From assembly GCF_039538045.1 (NCBI RefSeq), contig NZ_BAABBQ010000001.1, positions 1,758,001 through 1,822,000 on the forward strand: a stretch of 64,000 bases of DNA, read 5' to 3'. A program made the position numbers and the translations under genes. The number at the start of each line of letters is the position of its first letter. The stretch's first letter is position 1. Positions 1 to 64,000 of the stretch are shown in pieces. The DNA comes from Sphingomonas swuensis. GTDB lineage: Bacteria; Pseudomonadota; Alphaproteobacteria; Sphingomonadales; Sphingomonadaceae. A model generated the notes under the pieces. The model ran no database searches, was not told the DNA's origin, and was given only the letters and a program-made list of their open reading frames with translations.

Positions 1-3149
<3,149 letters not shown>

Positions 3150-3150
<1 letters not shown>

Positions 3151-4397
3151 TACTTCCTGGCTTCCTTGATCATCCCCATGAACCGCTCGAACAGATAGAA
3201 ACTGTCCTGCGGCCCCGGGCTCGCCTCGGGGTGATATTGCACGCTGAACGCGGGCCGGTCCGCCAGCTCGATCCCGCAATTCGACCCGTCGAACAGCGAC
3301 ACATGCGTTTCGCGCACGTTGTTCGGCAGTCCCTCGCGCTCGACCGCGAAGCCGTGGTTCATGCTGGTGATCTCGACCGCCCCGTCGGCCAGCCGCTTGA
3401 CCGGATGGTTGGCGCCGCGATGGCCCTGGAACATCTTGCTCGTCCTGCCCCCCACCGCGAGCGCGAGAAGCTGGTGGCCGAGGCAGATGCCGAACAGCGG
3501 CTTGCCCGTCTCCAGCATGCTGCGGATCACCGGAATGGCATAGTCCCCCGTCGCCGCCGGATCGCCCGGCCCGTTCGAGAGGAAGAAGCCGTCGGGCTCG
3601 TGCGCCATCACTTCCTCGAAGGTGGCGGTCGCCGGAAGGATCGTCACCCGCGCCCCGGCTTCGACCAGGTTGCGGAAGATGTTGCGCTTGGCACCATAGT
3701 CGATCGCGACGACGTGGGGCCTGGTCCCCTGCCCTTCGACTTCGCTCAGGGCGAACGAACCGTTCCCATTCTCGTTCGTGCTGAGCGAAGTCGAAGCACG
3801 CTCGCGCTCCTCCCCCGCATAGCCCAGCTCGATCGTCCACTTGCCGCCCGACCACACCCGAAGCTGCTCGCAGGACACTTCCTTCGCCAGGTCCATCCCC
3901 TCGAGCCCCGGCCATGCACGAGCCATCTCGACCAGCGCCGGCACATCGAATTCGCCAGCGGCCGAATGGGCGATGACCACCGTCGGCGGCCCCTCCCGGC
4001 GGATGAGCTTCGTCAGCGCCCGCGTATCGACTCCCGACAGCCCGATCCGCCCGTGCTTCGCCATCCAGGCCGGAAAGTCGCTCCTCGACCGGAAGTTGCT
4101 TGGCCCCGTCACCGCCTCGCGCACGATCGAGCCCACCGCATGCGGATCGTCGGCCTCGACGTCCTCATCGTTCGCCCCGACGTTGCCGATGTGCGGGAAG
4201 GTGAAGCAGACGAGCTGCCGTGCAAACGACGGGTCGGTCATCACCTCCTGGTAGCCGGTCATGGCGGTGTGGAAGCACAGCTCGGCCACCTCCGCCCCCT
4301 CGGCCCCGAAGCCCTGTCCCCAGACCACCCGTCCATCGGCGAAGACGAGGGCGCCGGTGGCTCCCTTCGGCATGGGCGTGGGCGCAGGACTGGCCAT
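3150..4397 (-). CDS. carA: Carbamoyl-phosphate synthase small (glutaminase) subunit with in-frame repeat insertion
   Basis: Glutamine amidotransferase subunit that supplies ammonia to CarB. The N-terminal CPSase domain spans roughly residues 10-190 and the class I GATase domain 226-410, with nucleophile Cys305 in FGICLGHQ and the HPEASPGP histidine near the C-terminus. At 415 residues it is longer than most homologues I know (around 380-395). The extra stretch, residues about 199-225 (ASTSLSTNE...FALSEVEG), is encoded by two inverted copies of a palindromic repeat at 3732-3800. It lies in the linker between the domains and keeps the frame, so the enzyme is probably functional. First gene of a carA-carB operon; its stop overlaps the carB ATG. 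Confidence 0.97.
3732..3800. repeat. Two inverted copies of the 28-base palindromic repeat, inside carA
   Basis: Copies at 3732-3757 (partial, GCCCT/AGGGC stem) and 3773-3800 (GTGCT/AGCAC stem), in opposite orientations and separated by 15 bases. Both share the loop GAGCGAAGTCGA or its complement. Read on the carA strand they encode [10 protein letters not shown] and FALSEVEG without a stop or frame change. Confidence 0.92.
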
Positions 4398-4541
4398 CGG
4401 ATGGAGGGCTCCGTGAGAGTGAAAACCGGCGATGTCGCTAAGCCGCCGCCGCTACGGCCTTGCGCGGTGCTGGTCAACTGCGCGCTTCGAAGACTCTCGC
4501 GGGATGGTCAACCGCGCTGCATATGGATTATGCGCGCCTCC

Positions 4542-4997
4542 ATGATCCGAGACACCATCAAGACCGCGCTCGTCACCGCCATGAAGGGCGGGGACAAGGC
4601 CTCCACCAGCACCATCCGCCTGATCCAGAGCGCGATCAAGAACCGCGACATCGAGCTTCGCACCGCCGCCGCGCCGGCTGACGACGACGCGCTGGTGACC
4701 GAGGTCCTCCAGAAGATGATCAAGCAGCGGCGCGAATCGGTCACCATGTACCGCCAGGGCAACCGCGAGGAACTCGCCGCCCAGGAGGAAAGCGAGATCG
4801 CCGTCATCGAACGCTTCCTCCCCGCCCAGCTGTCCGACGAGGAAGCTTCGGCCAAGGTCCGCGAGATCGTCGCCGAGCTCGGCGCTTCAAGCATGAAGGA
4901 CATGGGCCGTGTCATGGCCACGGTGAAGGAGCGGCTGGGAACGAGCATCGAACCGGCCCGGGCGAGCGGGCTGGTCAAGGGGGCGTTGAGTTCCTGA
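4542..4997 (+). CDS. GatB/YqeY domain-containing protein
   Basis: Stand-alone YqeY protein of 151 residues (MIRDTIKTALVTAMKGGDKA...). The family is related to the C-terminal tail domain of GatB and is thought to bind tRNA or act in aminoacyl-tRNA amidation, but its exact role is not established. It shows the usual features: DxxxTxRLIxSAIKNxxI near the start, KQRRES and an E...FLPxQL motif in the middle, and SSMKDMGRVMATVKER near the end. An in-frame ATG at 4530 would add MRAS; neither start has a convincing ribosome-binding site. It is divergent from carA across about 140 bases, and repeats follow immediately downstream. Confidence 0.9.
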   Translation: MIRDTIKTALVTAMKGGDKASTSTIRLIQSAIKNRDIELRTAAAPADDDALVTEVLQKMIKQRRESVTMYRQGNREELAAQEESEIAVIERFLPAQLSDEEASAKVREIVAELGASSMKDMGRVMATVKERLGTSIEPARASGLVKGALSS

Positions 4998-5001
4998 CAA
5001 G

Positions 5002-5029
5002 CGTGCTTCGACTTCGCTCAGCACGAACG
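5002..5029 (-). repeat. 28-base palindromic repeat, GTGCT/AGCAC stem
   Basis: Intergenic copy immediately after the YqeY stop codon (4997); it could act as a 3' hairpin for that transcript. Perfect stem around the GAGCGAAGTCGA loop, inverted relative to the copies at 5101 and 5156. Confidence 0.9.
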
Positions 5030-5052
5030 AGATAAGTGCCCTAACCAGTTTT

Positions 5053-5079
5053 GCTCGTCCGGAGCGAAGTCAAGGAGCG
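5053..5079 (+). repeat. Degenerate copy of the 28-base palindromic repeat
   Basis: Keeps the GGAGCGAAGTCAAGGAGCG core but with several substitutions and a weakened stem. Probably an older, decaying copy. Confidence 0.65.
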
Positions 5080-5100
5080 CTTGCCGGCTCGTCCCATCCT

Positions 5101-5128
5101 CGTTCGCCCTGAGCGAAGTCGAAGGGCG
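5101..5128 (+). repeat. 28-base palindromic repeat, GCCCT/AGGGC stem
   Basis: Perfect-stem copy in the 205-base gap between the YqeY and GIY-YIG genes. It has the same orientation and sequence as the copy at 5156. Confidence 0.92.
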
Positions 5129-5155
5129 CTTGCGCTTCCGTTCAACCCTCACCAT

Positions 5156-5183
5156 CGTTCGCCCTGAGCGAAGTCGAAGGGCG
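5156..5183 (+). repeat. 28-base palindromic repeat, GCCCT/AGGGC stem
   Basis: Second identical copy in this gap, ending 19 bases before the GIY-YIG start codon. A hairpin here would sit in that gene's 5' untranslated region. Confidence 0.92.
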
Positions 5184-5202
5184 CAGGCGCGAACGCCTCC
5201 AC

Positions 5203-5556
5203 ATGCAACTGCACTTCTGGGTCTATCTTTTGGGCTGCGCCGACGGCTCTTATTACGTCGGTCACACCGATAATCTCGAGAAGCGCTTGCACGAGCACCA
5301 GAACGGCATTCACGAGGGCTACACGCAAAAGCGGAGGCCCGTTCGACTGCTGTGGTCCGAGGCCACCGGGAGTCGCGAGGAAGCTCTCGCGTTCGAGCGC
5401 CGCATCAAGGGCTGGACCCGCGCCAAGAAGGAAGCGCTGATCATCGGTGACTGGGCCGCAATCAAATGGCTATCGAAGCCGCCGAGCGAACGTGCTTCGA
5501 CTTCGCTCAGCACGAACGAACCGTGTAAGATAATCGCGAATTTTCGTTCGTCCTGA
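5203..5556 (+). CDS. GIY-YIG nuclease superfamily protein with repeat-derived C-terminus
   Basis: Small single-domain GIY-YIG protein (UvrC/YhbQ-like fold). The signature is VYLLGCADGSYYVGHTDNLEKRLHEH (residues about 7-32, key residues Tyr, Tyr-x-Gly, Arg, His), then the RLLW...REEAL..ERRIKGW segment typical of the family (to about residue 80). A nuclease role is inferred from the family; many such orphan proteins have no known substrate. Residues about 96-117 do not belong to the domain. They are encoded by one full palindromic repeat (5491-5518) and the first bases of another (5545-5572), which also supplies the TGA stop. The original C-terminus has probably been replaced. Confidence 0.88.
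   Translation: MQLHFWVYLLGCADGSYYVGHTDNLEKRLHEHQNGIHEGYTQKRRPVRLLWSEATGSREEALAFERRIKGWTRAKKEALIIGDWAAIKWLSKPPSERASTSLSTNEPCKIIANFRSS
5491..5518 (-). repeat. 28-base palindromic repeat inside the GIY-YIG gene
   Basis: GTGCT/AGCAC stem variant. It is translated in frame as [10 protein letters not shown], the same peptide as in carA. Confidence 0.9.
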
Positions 5557-5572
5557 GCGAAGTCGAAGGACG
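5545..5572 (+). repeat. 28-base palindromic repeat across the GIY-YIG stop codon
   Basis: Third stem variant (GTCCT/AGGAC), again with compensatory changes. It encodes the last residues RSS and the stop of the GIY-YIG gene and ends 13 bases before the dnaG start codon. Confidence 0.9.
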
Positions 5573-5585
5573 TTATCGCACCCCC

Positions 5586-7442
5586 ATGCTGACCCCCGCC
5601 TTCCTCGACGAACTGCGCGCCCGCACCACGCTCAGCAGCGTCATCGCGCCGCACGTCAAGCTCACCCGTGCCGGGCGCGAGTGGAAGGCCTGCTGCCCGT
5701 TCCACAACGAGAAGACGCCGAGCTTCACCGTCAACGACGAGAAGCATTTCTACCATTGCTTCGGATGCTCGGCGCACGGCGACGCGATCCGCTTTCTCAC
5801 CGACCATCTCGGCCTGCCCTTCATGGACGCGGTCAAGGAGCTTGCCTCCGCCGCCAACCTCGAGGTGCCCGCCGCCGACCCGCGAAGCCAGGAACGGGCC
5901 AAGCGCCAGGCGACCCTCCACGACGTCATGGCCGACGCGCAGGCCTGGTTCGCCGAGCAACTGGACGGGATCGATGGCGCCGAGGCGCGCGCCTATTGCC
6001 AGAAACGCGGCATCGGCGCGGGCGCGATCAAGCGCTTCGGCATCGGCTTCGCCCCCGACCGCCGAAACGGGCTGCGCAAGGCGCTGGAGCGCCACGGCGA
6101 CGCCAGGCTCGTCGAGTGCGGCCTCCTCATCAGCATCGAGGACGAGCCGAAGAAGGAGCCCTACGACCGGTTCCGCGGACGGCTGATGATCCCGATCCGT
6201 GACCAGCGCGGGCGCGTGATCGGCTTTGGCGGGCGGATCCTCGGCGCTGGCGAGCCCAAATATCTCAACTCGCCCGAGACCGTACTCTTCGACAAGGGCT
6301 CGTCCCTCTACGCGATCGACCGCGCCGGCCCGGCCTCGCGCCAGGCTCGGCGGCTGATCGTGGTCGAGGGCTATATGGACGTGATCGGCCTCGACCGCGC
6401 CGGGATCGCCGAGGTTGTCGCGCCCAACGGCACCGCGCTGACCGAGCGCCAGCTGGAGCTGCTCTGGCGGCTCGATCCCTCGCCCATCCTCTGCTTCGAC
6501 GGCGACAAGGCCGGGTCCAAGGCCGCGATCCGCGCCGCCACCCGCGCGCTTCCGATGCTTGGTCCGGAGCGGACCCTTTCCTTCGTCACCCTGCCCGAGG
6601 GGCAGGACCCCGACGATCTGGTGACTTCGGGCGGGCGCGAGGCGGTCGAGGCGCTGCTAGGCCGGCCCGAGCCTTTGGTCGACCGGCTCTGGCGCCACGA
6701 GGTCGACTCCACGCCCCTCGCCACCCCCGAGCAGCGCGCCGGCCTGAAGCAGCGGCTCCTCGACCATGCCGCGGCGATCGCCGACCGCAGCCTCTCGCAG
6801 CTCTATCGCGACGAGTGGATGGATCGCTTCTTCGCCCTCAATCGCCGCGAACGCCCGGCGTTCGAGCCGCGCTCTCCTGGCCAGTCGCCCCAGCGCCGCG
6901 GTTCCTGGGTCCGCGGCAAGGGCTTCGTCCCGCCTGAGAAGCCGCTCGAGGACGCGACTCGCCAGATCGGCCGAGAAAGCGTCGGCCCGCAGGAGGCGCG
7001 CGCCATCGCCGCCGGGCTCGCCGCCTACCCCGACCTCATCGCCGAGGAGTTCGACCTCCTCGCCGCCCTGCCCTTTGCCGACCCGTCGGCCGAGGCGCTC
7101 AAGCAGAGGCTGCTCGACGCCGCCCTCCACGACGCCCTTGACTCGCAGGCGCTCCAACCCATCTTGGCAGACGAGCGGACCGCCTCGCTCCTCCTCGAGG
7201 TGCAGCGCGGGACGAACGTGATCTTCTCCTTCAACCGCAGCGAGACCGATCCGGCGCGCGGCCGGGCCGACCTCAAGCTCGTGATCGAACTATTGGGTGC
7301 CAAGCGGGAGATCGCGGCGGCGCTCGGGGCGATGGAAGCAGAAGTACTCGAAAGGGAGGAAGCTGTGACGGAACGGTTACGTCTTCAGCTCACTCTCCAT
7401 GACCTTAACAGAAAGCTGGTAGATTTGACTTCCAGCGATTAA
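5586..7442 (+). CDS. dnaG: DNA primase
   Basis: Synthesises RNA primers for the replication fork. The CHC2 zinc-binding domain is at the N-terminus (Cys37, His40, Cys58, Cys61 in CCPFHNEKTPSF...FYHCFGC), followed by the RNA polymerase core with its TOPRIM signature (VVEGYMDVIGLDRAG, then CFDGDKAGSKAA with the metal-binding DGD). A helical C-terminal region that would bind DnaB helicase follows. At 618 residues it is normal for the family. It starts 29 bases after the GIY-YIG stop and ends 15 bases before rpoD, an arrangement close to the macromolecular synthesis operon (dnaG-rpoD) of many proteobacteria. Confidence 0.98.
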   Translation: MLTPAFLDELRARTTLSSVIAPHVKLTRAGREWKACCPFHNEKTPSFTVNDEKHFYHCFGCSAHGDAIRFLTDHLGLPFMDAVKELASAANLEVPAADPRSQERAKRQATLHDVMADAQAWFAEQLDGIDGAEARAYCQKRGIGAGAIKRFGIGFAPDRRNGLRKALERHGDARLVECGLLISIEDEPKKEPYDRFRGRLMIPIRDQRGRVIGFGGRILGAGEPKYLNSPETVLFDKGSSLYAIDRAGPASRQARRLIVVEGYMDVIGLDRAGIAEVVAPNGTALTERQLELLWRLDPSPILCFDGDKAGSKAAIRAATRALPMLGPERTLSFVTLPEGQDPDDLVTSGGREAVEALLGRPEPLVDRLWRHEVDSTPLATPEQRAGLKQRLLDHAAAIADRSLSQLYRDEWMDRFFALNRRERPAFEPRSPGQSPQRRGSWVRGKGFVPPEKPLEDATRQIGRESVGPQEARAIAAGLAAYPDLIAEEFDLLAALPFADPSAEALKQRLLDAALHDALDSQALQPILADERTASLLLEVQRGTNVIFSFNRSETDPARGRADLKLVIELLGAKREIAAALGAMEAEVLEREEAVTERLRLQLTLHDLNRKLVDLTSSD

Positions 7443-7457
7443 GCGCAGCGACCAACC

Positions 7458-9500
<2,043 letters not shown>

Positions 9501-9534
9501 TTCTCAAATATATGAGCTTGCTTGGGGGGACTAA

Positions 9535-10713
9535 GTGGTTTTTTATCGCGATTGGGGTTTTTCGCAGCCTCCTTTTCAGACTAAATCACTACCCGCTGAT
9601 GCATTAGGTGAGCGACTCCTCGTTGGTCGGGCCGACGAACTTGCAAAGATCAAGCGACGGATTCAAAACGGTCCAAGAATTGTCACCGTTGAAGGTGAGA
9701 TCGGCATCGGAAAGACTAGCGTTGTAAACGTCGCAGCTTTCCAGCTCTTCAGGGATTACATCAACAATGGTGAAGGCAGCTTCATCATTCCTTGCAGCGA
9801 GATTTTTCAACTTACTCCTGATACCATCGCTGAAGAGTTCATCGATCACGTCTACCGAGAGGTTGCTCAAACACTTATTCAGCGAGCAGCTATTATTGGA
9901 GGCACCGATCGTAACCTGAATGTCCCGACTCTAGATCGAATCAATAAGTGGCTGAATGCTCCTCAGATCTCATCCTTAGAGGCTGGCGCATTCGGATTTA
10001 ATTTTTCATCGTCAGGTGAAAATAATTCTTCTACTGGGTTCGACCGAAGTGGATTCAGGCAACTTATCCGCTCTTGGCTCAAAGACTTGTTCGTTGACGA
10101 AGCGTCTGAAGGCATCATCTGTGTAATTGACAATCTCGAACTCTTGCAGACATCAGAGCGCGCTCGCACTATCATCGAAACATTCCGCGATACACTTTTC
10201 AATGTCCCCGGTCTGAAGTGGGTTCTCTGCGGAGCATCTGGTATATTCTTCGGAGTCGCCTCATCCAAGCGATTGGCTGGTCGCCTCCACGCTCCAGTGG
10301 AGATTCAGGCGTTAACTCCCGATATCGCACCTCAGATCATAGAGAGCCGTGTGCGGGCTTTTGCACTCCCTCAGACTTCACCGTACATGCCGCTTCTGGT
10401 TGAGGATTTCGACAGACTTTATAATATCCTCAGAGGAAATCTCAGGGATGTTCTGGGCGATGCTGACAACTATTGCCAGTGGATCGCTGATAGAGCGTTG
10501 CCGCGTACCGAAGAAGAAAAGCGAGCGCATTTTACAACTTGGCTCAACGACAGGTGCGAAGCTGCTTATCGTTCTATCGCTAGCGAAGTGCGCCCAAGAG
10601 CGTTCAAAGTTTTCAGGACGGCGGTCGAACTCGACGGCATTTTCTCGCCCAGCGATCATGCTCAATTTGGCTTTGAAACGTCGATGGCATTCGACCGCAC
10701 ATCAAATCACTAG
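9535..10713 (+). CDS. AAA/Orc1-like ATP-binding protein, frameshifted near its 3' end
   Basis: ATPase of the AAA_16/Orc1-like type, function unknown. Walker A is GEIGIGKTS (residues 54-62) and Walker B GIICVIDNLE (193-201). The GTG start is chosen for a strong GGGGGGA ribosome-binding site at 9524-9530. The gene is visibly poorer in GC and uses more A/T-ending codons than its neighbours, which points to recent acquisition. After about residue 385 the frame loses a winged-helix-like tail that is readable in another frame to 10826, consistent with a 1-base deletion around 10690-10696. The ATPase domain is intact, so a shortened product is possible; a sequencing error is the other explanation. 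Confidence 0.8.
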   Translation: MVFYRDWGFSQPPFQTKSLPADALGERLLVGRADELAKIKRRIQNGPRIVTVEGEIGIGKTSVVNVAAFQLFRDYINNGEGSFIIPCSEIFQLTPDTIAEEFIDHVYREVAQTLIQRAAIIGGTDRNLNVPTLDRINKWLNAPQISSLEAGAFGFNFSSSGENNSSTGFDRSGFRQLIRSWLKDLFVDEASEGIICVIDNLELLQTSERARTIIETFRDTLFNVPGLKWVLCGASGIFFGVASSKRLAGRLHAPVEIQALTPDIAPQIIESRVRAFALPQTSPYMPLLVEDFDRLYNILRGNLRDVLGDADNYCQWIADRALPRTEEEKRAHFTTWLNDRCEAAYRSIASEVRPRAFKVFRTAVELDGIFSPSDHAQFGFETSMAFDRTSNH

Positions 10714-10826
10714 AGGTACAAGGACTCATTGTCAGCTCTCAAGATGATTCCGATGGCCGGAGAAAAATCATAACGATTACTCCGAAGGGCTGGCTGATTG
10801 AGCATTATCTCGCCCATTTGAGTTAG
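10677..10826 (+). pseudogene. Out-of-frame C-terminal tail of the ATPase gene (winged-helix remnant)
   Basis: In the frame starting at 10677 the sequence reads ...RPHIKSLEVQGLIVSSQ then DDSDGRRKIITITPKGWLI and stops with TAG at 10824-10826. The pattern 'LE..GLI......DGR..I.iTpkG' is typical of the wing and last helix of MarR-like or similar winged-helix domains. One extra base near 10690-10696 would join it to the upstream ATPase as a single protein of about 430 residues. Confidence 0.75.
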
Positions 10827-11057
10827 ATTTTCTGCTTGTGACTATACGCTTTGCGTTCTGACCAAAGCAGTGGACTTCAATTACCCGGATCTTTGCTAGG
10901 GCGCGGCTGACAGGCTGCAGCGTGCGGCTCGGACGCGCAAATATGAGCAGCGCAGGCTATGCGCTGCCGTTCCTGCACCTACTTGACTAGTCCCGAAAGA
11001 CGCCACTTACCGCGCGACTACGAGGCTCGGTGACAGTAGCGCCTCCGCTCTCAACCC
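10827..11057. other. Intergenic region with a perfect hairpin
   Basis: About 230 bases between the frameshifted ATPase and the next minus-strand gene, without a convincing open frame or tRNA. It contains an 8-bp perfect stem with a 5-base loop (GCAGCGCA, GGCTA, TGCGCTGC) at 10947-10967. No T-run follows, so it is not a standard intrinsic terminator. Confidence 0.6.
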
Positions 11058-11573
11058 TCACTCGAACCGATAGAAGCACCGCACCGCCACATCGCCCGCC
11101 GCGAGGTGCCGCTTCTGCCCGTCGAGGTGATCGCCGGCGCGGCGTATGTCGGCGCCGATGAGGCCGCCGACCTTCTCCGTGTGAAGGGGCACGCGATAGC
11201 GGCAGAAGCCGTCGCCGCCCTGACCCATCGTCCGGTCGTAGCAAGCCGCCCGCCCCTCGGCGAACTGCTTGACGAAGCGGAAGTCATATTCGTCGAGCTG
11301 GCCATGGAAGAAGAAGCGCATCTCCTTCACCCTTGTGGCGCGCGGGCGCTTGATGTCGACCACCATCTCGATCCCGTGGACCGGCTCGCCGATCATCTGG
11401 AGGTCCCTGGGCTCGATCGCGAGGATCGTCAGCGGGCCCTCGCGCTTCTTGATCAGAATCTCGTTTTGCAGGACCGAGTTGAACGCCGCCTCGCTGGTCC
11501 GCGGGCAGGCCTCGGCCCCCGTCGCGACCATGACGCCCAGCGCCAGCAGCCCGCTTGTCGATCGCCGCATCAT
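11058..11573 (-). CDS. Secreted protein of unknown function
   Basis: 171 residues with a clear N-terminal signal peptide (MMRRSTSGLLALGVMVATGAEA, cleavage probably before CPRTSE), so exported to the periplasm or beyond. The mature part has three cysteines (one at the mature start, then ACYDRT and GFCRYR) and another close to the C-terminus (VRCFYRFE), allowing one or two disulfides. I do not recognise a family. It lies 51 bases downstream of the RES toxin on the same strand and might be read through from it, but nothing in its sequence suggests a toxin-antitoxin role. Confidence 0.75.
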   Translation of the reverse strand: MMRRSTSGLLALGVMVATGAEACPRTSEAAFNSVLQNEILIKKREGPLTILAIEPRDLQMIGEPVHGIEMVVDIKRPRATRVKEMRFFFHGQLDEYDFRFVKQFAEGRAACYDRTMGQGGDGFCRYRVPLHTEKVGGLIGADIRRAGDHLDGQKRHLAAGDVAVRCFYRFE

Positions 11574-11624
11574 GTCGTCCCCCCTTCGCAGCCCGCGCCA
11601 TCAAGAAGCCGCGCGGCCGCTCCG

Positions 11625-12341
11625 TCAAGCAGGCCCCGCCGCTCCCTCGCCGACCGCCCACTCCTCCCGCGTCCCCGCATCGCGCACCCGGTCCACCCGC
11701 GCCCCGTCCCAATGATAGTCGAGGTGCCGCGCCTGGACGGGCGGCCCGCAGAGGTCCGGCCAGAAGAGCGCGAGGCACTCGCCGCCTTTCGCCCGCACGC
11801 TCGGCCACAGCAGCGCCTCCGTCCCCGCCGCCCGCCGCGCCGCGCCGTGGGCTTGCGCGGCCGCATAGTCCCGCGGATCGAGCAGCGCCGTCTCCCCCTT
11901 CCCCACCCGCTCGGCGCGGACCTTCACCGGCACCACCAGCTCGCGGAACTGGCTGGTCCAGCCGGGCGGCTGGTCGGTCGCGCGCATGAAGCGGGCGAAG
12001 TGGTGGATCGTCTCGGCGAGCGCGGTCCCGAAACTGTCGGCGACGTAGAGCACGCCATAGCTGCCGTCGCTCCACCGGCTCGGGCGGTCGCGGCTGACAT
12101 GGGTGAAGGGCGCCATGACGAGGCTCGCGCCCGGCCCGCTCACCCGCCGCTCGGGCGGCACCAGGTCGAGCGCGCCGACGCTTAGCGCCAGCCGCGGGTT
12201 GGTCTTGGCCTCGGCGGCGAGCAGCAACGGCCAGTCGGCCGGATCGGCGATGTCCTCGAACAGGTCGATCGGCGGAAAGCTGCTCCGGATGATCCGCCGC
12301 GCCTCGGGCCAGTCGACGAGGACGGTCTTGTGACTACTCAC
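11625..12341 (-). CDS. RES domain toxin of an Xre/RES toxin-antitoxin pair
   Basis: RES domain protein; characterised relatives (MbcT, ParT) degrade NAD+ or ADP-ribosylate targets. Visible landmarks are VDWPEARRIIRSSFPPIDLFEDIADPAD at the start, then SDGSYGVLYVADSFGTALAET and SVRAKGGECLALFWPDLCG. The start is uncertain. A GTG at 12341 (MSSHKTVLVDW) gives 238 residues and fits the homologues I remember. A GTG at 12440 would add a segment made almost wholly of palindromic repeat ([19 protein letters not shown]). The antitoxin gene lies upstream on the same strand with its stop at 12462. Confidence 0.85.
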   Translation of the reverse strand: MSSHKTVLVDWPEARRIIRSSFPPIDLFEDIADPADWPLLLAAEAKTNPRLALSVGALDLVPPERRVSGPGASLVMAPFTHVSRDRPSRWSDGSYGVLYVADSFGTALAETIHHFARFMRATDQPPGWTSQFRELVVPVKVRAERVGKGETALLDPRDYAAAQAHGAARRAAGTEALLWPSVRAKGGECLALFWPDLCGPPVQARHLDYHWDGARVDRVRDAGTREEWAVGEGAAGPA

Positions 12342-12346
12342 CGTGT

Positions 12347-12400
12347 CGTTCGCCCTGAGCGAAGTCGAAGGGCGTGCTTCGACTTCGCTCAGCACGAACG
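12347..12400. repeat. Two head-to-head copies of the 28-base palindromic repeat at the toxin 5' end
   Basis: Copy 12347-12374 (GCCCT/AGGGC stem) and copy 12373-12400 (GTGCT/AGCAC stem) are inverted and share two bases. They separate the antitoxin stop from the likely toxin start and are open in the toxin frame. Confidence 0.92.
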
Positions 12401-12461
12401 GGAAAGCGAGTCGGTTTGGCGAGCCCACCCCGGCGCGCACGCCAGTGCGTGACGATGGCCA

Positions 12462-12878
12462 TCACCACCCGCCCCGCTCCGCATCGAGATAGCGCCGCAC
12501 CCGCATCAGGTCGGTGAGCTCGCCGCCGAGCATTACCTCGAGCGCGCTCGCGCCCGCGAACGCGGCATTGGGCGCCCTCACCCACGCATAGCCGCGTGCG
12601 GGATCGGTGAAGAGGATCCGAAGCGCCTTGTGGATGCCGAGCAAATTGCCGAGCCGGGCCTTGAGGTCCCGCCCCATCCGCGGCGGAGCGTCGGCCTTCC
12701 ACCGGCGGTAGGTGCGCAGCGGCGCGTCGAGCAGGACCGCGCCTTGCGCGTCGGTCACCCCCCAGCGCTCGAACAGGGTCCGCACCGCGCGGAACGCCGC
12801 CTGCCCCTCGGCCTCGCTGATCGCGGCGCTTCGGGGCGGCTCGGGCTCGGCGCCCGCGGGAACGAGGGAGAGGGCCAT
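12462..12878 (-). CDS. Xre/MbcA/ParS-type antitoxin
   Basis: 138-residue antitoxin partner of the RES toxin. The N-terminal half (FERWGVTDAQGAVLLDAPLRTYRRWKAD) is an Xre-like helix-turn-helix. The C-terminal half (LGNLLGIHKALRILFTDPARGYAWVRAPN...GELTDLMRVRRYLDAERGGW) is the MbcA/ParS toxin-binding domain (formerly DUF2384). In the family the antitoxin neutralises the toxin and represses the operon. The start at 12878 fits the domain layout and lies 7 bases after a good -10 box, so the message may be leaderless; no ribosome-binding site is visible. Its stop forms TGATG with an ATG that is out of frame with the present toxin. Confidence 0.88.
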   Translation of the reverse strand: MALSLVPAGAEPEPPRSAAISEAEGQAAFRAVRTLFERWGVTDAQGAVLLDAPLRTYRRWKADAPPRMGRDLKARLGNLLGIHKALRILFTDPARGYAWVRAPNAAFAGASALEVMLGGELTDLMRVRRYLDAERGGW

Positions 12879-12885
12879 GCGGAAC

Positions 12886-12914
12886 AATCTAGGTACGATG
12901 ATGCCAAATGGCAA
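12886..12914 (-). promoter_or_regulatory. Candidate promoter of the toxin-antitoxin operon with overlapping operator
   Basis: On the minus strand: TTGCCA (-35, 12914-12909), 17 bases, TAGATT (-10, 12891-12886), then only 7 bases to the antitoxin ATG. An inverted repeat (TGCCA-AA-TGGCA, plus-strand 12902-12913) overlaps the -35 box and is a natural site for autorepression. A second one (GGCAA-CCTC-TTGCC) lies just upstream. Confidence 0.55.
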
Positions 12915-13007
12915 CCTCTTGCCTAGTAGGATTTCGCATGATGTGGTGATCCGGTGATGCTTCCGGCCACCATCTTCGCCAGCCACCAGGGGACAAAGAG
13001 CGCGGAA

Positions 13008-13093
13008 CCCCCGCACCCTGTGAACTTCGAGAACTTCGGGTCCTCGCGAGACCCCCGCACCCTGTGAACTTCGAGAACTTCGAGAACTTCGCG
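13008..13093. repeat. Two tandem copies of a second repeat family (CCCCCGCACCCTGTGAACTT)
   Basis: Copies at 13008-13038 and 13052-13093. Each begins CCCCCGCACCCTG and continues with GTGAACTTCGAGAACTTCG; the second has one extra GAGAACTTC unit. They are separated by GGTCCTCGCGAGA, which forms a small hairpin with flanking bases. A third copy lies at 48598-48629. They fill much of the gap between the antitoxin gene and the 3' end of the phosphatase gene. Confidence 0.85.
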
Positions 13094-13095
13094 CC

Positions 13096-14709
13096 CTAGC
13101 GGCAGGCGGCGGCCTCGCGGCGGCAGGTCCCGTCGACCGAACCCTGGTCGAGCTTCAGCCCGACCCAGCTCGCCAGCGTGGGCAGGATGTCGACCGTGTC
13201 CGCGGCCCCGGTCGGCGCCGCCGGGGCGAGGCCGGGGGCCATGAAGACGATCGGCACCCGCCGGTCATAGTCGTGGGGGGTGCCGTGGCTCGCGGTGTAG
13301 CCGGGCCCGGGCCTTGCGACGGTGCTGACATAGGGCTTGAGGACGACGATGAAGTCGCCCGAGCGGCCCGCGTCGAACGAGGCCCGCACCCGCTGCTGGA
13401 TGGTCCAGCGGCTGGGGTCGCCCGACGGGACCGGCAAGCGAGCGAGCTCGGCCGCGGTGAATACCGCCTCGACCTGCCGGTGCGCCCTGTAGCGGGTGAC
13501 CGCGGCGGCAAGGATGCGGGGGCGGTCGGCGGCGGGAATGGCGCGGTCGAGCCAGACGTCGCCGCCCACCCCCTCGCCGAGCAGCACGGCGCCGCTGCGC
13601 CCGACCTGGGGCCCGAGCAGCTTGCCGACTTCGCCCGCGGCAAGGCCCGGGTCGGCCCGCTCGGCGGCGGTATTGCCGTTAGCGCGGAGCCGCTCGACGA
13701 GGTCGAGCCCGCCATGGTCGGCCGACAGCACCACCGCATAGTCGACTTTGCGGGTGTCGAGCCAGGCGAGGAAGCGGCCGAGCTCACCGTCGAGCACGAG
13801 CATCTGCAGGCACATCTCCTGCCCGCCCCAGCCGTAGCTATGCCCGACATAGTCGGTCGCGCTGAGGCCGACCGAGAGGACGTCGGTCGCAGGCCCCTGG
13901 CCGAGCCCCATCTGCTGGGTCAGCGCGGCGGCCAGCGCCAGCGTCGCCCCGTCGATCTCGGGCGAGGCGCGCAAGGCACGGGCGTCGCCCGCCGCGCGGC
14001 CGAGGGTGCCATTGCCGACCGTCACCGTCGGGCTCACCTGGTAGGGCGTGGCGCGGGCTTGGCAGAGCGGCGGCGGGACCAGCGCGGAACGCGGGGCGGC
14101 GAGGCTCGCGGCGAAGGAGGAGCGGAAGTCGGTGACGATCCTCGGCACGGCGGCGTCCTTGCGGTCGCTCGCCCAGCCCTTGCCGTCCCAATAGTAGCGC
14201 TGGTCGACCGCGCGTCCGCCCATCATCACCGCGGCGCGGTCCTTGCCCGCGACCGCGACGTTGCGGCTGCGCGGATCGGCTGCCTTCAGCCGGTCGCCCA
14301 ATGTCGAGGCGCGGAGGTGCTCGGGGCTGACGCTATAATCCTTCGACGAGGAGCCCGCGACCCGCTCGTCCTCGGCGCAGTAGATGCTCTTGTCCGACCG
14401 CGCCGCGCCCTGGTCGATCCAGTTGTTGGCGACGATCCCGTTCGCTGCCGGGTGCCGCCCGGTCAGAAGGGTCGAATGGCCCGGACAGGTCTCGGTCGCG
14501 GCATGGCTCTGGTAGCCGTTGGCGAAGACCACCCCGCGGTCGATCAGCCTCTTGAACCCGCCGGTGAAGTGCGGGCGATAGGCTTCGAACAGGTCACTCG
14601 ACAGCTGGTCGACCGAAATGGCGACGATCAGCTTGGGGCTCCGCGACGGCTGCTGGGCGGCGGCGGGAACGGCGACAAGCGCGGAGGCGGCGAGGAGGAA
14701 GGTACGCAT
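13096..14709 (-). CDS. PhoK/PafA-like alkaline phosphatase
   Basis: Exported phosphatase of the alkaline phosphatase/nucleotide pyrophosphatase superfamily, 537 residues with signal peptide MRTFLLAASALVAVPAAAQ. Metal ligands and nucleophile are visible: Asp34 in ISVDQL, Thr74 in ATETCPGHSTLLTGRHP, later SATDYVGHSYG, SADHGGLDLVE, and a final histidine in ASHGTPHDYDRRVPIVFMAPG. It resembles Sphingomonas PhoK and Flavobacterium PafA, which release phosphate from many monoesters in the periplasm. It is likely the second-metal form with Zn2+ or Ca2+, but the metals cannot be read from sequence. No Pho-box was identified upstream. Confidence 0.9.
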   Translation of the reverse strand: MRTFLLAASALVAVPAAAQQPSRSPKLIVAISVDQLSSDLFEAYRPHFTGGFKRLIDRGVVFANGYQSHAATETCPGHSTLLTGRHPAANGIVANNWIDQGAARSDKSIYCAEDERVAGSSSKDYSVSPEHLRASTLGDRLKAADPRSRNVAVAGKDRAAVMMGGRAVDQRYYWDGKGWASDRKDAAVPRIVTDFRSSFAASLAAPRSALVPPPLCQARATPYQVSPTVTVGNGTLGRAAGDARALRASPEIDGATLALAAALTQQMGLGQGPATDVLSVGLSATDYVGHSYGWGGQEMCLQMLVLDGELGRFLAWLDTRKVDYAVVLSADHGGLDLVERLRANGNTAAERADPGLAAGEVGKLLGPQVGRSGAVLLGEGVGGDVWLDRAIPAADRPRILAAAVTRYRAHRQVEAVFTAAELARLPVPSGDPSRWTIQQRVRASFDAGRSGDFIVVLKPYVSTVARPGPGYTASHGTPHDYDRRVPIVFMAPGLAPAAPTGAADTVDILPTLASWVGLKLDQGSVDGTCRREAAACR

Positions 14710-14741
14710 CGCCCTCTCCTACCCCGCTGCGAAGCGGGTAA

Positions 14742-16216
<1,475 letters not shown>

Positions 16217-16217
<1 letters not shown>

Positions 16218-17698
16218 TACCACCACTTCCCCGGACGCGCGGTGAAGCCCGCGCGTTCTTCAATCGCCAGACCGGCGTTCAGCACGCCCTGCTCGTCCAT
16301 CTCGCGGCCGATCAGGTGAAGGCCCAGCGGCAGGCCCTGGCTGTCGAGGCCACCGGGCACGCTCATCGCGGGCAGGCCGGCGAGGCTGGCGGGCACGGCG
16401 AAGACGTCGTTCAGATACATCGCCAGCGGATCGCTCATCTTCTCGCCGATTCCGAAGGCGGCGCTCGGCGCGGTCGGGGTCAGGATGATGTCGCACTGCT
16501 CGAACGCGCGGGCGAAGTCCTGCTTGATCAGCGCGCGGACGCGCTGCGCCTTGGTGAAATAGGCGTCGTAGAAACCGGCCGAGAGGACGTAGGTGCCGAT
16601 CATGATCCGGCGCTTGACCTCGGTGCCGAAGCCCGCGGCGCGGGTCGCGGCATACATGGCGTCGAGGTTGCCGCCTTCCGGCGCCTCGCGAAGCCCGTAG
16701 CGGACCCCGTCATAGCGGGCGAGGTTGGACGAAGCCTCGGCCGGCGCGATGATGTAATAGGTCGGAAGCGCATATTTGGTGTGCGGAAGCGAGATGTCGA
16801 CGATCGTCGCGCCTGCATCCCTGAGCCAGGCGATCCCCTGGTCCCACAGCGCGTTGATCTCGTCCGGAACGCCGTCGATCCGATATTCCTTCGGAATGCC
16901 GACGCGCTTGCCTTTGAGATCGCTCGACAGGCCCTGTTCCCACGCCGGGACCGGCGCGTCGAGCGAGGTCGCGTCCTTGGGATCGAAGCCGCTCATCGCT
17001 TCCAAGAGGATCGCGCAGTCGCGCACCGTGCGGCTCATCGGGCCGGCCTGGTCGAGCGACGAGGCGAAGCTAACGATGCCCCAGCGGCTGCAGCGGCCGT
17101 AAGTCGGCTTGATCCCCGTGATCCCGGTGAAGGCCGCGGGCTGGCGGATCGAGCCGCCGGTGTCGGTGCCGGTGACGCCCGGAGCAAGCCCCGCCGCGAC
17201 CGCCGCCGCCGACCCGCCCGAGCTTCCGCCCGGGGTCAGCGAGGCGTTGCCACCGTCGCTCCGCTTCCAAGGGCTGATAACCGGACCGTAGGCGCTGGTC
17301 TCGTTCGACGAGCCCATCGCGAACTCGTCCATGTTGAGCTTGCCGAGCATTCCGGCGCCGGCCTCGCGGAGCTTTGCCGAGACCGTGCTCTCGTAGGGCG
17401 GCTTAAAGCCCTTGAGGATGTTCGAGCCCGAGGTCGTGTCGACGCCCTCGGTCGCGAACAGGTCCTTGATTCCGAGCGGAATACCCGACAGCGGCTTGAG
17501 GTCGCCCGACTGGCGCCCGGCGTCGGCCGTGTTGGCGCAGGCGAGCGCGTCCTCGGGAGTCTCGACCGTATAGGCGTTGAGCGTGCGGGCGGCCGCGACC
17601 GCGGCATTATACTGCTCGGCGATCTCGCGAGCGGAGAAGTCACCGGCACGAAAGCCGTCGCGGAGCTGGGTCAGCGTGAGGGCGGTGAGGTCGGCCAC
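16217..17698 (-). CDS. gatA: Aspartyl/glutamyl-tRNA amidotransferase subunit A
   Basis: Amidase-signature subunit (493 residues) that hydrolyses glutamine to supply ammonia to GatB. The Ser-cisSer-Lys triad region is visible: Lys in [21 protein letters not shown], and the glycine/serine-rich signature [15 protein letters not shown] followed by [12 protein letters not shown]. It starts with GTG at 17698, sharing bases with the gatC stop (TAGTG), and its stop overlaps the gatB ATG. The three genes therefore form one tightly coupled gatC-gatA-gatB operon. Confidence 0.97.
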
Positions 17699-18000
17699 TA
17701 TTCGATCACCTTGGGGACGGCGAAGAAGCCGTGCTGGGCGTCGGGGGCGTTCAGCAGCACCTTGTCGCGGACGTTGCCGCCGGTCAGCGGGTCGGCGTCG
17801 ATCACGTCATCGCGAAGCCGCAGCTTCTGGTCGATGACGGTGGCGAGCGGCTCGACGCCGGTCGTGTCGACTTCGCCGAGCTGCTCGACCCAGCCGAGGA
17901 TGTTGTTGAGTTCGGGCACCAGCGCCTCGACTTCCGCGTCGCTCATCTGGAGCCGCGCAAGCTTGGCGATGTGCCGCACGGTGGCGGTATCGACGGACAT
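17698..18000 (-). CDS. gatC: Aspartyl/glutamyl-tRNA amidotransferase subunit C
   Basis: 100-residue subunit that wraps around and stabilises the GatA-GatB pair. It begins [21 protein letters not shown], the classic GatC start, followed by a helix with [22 protein letters not shown] and LRDD...N.P....GFF.VPKVIE at the end. First gene of the gatCAB operon. A strong hairpin (18013-18046) stands 12 bases upstream of its ATG. Confidence 0.97.
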
Positions 18001-18012
18001 AAAGGCGCGTTA

Positions 18013-18046
18013 GCGAGGGGGAGCCGGTGCTTCAACTCCCCCTCGC
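18013..18046 (-). terminator. Perfect 11-bp hairpin between the lipoprotein gene and gatC
   Basis: GCGAGGGGGAG and CTCCCCCTCGC pair perfectly around a 12-base loop. A shorter GCCCC-GA-GGGGC stem at 18055-18066 lies beside it. Both come after the lipoprotein stop codon and before gatC on the same strand. There is no long T-run, so this may be a terminator-like or processing hairpin rather than a classic intrinsic terminator. Confidence 0.5.
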
Positions 18047-18066
18047 CTGTCCCCGCCCCGAGGGGC

Positions 18067-18699
18067 TTAGTCGGGCTTGCGCTCCTTGCGCTGGTCACGG
18101 ATCGCGCGGCTGAGCACGCGGCGGTCCTCGCGCTGGTCCTGGCGGTATTCGCGGCGGTCCTGCTGGCGGTCGGCGCGATACTGCTCCTGGGTCACCGTCC
18201 CGCCCTGGACCGCGGCACGGTCACGGCGCCGCTCCTGGCGATAGTCGCGGCGGTCGTCGCGGCGCTCGGTCCGGTAGGCCCGGACCTGCTGCTGGGTCGC
18301 CTGGCTGCGGCGCTCGAGGACACGCTGCTCCTCGTAGCGGCGGCGAAGCGCGTCGGTCAGCGGGTAGGTGCGGCGCTGGCGATCGTAGACGTAGCCGCCG
18401 GTGCCCGGATAATAATAGCCGTTGTACCAGCCGTAAGGCGAACCGTAGCCACCATAACCGCCATAAGGCGAATAGCCGCCGTAGGGCGAACCATAGCCGT
18501 AGCCACCATAGGGCGACCCGTAGGCACCGTAGCCGCCGTAAGGCGAGCCATAGCCGCCATAGCTGCCGTAGCCGCCATAAGGATCATAATAGCCCGAGCC
18601 GACACCGACTCCGACGCCGCCATAGGATCCGTAGGTCGAGCAGCCGGCGAGCCCGAAGGCGCCGATCGCGGCGAGGGTGAGATTGCGAACAAGCGACAT
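18067..18699 (-). CDS. Lipoprotein with Tyr/Gly-rich repeats and a charged C-terminus
   Basis: About 210 residues in three parts. First, a lipoprotein signal peptide (MSLVRNLTLAAIGAFGLAGC, lipobox LAGC). Second, a low-complexity domain of about 70 residues built from repeats such as YGGYGSP, rich in Tyr, Gly, Ser and Pro. Third, an Arg/Asp/Gln-rich helix-forming tail (RRDDRRDYRQERRRDRAAVQ and similar). It is probably anchored in the outer membrane. The repeats resemble structural or envelope-associated low-complexity proteins, but I know no function. ATG at 18699 is preferred over a GTG two codons upstream. Confidence 0.8.
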   Translation of the reverse strand: MSLVRNLTLAAIGAFGLAGCSTYGSYGGVGVGVGSGYYDPYGGYGSYGGYGSPYGGYGAYGSPYGGYGYGSPYGGYSPYGGYGGYGSPYGWYNGYYYPGTGGYVYDRQRRTYPLTDALRRRYEEQRVLERRSQATQQQVRAYRTERRDDRRDYRQERRRDRAAVQGGTVTQEQYRADRQQDRREYRQDQREDRRVLSRAIRDQRKERKPD

Positions 18700-18817
18700 G
18701 GACACGCTCCGTACTGCCCCCCGGCCTATACCCCCCGCTCTTCGGCCAAGTTGCTTGAACGGCAGGTGAATTTTCGACCCTCTTGGAGAAGGCAGAGCGG
18801 CTGCTAGGCTGCGCTGG

Positions 18818-19351
18818 ATGACCTTCGCCGATCGCCTCGAGGAGCTTGGCCGGGCCGCCTCCCTGCCCGCGGCGCTCGCGCTCTACGATGCGCTGCCGCC
18901 GCTCTTGCCGGAAGAGCTGATCGGCCGCTGGAAGGGCGCCGAGATTGCGACCGGCCATCCCTTCGACGGACTGCTTGAGCCGTCGGGCTGGTGGGGCAAG
19001 GAGTTCCGCTCGATCGACGACGTCGACCCCTTGCTGTTCGAGCATCGCGGAAGACGCTTCGCCGGCAATCCGGGGCTGATGCCGCTTGGCCTGGTCGCGC
19101 GTTTCCCGCGGCTGGCCCGGTCTGCGGCGGGCGCCGCTCTGTTCCGATCGCTCCTGCCGCTACTCCGGACCGGGCGTCCGCATGCCCGGCTCCGGCCGGT
19201 CAGCTACCGCGGCGTGACCTCGGCCGCGATGCTCTACGACCAGCTGCCGATCGTCGACTGCTTCCGCCGGGTGGACGAGGACCGGCTGCTCGGCGCGATG
19301 GACATCCGCGGTCAGGCTGAGCCCTACCTATTCACCCTTCGGCGGGCCTGA
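18818..19351 (+). CDS. GXWXG and DUF4334 domain-containing protein
   Basis: 177-residue cytoplasmic protein. The GXWXG domain motif is seen as LLPEELIGRWKGAEIATGHPFDGLLEPSGWWGKEF (residues about 30-65). The DUF4334 part includes ARLRPVSYRGVTSAAMLYDQLPIVDCFRRVDEDRLLGAMD near the C-terminus. No biochemical function is established for the family as far as I know; the fold is thought to be a small beta-barrel that could bind a ligand. It is divergent from the lipoprotein gene. Confidence 0.85.
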   Translation: MTFADRLEELGRAASLPAALALYDALPPLLPEELIGRWKGAEIATGHPFDGLLEPSGWWGKEFRSIDDVDPLLFEHRGRRFAGNPGLMPLGLVARFPRLARSAAGAALFRSLLPLLRTGRPHARLRPVSYRGVTSAAMLYDQLPIVDCFRRVDEDRLLGAMDIRGQAEPYLFTLRRA

Positions 19352-19396
19352 CTGGCGGGTTGCGGGGCGGGAGCACGCCCCCTAGGTCGCGAGCCC

Positions 19397-20521
19397 ATGT
19401 GTGCCCGCCGCTTCCTGCTCGTCATCTTCTTCCTCACCCTGCTGGTGGTCGGAGGAAGTTTCGCCATCTGGCAGTACGGCCAGCGGTTCATTGCCCGCTC
19501 GGTCGCGCTTCCGACGGTCGAGTTCAAGGCACCGCCGGCGGCGAGCGGTCCAGACTATGTCCGGATCGAGAACTGGCTCAACCTGCCCGACACCGTCCCG
19601 CCCGGTCCCGCAAGCTGGCAGCCGAAGGGCTATGTGCCCCAGGCGATCGCGTTGCGACCGGCCGCGACCTTCTACATCCACCCGACCACCTACCTGCAGC
19701 GCGACCGCTGGAACGCGCCGCTCGGCGACAAGGAAAGCCAGGACCGGGCGCGGCTCTTCGTGCGCAGCCAGGGGAGCGCCTTCGGCCAGACCAGCGTCTA
19801 CGCCCCGAAATATCGCCAGGCTGCATTCGGCGCCTTCCTCGACACCGGCGAAGATGCGACCAAGGCGCTCGACCTCGCTTATTCGGACGTGGCGCGCGCC
19901 TTTGATCGCTTCCTGTCGCAGGTGCCCGACGGGCCAATCGTGCTCGCCGGCCACAGCCAGGGCGGGCTCCACCTCACCCGGCTGCTTCGCGAACGGATTG
20001 CAAGGGATCCGGCGCTCGCCCGGCGGATCGTCGCGGCCTATGTAATCGGCTGGCCGGTCAGCGTCGCCGCGGACATCCCCGCCATGGGGCTTCCGGCCTG
20101 TACCCGCGCCGACCAGGCCGGGTGCATCCTCAGCTGGCAGAGCTTCAAGGACCCGGCCAACACCGACCTCATCACCGGGGTCTACAATGGCTCGACCGGC
20201 TTCAACGGCCAGCCGCGCCGGCGCGAGGACATGCTGTGCGTCAACCCGGTGACCGGCACCGCCGCCGCGAGCCGCCCCGACCAGAGCGCGGGGACCACCG
20301 TCCCGACCGATCAGAACCTCGCCGACGCGACCTTCACGCCCGGTCAGGTCGGCGCCCGCTGCGAGCGCGGCTTCCTGATGATCGACGGCCCCGACAACAA
20401 GCTGCCCGACCTCGGGCCCTATGTGCTTCCGGGCAACAACTACCATGTCTACGACGTCGCGCTGTTCTGGGGCGACGTCCGGCTCGACCTTGCGCGGCGG
20501 CTGGGCGCTTGGCGGCCATGA
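19397..20521 (+). CDS. DUF3089 domain-containing alpha/beta hydrolase
   Basis: 374 residues with an N-terminal membrane anchor or uncleaved signal (residues about 5-25). The body contains the nucleophile elbow [14 protein letters not shown] with Ser187, and [14 protein letters not shown], which I associate with DUF3089. Substrate unknown; probably an esterase or lipase-like enzyme in the periplasm. Its stop overlaps the ruvX start (ATGA), so the two are likely co-translated although no functional link is evident. Confidence 0.85.
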
Positions 20522-20991
20522 TCACCGCCTCGGCCGCCGACTTCGTCGCAGCGCTTCCCGACGGCGGGGTGCTGGCCGGACTCGATGTCGGTACCAAGAC
20601 GATCGGCCTCGCGCTGTGCGACAAGGGCTGGAGCTTCGCCGGCCCTGCCGAGACCATCCGCCGGACCAAGTTCACGTTCGATCTCGAAGCGCTCCGGACC
20701 TTCGTCGCACGGCACGCGGTGCGCGGCCTCGCGGTCGGCCTTCCGCTCAACATGGACGGCAGCGACAGCCCGCGCACCCAGTCGGTCCGCGCCTTTGCCC
20801 GCAACCTCGGCCCGCTCGGCCTGCCGGTGCTGCTGTGGGACGAGCGCTGGTCGACGCAGGCGGTCGAGCGGGCGATGATCGCCGCCGATGTCAGCCGCTC
20901 GAAGCGCGCCGACGCGGTCGACAAGCTCGCCGCGGCGCACATCCTGCAGGGCGCGATCGACGCGCTTTGCAATCTCCCGCGGCAGGGCTAG
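20518..20991 (+). CDS. ruvX: Putative Holliday junction resolvase / pre-16S rRNA nuclease YqgF
   Basis: 157-residue RNase H-fold protein. [13 protein letters not shown] carries the first catalytic Asp (Asp23), [22 protein letters not shown] the central glycine-rich motif, [13 protein letters not shown] the second acidic site and [13 protein letters not shown] the last Asp. The family was first proposed as Holliday junction resolvases; later work supports a role in 16S rRNA 5' maturation. It is followed 11 bases later by pyrB. Confidence 0.93.
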
Positions 20992-21002
20992 CAAGCGCCC
21001 TC

Positions 21003-21875
21003 GTGCACCTTCTCTCGATCGACTCGCTGGATGACGCTGCCATCGCGCAGCTTCTCGAACGCGGCGCGGCCTTCGCCGCCGACCCGGCCCTCGGCGCTGG
21101 CCGGCTGGCCGGATGCACCGTCTTCAACTGCTTCTACGAGAACAGCACCCGCACCGCGATGAGCTTCGCGCAGGCGGCGGCGCGTCTCGGCGCGCAGGCG
21201 ATCACCCTCTCGGTCGAGCATTCGAGCGTGAAGAAGGGCGAGACGCTCGCCGACACCGCCCGGACGCTGGGGGCCATGGGACCCGACGCGCTGGTACTCC
21301 GCCATCGGCATGACGGCGCCGCGGCCGAGGTCGCGAGCCTCGTCGACTGCCCGGTCGTCAATGCCGGCGACGGGACCAACGAGCATCCGACTCAGGCGCT
21401 TCTCGACGCGCTCACGCTCACCCAGCATTTCGGGAGCCTCGACGGCCGCCGCGTCGCGATTGTCGGCGACATCCGCCACAGCCGGGTCGCCCGCTCCAAC
21501 GCCAAGCTGCTCGAACGGCTCGGGGTCGAAGTGCGGCTGGCAGGTCCCGACCGGCTGGTCCCGCCCGGCTGCATGAGCTTCGACTCGGCGCTCGACGGTG
21601 CCGACGCGGTGATGATGCTCCGGGTGCAGCGCGAGCGGCTCGACGAGGAGCTCGGCGACGCGCCGGGCGAATATCTCCGCCTCCACGGACTTACGCTCGA
21701 GCGGCTCGCCCGGGCGCGTCCGGATTCGGTGGTGCTCCATCCGGGCCCGATGAACCGCGGTGTCGAGATCGCCGACGAGGTCGCCGACCTGCCCGGCCGC
21801 TCGCTCATCCTCCGCCAAGTGGCGAACGGCGTCGCGATGCGAATGGCCGTGCTCGAGCATCTGGTCGGCCGCTAG
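21003..21875 (+). CDS. pyrB: Aspartate carbamoyltransferase catalytic subunit
   Basis: Transfers the carbamoyl group from carbamoyl phosphate to aspartate, the committed step of pyrimidine synthesis, using the product of carAB. Carbamoyl phosphate-binding motif FYENSTRTAMSF (STRT 48-51), SSVKKGETLADT, the GDGTNEHPTQALLD motif, and HPGPMNRGVEI near the C-terminus. GTG at 21003 gives 290 residues starting MHLLSIDSLDD, which matches the normal start region. No pyrC or pyrI follows; a minus-strand gene converges from 21891. Confidence 0.96.
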   Translation: MHLLSIDSLDDAAIAQLLERGAAFAADPALGAGRLAGCTVFNCFYENSTRTAMSFAQAAARLGAQAITLSVEHSSVKKGETLADTARTLGAMGPDALVLRHRHDGAAAEVASLVDCPVVNAGDGTNEHPTQALLDALTLTQHFGSLDGRRVAIVGDIRHSRVARSNAKLLERLGVEVRLAGPDRLVPPGCMSFDSALDGADAVMMLRVQRERLDEELGDAPGEYLRLHGLTLERLARARPDSVVLHPGPMNRGVEIADEVADLPGRSLILRQVANGVAMRMAVLEHLVGR

Positions 21876-21890
21876 CCGACCAGCGCAATC

Positions 21891-23213
21891 CTAGCGGCTG
21901 GCGAAGCGGACCGGCGAGTCGCCGGCGGCGGTACGGACGAAGCAGCTCGCCCCCTTGGCCTTCAGCTCCATGCACAGGTTGCGGGCTTCCGAGTCGCTGG
22001 CGAAGCCCTTGAGGCTCAGCCGGTATACCGTTCCGCGCGGACCGGCGAAGCGCGCCGAGGCCGGAACGTAGCTGCGGAGCGAGGCATGGCGCTTGGCGAC
22101 ATTGTTCCAGCCCGCCTTGACCCCGGCCTGGGTGGCATAGGCCCCGAGCTGGACGACCGCCTGGCTCTTGCCGAAGCGCTTGGCGGCCGAGCGGCGGAGC
22201 TGCGCTACCTTGGGCAGCGCACCCGACGCACGGATCGGCTCGCGGCGGAGGCTGTCGACCATGTCTGCGACGTCGGGCGAGGCTTCGGCCACGGCCACCG
22301 GCGCTGCGACCGGCTCGACCGAGGCGACCTCGGGCATCGGTCCGGCGATCGGCGACGAGAGGCTCGGTGCCGGGGAAACATCGGCCTGAGCGACCGCGAC
22401 GGGCTCCGCGACCGGGGCCGCGACCACGGCCACGCTGGGCTGCTCGGCGACCGCCATTCGAACCGGCGTACCCTTGCCCTTGAGGGCCAGCCTTGCGGGC
22501 TGCCCTTGGTCGGCGACAGCGGGCTTGAGGCCGAGCATCAGCGCGACCTGCGAACCGGCGGCGCTCGGACGGGCGAAGGTCGCCCATTCGCTCATCCGCG
22601 CCTCGAGCTGGTCGCCGGTGAGATCCTGCGCAGCGACGCTGCGGGCGCGCTGCCAGTCTCCGGCCAGCGCATGGGCCAGCGCGAGATTCTGGCGGACCCG
22701 GCCGTCGGCACCGGCGGAGCGGGCAGCCTGGTCGAGCAGTTCGATCGCCGCACCGGGACGCCCGCCGAGCGCCAGCGCCAGGCCGGCGTCGGCCGGGTCG
22801 ATCATCGCGGAAAAGCTGTCGAGGGTCGCAGTGGCGGCGTCGGCCTTGCCCTGCGCCGCCTGGGCCAGCGCCAGCTTCAGCGGAACGCCCGCCTGGTTCG
22901 GATAAAGCGCAAGCGCGTCGGCGTAAGCGGCCTCGGCCGAGCGGAAGCGACCGCCGGCGAGATAGGCATTGCCGAGCAGCGCGCGAAAGCCGCCGTCGGT
23001 CGGGCTGTTCTCGACCGCCTTCTCGGCGAGCTGGATCGCGCTTGCCGAATCGCCCTTCTCGATCGCGGCCTGAGCCCGCATGGCGAGCCCGACATTGCCC
23101 ATGTCGACCTTGCCGGCGAAGGAGCGCGGACCGCCTCCCATCGCGCAACCGGTGATCGGGACGGCCAGCGCGATGCTGGAGGCGACCAGGAGAGCGTTGG
23201 AAGGCTTACGCAT
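21891..23213 (-). CDS. SPOR domain lipoprotein with TPR-like repeats
   Basis: 440 residues starting MRKPSNALLVASSIALAV, with a lipobox ITGC. Helical repeats (AIEKGDSASAIQLAEKAVENSP...LLGNAYLAGGRFRSAEAAYADAL) make a TPR-like domain over about residues 30-200. An Ala/Pro/Val-rich linker follows, then a C-terminal SPOR domain (QAVVQLGAYATQAGVKAGWNNV...VYRLSLKGFASDSEARNLCMELK). SPOR domains bind denuded septal peptidoglycan, so the protein probably works at the division site. It is 4 bases downstream of the RHH gene and probably in one operon with it and parA. Confidence 0.88.
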   Translation of the reverse strand: MRKPSNALLVASSIALAVPITGCAMGGGPRSFAGKVDMGNVGLAMRAQAAIEKGDSASAIQLAEKAVENSPTDGGFRALLGNAYLAGGRFRSAEAAYADALALYPNQAGVPLKLALAQAAQGKADAATATLDSFSAMIDPADAGLALALGGRPGAAIELLDQAARSAGADGRVRQNLALAHALAGDWQRARSVAAQDLTGDQLEARMSEWATFARPSAAGSQVALMLGLKPAVADQGQPARLALKGKGTPVRMAVAEQPSVAVVAAPVAEPVAVAQADVSPAPSLSSPIAGPMPEVASVEPVAAPVAVAEASPDVADMVDSLRREPIRASGALPKVAQLRRSAAKRFGKSQAVVQLGAYATQAGVKAGWNNVAKRHASLRSYVPASARFAGPRGTVYRLSLKGFASDSEARNLCMELKAKGASCFVRTAAGDSPVRFASR

Positions 23214-23217
23214 CGGT

Positions 23218-23919
23218 TCAGCTCCTGTGTGCGCGCTCGGGGGCGCGCTGGGCCATGGCTTCGAGTTCGGGCATGGACGCGAGCAGCTCGTCGAGCGCCC
23301 GGGTAACCAGTTGCTGGGCCGACGTACCGGTGACGGCACAGGCGAGCCTCAGCTTGAGGTGGCGATCCGCATCGAGGCGGAGGGTGAAGGCGGCCTTACC
23401 CTTGGCGGCAACGGCGCGTCGCGACTTCGGCAGTGCCGGAGCGGGAACGCTGACCGGCGCGGCAACCTTGCGCTGGACCAGGACAGGCTCCGCAGCGACG
23501 GGCTCGACGATCTGGACGGGCTCGACGATCTCGGCCGGCTCGGAGCGGACCGGCATTGCCAGAACCTCGCCGAGCGGCGGCGAATCGGCCGGAACCGGCT
23601 CGGCCGTCTCGTCCTGCTCGTCGTCCTCGACCTCGTTGCCGAGGCGCTGAACCAGTTCCTCATGGACCGCGTGGACCGGGCTCGCCGGACTGAGGCCGGT
23701 GACCGGGTTCGGACGGAGACGGCTGGCCTCCTCCTCGGACCCGATCGGGGCGAGCACCGGCTTGGGCGGCTCGAAGCCCATGTCGTTCCAGCCGAGGTCC
23801 TCGAGATTGCTGCCCATCTGGCCGAAGCCTTGGGGCCGCATTGCCGGCCGCGCCGCGCCCTTGCGGGCAAGCAGCCCGGAGGACAGCGAGGCGAAGGGCT
23901 TGGGTTCGCTCTTCATCAT
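23218..23919 (-). CDS. ParA-associated protein with C-terminal ribbon-helix-helix-like domain
   Basis: 233 residues. The N-terminal two thirds are Pro/Val/Glu-rich and probably disordered. The last about 55 residues (AAFTLRLDADRHLKLRLACA...TSAQQLVTRALDELLASMP) fit a ribbon-helix-helix or CopG-like DNA-binding unit. Placed 17 bases after parA, it looks like a ParB-substitute partner that stimulates the ATPase or tethers it to DNA; that role is inferred from position. ATG at 23919 has a following in-frame ATG as an alternative. Confidence 0.8.
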   Translation of the reverse strand: MMKSEPKPFASLSSGLLARKGAARPAMRPQGFGQMGSNLEDLGWNDMGFEPPKPVLAPIGSEEEASRLRPNPVTGLSPASPVHAVHEELVQRLGNEVEDDEQDETAEPVPADSPPLGEVLAMPVRSEPAEIVEPVQIVEPVAAEPVLVQRKVAAPVSVPAPALPKSRRAVAAKGKAAFTLRLDADRHLKLRLACAVTGTSAQQLVTRALDELLASMPELEAMAQRAPERAHRS

Positions 23920-23936
23920 GGGAGATACGCCCCTTG

Positions 23937-24656
23937 TTAGCCGACAACTCGGCGGCCGAAGCCACCGACCGGCCGCGGACTGGCCTGACCGATGCCCGGC
24001 GCCGCGTTCGGCGCCGCAAACACGGTGCGACGGAAATTCTTCTCGAGGCGGTCGGAGATATACTCCCACAGCTCGACCACTTCCTTGGCCGACTTGCCCT
24101 TGGGATCGACTTCCATGACCGTGCGGCCGTCGATCATCGAGGCGGCGAAGTCGGTGCGGTGGTGAAGCGTGACCGGGGCGACGGTGCCGTGCTGCGACAG
24201 CGCGACCGCGGCCTCGTAGGTGATCTTGGCCTTCGGCGTCGCCGCGTTGACCACGAAGATCAGCGGCTTGCCGGCACGCTCGCACAGGTCGACCGTGGCG
24301 CCGACGGCGCGCAGGTCGTGCGGGCTCGGACGGGTCGGGATGACGATCAGCTCGGCCACCGCGATGACGCTCTGGATCGCCATGGTGATGGCCGGTGGAG
24401 TGTCGATCACCGCAAGGCGGAAGCCCTGCTGGCGAAGCACCTCGAGATCGCTCGCGAGACGGGCGACGGTGGTCTGGGCGAAGGCGGGCATTTCCGTCTC
24501 GCGCTCGTTCCACCAGTCGGCAAGACTGCCCTGCGGATCGATGTCGATCAGGCAGACGGGGCCCGCGCCCGCCAATTGTGCCTGCACCGCGAGGTGGCCG
24601 GAGAGCGTGGTCTTGCCCGATCCCCCCTTCTGCGATGCCATAGCCAGAACGCGCAT
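23937..24656 (-). CDS. ParA family ATPase
   Basis: 239 residues. Deviant Walker A KGGSGKTT (residues 10-17), then CLIDIDPQGSLADWW and VIDTPPAITMAIQS, the usual ParA/MinD-type motifs. These ATPases form nucleoid- or membrane-bound gradients that position DNA, protein clusters or division sites. It is not paired with a ParB here but with an RHH-like protein and SPOR proteins, so a cell-division or cargo-positioning role is at least as likely as chromosome partitioning. Start at 24656 has a good AAGGGGA ribosome-binding site. Confidence 0.92.
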   Translation of the reverse strand: MRVLAMASQKGGSGKTTLSGHLAVQAQLAGAGPVCLIDIDPQGSLADWWNERETEMPAFAQTTVARLASDLEVLRQQGFRLAVIDTPPAITMAIQSVIAVAELIVIPTRPSPHDLRAVGATVDLCERAGKPLIFVVNAATPKAKITYEAAVALSQHGTVAPVTLHHRTDFAASMIDGRTVMEVDPKGKSAKEVVELWEYISDRLEKNFRRTVFAAPNAAPGIGQASPRPVGGFGRRVVG

Positions 24657-24717
24657 TCCGATCCCCTTGGGTAAGGTGCTATCCCTATGGACATCGGAAT
24701 GGGGCCGCCGGCCTAAA

Positions 24718-24745
24718 ATCAGGTTAACGGCGCTGCGACCCTGAT
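24718..24745. promoter_or_regulatory. Inverted repeat in the divergent parA / Sel1-SPOR promoter region
   Basis: ATCAGG and CCTGAT arms separated by 16 bases in the 120-base divergent gap. It could be an operator controlling both directions. Only sequence symmetry supports this. Confidence 0.3.
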
Positions 24746-24776
24746 CTAGGATGACGCCGTTTCGGGAGGGCTGTGG

Positions 24777-25667
24777 ATGCGTCGGATCGTGGTCGGAAGC
24801 GTGCTGCTGGGGCTTGCCTCGCAAGCATTGGGGCAGGACGTTCGCACCGGCATCCAGGCTTGGACCGAGGGCCGCTACCCGCAGGCAGTGGCGATCTGGA
24901 AGCCGCTTGCGCAGAATGGCAGCGCCGACGCCGCCTTCAATCTCGGCCAGGCCTACAAGCTCGGGCGCGGTGTCCCGGCGGACCTCGCGGCGGCGCAGCG
25001 CTACTACGAACAGGCGGCGCGTGGCGGCCACCTCGAGGCGCAGACCAGCCTCGGCCTGCTGCTCTTCCAGAACGGCAATCGCGCCGGTGCCCTGCGCTGG
25101 CTCGGCCAGGCGGCGCAGGCAGGCGAGCCGCGAGCGATGCTGGTCTATGGCACGGCGCTGTTCAACGGCGACGGCGTGCCGGAGGATCGGGCGCGGGCCT
25201 ATGCCTTCGTCAGCCGCGCCGCCGCGCAGGGTCTCGCCCCGGCCAGGGTGACGCTCGGCGAGATGGACCAGCTCATCCCGCTGGACGAGCGCAAGAAGGG
25301 CGTCGCGCTCGCGCAAGTCATGGTCGCGAAGCCGGCCGCCCCCGCCCCTGCCGCCGGGTCGAAGTCCGGTCGCAGGACCTCGGCGAAGCTTGCTGCTCGA
25401 AGCCCCACTCCCGCCACGCCTGCCGTCGCGGCAAGGCCCGCGCCGCAGGGTGCCTTCCGGGTGCAGCTCGGCGCGTTTCGCGATTCCTCGGCGGCGACGT
25501 CGCTCTTCGCCCGTCTCTCGCCAAAGCTCGGCGGCGCATCGATGACGCTGGTCCCGTCGGGCACGATGACCCGGCTTCAGGTCGGCCCCTATGCGACTCG
25601 GGCGCAGGCCAGCGCCGCCTGCGCCGCGCTTCGTCCCCAGCCCTGCTTTCCCGTCGCGGCGCGCTGA
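24777..25667 (+). CDS. Sel1-repeat and SPOR domain protein
   Basis: 296 residues, exported (signal peptide MRRIVVGSVLLGLASQALGQ). Three to four Sel1-like repeats occupy about residues 35-160 (AAFNLGQAYKLGRGVPADLAAAQRYYEQAA and similar). An Ala/Pro-rich linker follows, then a C-terminal SPOR domain (GAFRVQLGAFRDSSAATSLFARL...MTRLQVGPYATRAQASAACAAL). Likely periplasmic, binding septal peptidoglycan during division. It is divergent from parA. A GGGAGGG ribosome-binding site supports the ATG at 24777. Confidence 0.88.
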   Translation: MRRIVVGSVLLGLASQALGQDVRTGIQAWTEGRYPQAVAIWKPLAQNGSADAAFNLGQAYKLGRGVPADLAAAQRYYEQAARGGHLEAQTSLGLLLFQNGNRAGALRWLGQAAQAGEPRAMLVYGTALFNGDGVPEDRARAYAFVSRAAAQGLAPARVTLGEMDQLIPLDERKKGVALAQVMVAKPAAPAPAAGSKSGRRTSAKLAARSPTPATPAVAARPAPQGAFRVQLGAFRDSSAATSLFARLSPKLGGASMTLVPSGTMTRLQVGPYATRAQASAACAALRPQPCFPVAAR

Positions 25668-25673
25668 CCGGAC

Positions 25674-26570
25674 TTAGCCGGCCGTCCACTCCGCCTTGGG
25701 AATGCCCTGCGCCCAGAGGAGCGCGGTGAGGTCGTTGTGACGAATCCGGGCGGCCGCAACCTGCTCCAGCTTGGGCTTGCCGTGATAGCTGAAGCCGAGC
25801 CCGGCTTCCTTGATCATCGGCGCGTCGTTCGCTCCGTCGCCCACCGCCAGCACCGCTTCGGGCGGAAGCTTGAGCCGGTCGCGCATCTCGACGAGCGCGC
25901 GCGCCTTGGCTGCGGCGTCGACGATCTCGCCGGTGACCTTGCCGGTCAGGTGGCCGTGGATCGATTCGAGGTAGTTGGCGCGAAGCTCGGTGAAGCCGAG
26001 CTCGGACGCCAGAGGGTCGGCGAAGTCATGGAAGCCACCGGTCACCAGCAGCGCCTGTGCACCCTGCGCCTTCATCGTCTGGACGAGGGTCCGCGCGCCC
26101 GGAGTGTGGGTCACGCGTTCGGTCCGGCAGCGCTCGAGGCAGCCGACGCCGAGGCCGTTGAGGCTCGCCACCCGCTGGTGCAACGCCTGCTCGAAATCGA
26201 GCTCTCCCTGCATCGCGCGCTCGGTCACGGCGGCGATTTCTTCCTTCTTGCCGGCGAAATCGGCGAGCTCGTCGATGCATTCCTGGCCGATCATGGTCGA
26301 ATCCATGTCGGCGACCAGCAGCTTGCGCACCCGATGCTCCGCCTGCTGGACGACCACGTCGACCCCGGGCAACCCCTCTTCCAGTCGGTCGCGAAGGTCG
26401 CGCCAGTCGTCGACCGGGCCGAGCAGCAGGTCGGCGGCATCGCCCGGATCGATCCAGCGGATTTCGCCGCCGCCGGCGATCTCCGCCGCTCGGGCGAGCG
26501 CGTCGTCTCCAAGCCGTCCGGCTGCTATCAGGGTTGCAATGAACAAGTCCGCACCTCCTCTGTCCGTCAT
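25674..26570 (-). CDS. serB: Phosphoserine phosphatase
   Basis: Last step of serine synthesis. HAD-family signature LLVADMDSTMIGQECIDELAD (nucleophile Asp88, Asp90), the VTGGFHDF motif II and the AVGDGANDAPMIKEAGLG motif IV are all present; an N-terminal ACT-like segment precedes them. The start is uncertain: ATG 26570 is used here, while TTG at 26546 would give 290 residues. Either way its 5' end overlaps the divergent miaA gene, so each gene's promoter must lie inside the other. Confidence 0.95.
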   Translation of the reverse strand: MTDRGGADLFIATLIAAGRLGDDALARAAEIAGGGEIRWIDPGDAADLLLGPVDDWRDLRDRLEEGLPGVDVVVQQAEHRVRKLLVADMDSTMIGQECIDELADFAGKKEEIAAVTERAMQGELDFEQALHQRVASLNGLGVGCLERCRTERVTHTPGARTLVQTMKAQGAQALLVTGGFHDFADPLASELGFTELRANYLESIHGHLTGKVTGEIVDAAAKARALVEMRDRLKLPPEAVLAVGDGANDAPMIKEAGLGFSYHGKPKLEQVAAARIRHNDLTALLWAQGIPKAEWTAG

Positions 26571-27462
26571 CGCAGGGCCGACCGCCAGCGGCAAGTCGGC
26601 CTTGGCCGTCGCTTTTGCCCAACGCACGAACGGGGTGATCGTCAACGCTGACAGTGCACAGGTCTATGTCGATCTCAGGATCCTCTCGGCGCGGCCGTGC
26701 CTGGAGGAAATGGGCGGGATCGAGCACCGGCTGTTCGGCACCCGAGACGGCGCCGAGGCCTGCAGTGCCGCCGCCTGGGCCGAGGAAGCGCGCGCGGCCA
26801 TCGCCGACATCCATCAGCGTGGCCAGCACCCGATCCTCGTCGGCGGGACCGGGCTCTACCTGCGGACGCTGCTCGACGGCATCGCCGAAGTGCCGCCGGT
26901 CGATCCGGCGATCCGGGCCGAGGTGCGGGCGGCAAGCGTCGAGGACAATCACCGCCTGCTCGCCGCGCTCGATGCGGAAGCGGCGACGCGGCTTCATCCC
27001 AATGACACGACGAGGATCGCTCGCGCGCTCGAGGTGGTCCGCTCGACCGGGCTCCCGCTCCGCCGGTGGCAGGGCCGGACCACGGGCGGGATTCGCTCCT
27101 CGGTCCGGCTGACGGGTACCATCCTCCTCGGTGACGGTCCCGAACTCGCCCGGCGCATCGATCGCCGCTTCGCCGCGATGGTCGACGAGGGCGCCTTAAA
27201 GGAGGTCCGCCTGCTGCTGGATCGCGGGCTTTCCCCCGACCTTCCGGTCATGCGGGCGATCGGCGTTCCCGAGCTCGCCGCTCATCTGAAGGGAGAGATG
27301 TCGCTCGAGCAGGCGGTCGCGGCGGGGCAGCTCTCGACCCGCCAATATGCCAAGCGCCAGCGGACCTGGTTCCGCAACCAGCCGCTCGGCATCGCTCCGA
27401 CCAGTGAGCCCGAGAGCGCCTTGCGCGACCTTCTCGCCGCCGCCAAGGATTGCGGATGCTGA
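26539..27462 (+). CDS. miaA: tRNA dimethylallyltransferase
   Basis: Adds a dimethylallyl group to A37 of tRNAs reading UNN codons. P-loop GPTASGKS at residues 13-20, NADSAQVYVDLRI, GGTGLYLRTLLDGI and the C-terminal QLSTRQYAKRQRTWFRN motif are intact. 307 residues, normal length. Its first 32 bases overlap the head-to-head serB gene, and its last 7 bases overlap the IlvC-like gene, so it is probably co-transcribed with the latter. Confidence 0.96.
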   Translation: MNKSAPPLSVIAGPTASGKSALAVAFAQRTNGVIVNADSAQVYVDLRILSARPCLEEMGGIEHRLFGTRDGAEACSAAAWAEEARAAIADIHQRGQHPILVGGTGLYLRTLLDGIAEVPPVDPAIRAEVRAASVEDNHRLLAALDAEAATRLHPNDTTRIARALEVVRSTGLPLRRWQGRTTGGIRSSVRLTGTILLGDGPELARRIDRRFAAMVDEGALKEVRLLLDRGLSPDLPVMRAIGVPELAAHLKGEMSLEQAVAAGQLSTRQYAKRQRTWFRNQPLGIAPTSEPESALRDLLAAAKDCGC

Positions 27463-28430
27463 CCAACGCCGACCTCGATCCCGCCCCCCTGCTGGGCAAG
27501 ACCGTGGCGGTCATCGGCTTTGGCAACCAGGGACGGGCGCAGGCCCTCAACCTGCGCGACAGCGGCATCGCCGTTCGGGTCGGACTTCGCCCCGGAAGCG
27601 CCCGCACCGCCGAGGCGGAGGCGCACGGCCTTACCGTCCTCCCGCCGGCCCAAGCGGTGACCGATGCCGATCTCGTGCTTTTCCTGGCCCCCGACGAACA
27701 GCTCCCCGCCATCTACACGTCGATTGTCGAGGCGATCCGCCCGGGTGCCGCGATCGGCTTCGCCCATGGCCTGTGCGTCCATTATCGCCTGATTGAGCCC
27801 CGCTCCGACCTCGACGTCATCATGGTCGCGCCCAAGGGGCCGGGCGCGGTCCTCCGCCGGCTCTACGAGGAAGGGCGCGGAATGGTCGCGCTTGCCGCGG
27901 TCGCCCGCGATTCGACCGGCCGAGCCTGGCCGCTGGCCCTGGCCCTCGCCCATGCGCTCGGCAGCGGTCGCGCCGGCGCCGGGGTGCTTCGCTCGACCTT
28001 TGCGCAGGAAACGCTTTCGGACCTGTTCAACGAGGCCGCGGTCGTGTGGGGAGCGGTGCCGGCGATCCTCGAGGCGGGCTTCGCGACGCTCGTCGAGGCC
28101 GGGATCGATCCCCAGCTCGCCTATCTCGAATGCGTCTCCGAGCTGAAGCTGCTTGCCGAGCTGGTCGAGGCGCGCGGGATCGCGGGGATGCGAGAGGCGA
28201 TCAGCAACACCGCCGAGCTCGGCGCCGCCCGCGGCGGTCCGAGGATCGTCGACGCCACGGTGCGCCAGCGGATGCGCGACACGCTTGCCGAACTCGACGG
28301 GACTACATTCGCGGCCGAACTGATGGCCGAAGCCTCGGCAGACTATCCGCGTCTCCGCCAGTCGCGGCGCGACGCCGCCGGCTCCGCGCTCGAGGCGGCC
28401 CGGCGGTCCCTGGCCGAGGGTCGCTCCTAG
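27456..28430 (+). CDS. IlvC-like ketol-acid reductoisomerase family protein
   Basis: 324-residue relative of class I ketol-acid reductoisomerase. The NADP-binding motif is GFGNQGRAQALNLRDSG (residues 21-37). GFAHG carries the conserved catalytic histidine, APKGPG is present, and the knotted C-terminal domain keeps the Mg2+ ligands Asp189 and Glu193 (SDLFNEAAV) and the glutamates of YLECVSELKLLAELVE. It lacks the usual N-terminal extension (xVYYDxDAD) and is divergent in many places, so it may be a paralogue rather than the main isoleucine/valine enzyme. ATG 27456 overlaps the miaA stop. No ilvB or ilvN lies nearby. Confidence 0.85.
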   Translation: MLTNADLDPAPLLGKTVAVIGFGNQGRAQALNLRDSGIAVRVGLRPGSARTAEAEAHGLTVLPPAQAVTDADLVLFLAPDEQLPAIYTSIVEAIRPGAAIGFAHGLCVHYRLIEPRSDLDVIMVAPKGPGAVLRRLYEEGRGMVALAAVARDSTGRAWPLALALAHALGSGRAGAGVLRSTFAQETLSDLFNEAAVVWGAVPAILEAGFATLVEAGIDPQLAYLECVSELKLLAELVEARGIAGMREAISNTAELGAARGGPRIVDATVRQRMRDTLAELDGTTFAAELMAEASADYPRLRQSRRDAAGSALEAARRSLAEGRS

Positions 28431-28597
28431 CCGGTGACGTCCTGATCGGCGTTGCGGTCGCCGATGCTCGCCCGTTCGACATAGACGCGCTGCAGCTTGC
28501 GATGCACCTCGGCGGCGATCGGGTTCGGCGCCTGCTCCGCCCGCTCCTGCTCTTCGGCGGCGCGTCGCGCGAAATAGACGCGGCTGTCCTCTTCCAT
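28427..28597 (-). CDS. Small hypothetical protein (56 aa)
   Basis: MEEDSRVYFARRAAEEQERA followed by a second short helix ending in VTG; strongly charged and probably helical, with no signal peptide. A GGGGAGG ribosome-binding site sits just upstream of ATG 28597. A -10-like TATCAT lies about 35 bases upstream. Its stop codon overlaps the stop of the convergent IlvC-like gene (CTAG). Function unknown; it resembles short sphingomonad hypothetical proteins with an 'H..L...Y' helix, such as the one at 60016. Confidence 0.65.
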   Translation of the reverse strand: MEEDSRVYFARRAAEEQERAEQAPNPIAAEVHRKLQRVYVERASIGDRNADQDVTG

Positions 28598-28655
28598 GTC
28601 TGCCTCCCCGCGGATGGATGATAGGAGCAATCCTAGCACAAAGCGCGCGGACAGG

Positions 28656-28688
28656 AAAAAGGGCGCCCGGACCATCGTCCGAGCGCCC
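28656..28688 (-). terminator. Intrinsic terminator after the outer membrane barrel gene
   Basis: On the minus strand GGGCGCTCGGAC pairs with GTCCGGGCGCCC (12 bp, one G-T pair) around a GATG loop and is followed directly by TTTTT. It sits 25 bases after the stop of the 28713-29267 gene, and is a clear rho-independent terminator. Confidence 0.9.
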
Positions 28689-28712
28689 TTCCTTAAAGTC
28701 CGTCGGAAGCGC

Positions 28713-29267
28713 TTAGAAGCGGGTGCCGACGTTCAGCGCGACCTGGTGACGGGTCACGTCGCTCTCATAGTCGCTGAAGCGATATTCGCCGCCGACATAG
28801 GCCTTGCCCGACAGGGCGAACTGCGCGCCCGCGCCGAGACGATAGCCGTCGAGGTTCTCCGACGCCTTCACCAGCCCGTTGTCCGCGGTGAAGCGGGCAT
28901 TGGTGTAGCCGCCCTTCAGGTAGACGTTGCTGCCGTCGGCGCCGAGCGGGAAGCTGACGCGGCCACCGGCATAGAGGTCGCGGCCGGCCTTGAGGGTGCC
29001 CGCGGCATTGCTGTCCTTGACGGTCGAGTCGGTCGCTTCGACGTCGACGCCGAGCGAGGCGCCGTTGCTCAGCGCGAAGTCATAACCCGCGCCGACGCCG
29101 TAGACCGCGCCCTCGTCCTTGTACTTGCCGGCAGCGTCGAGGTCGACCTTGACCACGTCATAGCCGACGAGCGCTTCGACGCGCTGGCCCTGCGGCGCCT
29201 GGGCCAGAGCCGGCGTGGCGGCAAGGGCGGCAACCGAGGCGGCGGTAAGCGCAAAAAACTTCTTCAC
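28713..29267 (-). CDS. Outer membrane beta-barrel (porin-like, opacity family) protein
   Basis: 184 residues, beginning at a GTG with an AGGAGAAG ribosome-binding site. The signal peptide is MKKFFALTAASVAALAATPALAQ. The mature protein is a run of amphipathic beta-strands (VYGVGAGYDFALSNGASLGVDVEA, SNVYLKGGYTNARF, YRLGAGAQFALSGKAYVGGEYRFSDYE) ending in VALNVGTRF, a typical outer membrane C-terminal Phe signal. Eight strands are plausible. A long 5' region and an intrinsic terminator suggest a single-gene transcript. It probably contributes to envelope stability; substrate transport is not implied. Confidence 0.88.
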   Translation of the reverse strand: MKKFFALTAASVAALAATPALAQAPQGQRVEALVGYDVVKVDLDAAGKYKDEGAVYGVGAGYDFALSNGASLGVDVEATDSTVKDSNAAGTLKAGRDLYAGGRVSFPLGADGSNVYLKGGYTNARFTADNGLVKASENLDGYRLGAGAQFALSGKAYVGGEYRFSDYESDVTRHQVALNVGTRF

Positions 29268-29494
29268 AAAACTTCTCCTGATTTTCTCTCTGGGCAGAGG
29301 TCGAAACCTCGTCCGCGGCGCCAATTGGGTGCGCCGCCTGCTGCTTCCAAGAGCCACACCAGGCTAAAGTTGCGAAGTGACTGAATGCAAAGCGAAGAAA
29401 ACGTATTCAGTTCATCGTATCTGACAAACTGTTCATTTAACTTCTGCTTATCGCTGAATGGATGTTCATCGACATGGCCATTCTGTGGCGAGAT
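29268..29494. promoter_or_regulatory. Upstream region of the outer membrane barrel gene
   Basis: This 227-base gap is the leader and promoter region of the barrel gene and the 3' side of purC. On the minus strand TTGTCA, 16 bases, TACGTT is a weak promoter candidate near 29410-29440. The GGCGC...GCGCC inverted repeat around CCAATTGG (29318-29336) could fold in the leader. No gene was seen. Confidence 0.35.
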
Positions 29495-30277
29495 TTACTT
29501 GCCGCGCTTCTTACGATGGCTGTCGAAATCGAGCACGGCATTCTCGCCTTCCTGCCCCTCGAGCAGCCCGAGCCTGCGCGCGACCTCCTGATAGGCCTCG
29601 GCCTCCCCGCCCAGGCCCTGTCTGAAGCGGTCCTTGTCGAGCTTCTCGCCCGAGCGCATGTCCCACAGCCGGCAGCCGTCGGGGCTGATCTCGTCGGCGA
29701 GGATGATGCGGGCGTATTCGTTCTCCCACACCCGCCCGAACTCCAGCTTGAAGTCGACCAGACGGATGCCGATCGCCGCGAACAGGCCGGCCATGAAGTC
29801 GTTGATGCGGATCGCCAAGTCGGCGATGTCGTTCATCTCCTCCTGGCTCGCCCAGCCGAAGCAGGCGATATGCTCGTCGGTGACCATCGGGTCACCGAGC
29901 GCATCGTCCTTCAGATAATATTCGATGATCGTGCGCGGGAGCTGGGTTCCTTCCTCGATCCCGAGCCGCTTGGAGATGGAGCCCGCGGCGACGTTGCGGA
30001 TGACCACCTCGATCGGAACGATCTCGCACTGGCGGATCAGCTGCTCGCGCATGTTCAGCCGGCGGATGAAGTGCGTCGGCACCCCGATCGTCGACAGCGC
30101 GGTGAAGATATGCTCGCTGATCCGGTTGTTGATGACGCCCTTGCCGCTGATCGTGCCGCGCTTCTGCGCGTTGAAGGCGGTCGCATCGTCCTTGAAATAT
30201 TGGATGAGCGTGCCGGGCTCCGGACCCTCGTAGAGGATCTTGGCCTTGCCTTCGTAGATCTGGCGGCGTCGAGCCAT
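29495..30277 (-). CDS. purC: Phosphoribosylaminoimidazole-succinocarboxamide synthase
   Basis: SAICAR synthase of purine biosynthesis: joins CAIR and aspartate with ATP. The family start [30 protein letters not shown], the [13 protein letters not shown] motif, and [11 protein letters not shown] near the end are all present. 260 residues. ATG at 30277 fits the known start. It is a single gene here, without purS/purQ next to it. Confidence 0.97.
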
Positions 30278-30356
30278 AGGGTACGGGTCCGATTGCAATG
30301 GGAAGGAGCGGCTCGCCATAGAGGCGTGCCGCTCCACTGGCAACGAACCCGCGCCG

Positions 30357-31301
30357 TCAGGCCTGCCGCTCGAAGGCCTCGTCGCTTCGCCGCATGAGCC
30401 ATGTGCCGACCCCGAGGCGGCGCCACAGCCAAACCAGCAGGCCGACCAGCAGGGCCCATGGCAGGAGTGTCGCGAACGCCACGATGAGGAAGCCGATGGC
30501 GGCCTGGAAATTTTCGCCTGCCCGCTCGATCGCGCTTGCGATCGGCCGCTCGTCGTCGAACCCCGGGACGGTCGCGCCCGACCCGTAGAAGAAGGACATC
30601 GGGGTCGTCGCGAGGCTGTCCTCGGCTGCCTGGCGCTGCTCGCCAAGGCTCCGGATCTGCGCGCGCAACTGGTTGGCCTCGCTCAGCAGCCGGTCACGGA
30701 CCACGCTCGACAGCCCCGGCCGGGCAAGCTCGCGGGTGACCCGCTCGAGATCGTCCTGCAGCGCCGCGCGGCCGCGGTTGGCGCCCTCGATCGTCGGAGC
30801 CATGTCGACTCCGCTGATCTGCTGGTCGACCAGCATCCCTTCGGCGTCGGTCACGACCCGAGTCGCATCCTTGCCGAACTGCCGGGCGATGGCGGGATCG
30901 AGCTTGATCTCGAGGCTTGCCGAGATGTCGCGCTCGTTGACGAGGCTGTATCGCATGCCGGTGATCCGGCAGCGCGCGATCGTCAGCTTCTCGCACATCT
31001 GGGCATGCGCTTCCTGCGCCGCCTGGATCCGCGCATTGGCCAAGCGGTAGGCGTAGCGATAGTTGAAGGCGACGCCCGGCGCGGCGCTGACTCCGATGTT
31101 CGGTCCCGCGCCATCGGCGCTCGCCTGCCCCTGCTCGGCGCGCACGAGCGGCGGCGGCGGTGCCATCGGAGGCGGCGGTGCCGGTTCTTCCGCGACGTCG
31201 TAGGTGCGCAGGTCTTCGGAGGGGCGCTTGCTGGTCTCGTCCCGTTGCCCGCAACCCGCGAGGAGGCTCACGGCTGCCCCTGCCATCAACCACTTACGCA
31301 T
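30357..31301 (-). CDS. DUF4349 domain-containing lipoprotein
   Basis: 314 residues. Lipobox LLAGC (signal [18 protein letters not shown]), then a Pro-rich linker ([19 protein letters not shown]), the DUF4349 body (about residues 80-250, with a helical coiled segment [32 protein letters not shown]), and a C-terminal transmembrane helix ([23 protein letters not shown]) ending in a basic tail. Two anchors of this kind suggest a protein bridging envelope layers. I know no experimentally established function. Confidence 0.85.
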
Positions 31302-31358
31302 CACAATCTCCCCTTGTTGAAGGGTCGATGTTACAATGTAACTTTCGGCTCGCAAGCC

Positions 31359-32150
31359 CTAGATGAAGATCGCCACCGTCTGCCGTCCTGCGAGGATCCG
31401 GCGGCCCGAGGCGTCGAAGATGTCCATCGACTGGCGCGAATAGCCGTCCGCCGTGCTCTCGCTCGTCGCCCGGCAGAGATACCAGGCGCCGGCGTCCTCG
31501 GGCAGCCGGTCGAGGTCGAAGCTCCAGCTCAGCGAGCTGATCACGCCGGGCTCGGGGAAGACCGGCATGGCGGCCGGCGGAAGCACGTCGGCAAGCGCGA
31601 GCAGCGAGACCAAGGGGTCGGCACCCTCATGGTTCTCGAGCCGCGCCCACATCACGAACTCGGGCGGCCCGCCGCTGTATGGTAGGCCTCCCGACACGTG
31701 CCGGACATCGAAGTTGGCGGCGAAGGTCGGCCCTGCCCCCTCGCCCAGCATTCGCGGCAGCCCGTCGGGTGCGGCGACATCGTTCATGGCGACCCGCTCG
31801 TGCGCGACCCGGCTGTCGCGCGCCGCGCCGCAGAAAAAGGTCAGCCGCGCCGCGAGGCGCTCGTCGCTCTCGACATCGACACCGACGAGGGTGGTCGACT
31901 TGCCCTGCCTAAGGACCTCGGGCCACAGCAGCAGGCGGCCCGAGGCCGGGCCGATGAAGGCGGCCTGGACCGATCGCAGCGGCGGAAGCCCGGGCCGGCT
32001 TCGCGCCGCCGTCGCCCAGGCGAGCGCCGCGGTCATCCCGCCATAGAGGGTGCGGCCCTGGCTCCAGCTCGGCGGTGCTTCGAGGGTCAGGGCACTGCCG
32101 TCGACCTCCAGCGAAGCGACGACCTGGGCGAGCGAGGGATGCGAGGACAT
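31359..32150 (-). CDS. Acyl-CoA thioesterase family protein (double hotdog)
   Basis: 263 residues with two hotdog domains. The first contains WSQGRTLYGGMTAALAWATAARS, a TesB/YbgC-like helix; the second contains LPYSGGPPEFVMWARLENHEGADPLVSLLALADVLPP and WSFDLDRLPEDAGAWYLCRATSES. The family hydrolyses acyl-CoA esters; the chain length cannot be told from the sequence. Its two neighbours (DUF4349, S9 peptidase) are unrelated in function. Confidence 0.85.
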   Translation of the reverse strand: MSSHPSLAQVVASLEVDGSALTLEAPPSWSQGRTLYGGMTAALAWATAARSRPGLPPLRSVQAAFIGPASGRLLLWPEVLRQGKSTTLVGVDVESDERLAARLTFFCGAARDSRVAHERVAMNDVAAPDGLPRMLGEGAGPTFAANFDVRHVSGGLPYSGGPPEFVMWARLENHEGADPLVSLLALADVLPPAAMPVFPEPGVISSLSWSFDLDRLPEDAGAWYLCRATSESTADGYSRQSMDIFDASGRRILAGRQTVAIFI

Positions 32151-32174
32151 GCCGCCTCTTGGCGGACAACGCGG

Positions 32175-32202
32175 CGCTCGTCACCCCCGGCGGGGACGAG
32201 CG
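32175..32202 (-). other. Strong hairpin between the S9 peptidase and thioesterase genes
   Basis: CGCTCGTC and GACGAGCG form an 8-bp stem whose interior CCCC/GGGG can pair further. It lies just after the S9 peptidase stop on the minus strand. No T-run follows. It could slow or process the transcript. Confidence 0.4.
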
Positions 32203-32215
32203 GCGCCGCCTTGCC

Positions 32216-34237
32216 TTACTTGCCGCCGAGCGCCTGGCTCAGCCCCGGCGCATATTCGGCTCCATGCGGGACCTTGGCGGTCGACTTGGCGACGGTGTCG
32301 CCGATCGGCTCGGCCCGCCCGCCGAGGCAGCGGCCGAGGAAATTCTCGGTGACCGCGTTGAAGGCGATGTTGTTGACCGGCCGGGCGAAGCCATGTCCTT
32401 CGTCGGGGAACAGGACGTAGGTCACGGGGATGTTCTTGGCCTGCATCGCCGCGACGATCTGCTCGCTCTCGGCCTGGTTGACCCGGGGATCGTTGGCCCC
32501 CTGCCCGATCAGCAGCGGCCGCTTGATCTGGTCGGCCTTGTAGAGCGGCGACGCGGCCTTGAGCAGGGCGAGACCCTCCGCCGAGGTCGGATCGCCCATG
32601 CGCTTGTAGAACTGGACCTTGCCCGCTTCCCAGTAAGGCGGAATCGTCTTCAGCAGCGTCTCGAGATTGGATGGCCCGACAATGTCCACTCCGCAGGCGA
32701 AGGTTGTCGGGGTGAAGGTCATGCCGGCAAGGGTCGCATAGCCGCCATAGCTGCCGCCCATGATCGCCACCTTGTCGCTGGTAGTCACGCCCTGGTCGAC
32801 CGCCCATTTGACGGCATCGAGCAGGTCGTCGTGCATCTTCAGTCCCCACTGGAGATTGCCGGCGTTGGTGAAGGATTTGCCGAGCCCGGTGGAGCCGCGA
32901 TAATTGACCGCGAGCACCGCATAGCCGCGGTTGGCGAGCCACTGGTGGTAGGCATTGAAGCCGTAGCTGTCGCGAGCCCACGGTCCGCCATGGACGAACA
33001 GCACCATCGGCACCGCGCGATCGGCCTTTCCGTCCCTGTTGGCGTCGACCCCAGCGGGCAGCGTCAGATAGGAGACGAGGTCGAGCCCATCGCGGCTCTT
33101 GATGACCACCGGGGTCATCGGCACCAGCGGGGTCCCGGCAAGCTTGGGCCGGCTCTCGAAAAGCTGGGTCAGCGCCTGGCCCTTGCGGTCGTAGAGGTAG
33201 CTCGTCGACGGCCGGTCGCTGGCGATCGCGGCGATCACCCACTTGTCGTCGGCCCGAGTCCGCGAAGTGACGGTCCAGTCACCCGGAAAACGCTTGTTGA
33301 GGAAGGCGACGTCGCCGGCGATGGCCGACCCGATCGGCTTCCAGTCCTGCCGCAGATAGTCGACCGTATAGGCCTCGACCTCGCCGGTCTCGGGGTTGCT
33401 GAGGATGTCGCCGACGTCGGCCCGGGCGTCCTCGGCGACGACCCGCTTGGTCCCGCTCGCGACGTCCTGTGCGATCAGCGCCGCGGTGTTCCGTCCGCGA
33501 CTGTCGATCCAGTAGAGCGTCTTGCCGTCGTTGGTGAAGCCGAGCGGGTTGGTCGACAGGCTGTCGTCGAGACCGACCTGTTCGAGCGGCTTGCTCTCGA
33601 CCTTGTTGTCGATCACCCGGAAATAGTCGCTGCCGCCGTCGCTTCGGCTCTTGAGCGCGCCGCGAACCACCAGCCGGCCGTCGGCGACGAAGCCCGAATA
33701 GTCGCCGGTGTTCATCAGCACCGGAGTCAGCTTGCCCGTCGCGAGGTCGAGGCTGTGGACGTCGTGCCACTTGGCGTCGCGGTTGTTGACCCCGACGAGG
33801 ATCCGTCCGGGCACCAGCGGCGAGATGCCGACGATCTGCACCCGGGTCTTCTCAAACGGGGTCATCAGCTTCTCGCCGCCCGAAGCGACATCGACCCCGT
33901 AGAGCAGGAAGTTCTCGTCGCCGCCCTTGTCCTGGATGTAGAGCAAGGTGCGGCTGTCCGGGGACCAGAAATACTGGCGGATCGGCCGGACCTTCTCACT
34001 TGTCATCGGCTTGGCCGCGGACGGGTCGGAGGCGGGCGCCAGCCAGACGTTCATCACGCCGTTCACCGGCGCGGTCCAGCTCAGCCACTTGCCGTCGGGC
34101 GAGATCTGACCGCCGGCACGCTCGGGATTGCCGAACAGCACGTCGCGCGGGATCAGCGGCACCGGCCCCTGCGCGACCGCGCTCCCGGTCACGAGGCAGG
34201 CGGCGGCTGCCGTGGCAGCAAGAAGCAAGCGGCGCAT
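32216..34237 (-). CDS. S9 family prolyl oligopeptidase-like serine peptidase
   Basis: 673 residues, exported (signal peptide MRRLLLAATAAAACLVTGSAVAQ). A beta-propeller occupies about residues 30-370 (SPDGKWLSW, SPDSRTLLY type repeats). The C-terminal alpha/beta hydrolase domain carries the nucleophile in GGSYGGYATLAG (Ser496), the GANDPRVNQAES Asp region and the DEGHGFARP His. It probably acts in the periplasm on peptides, complementing the dipeptide uptake genes further downstream, though that link is only suggested by content. Confidence 0.92.
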   Translation of the reverse strand: MRRLLLAATAAAACLVTGSAVAQGPVPLIPRDVLFGNPERAGGQISPDGKWLSWTAPVNGVMNVWLAPASDPSAAKPMTSEKVRPIRQYFWSPDSRTLLYIQDKGGDENFLLYGVDVASGGEKLMTPFEKTRVQIVGISPLVPGRILVGVNNRDAKWHDVHSLDLATGKLTPVLMNTGDYSGFVADGRLVVRGALKSRSDGGSDYFRVIDNKVESKPLEQVGLDDSLSTNPLGFTNDGKTLYWIDSRGRNTAALIAQDVASGTKRVVAEDARADVGDILSNPETGEVEAYTVDYLRQDWKPIGSAIAGDVAFLNKRFPGDWTVTSRTRADDKWVIAAIASDRPSTSYLYDRKGQALTQLFESRPKLAGTPLVPMTPVVIKSRDGLDLVSYLTLPAGVDANRDGKADRAVPMVLFVHGGPWARDSYGFNAYHQWLANRGYAVLAVNYRGSTGLGKSFTNAGNLQWGLKMHDDLLDAVKWAVDQGVTTSDKVAIMGGSYGGYATLAGMTFTPTTFACGVDIVGPSNLETLLKTIPPYWEAGKVQFYKRMGDPTSAEGLALLKAASPLYKADQIKRPLLIGQGANDPRVNQAESEQIVAAMQAKNIPVTYVLFPDEGHGFARPVNNIAFNAVTENFLGRCLGGRAEPIGDTVAKSTAKVPHGAEYAPGLSQALGGK

Positions 34238-34288
34238 TGATGTTCTCCCCTGTTCGACCCCGAGTCGATCACAGGAGATTAACCCAAA

Positions 34289-36523
34289 TCAAGCGTCCTG
34301 GAACCTGTTGCTCCGCGGGAAGCCGAGGGGCGCCATGCGGCCGCTTGCGCCGCGGATCGCGCGCCAGGCAGTCAGGTCGGACTCAGTGCGGGTCCGCCCG
34401 CTTTCGCCGCCCATGCTCCAGCTCAATCCGTCGGCCATCTTCAGCACCGCGACATCGGCAAGCCCGCCGTCACGGTAGCGCTGCAGCTGGACCCCGGCCC
34501 CACGGCCCATTTCGGGCAGTTCGGACAGGTTGAAGACGAGCAGCTTGCGATTGTCGCCGATCACCGCGACCGCATCGGCGCCCTCGGGCACCGGGCGCAG
34601 AGCCGCGAGCTTGGCACCGGGGCGGAGATTGAGCAGCTGCTTGCCCTTGCGCGTCTCGGCCAGCACCGCCTCGCCGCTGGTCACGAAGCCGCGCCCGTCC
34701 GAGCTTGCGACCAGCAGCCGGGCGCTCGGCTTGACCACCAGCGCCGCGGCAATCTCGACCTCGGCCGGGAGGTCGATCGACAGCCGGATCGGCTCTCCGA
34801 AGCCACGCCCGCCGGGCAGCTTGTCGCCGCCCAGCGTATAGACCCGCCCGTTCTCGCCCACGATGAGGATCTTGTCGGTGGTCTGCGCAAGGATCGGACT
34901 GCCCGACAGCTCGTCGCCCTCGCGGAACTTGAGGGTGCTGAACTCCTGCGCCGCGAGGTGTCCCTTCATCGCCCGGATCCAGCCGCGCTGCGACAGGATG
35001 ACGGTGATCGGCTCCTTCTCGATCATCGCCGACCAGTCGATCTCGGCACGCGCCGCCAGCGGTTTCTCCTCGATCGTCGTCCGCCGCGCGTCGCCATATT
35101 TGGCCTTGACCGCCTCGAGGTCCTTCTTGAGCCGGTTGCGCTGCTTGCGCGGGCTCTCGATCAGCGCGACCAGCTCCTCGCGCTCCTTGGCGAGGCCCTT
35201 GCGCTCGCGCGCGATCTCCATCTCCTCGAGCTTGCGCAAGCTGCGCAGCCGCATGTTGAGGATCGCCTCCGCCTGCCGGTCGGTCAGCTCGAACTCGGCG
35301 ACCATCACGACCTTCGGCTCGTCCTCGGTGCGGATGATCTCGATCACCCGGTCGAGATTGAGATAGGCGATGAGGAAGCCGTCGAGCAGCTCCAGCCGGT
35401 CGTCGATCTTGCCGACGCGGGTCCGACTGCGGTTGAGCAGCACCTCGATCTGGAACTGGAGCCAGGCCGCGAGGCAGCCCTTTAGCCCCATCACCCCTGG
35501 CGTGCGGTGCTGGTCGAGGACGTTGAGGTTGAGCGGGAAGCGCACCTCGAGGTCGGTCAGCTTGTAGAGGCTCTCGAGCAGCAGTGTCGGGTCGACCGTC
35601 CGGCTGCGCGGCTCGAGCACCACCCGCAAGTCCTCGGCGCTCTCGTCGCGGACGTCGGCGAGGATCGGCAACTTCTTGTTGGCGATGAGCTCGGCGATCT
35701 GCTCGATCAGCTTGGCCTTCTGCACGCCATAAGGGATCTCGGTGACGACCAGGTCCCAGCCCCCGCCCTTCTCCTTCTCCTGGCCGACCCGCGCCCGCAG
35801 TCGGAAGCTCCCCCGTCCGGTCTCGTAGGCGCTGAGGATCGTCTCGCGCGCATCGACCACCAGTCCGCCCGTCGGAAAATCCGGGCCCGAGACGAAGTCC
35901 ATCAGTTCGCGCGTTTCGGCCGCCGGATTGTCGATCAGGTGCGCGGCGGCGTCGATCAGCTCGGTGACGTTGTGTGGCGGTATGCTGGTCGCCATGCCGA
36001 CCGCAATCCCGCTCGCCCCGTTCGCCAGCAGATTGGGGAACAGCCCGGGAAAGACCTCGGGCTCCTCTTCCTCGCCATTGTAGGTCGGGCGGAAGCTGAC
36101 CGTGCCCTCGTCGAGGCCATTCATCAGCTGGGTCGCGATCGCGGTCAGCTTGGCTTCGGTATAGCGGTAGGCGGCGGCATTATCGCCGTCGATGTTGCCG
36201 AAGTTGCCCTGCCCGTCGACCAGCGGATAACGCAGCGCGAAGCTCTGGGCGAGGCGGACCATCGCGTCATAGACCGACTGGTCGCCGTGCGGATGATATT
36301 TGCCGATGACGTCGCCAACCACGCGCGCCGACTTCTTGTAGGCCCCCGCAGGGTCGAGCCGAAGCAGCCGCATCGCCCACAGCAGCCGCCGATGCACCGG
36401 CTTCAGCCCGTCACGGACGTCCGGAAGCGAGCGGGCGGTAATCGTCGACAGGGCATAGACGAGGTAGCGCTCCGACAGAGCGGCATCGAACGGGACCTCG
36501 ATCTCGGTTTCGGATGGCTGCAT
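34289..36523 (-). CDS. parC: DNA topoisomerase IV subunit A
   Basis: 744 residues. Breakage-reunion domain with [37 protein letters not shown] and the catalytic tyrosine in [11 protein letters not shown] (Tyr121). The C-terminal beta-pinwheel has GxxG-type blades ([21 protein letters not shown]) and a shorter length than GyrA, which favours ParC over GyrA. It decatenates daughter chromosomes with ParE, which is not in the window. Confidence 0.95.
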
Positions 36524-36595
36524 GATGGCGTGCTAGCGAGGGACCGGCTCCTTGGCAAAGCGCCCACCCAACTAGCACGATCCCAACCGCCTCCG

Positions 36596-36868
36596 CTAAA
36601 AGCCTAGCTGCTCGCACCACCGCAATTCGTTGCGCGTTGTGGCACGGTTTGCGCAGAAGTCCGCCATGATTTCCGGATTGAGCAGGTAATTGTGATCGTT
36701 GCCCTTGGCTTCACGCGAGTTGACTAGGCACGTGCCGTCCACGTCATACAGCACGCACGATGGCTCGGTCTGGATCTTTCTGTCGGTGTGGTCAGGAGCA
36801 GCGGCATTCGCCAGCGCTCCCGTTGCAATGGCGGCGATGAACAATGCAGATGCGACGAGTTTGTCCAC
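36596..36868 (-). CDS. Small secreted four-cysteine protein
   Basis: 90 residues with signal peptide MDKLVASALFIAAIATGALANA. The mature chain has exactly four cysteines (EPSCVLYDVDGTCLV, MADFCANRA, RWCEQLGF) that can form two disulfides. It starts at a GTG with an AAGGAG ribosome-binding site, 61 bases downstream of the lasso-cyclase-like gene on the same strand. I recognise no family. Its position makes a link to the peptide locus conceivable but unproven. Confidence 0.7.
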   Translation of the reverse strand: MDKLVASALFIAAIATGALANAAAPDHTDRKIQTEPSCVLYDVDGTCLVNSREAKGNDHNYLLNPEIMADFCANRATTRNELRWCEQLGF

Positions 36869-36929
36869 GAGACTCTCCTTAATTACCGGAGCCCCATGAT
36901 GTCGCGCGCCGTTTTTTAAGGCGTTGTTC

Positions 36930-38786
36930 TTACATCCGTTCCGGAACTAATGACCGCCGAACCTTGAAGTTCTCGGCCAGGAAAAGTGCCAACGAAAGCG
37001 TTCCGAGGAGCGCATGATAATCGTCCTCGCGACTTAAGGCCTCCGCGAAGGTGCGCGGCCAATGTTTGAGGAAAGGCACAGCGCGCCGGACATCGATAGC
37101 GTCCGATACCACGGCCACTTGGCTCAACTCTTCTAAGGTGTCGCGGATTAGCTCGGGCCGCAGCGCTAACCACCAGTCAGCAGCTTGGCGGCCCTTCCTC
37201 CTGTTGCCCAGCAGCTCCGGAGGAAGGAGGCCCGCAAAAGCCTGCTCAAACAAGGGTCGCCCCAATGTCTCGTCGACGAGAAGTCGAGCGGGGACCTGAA
37301 GGCACAGTTCAATCAAGCGTAGATTAGCTGTCGGGTCACGGGGCTGAATGCCATGGAAGACCCAAGGGGTAAAATCCGCCATATCCATCTGATCGAGTAC
37401 TGTACGCAACTCTTCCCGGGCGCTTCTGTCGAAACCATTTGAGAACGGACGCGCATCCAGCGATTCGAGCAGCGGTCCGCGCCAGAGTGGGCTCGGATTG
37501 CGCGGTCGACCGAAGCGGGCTGCCCAAATACGCTGGCGCAGTCGCACCGGCAGACTGTGGTTGGCGACTGTCCGCAGAGACGTCTTTTCTGCGGCGTAGC
37601 GCGCGACGCGCCACCACCGCACGGTCTCTTCCTCACTCCGCAGGTCCGCTAGGAATGGAAGCCCTCCGCCGCTCAGCCCGAGGTTGCCCATCGCTCCGAT
37701 CAGCATGACCTCGGCACCTGCCCTCGCAGCGGCGTCTGCAACAGCCATCCTCAGGCCAGCACCGACCGCGCTTACCGGAGGAAGGAAGGTCCAGCGCTGG
37801 ATCTTCCTGAGCCAGTCGAGCTGGGATTCAGGCGAACCTCCATCGACTACAAGGTGATCGATGCCTAGGTAGTTCGCCGTTCTGAGGGCGGGAACTGACT
37901 CGTCGAAGATAAGGTGCTGATTGTCCTCCCCAACGGAGCCCGGGAGCGGCTTGAAGGTGATGGCCGTGACCCGTCCAGGTGCGAGGTGTGCCGCCATGGC
38001 GGTTACCGCACTGCTATCGCGCCCGCCGCTCAGTTGAGATGCGACGAGGCCGTCTTTTGGCAGGCACTCCTGAACCGCTTGAAGGGCCGTGGCTCGATAG
38101 TCCTCCACCCAATTTCGTTCGGAAAGGTCGGCAGCGACTACCGGCGACCATATATCGACTTCAGACCAGCGTCCGTTGTTCCAGAGGCGAGCATGCCCCG
38201 GACGAACTCGCCTCACGCCAGCAAAGGCCGTGCGATCGCCAGGCACCACCATGTGGTGCACGATTGTCGCCATCGCTCCCCAATCGGGAGCAGCATTCAC
38301 TTTCTCTGACCAAGCTAGCACCTGGGCGAGAGAAGCAAACAGGGGTCCATCTTGGCCGTCGGCAAAGAAGATCGGGTGGGTTCCCATCGGCGAGCGAACC
38401 AGCGCCATTTCGCGAGATGATCTATCCCAAAGAAACAGCGCCCAATCGCCGGGCACCTGCTGGCCAATGGCGTCCCGCCACTGCAGCCACGCTCTACCGA
38501 GCAACTCCGATTCGGAGCTGGCATCGTCGCACTCTAGTTTGCGACAGACAGCGGCGCGATCCGAAATCCGTCCCGTTGCGACGCTCAGGACGGTGCCAGC
38601 GCTCCATGCCCAGACAGCAGGCGACAAGCCGCCCGCCTCTCTCGCGCGAGCAGACAATATTGCGACATCATCGGTCGCAACGATTGATAGCGCTAAGGTT
38701 GGCGACCGGAGCGGCGTCGCCAAACTTAGACATGTCCGTTCTAGAGTAGCTTTCTCGCGACCGATGGCGCCGCAAAAGAAGTCCAC
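36930..38786 (-). CDS. Asparagine synthetase-like protein, candidate lasso-peptide cyclase
   Basis: 618 residues. The N-terminal part (MDFFCGAIGREKATLERTCL) is related to the glutaminase domain of AsnB, but there is no Cys at position 2, so glutaminase activity is unlikely; this is normal for lasso cyclases, which adenylate an Asp/Glu side chain. The AsnB-type synthetase domain has the PP-loop SQLSGGRDSSAVTA (SGGRDS 253-258) and later GNRRKGRQAADWWLAL. It is 12 bases downstream of a 40-residue precursor-like gene, with GTG start at 38786. GC is lower than in the core genes around it. Confidence 0.8.
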   Translation of the reverse strand: MDFFCGAIGREKATLERTCLSLATPLRSPTLALSIVATDDVAILSARAREAGGLSPAVWAWSAGTVLSVATGRISDRAAVCRKLECDDASSESELLGRAWLQWRDAIGQQVPGDWALFLWDRSSREMALVRSPMGTHPIFFADGQDGPLFASLAQVLAWSEKVNAAPDWGAMATIVHHMVVPGDRTAFAGVRRVRPGHARLWNNGRWSEVDIWSPVVAADLSERNWVEDYRATALQAVQECLPKDGLVASQLSGGRDSSAVTAMAAHLAPGRVTAITFKPLPGSVGEDNQHLIFDESVPALRTANYLGIDHLVVDGGSPESQLDWLRKIQRWTFLPPVSAVGAGLRMAVADAAARAGAEVMLIGAMGNLGLSGGGLPFLADLRSEEETVRWWRVARYAAEKTSLRTVANHSLPVRLRQRIWAARFGRPRNPSPLWRGPLLESLDARPFSNGFDRSAREELRTVLDQMDMADFTPWVFHGIQPRDPTANLRLIELCLQVPARLLVDETLGRPLFEQAFAGLLPPELLGNRRKGRQAADWWLALRPELIRDTLEELSQVAVVSDAIDVRRAVPFLKHWPRTFAEALSREDDYHALLGTLSLALFLAENFKVRRSLVPERM

Positions 38787-38798
38787 GCGAAAAGTGGT

Positions 38799-38921
38799 TT
38801 ACGAACGGCGCGTATTTGCTCCGCCGCCGGTGCCCGGCTCGTTGTTGGAGTTGCTGGCGGCTTCAGCTGAACCCGCAACCATGCGCTTCAATGCCGGCTT
38901 GTTCCAAATCTTCTTGGTCAT
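38799..38921 (-). CDS. Candidate RiPP (lasso-like) precursor peptide
   Basis: 40 residues: MTKKIWNKPALKRMVAGSAE then AASNSNNEPGTGGGANTRRS. The leader part has W-x-x-P-x-L, like the Y-x2-P-x-L motif of lasso leaders, but lacks the usual Thr at position -2. If Glu28 is the ring acceptor, a ring starting at Ala21 or Ala22 would have 8 or 7 members; that is a guess. A GGGA box before ATG 38921 could serve as ribosome-binding site; in-frame GTG codons further upstream would extend it. The cyclase-like gene follows after 12 bases. Not recognised as a known family member. Confidence 0.6.
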   Translation of the reverse strand: MTKKIWNKPALKRMVAGSAEAASNSNNEPGTGGGANTRRS

Positions 38922-39181
38922 GTCTGTTCCCGAGCGGGACACGTATCGCGCCCCTACGGTCACCTCCGTAGAAGAGCCAGCATCGATGTTCAACTTTAGT
39001 TAAATGCTGGGCCTCCCGCTCTTGCGGTATTCGCTGTGAGTGTCACCTAATCGCCACGTCGTTCAACGCTCGTCGAACACGACGCGTGAACTCGTTCTTA
39101 ATGGGCGCTTGCACTGGAATCTCATTTAGACATACCATCTGTTGCCGAATCGCCGCATTGCAATCCCGGGGGGATATTGAG
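38922..39181. promoter_or_regulatory. Divergent region between the precursor gene and the RadC-like gene
   Basis: About 260 bases, less GC-rich than the surroundings, holding the promoters of the two divergent genes. A perfect ribosome-binding-site match (GGAGGTGA on the minus strand, about 38960) lies too far from the proposed precursor start to be its own. No further gene was seen. Confidence 0.35.
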
Positions 39182-39646
39182 GTGCAGGAATTCGCGGTTG
39201 ATCGGGCCAACGTGCAACTGGTTGGTCTTCACGCTTGCAAGCAGTTCTTCGAACCGATGTTTCACGGTCGAAAGATGGAAATGTTCCAGGCCGCGCTTTT
39301 TGATGAGCAGTTGCGCCTCCTCAAGGTACTGTCTTTTCAAGGTACAGAGAGGGAGGTTGTGCCGGATCTTTCTGCAGTCTTTCGAGAAGCAGTCCGAATC
39401 GAGGCTGACGCCATTCTCATCGCGCACAATCATCCTTCAGGAAATGCTCAGCCCAGTCGCGCAGACCAGCAGCTAACTCGCGAGTTCTCGCAGGCGTGCG
39501 AGCAATTAGAAATCACGTTGCTGGACCATATCGTCTTCGCGAACGGGGAAAACTACTCGTTTCGTGCTCACGGAGTTTTTGATCCGGGATTTTTAGATCG
39601 ATCGATCCTCCAAGGTGGAAAGCGGCGGGCCTCGCCCGAGCGGTAG
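39182..39646 (+). CDS. Short RadC-type JAB domain protein
   Basis: 154 residues, starting at GTG 39182 with GGGGGG eight bases upstream. It is the JAB/MPN domain of RadC without the N-terminal helix-hairpin-helix part: the metal-binding motif AHNHPSGNAQPSRADQQLT, EAVRIEADAILI before it, and LLDHIVFANGENYSFRAHG after it. Short RadC proteins are common on mobile and defence-type regions; their function is not known. Its 3' end overlaps the convergent ThiD fusion gene by 79 bases, so its last about 25 residues are probably not native to the family. Confidence 0.8.
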   Translation: MQEFAVDRANVQLVGLHACKQFFEPMFHGRKMEMFQAALFDEQLRLLKVLSFQGTEREVVPDLSAVFREAVRIEADAILIAHNHPSGNAQPSRADQQLTREFSQACEQLEITLLDHIVFANGENYSFRAHGVFDPGFLDRSILQGGKRRASPER

Positions 39647-40773
39647 AGAAACACGATGTTGCCCGCGGGATCGCGAAGCCGGGCCTCGCGCCACAGCCAT
39701 GGCTGGTCGCGGGGCCCATGCTCGAAGACGAGGCCCGCACGGGCCAGCGCCTCGACCCGATCGTCGAGGTCGTCGCACTCGAAATAGATGGCGGTCGTCG
39801 GCGAGACCTCCTCGTCGGGATCGATCTGGACCGAGAAGGTCGCCCCTCCCCAGCTTTCGAAGCGGGCGTAGCCATTCTCCGGACTGTCGACGATCTGGCG
39901 CAGCCCGAAGCGGCGATAGAAGGACACCTGCGCGCCATAGTCGCGCCCCGTGACCGTGACCTGGTTGAGCCTCGGCGACCCGCCGACGTCGAGTCGGACC
40001 GCGCCATGCCCCATCGGGCCGTGCCCTCCGCCGATCCCGGGGGCTTCCAGAAGCGCCAGGCGGACGAAGTGGCGTGCCTGGGCCACGGCGTCCGCCAGTC
40101 GGCGGCCCTCGGCAAGGCCCACCGCGATCGCGCTGGCAAGCGTGCAGCCGGTGCCGTGGCTATGCGGCGTCTCGATCCGCGTGCCCTGCCAGCTGGTGAG
40201 ATTGTCCTCCTCGATGAGCGCGTCGGCGATCGCCTCGCCTTCCTCATGCCCGCCCTTGACCAGCACCGCGCAACGATGGTCGGAGACCAGCCCGAGGGCG
40301 CCCTCGACCGGGTCTTCCTTCCCGGTGAGCCGGACCAGCTCGGGCAGGTTCGGGGTGACGATCGTCGCCAGGTCCATCAGCTGGCCGAAGGCGGCGATGG
40401 TGGCGTCATCGGCCAGTTCGGCGCCGCTGGTGGCGACCATCACCGGATCGAACACCAGCGGAATGCGCTCCTCGAGGCTCGCCAGCCGCTCGGCCACCAT
40501 CCGGGCCGTGAAGGCCGATCCGATCATCCCGATCTTGATCGCGTCAGCCCCGAAGTCTGACAGCACCGAATCGATCTGTGCCAGCACGATCTCCGCCGGC
40601 ACCGAATGCACCGCATCCACCCCGAGGCTGTTCTGCGCGGTGACGGCGGTGATCGCGGTCATCGCATGGCCGCCCAGCATCGTGACGGTCTTGATGTCCG
40701 CCTGGATACCCGCGCCGCCCCCGCTGTCGGAGCCGGCGATGATCAGGATCTTCGGAGGTTTCGGGCCGGTCAT
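39568..40773 (-). CDS. thiD: ThiD fused to a VOC (glyoxalase-like) domain
   Basis: 401 residues. ThiD (HMP/HMP-phosphate kinase of thiamine synthesis) occupies about residues 1-262: ILIIAGSDSGGGAGIQADIKT, VFDPVMVATSG, and the anion-hole motif HSHGTGC (Gly207-Cys210). A second domain (about 268-395) begins NQVTVTGRDYGAQVSFYRRFGL and has GYARFESWGGATFSV and YFECDDLDDRVEAL, the vicinal oxygen chelate fold. The joint is continuous with no stop or frameshift, so this is a real fusion. What the extra domain contributes is unknown; it may bind a thiamine intermediate or a metal. Confidence 0.9.
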   Translation of the reverse strand: MTGPKPPKILIIAGSDSGGGAGIQADIKTVTMLGGHAMTAITAVTAQNSLGVDAVHSVPAEIVLAQIDSVLSDFGADAIKIGMIGSAFTARMVAERLASLEERIPLVFDPVMVATSGAELADDATIAAFGQLMDLATIVTPNLPELVRLTGKEDPVEGALGLVSDHRCAVLVKGGHEEGEAIADALIEEDNLTSWQGTRIETPHSHGTGCTLASAIAVGLAEGRRLADAVAQARHFVRLALLEAPGIGGGHGPMGHGAVRLDVGGSPRLNQVTVTGRDYGAQVSFYRRFGLRQIVDSPENGYARFESWGGATFSVQIDPDEEVSPTTAIYFECDDLDDRVEALARAGLVFEHGPRDQPWLWREARLRDPAGNIVFLYRSGEARRFPPWRIDRSKNPGSKTP

Positions 40774-40801
40774 CTGTTCCCCAGCCGTGCACCGGCCATG
40801 C

Positions 40802-41005
40802 TTAATATTTCACGACCTTTGCCGCCGCCGCCTTCGAACGCGTCGGCCGGTCGACCAGTTCACCCCGGCAATTGGAACAGCGCTCGTCGAGTTCTTCCGC
40901 GCATGGACTGCAGAAGGTGCATTCGAAGCTGCAGATGAAGGCCCCGGGCAGGTGCGCCGGCAGCGCCTCGCCGCACCGCTCGCACGCCTCCTTCATCGCC
41001 AGCAT
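40802..41005 (-). CDS. DUF1272 domain-containing protein
   Basis: 67 residues: [20 protein letters not shown], then CSFECTFCSPCAEELDERCSNCRGELVDRPTR. Eight cysteines in CxxC-type pairs (ERCG, FECTFCSPC, CSNC) suggest a zinc-ribbon fold, as usual for DUF1272. Its ATG overlaps the glmM stop by one base (TGATG), so it is co-translated with glmM. Function unknown. Confidence 0.88.
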   Translation of the reverse strand: MLAMKEACERCGEALPAHLPGAFICSFECTFCSPCAEELDERCSNCRGELVDRPTRSKAAAAKVVKY

Positions 41006-42345
41006 CAGGCGGCCGCTTTCTCGACCGCGGCGCAGATCCGCGCGACCACGTCCTCGACCTCGCTCTTGTCGTCGCCCTCGGCCATGACCCGGATCAGCGG
41101 CTCGGTCCCGCTCTTGCGGATGACCAGCCGCCCACGCCCGTCGAGCTGCCGCTCGGCGTCGGCGATGCAGGACTGGACCTCGGCCGCCTCGAGCGGGGCG
41201 CCGGCCTTGAACCGCACGTTGCGAAGCAGCTGCGGCACCGGCTCGAACTGGTTGAGGAGGTCGCTTGCGACCTTGCCCTGCCCGACCATCGCTGCGAGGA
41301 TCTGCAAGCCCGCGACCAGCCCGTCTCCGGTGGTCGCATGATCGGTCAGGATGATATGCCCCGACTGCTCGCCGCCGACGTTGCAGCCATGCTCGCGCAT
41401 GCCTTCGAGCACATAGCGATCCCCGACCTTGGAGCGGTGAAGCGCGAGGCCGGCGGCGGCGAGGTGCCGCTCGAGCCCGAGGTTGCTCATCACCGTGGCG
41501 ACCACGCCGCCGCCCTGAAGCAGGCCCATCCGCTTCTGGTCGAGCGCGATCAGCGCCATCAACTGATCGCCGTCGATCACCTTGCCGGTCTCGTCGACCA
41601 CGATCAGCCGGTCGGCGTCTCCGTCGAGCGCAAGCCCGATGTCGGCGCCGCTCGCGACCACCGTCTCCTGCAGCAACTGCGGGTGGGTCGAGCCGCATTC
41701 GTGGTTGATGTTGGTGCCGTTGGGCTGAACCCCCAGCGGGATGACCTCGGCACCGAGCTCCCACAGCGCGTCGGGGGCGACATGGTAGGCCGCGCCATTG
41801 GCGCAATCGACCACGATCTTGAGCCCGTCGAGGCGCAGCTTGTCGGGGAAGGTCGACTTGGCGAAGTGGACATAGCGCCCGCGCGCGTCCTCGATCCGCT
41901 TGGCCCGTCCGATCTTGCGCGCGTCGACGAGCTCGACCTTCTGCTCGAGCAGGCGCTCGATCTCCAGTTCGTCGGCGTCGGACAGCTTGAACCCGTCGGG
42001 GCCGAACAGCTTGATCCCGTTGTCGGCGAAGGGATTGTGGCTGGCCGAGATCATCACGCCGAGATCGGCGCGCATCGAGCGGGTCAGCATCGCCACCGCC
42101 GGCGTCGGCATCGGCCCGAGGAGCACCACGTCCATGCCGACGCTGGTGAAGCCCGCGACCAGCGCGCTTTCCATCATGTAGCCCGACAGTCGGGTGTCCT
42201 TGCCGATCACGACGCGGTGGCGATGGTCGCCGCGAAGGAAGTGGGCCCCTGCGGCCTGCCCGACCTTGAGCGCGACCTCGGCGGTCATCGGTTCGGTGTT
42301 GGTGAGGCCCCGGATGCCGTCGGTGCCGAAGAATTTGCGTGCCAT
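41005..42345 (-). CDS. glmM: Phosphoglucosamine mutase
   Basis: 446 residues. Converts glucosamine-6-phosphate to glucosamine-1-phosphate for peptidoglycan and lipopolysaccharide. The family start [12 protein letters not shown], the phosphoserine loop [15 protein letters not shown] (Ser102), the Mg2+ loop [14 protein letters not shown] and the sugar-binding GEQSGHIIL are all intact. It is followed without a gap by the DUF1272 gene and preceded by nnrU on the same strand. Confidence 0.97.
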
Positions 42346-42363
42346 GGACGCCGCCCTAGCGCG

Positions 42364-43032
42364 TCAGGCGAGCCACTGCCACAGCCCAACCGGCAAAGGA
42401 TGCGCCCAGGTCGCTGCAAGCCACAGCAGCGTCCCGCCGACACTGGCGAAGGTGCCCGGCGGATGGATCCCGCGGCCGAACGGGACGAAGCTCGTCCGGG
42501 CCACCCATTCGGACCAGGCGGGTCCGAGGTGCCTGCGCTTCTTGACGTCCTGCGCGGCCGAGCCGACCAGCGCCATGACGAGGATCACCCCCGCAAGCAC
42601 CAGCGCCGAGGGTTCGGGATGCACCAGCGTGTGCGCCGCCGCCCACAAGGCGAAGCCCCACATCATCGGGTGGCGCGTGATCCGGAACACCCCGACGGGC
42701 TCGCCGATCACCACCTCGCTGCCCGGCCCGAAGGTGACCATCGCCGGATTTCGCCGGAAGGAGCCGACCAGCAGCACGCTCGCAAGCCAGGTCAGCAGGC
42801 TCGCCGCGATCCACGCCGGGGCGGATGGCTGCCACAGCCAGGCCTCCGCCCCGGCGCCCTTGCGAGCCCAGATCATGCCCCCGAACAGCGCCAGGGCGAT
42901 CGCCGAATAGAGCCCCTGGAAGCCGGCATTGCCGAGCCGCTTCGCAAGCGGTGCTCTCAGCGGGTGCGACAGGGCGAGGTGCGTGGCGATGAATGCGGCC
43001 CCGAAGGCGGCGACATTCACCGCCGCGCTCAC
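42364..43032 (-). CDS. NnrU family membrane protein
   Basis: 222 residues, an integral membrane protein with about six hydrophobic segments. The NnrU/isoprenylcysteine methyltransferase-like motif VFRITRHPMMWGFALWAAAHT is present, which in relatives resembles a methyltransferase active region. NnrU was named for nitrite/NO-responsive loci in Rhodobacter, but most copies occur without denitrification genes, as here. It starts with GTG at 43032, overlapping the amidohydrolase stop (GTGA). Confidence 0.85.
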   Translation of the reverse strand: MSAAVNVAAFGAAFIATHLALSHPLRAPLAKRLGNAGFQGLYSAIALALFGGMIWARKGAGAEAWLWQPSAPAWIAASLLTWLASVLLVGSFRRNPAMVTFGPGSEVVIGEPVGVFRITRHPMMWGFALWAAAHTLVHPEPSALVLAGVILVMALVGSAAQDVKKRRHLGPAWSEWVARTSFVPFGRGIHPPGTFASVGGTLLWLAATWAHPLPVGLWQWLA

Positions 43033-44441
43033 CGCCGGTAGGCCTCGGGCAGGATGCCCCGCTCGAGGCTGCGATAGCGGTCGCGGAGCCGGGTCTGGCG
43101 CGTCACCAGCGGCTGCTCGACCCCGTCGATCATCACCGCCTCGGCCGCGCTCATGTTGTCCAGCGGGTCCCCGTTCCAGATGACGAGATCGCCGCGCTTG
43201 CCCGCGGCGAGGCTGCCGATGTCGGACAGGCCCAGCACTTCGGCCGGCGCCGAGGTGATTGCCCGAAGCGCCTCGCCCCAGCTGAGGCCCGCCGCGCCCG
43301 GCACGCGGGTCAGGCCGACGAGGTTGCCGGCATACCAGCGCGCCCGGAAGGCCATCCGCGGATCGTCGTCATTGAGCGTCCCGATCGCGACCCGCACGCC
43401 GGCCGCGCGCATCCGCCCGACATTGCTCTGGGTCGCCGCAAGGCTCTCGAAGCTCGCGGGAAGGTCCGACAGCGCCGAGGCGATCACCGGAATGCCCGAT
43501 CGCGCCAGTTCGTCGGCCACGGTCCAGCCTTCGTCGGCCCCCGCGATGACCAGCCGCATCGCCGGGAACTCGCGCTTCAAGGCGATCACCTGCCTGAGGT
43601 CGGCGGCGCGCTCGGCATGGACGAGCAGGATCTGCCGTCCGCGCAGCACCGGCACAAGCGCCTGCGCGTCGAAGCGGGTCAGCAGCACGTCCTGATTGCG
43701 CCGCGCCTCGTAGGAGCGGCTCTCGTTGGGATTGGCGACCACCGGATCCTGCCGCGGATCCTCGGCGGTGCGTCCCGACTGGTCACGCGAGGGCACGGCG
43801 CCGCCGGCGACCTGCTGCGCTTCGCGGAGCGCGTTCCGAAGCAGGACATGCGCCGCCGCCCGGCTTCCGCCCGCCCGGTCGGCGCCATCCTCGCCGAGCT
43901 CGACATATTGGAACAATCGCGCCCGGGTCACCGCCTGCGGATCGGCGCCGGTGTCGATCAGCGCGCCCTGCCCGGCGAAGATGCTCTTGCCCGCCGACGG
44001 CGCGACAACCGCGCGGGTGACCCCCTCGGCGCGGTTGACCGCGATCGGCGCGCTGTTGGCGTTGATCGCGGTCGACACGTCGAGCGCCGCGCTGAACGGT
44101 CCGTCCGAGCTGGTGTCGTTGGTCCCCGCGACCGCGTCGACATCGACCAGCCCGAGCCTCGAGAAGCCCGCGACGATCCCCGGCGTCACCCACTTGCCCG
44201 TCGCGTCGATCGTCCGCGCGCCCGCCGGCACCGCGACCCCGGCGCCCGCCGCGACCACCCGGCCGTCGCGGATCACCACCTTCCCGTTCGGGATCGGCGC
44301 CGAACCGTCGCCGAGCGCCACGGTCCCGCCGACCACGGCCACGGTCTGGGCGCTGGCCTTGTAGCCGACGAAGGCGCCGGCCAGCCCGCCCATGATACCG
44401 AGCATGCCGATCCAGCTCATGCGCTTCGGAGACCGGGTCAC
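43029..44441 (-). CDS. Amidohydrolase family protein lacking the HxH metal motif
   Basis: 470 residues with an N-terminal membrane segment (MSWIGMLGIMGGLAGAFVGYKASAQ). It shows the amidohydrolase frame: VTPGIV at the start of the barrel, PAEVLGLSDIGSLAAGKRGDLVIWNGDPLDN near the end. The expected metal motif after VTPG is replaced by AGFSRLG where active relatives have DxHxH, so the first metal site is missing and it may be a pseudo-enzyme or partner. GTG start at 44441 overlaps the upstream amidohydrolase stop (GTGA), indicating co-translation. Confidence 0.88.
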   Translation of the reverse strand: MTRSPKRMSWIGMLGIMGGLAGAFVGYKASAQTVAVVGGTVALGDGSAPIPNGKVVIRDGRVVAAGAGVAVPAGARTIDATGKWVTPGIVAGFSRLGLVDVDAVAGTNDTSSDGPFSAALDVSTAINANSAPIAVNRAEGVTRAVVAPSAGKSIFAGQGALIDTGADPQAVTRARLFQYVELGEDGADRAGGSRAAAHVLLRNALREAQQVAGGAVPSRDQSGRTAEDPRQDPVVANPNESRSYEARRNQDVLLTRFDAQALVPVLRGRQILLVHAERAADLRQVIALKREFPAMRLVIAGADEGWTVADELARSGIPVIASALSDLPASFESLAATQSNVGRMRAAGVRVAIGTLNDDDPRMAFRARWYAGNLVGLTRVPGAAGLSWGEALRAITSAPAEVLGLSDIGSLAAGKRGDLVIWNGDPLDNMSAAEAVMIDGVEQPLVTRQTRLRDRYRSLERGILPEAYRR

Positions 44442-45829
44442 TTCACATCTCCTTCGCCCGGCTGGCCGAGCTCGAAGTCGCTCACCGGCCGCACCCGCGG
44501 ATTGGCGGCGTCGAACATCAGCGCGCCGTCGATCCACACTCGCTCGGGCCGGGTGTAGGTGCTGAACGGATTGCCGTTCCACAGCACCACGTCTGCATTC
44601 TTGCCGGGCTTGAGGCTTCCGGTCTGGTCGAAGATGCCGATCGCCTTGGCCGGGTTCATCGCCAGCCAGGTCCAGGCATGTTCCTCGCTGATCGGGATGC
44701 CCGCGCGCCGGCCCGCCGCCATCGCCTTGGCGGCTTCCTGGTTCAACCGCTGGATCCCGTTGGCATCGTCCGAATGGACGATCGCGCAGGCGCCCGCGCG
44801 GTCGACGAACGGGATGTTTTCGCGGATCGCGTCATAGGCTTCCATCTTGAAGCCATACCAGTCGGCCCACATCGCCGAGCAGATGCCCTCGCGGCGCAGC
44901 AGGTCGGCGATCTTGTAGCTCTCCACCGCATGGTGGAAGGTGCCGATCCTGTAGCCGGCCTCCTTCGACAGATCGATCATCTGCGCCATCTCGTCGGCGC
45001 GGTAGCAATGATTGTGGACGAGGATCTTGCCGTCGAGCACGCCCTTCAGCGTGTCCATCGCGAGGTCCTGCTCGGGCGCGTCGCCGCCCTCGGCCTCATA
45101 GGCGTCCCACTTGCGCTTGTAGGCCTTGGCCTCGATCCAGGTCTGGCGGGTCACGGCGATATTGCCCATCCGCGTCGCCGGTCCGCCCTTGTCGCCATAG
45201 ACGCGCTTGGGATTCTCGCCGCACGCCATCTTGAGGCCGTAGGGCGCGCCCGGGAACTTCATTCCCTGCACCGTCCGCGCCGGCACATTCTTGAGCGTGA
45301 CCGAGCGTCCGCCGAACAGATTGGCCGAGCCCGGAAGGATCTGGAGCGCGGTCACCCCGCCATTGGCGAGCGCGCGGCTGAAGCCCGGGTCCTGTGGCCA
45401 CACGCTATGCTCGGCCCAGACTTCGGGACGCGACGGGCCGGTCGCCTCGTTGCCGTCGTCGTGCGCCTGCACCCCGGGCGAGGGATAGTCGCCGAGGTGG
45501 CTGTGGACGTCGATGATCCCCGGGGTGACATATTTGCCCGTCCCGTCGATCACCGTCGTCCCCGCCGGAGCGGCGATGCTCTGCCCGACCGCCTGGATCT
45601 TGCCGTCGGCCAGATAGACCTGCCCGCGATCGATCCGACCGCCCTCGCCGTCGAGGACGGTGACGTTGGTCAGCAGCACGGGGGCCGCCGGATAGCGCTG
45701 GTAGGTCGAGGGGAACGGGTCCTCCGCAACGCGGATTCGCGTTCCCTCGTCCTTCGGCGCCCCGCCGGTGGTGGCGCAGCCCGCCACGAGCAGCGCCGCC
45801 AGCGACGTTCCGATCAGCCCCCTGTTCAT
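44438..45829 (-). CDS. Amidohydrolase family lipoprotein with intact metal site
   Basis: 463 residues. Lipobox LLVAGC with signal MNRGLIGTSLAALLVAGC. The metal motif GIIDVHSHLGDYPSPG has the HxH pair. KILVHNHCYRADEM and IGTFHHAVES provide further histidines; VHSDDANG supplies the last Asp. The end carries the normal GSLKPGKNADVVLWNGNPF. Substrate unknown: with the POT transporter beside it, dipeptides or cyclic amides are reasonable. Start ATG 45829 lies 4 bases from the transporter stop. Confidence 0.9.
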   Translation of the reverse strand: MNRGLIGTSLAALLVAGCATTGGAPKDEGTRIRVAEDPFPSTYQRYPAAPVLLTNVTVLDGEGGRIDRGQVYLADGKIQAVGQSIAAPAGTTVIDGTGKYVTPGIIDVHSHLGDYPSPGVQAHDDGNEATGPSRPEVWAEHSVWPQDPGFSRALANGGVTALQILPGSANLFGGRSVTLKNVPARTVQGMKFPGAPYGLKMACGENPKRVYGDKGGPATRMGNIAVTRQTWIEAKAYKRKWDAYEAEGGDAPEQDLAMDTLKGVLDGKILVHNHCYRADEMAQMIDLSKEAGYRIGTFHHAVESYKIADLLRREGICSAMWADWYGFKMEAYDAIRENIPFVDRAGACAIVHSDDANGIQRLNQEAAKAMAAGRRAGIPISEEHAWTWLAMNPAKAIGIFDQTGSLKPGKNADVVLWNGNPFSTYTRPERVWIDGALMFDAANPRVRPVSDFELGQPGEGDVK

Positions 45830-45833
45830 CGGC

Positions 45834-47480
45834 TCAGCCCTGACGCGGGCTGTTGGGCGCGGTCTCACCCTGCGGGAACATGCCGGCGTCCTGCCCGCGG
45901 TCGCCGCCCATCTCGGTGCGCCCGGCAAGCTCGTCCTGACCGAGCGTGTCGAGGTGCATCCAGCGCTTCACGATCGGGCTGAGCAGCAGCACGACAACGC
46001 CGGCTCCGATCGAGATCCAGCCGAACATGCCGTAGATGTCGAGCAGCCCTTGCTTGCTGAGGTCGCCGCCTTCGCCACCAGTGGCTTCACCGATCTTGCC
46101 CGCGACGAAATTGCCGACCGCGGTCATGTAGAACCAGGCACCCATGATCAGCGACGCAAGGAACTTGGGCGCAAGCCGGTTCATCGCGCTGAGGCCGACC
46201 GGCGACAGGCAGAGTTCGGCGGTGGTGGCGAAGAAGTAGTAGCCGAACACCAGGATGACCGGGGTCATCGCGAGCACGCCATAGGCTTCCGCGCCGTAGA
46301 CGAGGACGAGGTTGGCGATCCCCATCTGGGCAAGCGCGAGACCGAACTTGGCGGGCGCCGAGGGTTCGGAGTTGCGCTTGCCGAGCGTCACCCAGAGCGC
46401 CGCGAAGACCGGCGCCATGATCATGATGAAGATCGGATTGATAGACTGGAACAGCGAGGCCGGGACCCCACCGCGGTCGACGAACTTGTCGGTGAACAGG
46501 CTCATCGACCCGCCTGCCTGCTCGAACAGGCCCCAGAAGAGAGGATTGAGGCTGATCAGGAACAGGATCGCGAACATGCGCTCGCGCGGCTCCTTGGGCA
46601 GCTTGAAGCTCTCGTAGAGAACGTAGCCGAGAAGGGCGACGCCCGACACGACCAGCAGGCCCTGGATGACGTCCTGATACTGGACCAGCGCCCAAATCAC
46701 CGCGACCGCGGCGACGCCGATGCCGTAGAGGGTGAATTCCTTGTTCTTGGTAAGCGGAGCCGGAGCCTCGCCCGCTCCGTTCAGGACACCCTTGCCGAGA
46801 ACGAAGACGACGAGGCCGGCAAGCATGCCGATGCCGGCAAGGCCAAAGCCGTAGCCCCAGCCGATCGTCTCGCCGAGATAGCCGACGAGGATGGTGCCAA
46901 GCGCGGCGCCGACGTTGATGCCCATGTAGAACACCGTGTACGCGCCGTCGCGGCGGACGTCGGTCAGCTTGTAGAGCTGGCCGACCATCACCGAGATGTT
47001 CGCCTTGAGGAAGCCCGAACCGACGATGATGAAGGCGAGCGCGGCCCAGAAGACGTTGATCGTGGCATCGTTCTGGCCGCCGACGCCCTCGACCGCCATC
47101 AGGCTGTGGCCGACGGCCAGCAGCAGGCCGCCGAACAGCACCGCCTTGCGCTGACCTAGGTAGCGGTCAGCGAGATAGCCGCCGAGAACCGGCGTGATGT
47201 ACACCAGGCTGGTGTAGGCACCGTAGATCAGCGACGCCTTGCTGTCGGTGAAGAGCCAGTGCTTGGTCAGGTAGAAGATCAGCAGCGCGCGCATGCCGTA
47301 GTAGGAGAAGCGCTCCCACATCTCGGCGAAGAAGAGCATGTAGAGGCCCTTCGGATGACCGGCGAACTCCGGATCCTTCTGGACGGCGATCTTGCCTCCG
47401 ATGGCAAGGAAGACGACGAGAAGAAAGACGGCGATGGCGGCGATCCAGTCGCCCTCCTGCCAGAGACCCATGGGCTTCAT
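45834..47480 (-). CDS. Peptide MFS transporter (POT/PTR family)
   Basis: 548 residues with about 14 membrane segments. POT signatures: MWERFSYYGMRALLIFYL (ExxERFxYY), GGYLADRYLGQR between helices 2 and 3, and ALAFIIVGSGFLKANISVMVGQLY. The family takes up di- and tripeptides with protons. It heads a gene set with two amidohydrolases that may process the imported or related compounds. Start ATG at 47480 is the first in frame with the family's N-terminal region. Confidence 0.92.
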   Translation of the reverse strand: MKPMGLWQEGDWIAAIAVFLLVVFLAIGGKIAVQKDPEFAGHPKGLYMLFFAEMWERFSYYGMRALLIFYLTKHWLFTDSKASLIYGAYTSLVYITPVLGGYLADRYLGQRKAVLFGGLLLAVGHSLMAVEGVGGQNDATINVFWAALAFIIVGSGFLKANISVMVGQLYKLTDVRRDGAYTVFYMGINVGAALGTILVGYLGETIGWGYGFGLAGIGMLAGLVVFVLGKGVLNGAGEAPAPLTKNKEFTLYGIGVAAVAVIWALVQYQDVIQGLLVVSGVALLGYVLYESFKLPKEPRERMFAILFLISLNPLFWGLFEQAGGSMSLFTDKFVDRGGVPASLFQSINPIFIMIMAPVFAALWVTLGKRNSEPSAPAKFGLALAQMGIANLVLVYGAEAYGVLAMTPVILVFGYYFFATTAELCLSPVGLSAMNRLAPKFLASLIMGAWFYMTAVGNFVAGKIGEATGGEGGDLSKQGLLDIYGMFGWISIGAGVVVLLLSPIVKRWMHLDTLGQDELAGRTEMGGDRGQDAGMFPQGETAPNSPRQG

Positions 47481-47585
47481 GCAAGCATTCCTGTCAACGA
47501 CGGGCCTGGGCCCGACCAAAGTGGCGGCACCTTAAGCGGCAAAACCGACATGCCAAGCGCATTGTGACCGTAAGGTGTCGCTCCT

Positions 47586-48188
47586 ATGTCGCAGCAGCCC
47601 ATGTTCAATGACCTTTCCAGCCCGCTCGCCTACCTTGCCAGCCGCCGTTCCGGCCGTGCGCGGGAAATGGTCGGTCCCGGCCCCACCCCCGACCAGCTGG
47701 AGGCGATGATCGCGATCGCGGCGCGGACCCCCGACCATGGCAAGCTCGCCCCCTGGCGCTTCGTGGTCGTATCCGGCGAGCAGCGCGAGGAGCTCGCGGA
47801 GTTGCTCCAGCAGGCGCTCGCCGCAAACCATCCCGAATCGACCGATGCGCACCGCCAGAAGGCCGATGACTTTGCCCGCTCGGGGCAGGCGCTGGTGGTG
47901 CTGGTCTCCGCCCCCGTCCATGGCCACAAGATCCCGCTTTGGGAGCAGGAGCTGTCGGTCGGAGCGGTGTCGATGAACCTGCTCCATGCCGCCCATGCCC
48001 AGGGCTTCGTCGGTAGCTGGCTGACCGGTTGGGCGGCCTATGACCCGCTCGTTCGCGATTCCTTCTGCACCGGCCCGCACGAACGGATCGCCGGCTTCTT
48101 CTTCTTCGGCTCGCCCGCTCGACCGCTCGAGGAGCGGCCGCGTCCCGAGCTCGCGACGGTGGTCCGTTTCTGGGACGGGCGGATCTAG
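47586..48188 (+). CDS. Nitroreductase family protein (YdjA-like)
   Basis: 200-residue FMN-dependent oxidoreductase. YLASRRSGRAREMVGPGPTPDQLEAMIAIAARTPDHGKLAPWRFVVV shows the flavin-binding start of the YdjA group. GAVSMNLLHAAHAQGFVGSWLTGW and IAGFFFFGSPARPLEERPRP complete the fold. The physiological substrate is not known. It is divergent from the POT gene and 42 bases from the GntR gene. Confidence 0.9.
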   Translation: MSQQPMFNDLSSPLAYLASRRSGRAREMVGPGPTPDQLEAMIAIAARTPDHGKLAPWRFVVVSGEQREELAELLQQALAANHPESTDAHRQKADDFARSGQALVVLVSAPVHGHKIPLWEQELSVGAVSMNLLHAAHAQGFVGSWLTGWAAYDPLVRDSFCTGPHERIAGFFFFGSPARPLEERPRPELATVVRFWDGRI

Positions 48189-48195
48189 TTTTCCC

Positions 48196-48224
48196 TTGCA
48201 ATTTACCGCGACGCACCGTATTAG
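48196..48224 (+). promoter_or_regulatory. Candidate sigma-70 promoter of the GntR gene
   Basis: TTGCAA (48196-48201), 17 bases, TATTAG (48219-48224), six bases before the ATG at 48231. The short distance suggests a leaderless transcript. Confidence 0.5.
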
Positions 48225-48230
48225 GACAGC

Positions 48231-48584
48231 ATGACGCTACGCGGCCGCACCGATACCAAGCCCGTCTATGTCCGCCTGCGCGACATCATCGCCGAAGCCA
48301 TCCTTGCGGGCCATTACCGCGATGGCGACCCCCTCCCATCGGTCCGTGCCTTCGCTGCCGAGCAGGGCGCCAATCCGCTGACCGTCGCCAAGGCCTATCA
48401 GGGCTTCCAGGATGAGGGGCTGGTGGTGGTCAGGCGCGGAGTCGGCATGTTCGTCGCCGATGGCGCCCGTGACCGGCTCGCCACCAGCGAGCGCACCGCC
48501 TTCATCCGTACCGAGTGGCCGCAGATCCGCGCCCGGATGGAGCGGCTCGGGATCGACATCGCCGACTTGATGGAACGGAACTGA
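48231..48584 (+). CDS. GntR family transcriptional regulator (YtrA type)
   Basis: 117 residues: an N-terminal winged helix-turn-helix of GntR type (VRLRDIIAEAILAGHYRDGDPLPSVRAFAAEQGANPLTVAKAYQGFQDEGLVVVRRGVGMFV) followed by a short helical tail. This small form, without a large effector domain, matches the YtrA subfamily. Such regulators often control ABC transporters; none is adjacent here, and the target is unknown. Confidence 0.9.
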   Translation: MTLRGRTDTKPVYVRLRDIIAEAILAGHYRDGDPLPSVRAFAAEQGANPLTVAKAYQGFQDEGLVVVRRGVGMFVADGARDRLATSERTAFIRTEWPQIRARMERLGIDIADLMERN

Positions 48585-48597
48585 AGTCCTCGCGGCA

Positions 48598-48629
48598 CCC
48601 CCGCACCCTGTGAACTTCGAGAACTTCGG
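48598..48629. repeat. Third copy of the CCCCCGCACCCTG / GAACTTCGAGAACTTC repeat
   Basis: Lies between the convergent ends of the GntR and acyl-CoA dehydrogenase genes and matches the copies at 13008-13093 almost exactly, including a similar GTCCTCGCG segment just upstream. Confidence 0.85.
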
Positions 48630-48635
48630 CGCCGC

Positions 48636-50312
48636 TCAGGCGAGTGCGTCGGCCGGTACCGAATAGAGGAGCTCGGCCCCCGATCCCGCCGCCGCCGCCA
48701 GGCCGAGCGCCTCGGGAACGATCGCCGCCACCAAATAGCCCGCCGCGGCGCGCTTGACCTGCGCGAAGGGCGTGTCGCCCACCGCCGCCCGGGCCTGCCG
48801 CTCCATCAGCCAGCCCGCGGTCAGGACCGAGCACATGGTGAGGAAGGGGTAGCTTCCGGCGAGCTTGTCGTCATGGTCCGCCGCGCGCAGGCTGGTGGCG
48901 AGGATCTCGACCGCATCGGCCAGCGCGGACAGCGCCGGCGCCTCGACCTCGGCGCGGATGTCGGCGATCAGCGTGTCGAACGCCAGCCCGCCGTCGAGCC
49001 CGAGCTTGCGCCCGACGAGGTCCGCCGCCTGGATCCCGTTGGTCCCCTCGTAGATGGGCGCAATCCGGGCATCTCGGAGATATTGGGCGGCGCCCGTCTC
49101 CTCGACATAGCCCATCCCGCCATGCACCTGGACGCCGAGGCTCGCCACCTCGCAGCCGACATCGGTGCCCCAGGCCTTGACCAGCGGGGTCAGCACGTCG
49201 CCGCGCATCAATGCCTGCGCATCGCCGCGGTGTCCGCGATCGATCTGGCCGAAGGCGTAATAGGCGAGCGCCCGGGCGCCCATCGTCAGCGCGCGCATCC
49301 GCAGCAGCATCCGGCGGACGTCGGGATGCTCGTGGATCGCCACCGCGTCGCGGCTCGCCCCACCGACGCGCGCCGACTGGACCCGGCCGAGCGCATAGGC
49401 GACCGCCCGCTGGGTCGCCGCCTCGGCGATCCCGACGCCCTGCAGGCCGACGTTGAGGCGCGCGTTGTTCATCATCGTGAACATCGAGCGCATGCCGCCA
49501 TGCTCGGGCCCGATCAGCCAGCCGACGGCCCCGCCATGGTCGCCATAGGCCATGGTGCAGGTCGGCGAGGCATGGATCCCGAGCTTGTGCTCGATCGACG
49601 CGCAGCGCAGGTCGTTGCGGCTTCCGTCGGGAAGGATCTTGGGCACCAGAAACAGCGAGATCCCTCGCGTTCCCACCGGCGCGTCGGGCGTGCGCGCAAG
49701 CACCAGGTGGATGATGTTCTCGGCAAGGTCGTGCTCGCCATAGGTAATGTAGATCTTGGAGCCGGTGATCAGCCAGCTGCCGTCGCCGTTCGGCACAGCC
49801 TTGGTCCGCAGCGCACCGACGTCCGAGCCCGCCTGCGGCTCGGTCAGGTTCATCGTCGCCGGCCACTCGCCCGAGACGATCCGCGGCAGATAGTCGCGCT
49901 TCTGGCTCTCCGAGCCATGCGCCTCGATCGCCTCGATCGCGCCCATCGTCAGCATCGGGCACAGCGCGAAGCCGAGGCTGGCGGCGTTCAGATCCTCCAT
50001 CACCGCGGCTCCGAGGCTGAGCGGAAGCCCCTGCCCACCGGCGTCCTCCGGCGCGCTGATCGTGCCCCACCCGCCCTCGACGAAGCCGCGATAAGCCTCG
50101 TGGAAGCCCTTCGGCATCGCAACGCCCTCCGGCGACCACTTGGCGCCAACCGTGTCGCCAATCCGGTTCAAGGACGCGACCTGCCCCTCGGCATATTGCG
50201 CCGCGCCCTCGAGCACCGCGTCGACGATGTCGCTGTCATTGGTGAGCTCGAAGATGCGCACTACATGCTCGAGCACGAAGCGCTGTTCCTCGACCGGGCA
50301 ACGAAGGTCCAT
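48636..50312 (-). CDS. Acyl-CoA dehydrogenase (long-form, DmdC-like)
   Basis: 558 residues, longer than typical acyl-CoA dehydrogenases (about 380), with a C-terminal extension as in the DmdC/FadE-long type. Motifs include TMNLTEPQAGSDVGALRTKA for FAD binding, ITGSKIYITYG, and IYEGTNGIQAADLVGRKL containing the probable catalytic Glu. It oxidises an acyl-CoA of unknown chain type. Start at 50312 (MDLRCPVEEQRFVLEHV); a GTG 12 bases upstream is possible. Confidence 0.92.
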   Translation of the reverse strand: MDLRCPVEEQRFVLEHVVRIFELTNDSDIVDAVLEGAAQYAEGQVASLNRIGDTVGAKWSPEGVAMPKGFHEAYRGFVEGGWGTISAPEDAGGQGLPLSLGAAVMEDLNAASLGFALCPMLTMGAIEAIEAHGSESQKRDYLPRIVSGEWPATMNLTEPQAGSDVGALRTKAVPNGDGSWLITGSKIYITYGEHDLAENIIHLVLARTPDAPVGTRGISLFLVPKILPDGSRNDLRCASIEHKLGIHASPTCTMAYGDHGGAVGWLIGPEHGGMRSMFTMMNNARLNVGLQGVGIAEAATQRAVAYALGRVQSARVGGASRDAVAIHEHPDVRRMLLRMRALTMGARALAYYAFGQIDRGHRGDAQALMRGDVLTPLVKAWGTDVGCEVASLGVQVHGGMGYVEETGAAQYLRDARIAPIYEGTNGIQAADLVGRKLGLDGGLAFDTLIADIRAEVEAPALSALADAVEILATSLRAADHDDKLAGSYPFLTMCSVLTAGWLMERQARAAVGDTPFAQVKRAAAGYLVAAIVPEALGLAAAAGSGAELLYSVPADALA

Positions 50313-50364
50313 GATGACGGCCACTCACTTGTGATGGTTTCCGCTTTGCCATAGCGGCGGCATC

Positions 50365-51291
50365 ATGCCGGGCAAGAGCACCGAGATACGGCCGTTCGGA
50401 CCGGAGGCGATCGCCGCGGCGGCCGAGTTGGTGCGCGGCGGGCAGCCGGTCGCCGTCCCGACCGAGACCGTCTACGGCCTCGCCGCCGACGCCACCAACG
50501 CCGAGGCGGTGGCGCGTATCTACGAGGCCAAGGGGCGGCCGAGCTTCAACCCGCTGATCGTCCACGTGCCCGACCTCGCCGCCGCCCGCTTGCTCGGGCA
50601 GTTCGACGCCGAGGCCCTCGCGCTGGCCGAGGCGCACTGGCCGGGACCGCTCACCCTCGTCGTCCCGCAGCAGCCCGGCAGCCCGATCGCCAGCCTGGTG
50701 ACCGCCGGCCTCGCCACGGTCGCGCTGAGGGTGCCGGCCCACCCCGCCATGCGCGCCCTGCTCGAGGCGAGCGGGCGGCCGCTCGCGGCACCGAGCGCCA
50801 ACGCCAGCGGTCGGATCAGCCCGACCCGAGCGGCCCATGTCCTTGCCTCGCTCGACGGCCGCATTCCGCTGGTGATCGACGGCGGCGCGACCGCGCATGG
50901 CCTCGAGAGCACCATCGTCGCCGCGACCGGCGGTCCGCTCCGCCTGCTTCGACCAGGTCCCGTCTCGGTCCCCGGTGCCACCACGCACTCCGTGGGCATC
51001 GAGGCCCCCGGAATGATGGAAAGCCACTATGCGCCGGGCAAGCCGGTCCGGCTCGACGCCGCGACCGCCGAGGACGGCGAATGGCTGATCGGCTTCGGCC
51101 CGGTCGCGGGCAACGTCAGCCTCAGCAGCACGGGCGACCTCGTCGAGGCGGCGGCGCGATTGTTCGACCTGCTCCATCAGGCCGATGATGCGCCGGGCGA
51201 CCGGATCGCCGTCGCGCCTGTTCCCTGCGACGGCCTGGGAGCCGCAATCCGCGACCGCCTTGTCAGGGCCGCGGCGCCGCGTCCGGCATGA
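50365..51291 (+). CDS. L-threonylcarbamoyladenylate synthase (Sua5/YwlC type)
   Basis: 308 residues. The YrdC domain (residues about 10-210) contains VPTETVYGLAADATNAEAVARIYEAKGRPSFNPLIVHV and the SANASGRISPT motif; a second Sua5-type domain follows (MMESHYAPGKPVRLD to the end). It makes the TC-AMP intermediate for t6A37 tRNA modification. The two-domain length marks it as Sua5 rather than short TsaC. Its stop overlaps the next gene (ATGA), and it is divergent from the acyl-CoA dehydrogenase. Confidence 0.95.
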   Translation: MPGKSTEIRPFGPEAIAAAAELVRGGQPVAVPTETVYGLAADATNAEAVARIYEAKGRPSFNPLIVHVPDLAAARLLGQFDAEALALAEAHWPGPLTLVVPQQPGSPIASLVTAGLATVALRVPAHPAMRALLEASGRPLAAPSANASGRISPTRAAHVLASLDGRIPLVIDGGATAHGLESTIVAATGGPLRLLRPGPVSVPGATTHSVGIEAPGMMESHYAPGKPVRLDAATAEDGEWLIGFGPVAGNVSLSSTGDLVEAAARLFDLLHQADDAPGDRIAVAPVPCDGLGAAIRDRLVRAAAPRPA

Positions 51292-52235
51292 ACGCCGTCC
51301 GGGCGAGCGCCCCGGCCAGCATCGGCAACGTCGGGGTCGGGTTCGACATCATGGGCCTGTCGTTCGACGCCGTCCGCGACGAGGTCACCGCGGTTCGCGA
51401 GGAGCAGCCCGGCGTACGGCTCGGAGCCGTCTCTGGCTTGGTTACCGCCCTGCCTGCCGAGATCGGCGCCAACACCGCGCTTGCAGCGGCACAGGCGGTG
51501 CTCGATGCCGCGGGGGTCGAGACGGGCATTCGGCTCGACATCCACAAGGGCGTGCCGCTCTCGGCCGGCATGGGCGGCTCCGCCGCTTCAGCGGTTGCGG
51601 GCGCCGCCGCCGCCAACGCGCTGATCGGAAGTCCCTTCGACGAGGAGGCGCTGCTGCCGATGGCGCTCGAGGGCGAGCGCGCCGCTTCCGACCCGCCGCC
51701 GTGGGACAATGTCATCGCCAGCCTGTGCGGCGGGCTGGTGCTCGCGGCGAGCGAGCAGCCGCTCAAACTCCACCGTTTACCGGTGCCCAAGGGGATCGTC
51801 GCCCTGCTCTTCCACCCGGCCCTGACCATCGAGACCCGCGCCGCGCGGGCGCTTCTCGCCGACCGGGTACCGCACCGGGTGGCCGTCGAGCATAGCCGCC
51901 GCGTGGCGGCCTTCGTGGCGGGAGTGACGCTCGGCGATCTCTCTCTCCTGCGCGCGGGCTTCGAGGACCTCCTCGCCGAGCCGCAGCGCCGCCACCTCCT
52001 TCCCTGCCTGACCGACGTCCAGGCTGCAGCTCGGGACGCCGGTGCCCTCGGCTGCTCCTTCTCGGGCTCGGGGCCGTCGGTCTTCGCACTGGTCGAGCAG
52101 CACAGCGCCGCTGCCGTGGAGACCGCCATGGCCTCGGCCTTCGCTGCCGCAGGCATCGCCGCCGACGCCTATCGCGCACCCTTAGGCGGCGAGGGTGTGC
52201 GCATCATCACCCCGGACAACCGGGAGCTGCGATGA
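51288..52235 (+). CDS. thrB: Homoserine kinase (GHMP type)
   Basis: 315 residues. GHMP kinase with the start RASAPASIGNVGVGFDIMG and the ATP-binding motif PLSAGMGGSAASAVAGAA (residues 90-107), then CSFSGSGPSVFAL near the end. It phosphorylates homoserine for threonine synthesis, and the next gene, thrC, uses the product. It overlaps its neighbours by 4 bases on each side, so sua5-thrB-thrC form one operon. Confidence 0.92.
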   Translation: MNAVRASAPASIGNVGVGFDIMGLSFDAVRDEVTAVREEQPGVRLGAVSGLVTALPAEIGANTALAAAQAVLDAAGVETGIRLDIHKGVPLSAGMGGSAASAVAGAAAANALIGSPFDEEALLPMALEGERAASDPPPWDNVIASLCGGLVLAASEQPLKLHRLPVPKGIVALLFHPALTIETRAARALLADRVPHRVAVEHSRRVAAFVAGVTLGDLSLLRAGFEDLLAEPQRRHLLPCLTDVQAAARDAGALGCSFSGSGPSVFALVEQHSAAAVETAMASAFAAAGIAADAYRAPLGGEGVRIITPDNRELR

Positions 52236-53530
52236 ATTTCTTCAGCACGCGTGGCGGCATTCGCGGCCATTTGCTGTCGGAGGCGCTGAGGCTCGGTGCC
52301 GCGCCCGACGGCGGCTTGTTCATGCCGGAAGCCTTGCCGCGGCACGATGCCGCCGGCTTCGATCCGGAAAGTCCGCTCGCCACCTTTGCCGCCCAATGGC
52401 TTCGGCCGCTGTTCGCGGAGGACTCGCTAGCGCCCGAACTCGACCGCATCTGCGCCGAAGCCTTCACCTTCCCGGTGCCAATCGTGATGCCGGACGAAAC
52501 ACGGCCCCGATTGCACGCGCTCGAGCTGTTCCACGGCCCGACTGGCGCCTTCAAGGACTTCGGCGCCCGCTTCCTCATGAGCTGCTTCGACCGGCTCGCC
52601 GGGGCCGAGCCGCTGACCGTCCTCGCCGCGACCTCGGGCGACACCGGCGGCGCGGTCGGCGCCGCGGCGGAAGGCCGAGCGTCGGTCCGGGCCGTCATCC
52701 TCTTCCCAAAGGGACGCGTGTCGCCATTTCAGGAGCGTCAGCTCACATGCTGGGGCGACAACGTGGTCGCGATCGAGGTCGACGGCGACTTCGACGATTG
52801 CCAGCGCCTCGCCAAGGCGGCCTTCGCCGACAGCGCGCTCTCCGGCCGGCATCGCCTGACCTCGGCCAACAGCATCAACCTCGGCCGGCTGCTCCCCCAG
52901 GCCGCCTATGTCGCGCATGCCGCCGTCCGGCTGGCGGCATCGAGCGGGGCGACGCCGGGCTTCATCGTCCCGAGCGGCAATCTTGGCCACGGCTTCGCGA
53001 CACTGCTCGCCCGCGCGATGGGCGCCCCGATCGGTCCAGTCGTCCTCGCCACCAACGCCAACGCCACGCTCGGCGACTGGTCACGCGGGCAAGGCTACGA
53101 ACCGCGACCGTCGGTCGCGACCCTCGCCAACGCGATGGATGTCGGCGATCCGAGCAATTTCGAACGGTTACTCGCGCTCGGGGTCACGCCGGACGATCTC
53201 GTCGTCGAGCAGGTTGACGACCGCTGCATCGCCGACCGGATCGTCCAGGATTATGCGCGCAGCGGCTATGTCTGGTGCCCTCACTCGGCGACGGCGGCCG
53301 AGGCGTTCGAGCGTCTCCTCCCGTCGGCGAGGGATGAGCGGCCTTGTCTGGCAGCCGCCACGGCGCATCCGTTCAAGTTCGCGGACGTCGTCGAGCCGCT
53401 GATCGGCCGCCGCCTCGAGCCCTCCCCGCCGCTGGCCGGGATCGAAGGCCGGCCTGTCCGCAAACGTGCGATCGCTCCCGCCCTTCATGCGCTTCGAGAA
53501 CTGCTCGACGCGGGGCCCTTCCCCGCCTGA
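52232..53530 (+). CDS. thrC: Threonine synthase
   Basis: 432 residues, PLP enzyme converting phosphohomoserine to threonine. The start FFSTRGGIRGHLLSEALRLGAAPDGGLFMPE is typical of the ThrC class I form. The PLP lysine is Lys108 in FHGPTGAFKDFGARF; ATSGDTGGAV and FIVPSGNLGH bind phosphate. It is the last gene of the operon with thrB, and a minus-strand gene begins three bases further. Confidence 0.96.
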   Translation: MNFFSTRGGIRGHLLSEALRLGAAPDGGLFMPEALPRHDAAGFDPESPLATFAAQWLRPLFAEDSLAPELDRICAEAFTFPVPIVMPDETRPRLHALELFHGPTGAFKDFGARFLMSCFDRLAGAEPLTVLAATSGDTGGAVGAAAEGRASVRAVILFPKGRVSPFQERQLTCWGDNVVAIEVDGDFDDCQRLAKAAFADSALSGRHRLTSANSINLGRLLPQAAYVAHAAVRLAASSGATPGFIVPSGNLGHGFATLLARAMGAPIGPVVLATNANATLGDWSRGQGYEPRPSVATLANAMDVGDPSNFERLLALGVTPDDLVVEQVDDRCIADRIVQDYARSGYVWCPHSATAAEAFERLLPSARDERPCLAAATAHPFKFADVVEPLIGRRLEPSPPLAGIEGRPVRKRAIAPALHALRELLDAGPFPA

Positions 53531-53533
53531 GCT

Positions 53534-53986
53534 TCAGGCTGGCAGCAGTTTCGTCTGGCGCAGCGCCTCGCCGAGCGCCAGTGCAGCCGACGTCGCGAGG
53601 TTGAGCGAGCGTACTTCCGGCCGCATTGGGATGCGCAGCCGCGCGGCGCAGCAGTCCGCGACCGCGGCCGGCACCCCCGCGCTTTCCTTGCCGAACAGGA
53701 GGACATCGTCGCCCTGGTACGAAAAGTCGTAGGCCGAGGTCGTCGCGTGCGTCGTGAACAGCACCAGCCGCTTCCCGGACGTCGCTTCAAGGAAGGCCGC
53801 GAAGCCCGCGTGGCGCCGCACTTCGACATGGTCGATATAGTCCATCGCCGCCCGCCGCACGCGCCGGTCGTCCCAGGCAAATCCCATCGGCTCGATCAGG
53901 TCGACCGAAGCGCCGAGGCAGGCCGCGAGGCGAAGAACCGCTCCGACATTTCCGGCAATCTCGGGTTCGTAGAGGGCGAGCCGCAT
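53534..53986 (-). CDS. trmL: tRNA (cytidine/uridine-34-2'-O)-methyltransferase
   Basis: 150-residue SPOUT methyltransferase with MRLALYEPEIAGNVGAVLRLAACLGASVDLIEPMGFAWDDRRVRR, LFGKESAGVP and IPMRPEVRSLNLATSAALALGEALRQ, the knot motifs of TrmL. It methylates the wobble base of tRNA-Leu. Start ATG 53986 is natural for the family. It converges with thrC. Confidence 0.93.
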   Translation of the reverse strand: MRLALYEPEIAGNVGAVLRLAACLGASVDLIEPMGFAWDDRRVRRAAMDYIDHVEVRRHAGFAAFLEATSGKRLVLFTTHATTSAYDFSYQGDDVLLFGKESAGVPAAVADCCAARLRIPMRPEVRSLNLATSAALALGEALRQTKLLPA

Positions 53987-54097
53987 GGCCGGCGCGTTGC
54001 CGGACAGTGGCCCGGCTGGCAAGCAGTCGCCACTCGCCGCCTCTGTTCCCCCGTTCGTAGATTGCAGGGAGCAACCTTCCGGCAGGCTCGTTAACCC

Positions 54098-55396
54098 ATG
54101 TCCGCGACCGGACACACGGGACCGACCACAGGAATGATGACATACTTGCCCGGTTCTCGGGCGCGCTTGCCAGCCAAGATGGTGATTGCCCTTTCGATCT
54201 CGCTGCTTGCGGGAGCCGTCGGTGGCTGCTCGGAGAATTCGAGTGCGCAGGAACGCGGTCCCGGCGGTGGCGGGCCCGGCGGACGCGGACCGACCCAGGT
54301 CGGCTTCATCACGGTCAACGCGACTTCGGTCCCGGTGATCAGCGAGCTTGGCGGGCGCGCGGTTGCCTTCGAGACATCCGAGGTCAGACCGCAGGTCAGC
54401 GGGCTCATCCAGAAGCGCTTCTTCGCCGAGGGCAGCTATGTCCGCAGCGGGCAGCCGCTCTACCAGGTCGACCCGAGCCTCTACCGCGCGGCCGCCAACC
54501 AGGCCGAGGCCAATGTCGCGAGTGCCCGGGCCGCGGCCCAGGCGGCCCAGGCGCGCGCCAACCGCTACCGGCCGCTGGCCCAGATCGAGGCCGTCAGCCA
54601 GCAGGAATATACCGATGCCGCGGCGCAGGCGCGCCAGTCGCAAGCCTCGGTCGCGCAGAACAATGCGGCGCTCGAGACCGCCCGGATCAACCTTCGCTTC
54701 ACGACGGTGCGGGCACCGATCAGCGGCCGGATCGGGCGTTCGCTGTTCACCCAGGGCGCGCTCGTCAACCAGAACCAGACCGAGCCGCTGGCGGTCATCC
54801 AGCGCACCGATCCGATCTATGTGGACATCCAGCAGTCGGCCGCCGAATTGACCACCCTTCGCCGCGCGCTCGCCAGCGGCGGGGTCGCGCCCGGGAGCAC
54901 GCAGGTGCGGCTGCGACTTGACGACGGCAGCGACTATGGCTTCAGCGGGACCGTCCAATTCTCCGAGGTGGTGGTCAACGAGAGCACCGGGACGGTCACC
55001 CTCCGTGCCCGCTTCCCCAATCCGCAGGGAACGCTGCTCCCGGGGACCTTCGTCAAGGCGATCTTCACCCAGGCGGTGACGCCCGACGCCATCCTTGTCC
55101 CGCAGAGCGCCGTCCAGCGTGACATCGGCGGCGACGCCTACGTCTTCATCGTCGGAGCGCAGAACAAGGCCGAGCGGCGCAAGGTGCTCGCCGACCGTAC
55201 CTACGGGACCGACTGGGTGATCACGGGCGGCCTCAAGGCGGGCGACAAGGTCATCACGCAGGGGCTCGCCAACCTCAAGGACAAGGCGGCGATCCGGCCG
55301 GTCGTGGCAAGCACGCCGCAGAAGATCGCCCCGCGTCCGCCGGGCAGCGGTGGCCCGGGCGCCGGCGGCGGCCAGGCCCGCGGCGGCGGCCGCTAG
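54098..55396 (+). CDS. RND efflux periplasmic adaptor subunit (MexA/AcrA type)
   Basis: 432 residues. Probable lipoprotein (signal about MVIALSISLLAGAVGGC; a GGC lipobox), followed by a low-complexity QERGPGGGGPGGRGP stretch. The barrel-sandwich and coiled hairpin (ASVAQNNAALETARINLRFTTVRAPISGRIGRSLFTQGALV) are typical of HlyD-type adaptors. It connects the pump at 55400 to the outer membrane channel at 58603. Starts at 54098, 54134 or 54179 are all possible in frame. Confidence 0.94.
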   Translation: MSATGHTGPTTGMMTYLPGSRARLPAKMVIALSISLLAGAVGGCSENSSAQERGPGGGGPGGRGPTQVGFITVNATSVPVISELGGRAVAFETSEVRPQVSGLIQKRFFAEGSYVRSGQPLYQVDPSLYRAAANQAEANVASARAAAQAAQARANRYRPLAQIEAVSQQEYTDAAAQARQSQASVAQNNAALETARINLRFTTVRAPISGRIGRSLFTQGALVNQNQTEPLAVIQRTDPIYVDIQQSAAELTTLRRALASGGVAPGSTQVRLRLDDGSDYGFSGTVQFSEVVVNESTGTVTLRARFPNPQGTLLPGTFVKAIFTQAVTPDAILVPQSAVQRDIGGDAYVFIVGAQNKAERRKVLADRTYGTDWVITGGLKAGDKVITQGLANLKDKAAIRPVVASTPQKIAPRPPGSGGPGAGGGQARGGGR

Positions 55397-55399
55397 AGG

Positions 55400-58300
55400 G
55401 TGTCGCAGCTCTTCATCAATCGCCCGATCTTCGCCTGGGTGCTGGCGATCATCGTCATGCTCGCGGGCGTGGGGGCAATCACCCAGCTCCCGATCGAACA
55501 ATATCCCGACGTCGCCCCGCCGCAGGTCAATGTCCGCGCGACCTATCCCGGTGCCTCGGCGGAAACGGTTGAGAATAGCGTCACCCAGATCCTCGAGCAG
55601 CAGCTGACCGGGATCGACGGCCTGCTCTACTTCTCGAGCAGTTCCTCGTCGCGCGGAAGCGTCAGCATCTCGGCGGTGTTCGCCAAGGGCACCGATCCCG
55701 ACACCGCGCAGGTGCAGGTCCAGAACCAGGTCCAGCAGGCGGTCTCGCGGCTCCCCCAGCAGGTCCAGCAACAGGGCGTCCGGGTGACCAAGTCGAACCC
55801 CGATTTCCTGCTCATCGTCGCGGTCTATGACGAGACCGACCGCCGCTCGAATATCGACGTCTCGGACTATCTGACGTCCAACATCCAGGAGACGCTCTCC
55901 CGGGTCGAGGGCGTCGGCGACGTCAACGTGTTCGGTTCATCGCGCGCGATGCGGATCTGGCTCAACCCGCAACGCCTCGCCGCGGTCGGGCTGATGCCGA
56001 GCGACGTCATCACCGCCATCCAGAACCAGAACACCGAAGTCGCGGCGGGCGAGGTCGGGAGCCTGCCCCAGGCCTCCGACCAGCTGCTCAACGCGACCGT
56101 CACCTCGCAGTCGCGGCTGCGCACCCCCGACCAGTTCGAGAACATCGTCCTCAAGACCGAGGCGAGCGGCGCTAGCGTCCGGGTCAAGGACGTGGCGCGG
56201 GTCGAACTCGGCGCCGAAAGCTACAATTCGATCAGCCGGGTCAACGGGCACCCCGGCGCCGGAATGGCGATCAGCCTCGCCCCGGGCGCCGACGCGCTGC
56301 GCACCGCCGACCTCATCAAGGAGCGCGTCGGCGAGCTTTCCCCCTCCTTCCCCGAGGGTCTCAAGGTCGCCTACGCGAACGACACCACGGCCTTCATCAA
56401 GCTGTCGGTCGAGGAAGTGGTGAAGACGCTGCTCGAGGCGGTGGTCCTCGTCGTCATCGTCATGTTCGTCTTCCTTCAGAGCTGGCGCGCGACGCTGGTT
56501 CCGGCGATCGCGGTCCCGGTGGTCCTGCTCGGGACCTTCGCCATCTTCTACTTCGTCGGCTTCACCATCAACACGCTGACCCTGTTCGGACTGGTCCTGG
56601 CGATCGGGCTCCTGGTCGACGACGCCATCGTCGTGGTCGAGAATGTCGAGCGGCTGATGGAGGAAAATCCGGGGATGAGTCCCCGCGAGGCGACCGAGAT
56701 CTCGATGAAGGAGATCCAGGTCGCCCTGGTCGCCATCGCCGTCGTCCTCTCCGCGGTGTTCCTGCCGATGGCCTTCTTCGGGGGGTCTACCGGGGTCATC
56801 TACCAGCAGTTCGCGCTGACCATCATCAGCTGCATGGTGCTCTCCGTGCTGGTCGCGCTGATCCTGAGCCCGGCGATCACCGCGACTCTGCTCAAGGCCC
56901 GCAAGCCGCCAGAAGAAGAGCGCGCGGCGCGGCAGGACAGCAACGCACTGGCCCGCGCAGCGCACCGCTTCGAGGACTGGTTCAACGGCGGCTTCAGCCG
57001 CGGGGTCGAGCGCTATGCCGGCGCCGTCACCCGCGTCATCGACCGCAAGTGGCTGTTCCTCGGCATCTACGGCCTAGTCTGCGTACTGCTGATCGTCCTC
57101 TTCCAGCGCCTTCCGACCAGCTTCCTGCCGACCGAGGACCAGGGCGCCGCAAGCATCCAGTTCCGCCTTCCCGCCGGCGCGACCCAGCAGCGCACGATCG
57201 AGGTCCAGCGCCAGATCGAGCAATATCTGCAGCGCTACGAGGCGAAGAACCTCGCGACCGTCTTCACCGTCGCGGGTGGCGGTGGCGGCGGCGGGGCGAC
57301 CGGCCAGAATACGGGCCAGGGCTTCATCAACCTCGCGCCATGGGACGAGCGCAAGGGCAAGGAGAATAGCGCCGACGCGATCGTCGAGCGCGCCTCGGGC
57401 GCATTCCGCGGCTTCCGCGACGCGCAGGTCTTCGCCCTCGTTCCCGGTGCCATCCGCGGCCTCGGCCAGACCAGCGGCTTCACCATGCAGCTGCAGAACA
57501 GCAGCGGGATGAGCCGCGAGCAGTTCCAGGCGGCACGCGACCGGCTGATCGCCGAAGCTTCGGAAGACCCCAAGCTCGCTTCGGTGCGGCTCAGCGAGCT
57601 TCCCGACGTCGCCAACTTGCAGGTCGATGTCGACCAGCAGCGGCTTACCGCCTTCGGCCTCAACTCGGCGGACGTGAACAGCACGCTCGCGACGGCCTGG
57701 GGCGGGCGCTACGTCAACGACTTCATCGACAATGGCCGGGTCAAGCGGGTCTATGTCCAGGGCGACTTGCCCTACCGCTCCGATCCCGCCGATCTCGGCC
57801 AATGGTATGTTCGCGGCTCGGACGGGCAGATGACGCCGTTCAGCGCCTTCGCCCGGACCGGCTGGAGCACCGGGCCGAGCAGCCTCGCGCGGTTCCAGGG
57901 TGTGCCCTCCTCCGAGCTGCAGGGCACTCCCGCGCCGGGGGTCAGCTCGGGCGAAGCGATGATGCGAATGGAGGAACTCGCCTCCGCGGTGCCGGGCGTC
58001 AGCGTCGCCTGGTCGGGCGCCTCCTTCCAGGAACGGCTGTCCTCGGGACAGGCGCCGTTGCTCTACGGCCTGTCGCTGCTGGTGGTCTTCCTCTGCCTCG
58101 CCGCTCTCTACGAAAGCTGGTCGATCCCGGTCGCGGTGCTGCTGGTCATCCCGCTCGGCCTCGTCGGCGCGGTCTTCGCCGTGTCGCTGCGGGGGCTCGA
58201 GAATGACGTCTACCTGCAGATCGGGCTGCTCACCACCATGGGCCTCGCCGCCAAGAACGCCATCCTGATGATCGAGTTCGCCGAGCAAGCCGAACGCGCC

Positions 58301-58606
58301 GGCAAGCCGGTGATGGAAGCCGCTCTCGAGGCGGCGCGGATCCGGCTTCGGCCGATCCTGATGACCAGCTTCGCCTTCATCTTCGGCGTCTTGCCGCTCG
58401 CGCTGTCGACTGGCGCGGGCGCCAACAGCCGGATCGCGATTGGCACCGCGGTCATCGGCGGGATGCTCACCGCGACGCTGCTCGCGCTGTTCTACATCCC
58501 GCTGTTCTTCGTCCTTGTTCGGCGCGGCGCCAAGGAAGGCCTGACCATCATCCGCGAACGCTTCCGCCGGTCCCCGCCCCCTCCTACCAACGAGGTGACC
58601 GCATGA
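55400..58606 (+). CDS. RND efflux inner membrane pump (AcrB/MexB type, HAE1)
   Basis: 1068 residues with 12 membrane segments. FINRPIFAWVLAIIVMLAGV at the start, GLVLAIGLLVDDAIVVVENVER with the proton-relay Asp pair, MAFFGGSTGVIYQQFALTIISCMVLSVLVALILSP, and GLAAKNAILMIEFAEQAER near the end are the standard motifs. It exports hydrophobic compounds, often drugs or detergents. GTG start, three bases after the adaptor stop. Confidence 0.96.
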   Translation: MSQLFINRPIFAWVLAIIVMLAGVGAITQLPIEQYPDVAPPQVNVRATYPGASAETVENSVTQILEQQLTGIDGLLYFSSSSSSRGSVSISAVFAKGTDPDTAQVQVQNQVQQAVSRLPQQVQQQGVRVTKSNPDFLLIVAVYDETDRRSNIDVSDYLTSNIQETLSRVEGVGDVNVFGSSRAMRIWLNPQRLAAVGLMPSDVITAIQNQNTEVAAGEVGSLPQASDQLLNATVTSQSRLRTPDQFENIVLKTEASGASVRVKDVARVELGAESYNSISRVNGHPGAGMAISLAPGADALRTADLIKERVGELSPSFPEGLKVAYANDTTAFIKLSVEEVVKTLLEAVVLVVIVMFVFLQSWRATLVPAIAVPVVLLGTFAIFYFVGFTINTLTLFGLVLAIGLLVDDAIVVVENVERLMEENPGMSPREATEISMKEIQVALVAIAVVLSAVFLPMAFFGGSTGVIYQQFALTIISCMVLSVLVALILSPAITATLLKARKPPEEERAARQDSNALARAAHRFEDWFNGGFSRGVERYAGAVTRVIDRKWLFLGIYGLVCVLLIVLFQRLPTSFLPTEDQGAASIQFRLPAGATQQRTIEVQRQIEQYLQRYEAKNLATVFTVAGGGGGGGATGQNTGQGFINLAPWDERKGKENSADAIVERASGAFRGFRDAQVFALVPGAIRGLGQTSGFTMQLQNSSGMSREQFQAARDRLIAEASEDPKLASVRLSELPDVANLQVDVDQQRLTAFGLNSADVNSTLATAWGGRYVNDFIDNGRVKRVYVQGDLPYRSDPADLGQWYVRGSDGQMTPFSAFARTGWSTGPSSLARFQGVPSSELQGTPAPGVSSGEAMMRMEELASAVPGVSVAWSGASFQERLSSGQAPLLYGLSLLVVFLCLAALYESWSIPVAVLLVIPLGLVGAVFAVSLRGLENDVYLQIGLLTTMGLAAKNAILMIEFAEQAERAGKPVMEAALEAARIRLRPILMTSFAFIFGVLPLALSTGAGANSRIAIGTAVIGGMLTATLLALFYIPLFFVLVRRGAKEGLTIIRERFRRSPPPPTNEVTA

Positions 58607-59991
58607 GGCGGATCGCGCTCCTCCTCGCCGCCTGCGCATTGCTTCCGGGCTGCACCTCGCTCGATCCGCCGAATGTGCGACCCGTCGCGCCCGTGCCCGC
58701 CGGCTGGCCGGTCGGCGACCCCTACCGCGCCGAGGCACCCGCCCTGCCCGCCTTCGGTCACCGCGACGTGTTCCGCGACGTGCGGCTGCAGACGCTCATT
58801 GCGCAGGCGCTCCAGAACAATCGCGACCTGCGCATCGCCGCCGCCAATATCGCCGCCGCCCGGGCGCAGGTCCGGATCAGCCGCGGCGCCCAGCTGCCGC
58901 AAGTCGACGGCGCGGCCGGGCTCGACGTCACCCCGCGCCGCGATGCGGACGGCGACATCAACGGCGTTCGCGTCAGCCCCTCGCTCAGCCTGCTGCCTTC
59001 GTTCGAACTCGACCTGTTCGGCCGCCTCGCTTCGCTCACCCGCGCCGATCAGGCCCGGCTGCTCGCCACCGGAGCCGCCGAGCGCGGCGTTCGGGTCGCG
59101 CTCATCGGCGACATCGCCGACGCCTGGCTGACCTACGCCGCCGACAGCAGCCTCCTCGCCATCGCCGAAAATACGGTCCGGTCGGCCGAGCGCAGCCGAA
59201 GCCTCACCGAGGCACGGCTGCGCGGCGGCATCGCCCCGCGTACCGACCTCCTCCAGGCGCAGCAGATCCTCGAGACCGCCCGGGCCGACCTTGCCGAGCA
59301 GCGGGCGCTCCGCGCGCAGGACCTCAACCTACTCCGGTTGCTGGTTGGGGCAACGGTCGACCCGAGCCTGCTTCCCACCTCGCTCGACCAGGCCGCCGCC
59401 AGTGTCGCCGTCCTTCCCGCCGGGCTCGACTCGCGCATCCTTCTCCGTCGCCCCGACATCATCGAGGCCGAATATCGCCTTCGCGCCGCCAATGCCGAGA
59501 TCGGCGCGGCGCGAGCGGCGCTCTTCCCGAGCATCTCGCTGACCGGCCTGCTCGGCCTCGCCTCCGACACGCTCGGCGGGCTGCTGAGCGGAGGTGCGCT
59601 CGCCTTCTCGGCCTCGGCCGACGTCCGCCAGTCGATCTTCTCGGGAGGAGCACGCCGAGCGACGGTGCGCCTGCGTGAGGCGGAGCAGCAGGCCGCGGTC
59701 GCGACCTACGAACGGGCGATCCAGACCGCCTTCCGCGAGGTCGCCGATGCACTTGCCGACAAGGGCACCTATGACGACCGCGTTGGTGCCAATCAGCGCA
59801 ATGTCGCCGCCGCCCAGCAGGCACTGACGCTCGTCCAGGCCCGCTACCGCGAAGGGATCGATCCCTTCCTCACCACCCTCGACGCGCAGCGATCCGCCTA
59901 CGCCGCCGAGCGTAACCTCATCGCCGTGCGCCTCGGTCGCGCAAGCAATGCCGTCCGGCTCTACCGGGTGCTCGGCGGGGACGGAGTCTAG
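58603..59991 (+). CDS. Outer membrane efflux lipoprotein (NodT/OprM type)
   Basis: 462 residues, overlapping the pump gene by 4 bases (ATGA). Lipobox LLPGC (signal MRRIALLLAACALLPGC). Two repeats of the OEP fold: LQTLIAQALQNNRDLRIAAANIAAARAQVRISRGAQLPQVD and the second half AEYRLRAANAEIGAARAALFPSISLTGLLG. It makes the trimeric outer membrane tunnel of the tripartite pump. No regulator gene stands beside this operon. Confidence 0.95.
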   Translation: MRRIALLLAACALLPGCTSLDPPNVRPVAPVPAGWPVGDPYRAEAPALPAFGHRDVFRDVRLQTLIAQALQNNRDLRIAAANIAAARAQVRISRGAQLPQVDGAAGLDVTPRRDADGDINGVRVSPSLSLLPSFELDLFGRLASLTRADQARLLATGAAERGVRVALIGDIADAWLTYAADSSLLAIAENTVRSAERSRSLTEARLRGGIAPRTDLLQAQQILETARADLAEQRALRAQDLNLLRLLVGATVDPSLLPTSLDQAAASVAVLPAGLDSRILLRRPDIIEAEYRLRAANAEIGAARAALFPSISLTGLLGLASDTLGGLLSGGALAFSASADVRQSIFSGGARRATVRLREAEQQAAVATYERAIQTAFREVADALADKGTYDDRVGANQRNVAAAQQALTLVQARYREGIDPFLTTLDAQRSAYAAERNLIAVRLGRASNAVRLYRVLGGDGV

Positions 59992-60015
59992 CGGCGGCAG
60001 GCCGCCATCTGCTCG

Positions 60016-60225
60016 TCAGTGCTTGAGCGCCCATTCGGCGACGACCGCCTTGGCCGCGCTCGACACCGGACCTGCCTCGAGGCCATCGGTGCGCGCATCG
60101 ACCAGGCGCCCGCGGAACAGCTCGGCCAGCTTCTTGTGCGCCGAACTGGCGTGGGGACAACGGGCGACTTCGGCGCGAAGCGTTTCCTGGCGCCAACGAA
60201 ATAGAAGATACTGCTGGTCGTTCAT
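60016..60225 (-). CDS. Small hypothetical protein (69 aa)
   Basis: MNDQQYLLFRWRQETLRAEV followed by a predicted helix (SSAHKKLAELFRGRLVD) and a hydrophobic end (AAKAVVAEWALKH). No signal peptide. GGTGG lies ahead of the ATG as a possible ribosome-binding site. It converges with the efflux operon, and its function is unknown. Confidence 0.65.
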   Translation of the reverse strand: MNDQQYLLFRWRQETLRAEVARCPHASSAHKKLAELFRGRLVDARTDGLEAGPVSSAAKAVVAEWALKH

Positions 60226-60297
60226 CGATCCACCACCCCTCTTCTCATCAAACAAAGGTCGTTTTGCCGGTCTCGCGGAGACAGCGAGGCTCGGAGG

Positions 60298-63200
60298 CTA
60301 GGCAAGCCAGTACCCTCCGAGATGAACCTCGAACAGGCGACCGTCATTCTGCTGGTCCGAGCCATAGTCGAGCACGTAGAGGCTCAGCGCGTCGCCATCG
60401 TTCGGATCGCTGCTCGGCGCGAGTTCGAAGCCCTTGAGCTTGGGTCTCGCGCTGTAGGCCGACAGCGTGGTCAAGGTCTGGAGGACCTGGCCCTGGTGGT
60501 CGAGCACCCAGATGTTTGCCGACGCGCCAGAACCGACGAAGAAGACGTCATGAACGGGGTCGTAGGCGAGCGCCTCCGCATCGGTCATCACCGACGGCAG
60601 CTTGATCGAATCGACGAATTGGCCCGTGTCGGTGAGCTCGACGATCTGCTTCATCAGCCCGTCGAGAATGTAGAGGTGGCCGGTCATCGGATCGAACTTC
60701 AGGTCCTCCGTATCGAGGAACCCGAGGCGTCCGGTGTCGAAGAAGCCGAGCTTGACCGCGGGGTTGCTCGGAGAGGTCCAGAACACCCCGGCTTTGTCGT
60801 CGTCCGCGATGTAGAGGAAGCCGTTGGCGCTGTTGTAGGCGAGGCCGGTCGGCTCCTTGGTGTAGGAAGTGAGGCTGTAGTTGCCGGCATAAGATCCGTC
60901 GGGCCGGACCGAGAAGAGGTTGGTGGGGCTGTTGTAGGGCGTCTCGTCATGCTCGGAATCGCCGATCAGCAGCGTGTCCATGCCAGGGATGTAGGCGAGG
61001 CCCGACGGGTCGCCGATGCCGTAGGCGCCCGTCCCGCCGTCGCGATACTTCGAGCCGTCGGCAAGGTTGTGGACGGCAACCACGCTGGCGCTGATCGGCG
61101 TGAACGGGATGGTGCCCGCATCATCGTCCACGATCCGGCCGCTCGCCACCGGAGCGTCGATCCGGGCATTCGTCGCGGACAGCAATTGGACGAAGAAGCT
61201 CTCGGCGCGCTCACCGGCGCTGTCGTTGCCGATCAAGACCTCGATGGTCTTGCTGGTCTCGCCCGGAGCGAAGGTCAGCGATTGAAGGGCGGCGGTGAAA
61301 TCGGCCCCCGCCTTCGCCGTATGGTCGACCGTGGTCCAGCCGACGTCGACGCTCTTCGTGGACGCCTGGCTCAGCGTCAGGGTGAAGCCGATCTTGCCGG
61401 CATTCTCGACCGCGGACGAGGAGGTGATCGAAACGATCGGGAGGCTGGAAGCGCTCGCCGCGACCTGCGTGTAGGTCACGCTCAGCACCGGCTTGATCGC
61501 GCCCTCCGACGAAGTGAAGTCCCACCCGTCGAGCCCGGCCGCCTTGATCAGCCAGCCGAGGTTGGCGGCATTCGCCGCACCGGCGGTCGAACCTGCCATG
61601 CTCCAGGCCGCAAGGCTCGCGGTCACGTCGAAGGCGCGGCTTCCAAGACCGACCGCACCGACCGTCACTACATTCGCGGTCGAAGCCTCGACGCCATTGA
61701 CCTGGACTCCGCTGCCGAGGCTGGACCAGGTCGACGTCCCGCTCCACCCGACCAGCATCGGGTTTAGCGTGCCGCCAGACGCGGAGCCCTCGGTCACCTC
61801 GAGCCGCAGCGTCGCGGAGACGATGGTAGCGCCGATCGGTATTTGTCCCGGCCCCGTCCCGAACAGGCTGTCGAAGCGCAGCAGCGGCTGGAACGACTTG
61901 CCTGTCTCAAGCGCGCCGTGGAGCGTCACGGCATCGGGATAGGAGGTGGTGGCGCGGCTTTCGCGAAGGACGGTATCGACCGTCCCCGTGTAGCCGCCGC
62001 CACCCTGCCGGAAGGTGACCGTCACCGCCGACGGCGTTCCTGCGGGCGCCGCGACCGTCACCGAGACATTGCCCTGCGCCACGCCCCCCGCCCCGTCGGC
62101 GATCGAGTAGGTGAAGGCATCGCTCCCCTCGTACCCCGCTGCGGGAGTGTAGAGGATCTTGCCGCTCTGGATCGCGACCGTGCCATGCGCAGCATCGCCA
62201 ACGCCCGTAATGACCAGCGCGTCGCTGTCGGCATCGCTGTCGTTGGCGAGCACGTCGATCAGGACGGGATTCCCCGGATAGACACTGGCCTCATCGTCGT
62301 TCGCGACGGGTACGCTGTTTTCATCCGACAGGATCTGGATGGTGACGGTGGCCGGTGCGCTGCTTGCCGTCCCGTCGCTTGCCAGGAACTGGAAGGAGGC
62401 GAAGCCGCTGAAGCCCGCTTCGGGGGTGAAGACATAGCCGCCATTCGCCGGATCGATCGTGACCGTACCCCCAACCGCGGAGTCGGCGACGAGCTGGTAA
62501 GTGAGTGCCGGGCCATCGACGTCGGAGGCGCTGAGCACACCCGTGATCGGAGGACCGTCCTTCTCTCCCTGCGCCGAGCCATTCTGGGCGACAGGCACGT
62601 CGTTGATGGCGGTGACGGCAAGCGTCGCCTGGCCACTCGCCGCGCTGAAGGCGCTGTCGCCTCCGGTCGCTCCAATCGCCACCTTCTGCCCTGCCGAGCC
62701 GCTGCTCTGGTCCCATGCGCGGAAGGTGAAGCCGGCGGTCGTGCCGTCGATCGTGTCCGGCTGGAAGCGGACCCGGTCGGTCGAGCGCAGCAGAAGTCCC
62801 GAACCCGCTGCCAGCGTTCCGAAGTCGACCCAGCTGGTGCCGCCGTCGAGTGAATATTGCCACCCGCCGCTCGCCTGCGAGGCCTGCGTGATAGCGATGC
62901 CCTTGAGCGCTCCCGTGTCGATGTCGCTCGACGTGAGGAACGAAGCGACCGTCTGCCCGGCGTTGTTGGTCTGGTCCTCGGTGATTGCCGTAAGGCTGAC
63001 GCTCGTTGCGGTCAGGACGGGCGCATCGTTGGTCCCGGTCACCGTGACCTTGATGTCGTTGGTACCAGTGCCACCTGAGCCCGTCGCGGTGTAGGTGAAG
63101 TAGTCGTTGACCACCGCACCTGCCGCCAGTTGCTCGGCGCGAAGGCTCGTGGCTGTGTAGGTGTAGCTGCCGTTGGAATAGATCGTCAGCTGCCCGTACG

Positions 63201-63363
63201 TGCCCTGGATCGTGGTGCCGGCCGACGTGACGGTGACATCTGCACCCGATCCGAAGCGAACCTTGGTGATGCTGCTGACGCCCGAGTCGTTCGACAGCGC
63301 ATTACCGGACAGGTTCGCGCCTTCACTCAATGAGACCGCGTCCCGCTTCACCCTGACTACCAC
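60298..63363 (-). CDS. Multidomain surface or secreted protein (VCBS, cadherin-like, DNRLRE, Calx-beta, beta-propeller)
   Basis: 1021 residues. Domain order: VCBS-type repeat (about 10-115, YGQLTIYSNGSYTYT...TGTNDAPVL), a bacterial Ig-like module (120-255), two cadherin-like repeats (270-350 and 355-440, NDSDADSDALVITGV), a DNRLRE-like domain (about 445-632, LLRFDSLFGTGPGQIPIGATIVSATLRLEV), a Calx-beta domain (640-750) and a C-terminal beta-propeller with SMP-30 or SdiA-regulated features (755-1021). There is no signal peptide at the chosen GTG; type I secretion with a C-terminal signal, or a 5' truncation, could explain this. Probable roles are adhesion, matrix, or an extracellular esterase. 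Confidence 0.82.
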   Translation of the reverse strand: MVVRVKRDAVSLSEGANLSGNALSNDSGVSSITKVRFGSGADVTVTSAGTTIQGTYGQLTIYSNGSYTYTATSLRAEQLAAGAVVNDYFTYTATGSGGTGTNDIKVTVTGTNDAPVLTATSVSLTAITEDQTNNAGQTVASFLTSSDIDTGALKGIAITQASQASGGWQYSLDGGTSWVDFGTLAAGSGLLLRSTDRVRFQPDTIDGTTAGFTFRAWDQSSGSAGQKVAIGATGGDSAFSAASGQATLAVTAINDVPVAQNGSAQGEKDGPPITGVLSASDVDGPALTYQLVADSAVGGTVTIDPANGGYVFTPEAGFSGFASFQFLASDGTASSAPATVTIQILSDENSVPVANDDEASVYPGNPVLIDVLANDSDADSDALVITGVGDAAHGTVAIQSGKILYTPAAGYEGSDAFTYSIADGAGGVAQGNVSVTVAAPAGTPSAVTVTFRQGGGGYTGTVDTVLRESRATTSYPDAVTLHGALETGKSFQPLLRFDSLFGTGPGQIPIGATIVSATLRLEVTEGSASGGTLNPMLVGWSGTSTWSSLGSGVQVNGVEASTANVVTVGAVGLGSRAFDVTASLAAWSMAGSTAGAANAANLGWLIKAAGLDGWDFTSSEGAIKPVLSVTYTQVAASASSLPIVSITSSSAVENAGKIGFTLTLSQASTKSVDVGWTTVDHTAKAGADFTAALQSLTFAPGETSKTIEVLIGNDSAGERAESFFVQLLSATNARIDAPVASGRIVDDDAGTIPFTPISASVVAVHNLADGSKYRDGGTGAYGIGDPSGLAYIPGMDTLLIGDSEHDETPYNSPTNLFSVRPDGSYAGNYSLTSYTKEPTGLAYNSANGFLYIADDDKAGVFWTSPSNPAVKLGFFDTGRLGFLDTEDLKFDPMTGHLYILDGLMKQIVELTDTGQFVDSIKLPSVMTDAEALAYDPVHDVFFVGSGASANIWVLDHQGQVLQTLTTLSAYSARPKLKGFELAPSSDPNDGDALSLYVLDYGSDQQNDGRLFEVHLGGYWLA

Positions 63364-63564
63364 AGGCCTGTTCCCGCTACTGGCGGCCGCGGCACATCCT
63401 CAGGAGGTGCTGGACACGGTCGGCTTGATGGGAATTTCGGCCAGAAGACGGCTCCAAGTCAAAGCGCCCGAGGGTCTAGACCTTCTTGCGAATGGCACGT
63501 CTTGCGAATGACTTATACCGTTCGGGAACGTGACGGATCGGCACGTTCTGAGGGGCACATCGGC
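63364..63564. promoter_or_regulatory. Divergent region with inverted and direct repeats
   Basis: About 200 bases without a gene. Two direct copies of CTTGCGAATG (63485-63494, 63501-63510), a CGTTC-GG-GAACG palindrome (about 63519-63530), and a longer inverted repeat GAACGTG/CACGTTC (63526-63532 and 63542-63548). These are candidate operators for the divergent genes. Confidence 0.4.
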
Positions 63565-64000
63565 ATGACGGTAGAGGCTCTTGCACCGCGAGTGGACGAC
63601 CGTGCGAAGCGGCCTCCGCCTCAGGTCGCATCGTCTCTTGAAGACTGTCATCCGGCTCGCAGCCGGATCGTGCTCGATCTTCTCGCTCGGCTCGACCAGG
63701 CCGGCGTCGGCTACGTCCACTGGAAGAGCAACGTCAGGCTCGCGGATGCGCTTTGCGGGGTCGAGGATCTCGACCTCCTCGTCAGGCCTCAGGATTCGGA
63801 CGCGCTGATCGGGATCGTCAACCGGTGCGGCTTCAAGCTTGGCGTGTCACGCTGGGGAGCGGGTCATCCCGGAGTCTTCCATGCCCTGGCCTGGGATTCG
63901 CAACTCGGCCGGATCATCGATCTTCACGCTTATCATCAGCTGGTCAGCGGCGACAGTTTCGCCAAGAGCTATCGCTTCCCGCTCGAGCGCAAATTGCTCG
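63565..64000 (+). CDS. Nucleotidyltransferase-like protein, 3' end cut by window edge
   Basis: The frame is open from ATG 63565 to the window end (about 145 codons). The start is followed by RIVLDLLARLDQAGVGYVHW then KSNVRLADALCGVEDLDLLV, which resembles the nucleotidyltransferase fold (WKS...DLDLLV) found in genes near exopolysaccharide or capsule clusters, sometimes fused to a thymidylate kinase-like domain. The rest lies outside the window, so the function is not settled. It is divergent from the multidomain surface protein. Confidence 0.7.
   Translation, partial: MTVEALAPRVDDRAKRPPPQVASSLEDCHPARSRIVLDLLARLDQAGVGYVHWKSNVRLADALCGVEDLDLLVRPQDSDALIGIVNRCGFKLGVSRWGAGHPGVFHALAWDSQLGRIIDLHAYHQLVSGDSFAKSYRFPLERKLL

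Follow-up and report, generated by a model that had tools for sequence, protein, structure and literature searches.

Introduction

Lasso peptide systems of the paeninodin-like type (paeninodin; SyanA/SyanK of Sphingobium yanoikuyae; pseudomycoidin with PsmK and PsmN) combine a precursor (A) ending in Ser, an RRE protein (B1), a peptidase (B2) and a cyclase (C) with an HPrK-like kinase (K) and a nucleotidyltransferase-type gene (N) (PMC8498205, PMC9266682; this literature is cited from excerpts, and our comparisons hold for those excerpts). Lasso rings join residue 1 to an Asp or Glu at position 7–9 (PMC10368454), and the leader motif bound by the RRE is given as [Y/W]xxPx[L/V/I/A/F/Y] (PMC13381572). 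In paeninodin, phosphorylation is reported to precede folding (PMC8498205), and sugar addition has been proposed for PsmN (PMC9266682).

Three other described systems share parts of this make-up. BsfA of Bradymonas sediminis has a kinase, discrete B1 and B2 proteins and a residue other than the usual Thr at position −2; according to the same source, others have reported putative Ile/Val/Ala(−2) precursors (PMC10368454). Metanodin, from one soil metagenome cluster, starts with Asn, outside the Gly/Cys/Ser/Ala set (PMC12670498). Paeninodin-like clusters, of unknown role, were described in 2026 near capsular polysaccharide loci of Bacilli: these paeninodin/LPP clusters carry an HPrK kinase, an NTP transferase and an RRE beside polysaccharide genes, and LPP also an MsbA-like transporter (PMC13381572).

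Here we analyze a 64,000-nucleotide stretch of Sphingomonas swuensis DNA (the window; bases 1758001–1822000 of a 2.79-Mb single-contig genome) that holds a small peptide gene next to a cyclase-like gene. From sequence comparison, we put at roughly 0.8 the probability that this pair is A and C of a phosphorylated, paeninodin-like lasso peptide, that its other genes are scattered over the chromosome, that a second pair shares its B1 and B2, and that the A–C pair is exchangeable at its site between thiD and parC. Unlike the paeninodin-like type, A–C here is separated by 164–498 kb from the B1, B2, K and N genes, the usual Thr(−2) gives way to Ala and residue 1 is rarely Gly. BsfA differs in having Ile(−2), Gly1, a phosphorylated core Ser3 and clustered genes (PMC10368454). 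Metanodin shares the Asn that is also commonest at residue 1 here (30 of the 119 peptides listed) but has Thr(−2) (PMC12670498). Unlike the Bacilli clusters (PMC13381572), those studied here belong to another phylum, and N adjoins Wzy while A–C and the S. swuensis B1 lie elsewhere.

Results

The precursor peptide and its family

The peptide ORF translates as MTKKIWNKPALKRMVAGSAEAASNSNNEPGTGGGANTRRS and is separated from the cyclase ORF by 12 nt (38787–38798). Its features are:

38799–38921, minus strand: precursor peptide gene (A), 40 aa (ORF list and family profile match)
38862–38921, minus strand: leader, residues 1–20, with W6xxP9xL11 and an AGxAE-type end (family alignment)
38802–38861, minus strand: predicted core, AASNSNNEPGTGGGANTRRS (boundary inferred from family comparison)
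38838–38840, minus strand: Glu28, core Glu8, predicted macrolactam acceptor (family-conserved position)
38802–38804, minus strand: C-terminal Ser, core Ser20, predicted phosphorylation site (Ser in 119 of 119 listed homologues)

The original prediction, made from the letters alone, described a 40-residue peptide gene 12 bases before an asparagine-synthetase-like protein and a W-x-x-P-x-L leader. The ORFs at 38799–38921 and 36930–38786, the PF00733 match of the latter and W6-x-x-P9-x-L11 in the former bear this out, and the leader conforms to [Y/W]xxPx[L/V/I], the form expected of RRE-binding lasso precursors.

As that prediction implied, the peptide is conserved with the cyclase in relatives. 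Of 31 loci examined, 22 have a small ORF upstream of the cyclase, and further searches added 2 more. These ORFs have the form KKxWxKPEVKxxxAGxAE, followed by 7–8 mostly polar residues, an Asp or Glu and, at the end, Ser; W6, P9, A16, G17, A19 and E20 are invariant (alignment, n = 23). A peptide profile matched 29 of 149 genomes. We removed G038 (E 0.003, inside a 455-aa frame) and G106 (another family, internal stop) and retained G028 despite a short match (E 2e-4), leaving 32 accepted peptides in 27 genomes of the same genus. The profile also matched 207 database proteins. The 120 members listed, one of them the window's own, are named only "hypothetical protein" or similar in their source. 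Residue counts below refer to the other 119, and the profile behind them was itself built from peptides having these features.

Among these listed matches, AGxAE and a C-terminal Ser each occur in 119/119. Asp or Glu stands 7, 8 or 9 residues after AGxAE in 117/119, the remaining two having Asp at 10, and acidic residues are rare at core positions 1–6 (3/714). Core residue 1 is Asn in 30, Ser in 26, Ala in 16, Val in 12, Phe in 10, Thr in 7, Lys in 6, Ile in 4, Gly in 3, Gln and Leu in 2 each and His in 1. The lack of the usual Thr(−2), which had been noted for the window, holds throughout the family: Ala occupies this position in the window, in 23/23 aligned peptides and in 119/119 listed ones, and exceptions to Thr have been published.

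We placed the core boundary after AGxAE because lasso rings close residue 1 onto Asp/Glu 7–9. A core starting at the Gly of AGSAE was rejected: the central acidic residue would then fall at 11–13 and the leader Glu at 4. The predicted ring of the window peptide thus joins Ala1 to Glu8, the sole acidic residue of AASNSNNEPGTGGGANTRRS, with Ser20 at the end of the tail; that Ser is a predicted phosphorylation site on the basis of the kinase specificity for C-terminal Ser (PMC8498205). The original prediction saw no clear ring acceptor. This was not upheld because Glu8 sits at the position that is Asp/Glu 7–9 in 117 of the 119 listed homologues. A database sibling, P0048, is 68% identical to the window peptide; its core, AAFTKNNEPGTPGTASTYKS, keeps Glu8 and the terminal Ser.

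The genus also has a second precursor type (loci L246, L247, L248, L249, L250, L251 and L253), of the form WxxPxL...A-x-(M/N)...E-G.... Counted from the Met or Asn, its Glu falls at 8–9 and Ala is again at −2; 7 of 9 ORFs end in Ser. These Met or Asn forms are possibly Met1 lassos.

The cyclase

36930–38786, minus strand: lasso-type macrolactam cyclase (C), 618 aa, GTG start (domain matches, tree, model)
38013–38030, minus strand: SGGRDS ATP-pyrophosphatase motif, residues 253–258 (alignment, tree set)
37683–37685, minus strand: Asn368 (shared by 34/34 cyclases of this type; 4/4 asparagine-synthetase-type proteins have Asp)

The protein matches PF00733 Asn_synthase (2.9e-24) and GATase_7/GATase_6. 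In glutamine-dependent asparagine synthetases, the catalytic glutaminase Cys is expected at residue 2. The window cyclase has no Cys2, as had been claimed. The first Cys of its sequence is residue 5 (VDFFCGAIG), and no alternative start codon fits; in its two closest homologues (50% identical), the matching stretch is MDVVAGAIG, where Ala replaces Cys5.

Curated models assign the protein to neither class: it scores 93.6 against the NCBIfam lasso-cyclase model (cut-off 525) and, slightly higher, 106.2 against the asparagine synthase model (cut-off 267). We searched 149 genomes, including that of S. swuensis, and found matches in 120, ranging from closely related cyclases (25–35% identical to the window protein) to ordinary synthetases. 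A third Asn-synthase-like place in the S. swuensis genome (1672873) is of the Cys2 type. In a tree of 41 proteins, parts of which are uncertain because of long branches, four Cys2 asparagine-synthetase-type proteins were set apart from the cyclases by a branch length of 2.02 (100/100); with midpoint rooting, a single cyclase, the second copy in G062, fell on the synthetase side (87/80). The window cyclase clustered with three database homologues (100/100) and then with the G031 pair from the same site (95/97). Among the 34 cyclases of this type in the tree, 30 adjoin an AGxAE peptide gene, one (G014) has its peptide 17 kb away and 3 are database proteins. Position 368 is also Asn in 3/3 other lasso-like cyclases. 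We omitted from the tree the first cyclase of G023, which is interrupted; this copy (L187:6581-8475) is split across two frames and is possibly decayed or misassembled.

These data bear on the alternative reading of a glutamine-dependent asparagine synthetase whose neighboring small ORF is there by chance. Asparagine synthase profiles do match the protein and a Cys lies at residue 5, but Cys2 is missing, the protein stands apart from the Cys2 synthetases in the tree, residue 368 is Asn, and 22 of 31 related loci have a conserved peptide upstream. We rejected this reading, which is highly improbable, on the upstream peptides, the genus-wide peptide profile and the tree. The original claim of a precursor paired with a lasso-type cyclase, which a grouping with primary asparagine synthetases would have refuted, is supported by the same AGxAE peptides, tree and Asn368.

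An AlphaFold2 model of the cyclase had a mean pLDDT of 82.1 and a pTM of 0.86. Its closest folds by Foldseek were the hydroxyamidotransferase TsnB9, beta-lactam synthetase and asparagine synthetase B (AsnB); a search of solved structures by sequence gave one distant match, 7ylz. The fold thus also suits beta-lactam- and hydroxyamide-forming relatives. The window core is strongly polar, offers few bulky side chains that could hold a threaded tail and no evident plug, and begins with a residue other than Gly. The pair might then make a cyclic, unthreaded (branched) peptide or another ATP-dependent amide by means of lasso-type enzymes. This is unlikely, given the resemblance of B1, B2 and C to lasso families and an acceptor placed at ring distance in 117 of the 119 listed peptides. 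We found no evidence in this analysis of a core chemistry departing from lasso macrolactam formation.

Helper genes and a second pair on the same chromosome

We looked for B1 and B2 with family profiles. Neither is in the window, as originally stated; the only matches over cut-off in the genome lie outside it, and the suggested check for RRE and B2-type genes elsewhere found one of each. B1 is the single PqqD protein of the genome (PqqD/RRE; 1298912–1299106, 1.30 Mb; PF05402 over cut-off) and scores 46.8 against the lasso-specific PqqD model, below its cut-off of 80. B2 is the single Transglut_core3 (PF13471) protein over cut-off (1632148–1632474, 1.63 Mb) and reaches 66.4 bits against NCBIfam lasso_biosyn_B2 (cut-off 33). 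B2 is adjoined by an HPrK-like kinase (K) and a PF14907 transferase (N, over cut-off). The kinase matches, at E 1.6e-6 and 8e-10, remain under the curated cut-offs (Hpr_kinase_C 28.2 vs 33.3; HprK_rel_A 38.2 vs 200). Thus both marks of the phosphorylated, paeninodin-like type, an HPrK-like kinase gene (albeit matched below cut-off) and a terminal Ser, are present.

B1, B2 (Cys76, His109) and K (His96, GxGKS, Asp134–Asp135) retain the residues that are most conserved or expected to be catalytic. At positions conserved in at least 85% of relatives, B1 keeps all, B2 departs at 1 and K departs at 3. The usual clustering of lasso A, B and C genes is absent in this genome, where A lies 498 kb from B1 and 164 kb from B2, and B1 333 kb from B2; the genes are clustered in several relatives. 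A second peptide–cyclase pair lies at 2.27 Mb. Its core is SQRGNVADGGGGFQGS, with Asp8, and its cyclase is 32% identical to that of the window.

Hence the original reading of a lasso-like RiPP locus stands for the identity of precursor and cyclase. Its description as a two-gene or minimal system was not upheld because B1, B2, kinase and transferase lie elsewhere on the same chromosome.

An MsbA-related ABC gene (L040:8294-10078), matched over cut-off by a broad MsbA-related model, adjoins B1. It is 86–89% identical in G020, G031, G028 and G059, where B1 is adjacent too. We considered this gene as a possible exporter but assigned none to the pathway.

Co-occurrence and linkage in the genus

The peptide occurs in 27 of 71 genomes of the genus, S. 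swuensis included. All 27 carriers have B1 and 26 have B2; the genome of the single carrier lacking B2 is 79% complete. Scoring genomes with no listed match as negative and ignoring relatedness, Fisher tests gave p = 6e-8 for peptide and B1 and p = 2e-5 for peptide and B2. Genomes with no peptide still had B1 in 18 cases and B2 in 22, and those inspected carry other lasso-like clusters there.

Linkage varied widely among the carriers. B1, A, C, K, B2 and N lie within a few kb in clusters including those of G005, G025, G039 and G053, and 14/27 carriers have at least one A within 5 kb of B1. In 9/27, no A has B1 or B2 within 50 kb on the same contig (S. swuensis, G004, G011, G017, G020, G028, G031, G048 and G059). 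Because B1 is 13–14 kb from B2 in G020, G031 and G028, we conclude that, in part of the lineage, B1 and B2 have stayed close together and only A–C is away; in G020, this interval holds exopolysaccharide genes. In S. swuensis, A–C, B1 and B2 are all apart. Two peptides but one B1 were found in 5/27 carriers, S. swuensis and four others.

The thiD–parC site

39568–40773, minus strand: thiD-like kinase with a glyoxalase domain, one edge of the insertion site (domain match, site alignment)
34289–36523, minus strand: parC, the other edge (domain match, site alignment)
39086–39646, plus strand: RadC-like ORF between thiD and the peptide gene, not claimed as part of the pathway (domain match, site comparison)
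36596–36868, minus strand: 90-aa ORF between the cyclase gene and parC, not claimed as part of the pathway (ORF list)

We compared this site across 31 genomes. thiD and parC are neighbors, or parted only by a pair, in seven of them, S. swuensis included; in the remaining 24, the roughly 1.5 kb beside thiD showed no parC and no cyclase. The site is empty in four of the seven (G028, G059, G011, G017), where the thiD and parC alignments are 26–27 nt apart or overlap, and filled in three (S. swuensis, G020, G031), with the pair in the same orientation. Among these three, the flanking genes are 85–92% identical and the cyclases 31–35%. G059, G011 and G017 carry their cyclases at other places; these are 77–82% identical to one another, but the three genomes are also more closely related (core genes 91–97% identical).

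The lower G+C content that had been noted for the region was confirmed: the cyclase gene has 61.2%, against 67–68% for parC and thiD. Third-position G+C was compared with a local background that is inflated by picking ORFs with high third-position G+C; overlapping loci also caused some genes to be counted twice. The cyclase lay below this background in 27/27 genomes, by 0.064 on average, and B1/B2/K/N in 21/27, by 0.019. In S. swuensis, it is 0.65 for the window cyclase, 0.83 for the second cyclase, 0.79–0.87 for B1/B2/K/N and 0.84 for the background.

Because the same-site cyclases are only 31–35% identical despite flanks at 85–92%, and because cyclase third-position G+C is low, the A–C pair at thiD–parC is probably an exchangeable cassette. 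Fast divergence in place is the weaker alternative.

The same G+C contrast (0.65 against 0.84 and 0.83), with the 32% identity to the second cyclase, would also fit a recently acquired orphan pair that the resident B1 and B2 leave unprocessed while serving the second pair only. We regard this as improbable, though less so than an unthreaded product: both frames are intact, the leader motif and AGSAE are kept, the 68%-identical sibling retains Glu8 and the terminal Ser, and the four other genomes with two A genes likewise have one B1.

Three neighboring genes are noted for completeness. The RadC-like ORF overlaps the 3′ end of thiD by 79 nt and occurs only in the window version of the site; it was not found there in the two relatives that have a pair. 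The 90-aa ORF (P0004) had no match in the 148 other genomes searched and shows, by eye, a signal-peptide-like start and four Cys. An S9 peptidase (32216–34237, minus strand) was considered as a dedicated isopeptidase and not supported (70.7 bits, lasso isopeptidase cut-off 400); it adjoins parC in G011, G059 and G017, which have no pair at the site and a pair elsewhere, and was not found beside parC in G020, G031 or G028.

The polysaccharide locus

In S. swuensis, the gene order around B2 is Wza, Wzc, a TPR protein, Wzy (PF04932), N, B2 and K, and the convergent ends of Wzy and N overlap (the transferase/kinase/Wzy region is L039:7277-14374). N or K lies within 0.4 kb of Wzy in 24 of 26 assessable peptide carriers versus 1 of 13 non-carriers (G044; counts compiled by hand; p = 2.8e-7 by a Fisher test that ignores relatedness). 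Of the 24, 23 have N there and G062 has K only; no such adjacency appeared in G009 or G015, and G026 could not be assessed. From the 31 non-carriers searched, the comparison uses the 13 whose Wzy match was close (an E of 1e-81 or better, or, in G069, a split gene); another 13 non-carriers in the genus fell outside the search. In G059, G011 and G017, N and K adjoin Wzy, which lies more than 50 kb from the pair, more than 150 kb from B2 and about 11.5 kb from B1.

Discussion

Taken together, these results suggest the following pathway. B1, through its RRE, would bind the WxxPxL leader, and B2 would cut after AGSAE. The cyclase would use ATP to adenylate Glu8 and join it to the Ala1 amine, closing an Ala1–Glu8 macrolactam around the tail. 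The HPrK-like kinase would phosphorylate the C-terminal Ser, probably before folding, and the PF14907 transferase may extend the phosphorylated Ser, perhaps with a sugar. The same B1 and B2 would act in trans on the second pair at 2.27 Mb.

Because N and K stay beside Wzy even where A, C and B2 have left, the lasso peptide might be a partner of the exopolysaccharide. N and K would then assemble, on the terminal Ser, a sugar-phosphate by which the peptide is coupled to the polymer or the polymer is tuned, and exchangeable A–C cassettes would supply different knots to one surface-glycan hub. We consider this idea speculative and unlikely; the overlap of Wzy and N alone could hold N in place.

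Each enzyme type described here is already known. Among the open-licence excerpts we surveyed, we found no report of A–C pairs unlinked from B1 and B2. As far as the literature we found shows, two aspects are new: unlinked, probably exchangeable A–C cassettes with one distant B1 and B2, and a large AGxAE family with Ala(−2) and a mostly non-Gly residue 1.

Lasso clusters are usually sought as neighboring genes. Here, A and C can probably travel without B1 and B2, so such systems can be called incomplete, as happened in the original prediction. The AGxAE family has residue-1 types (Asn, Val, Phe) beyond the experimentally observed list in the excerpted text of PMC12670498. The association of transferase and kinase genes with a polysaccharide polymerase gene, known from capsule loci of Bacilli, recurs in Alphaproteobacteria. 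Finally, a cassette combined with one shared processing set makes the tolerance of B1 and B2 for foreign precursors directly testable.
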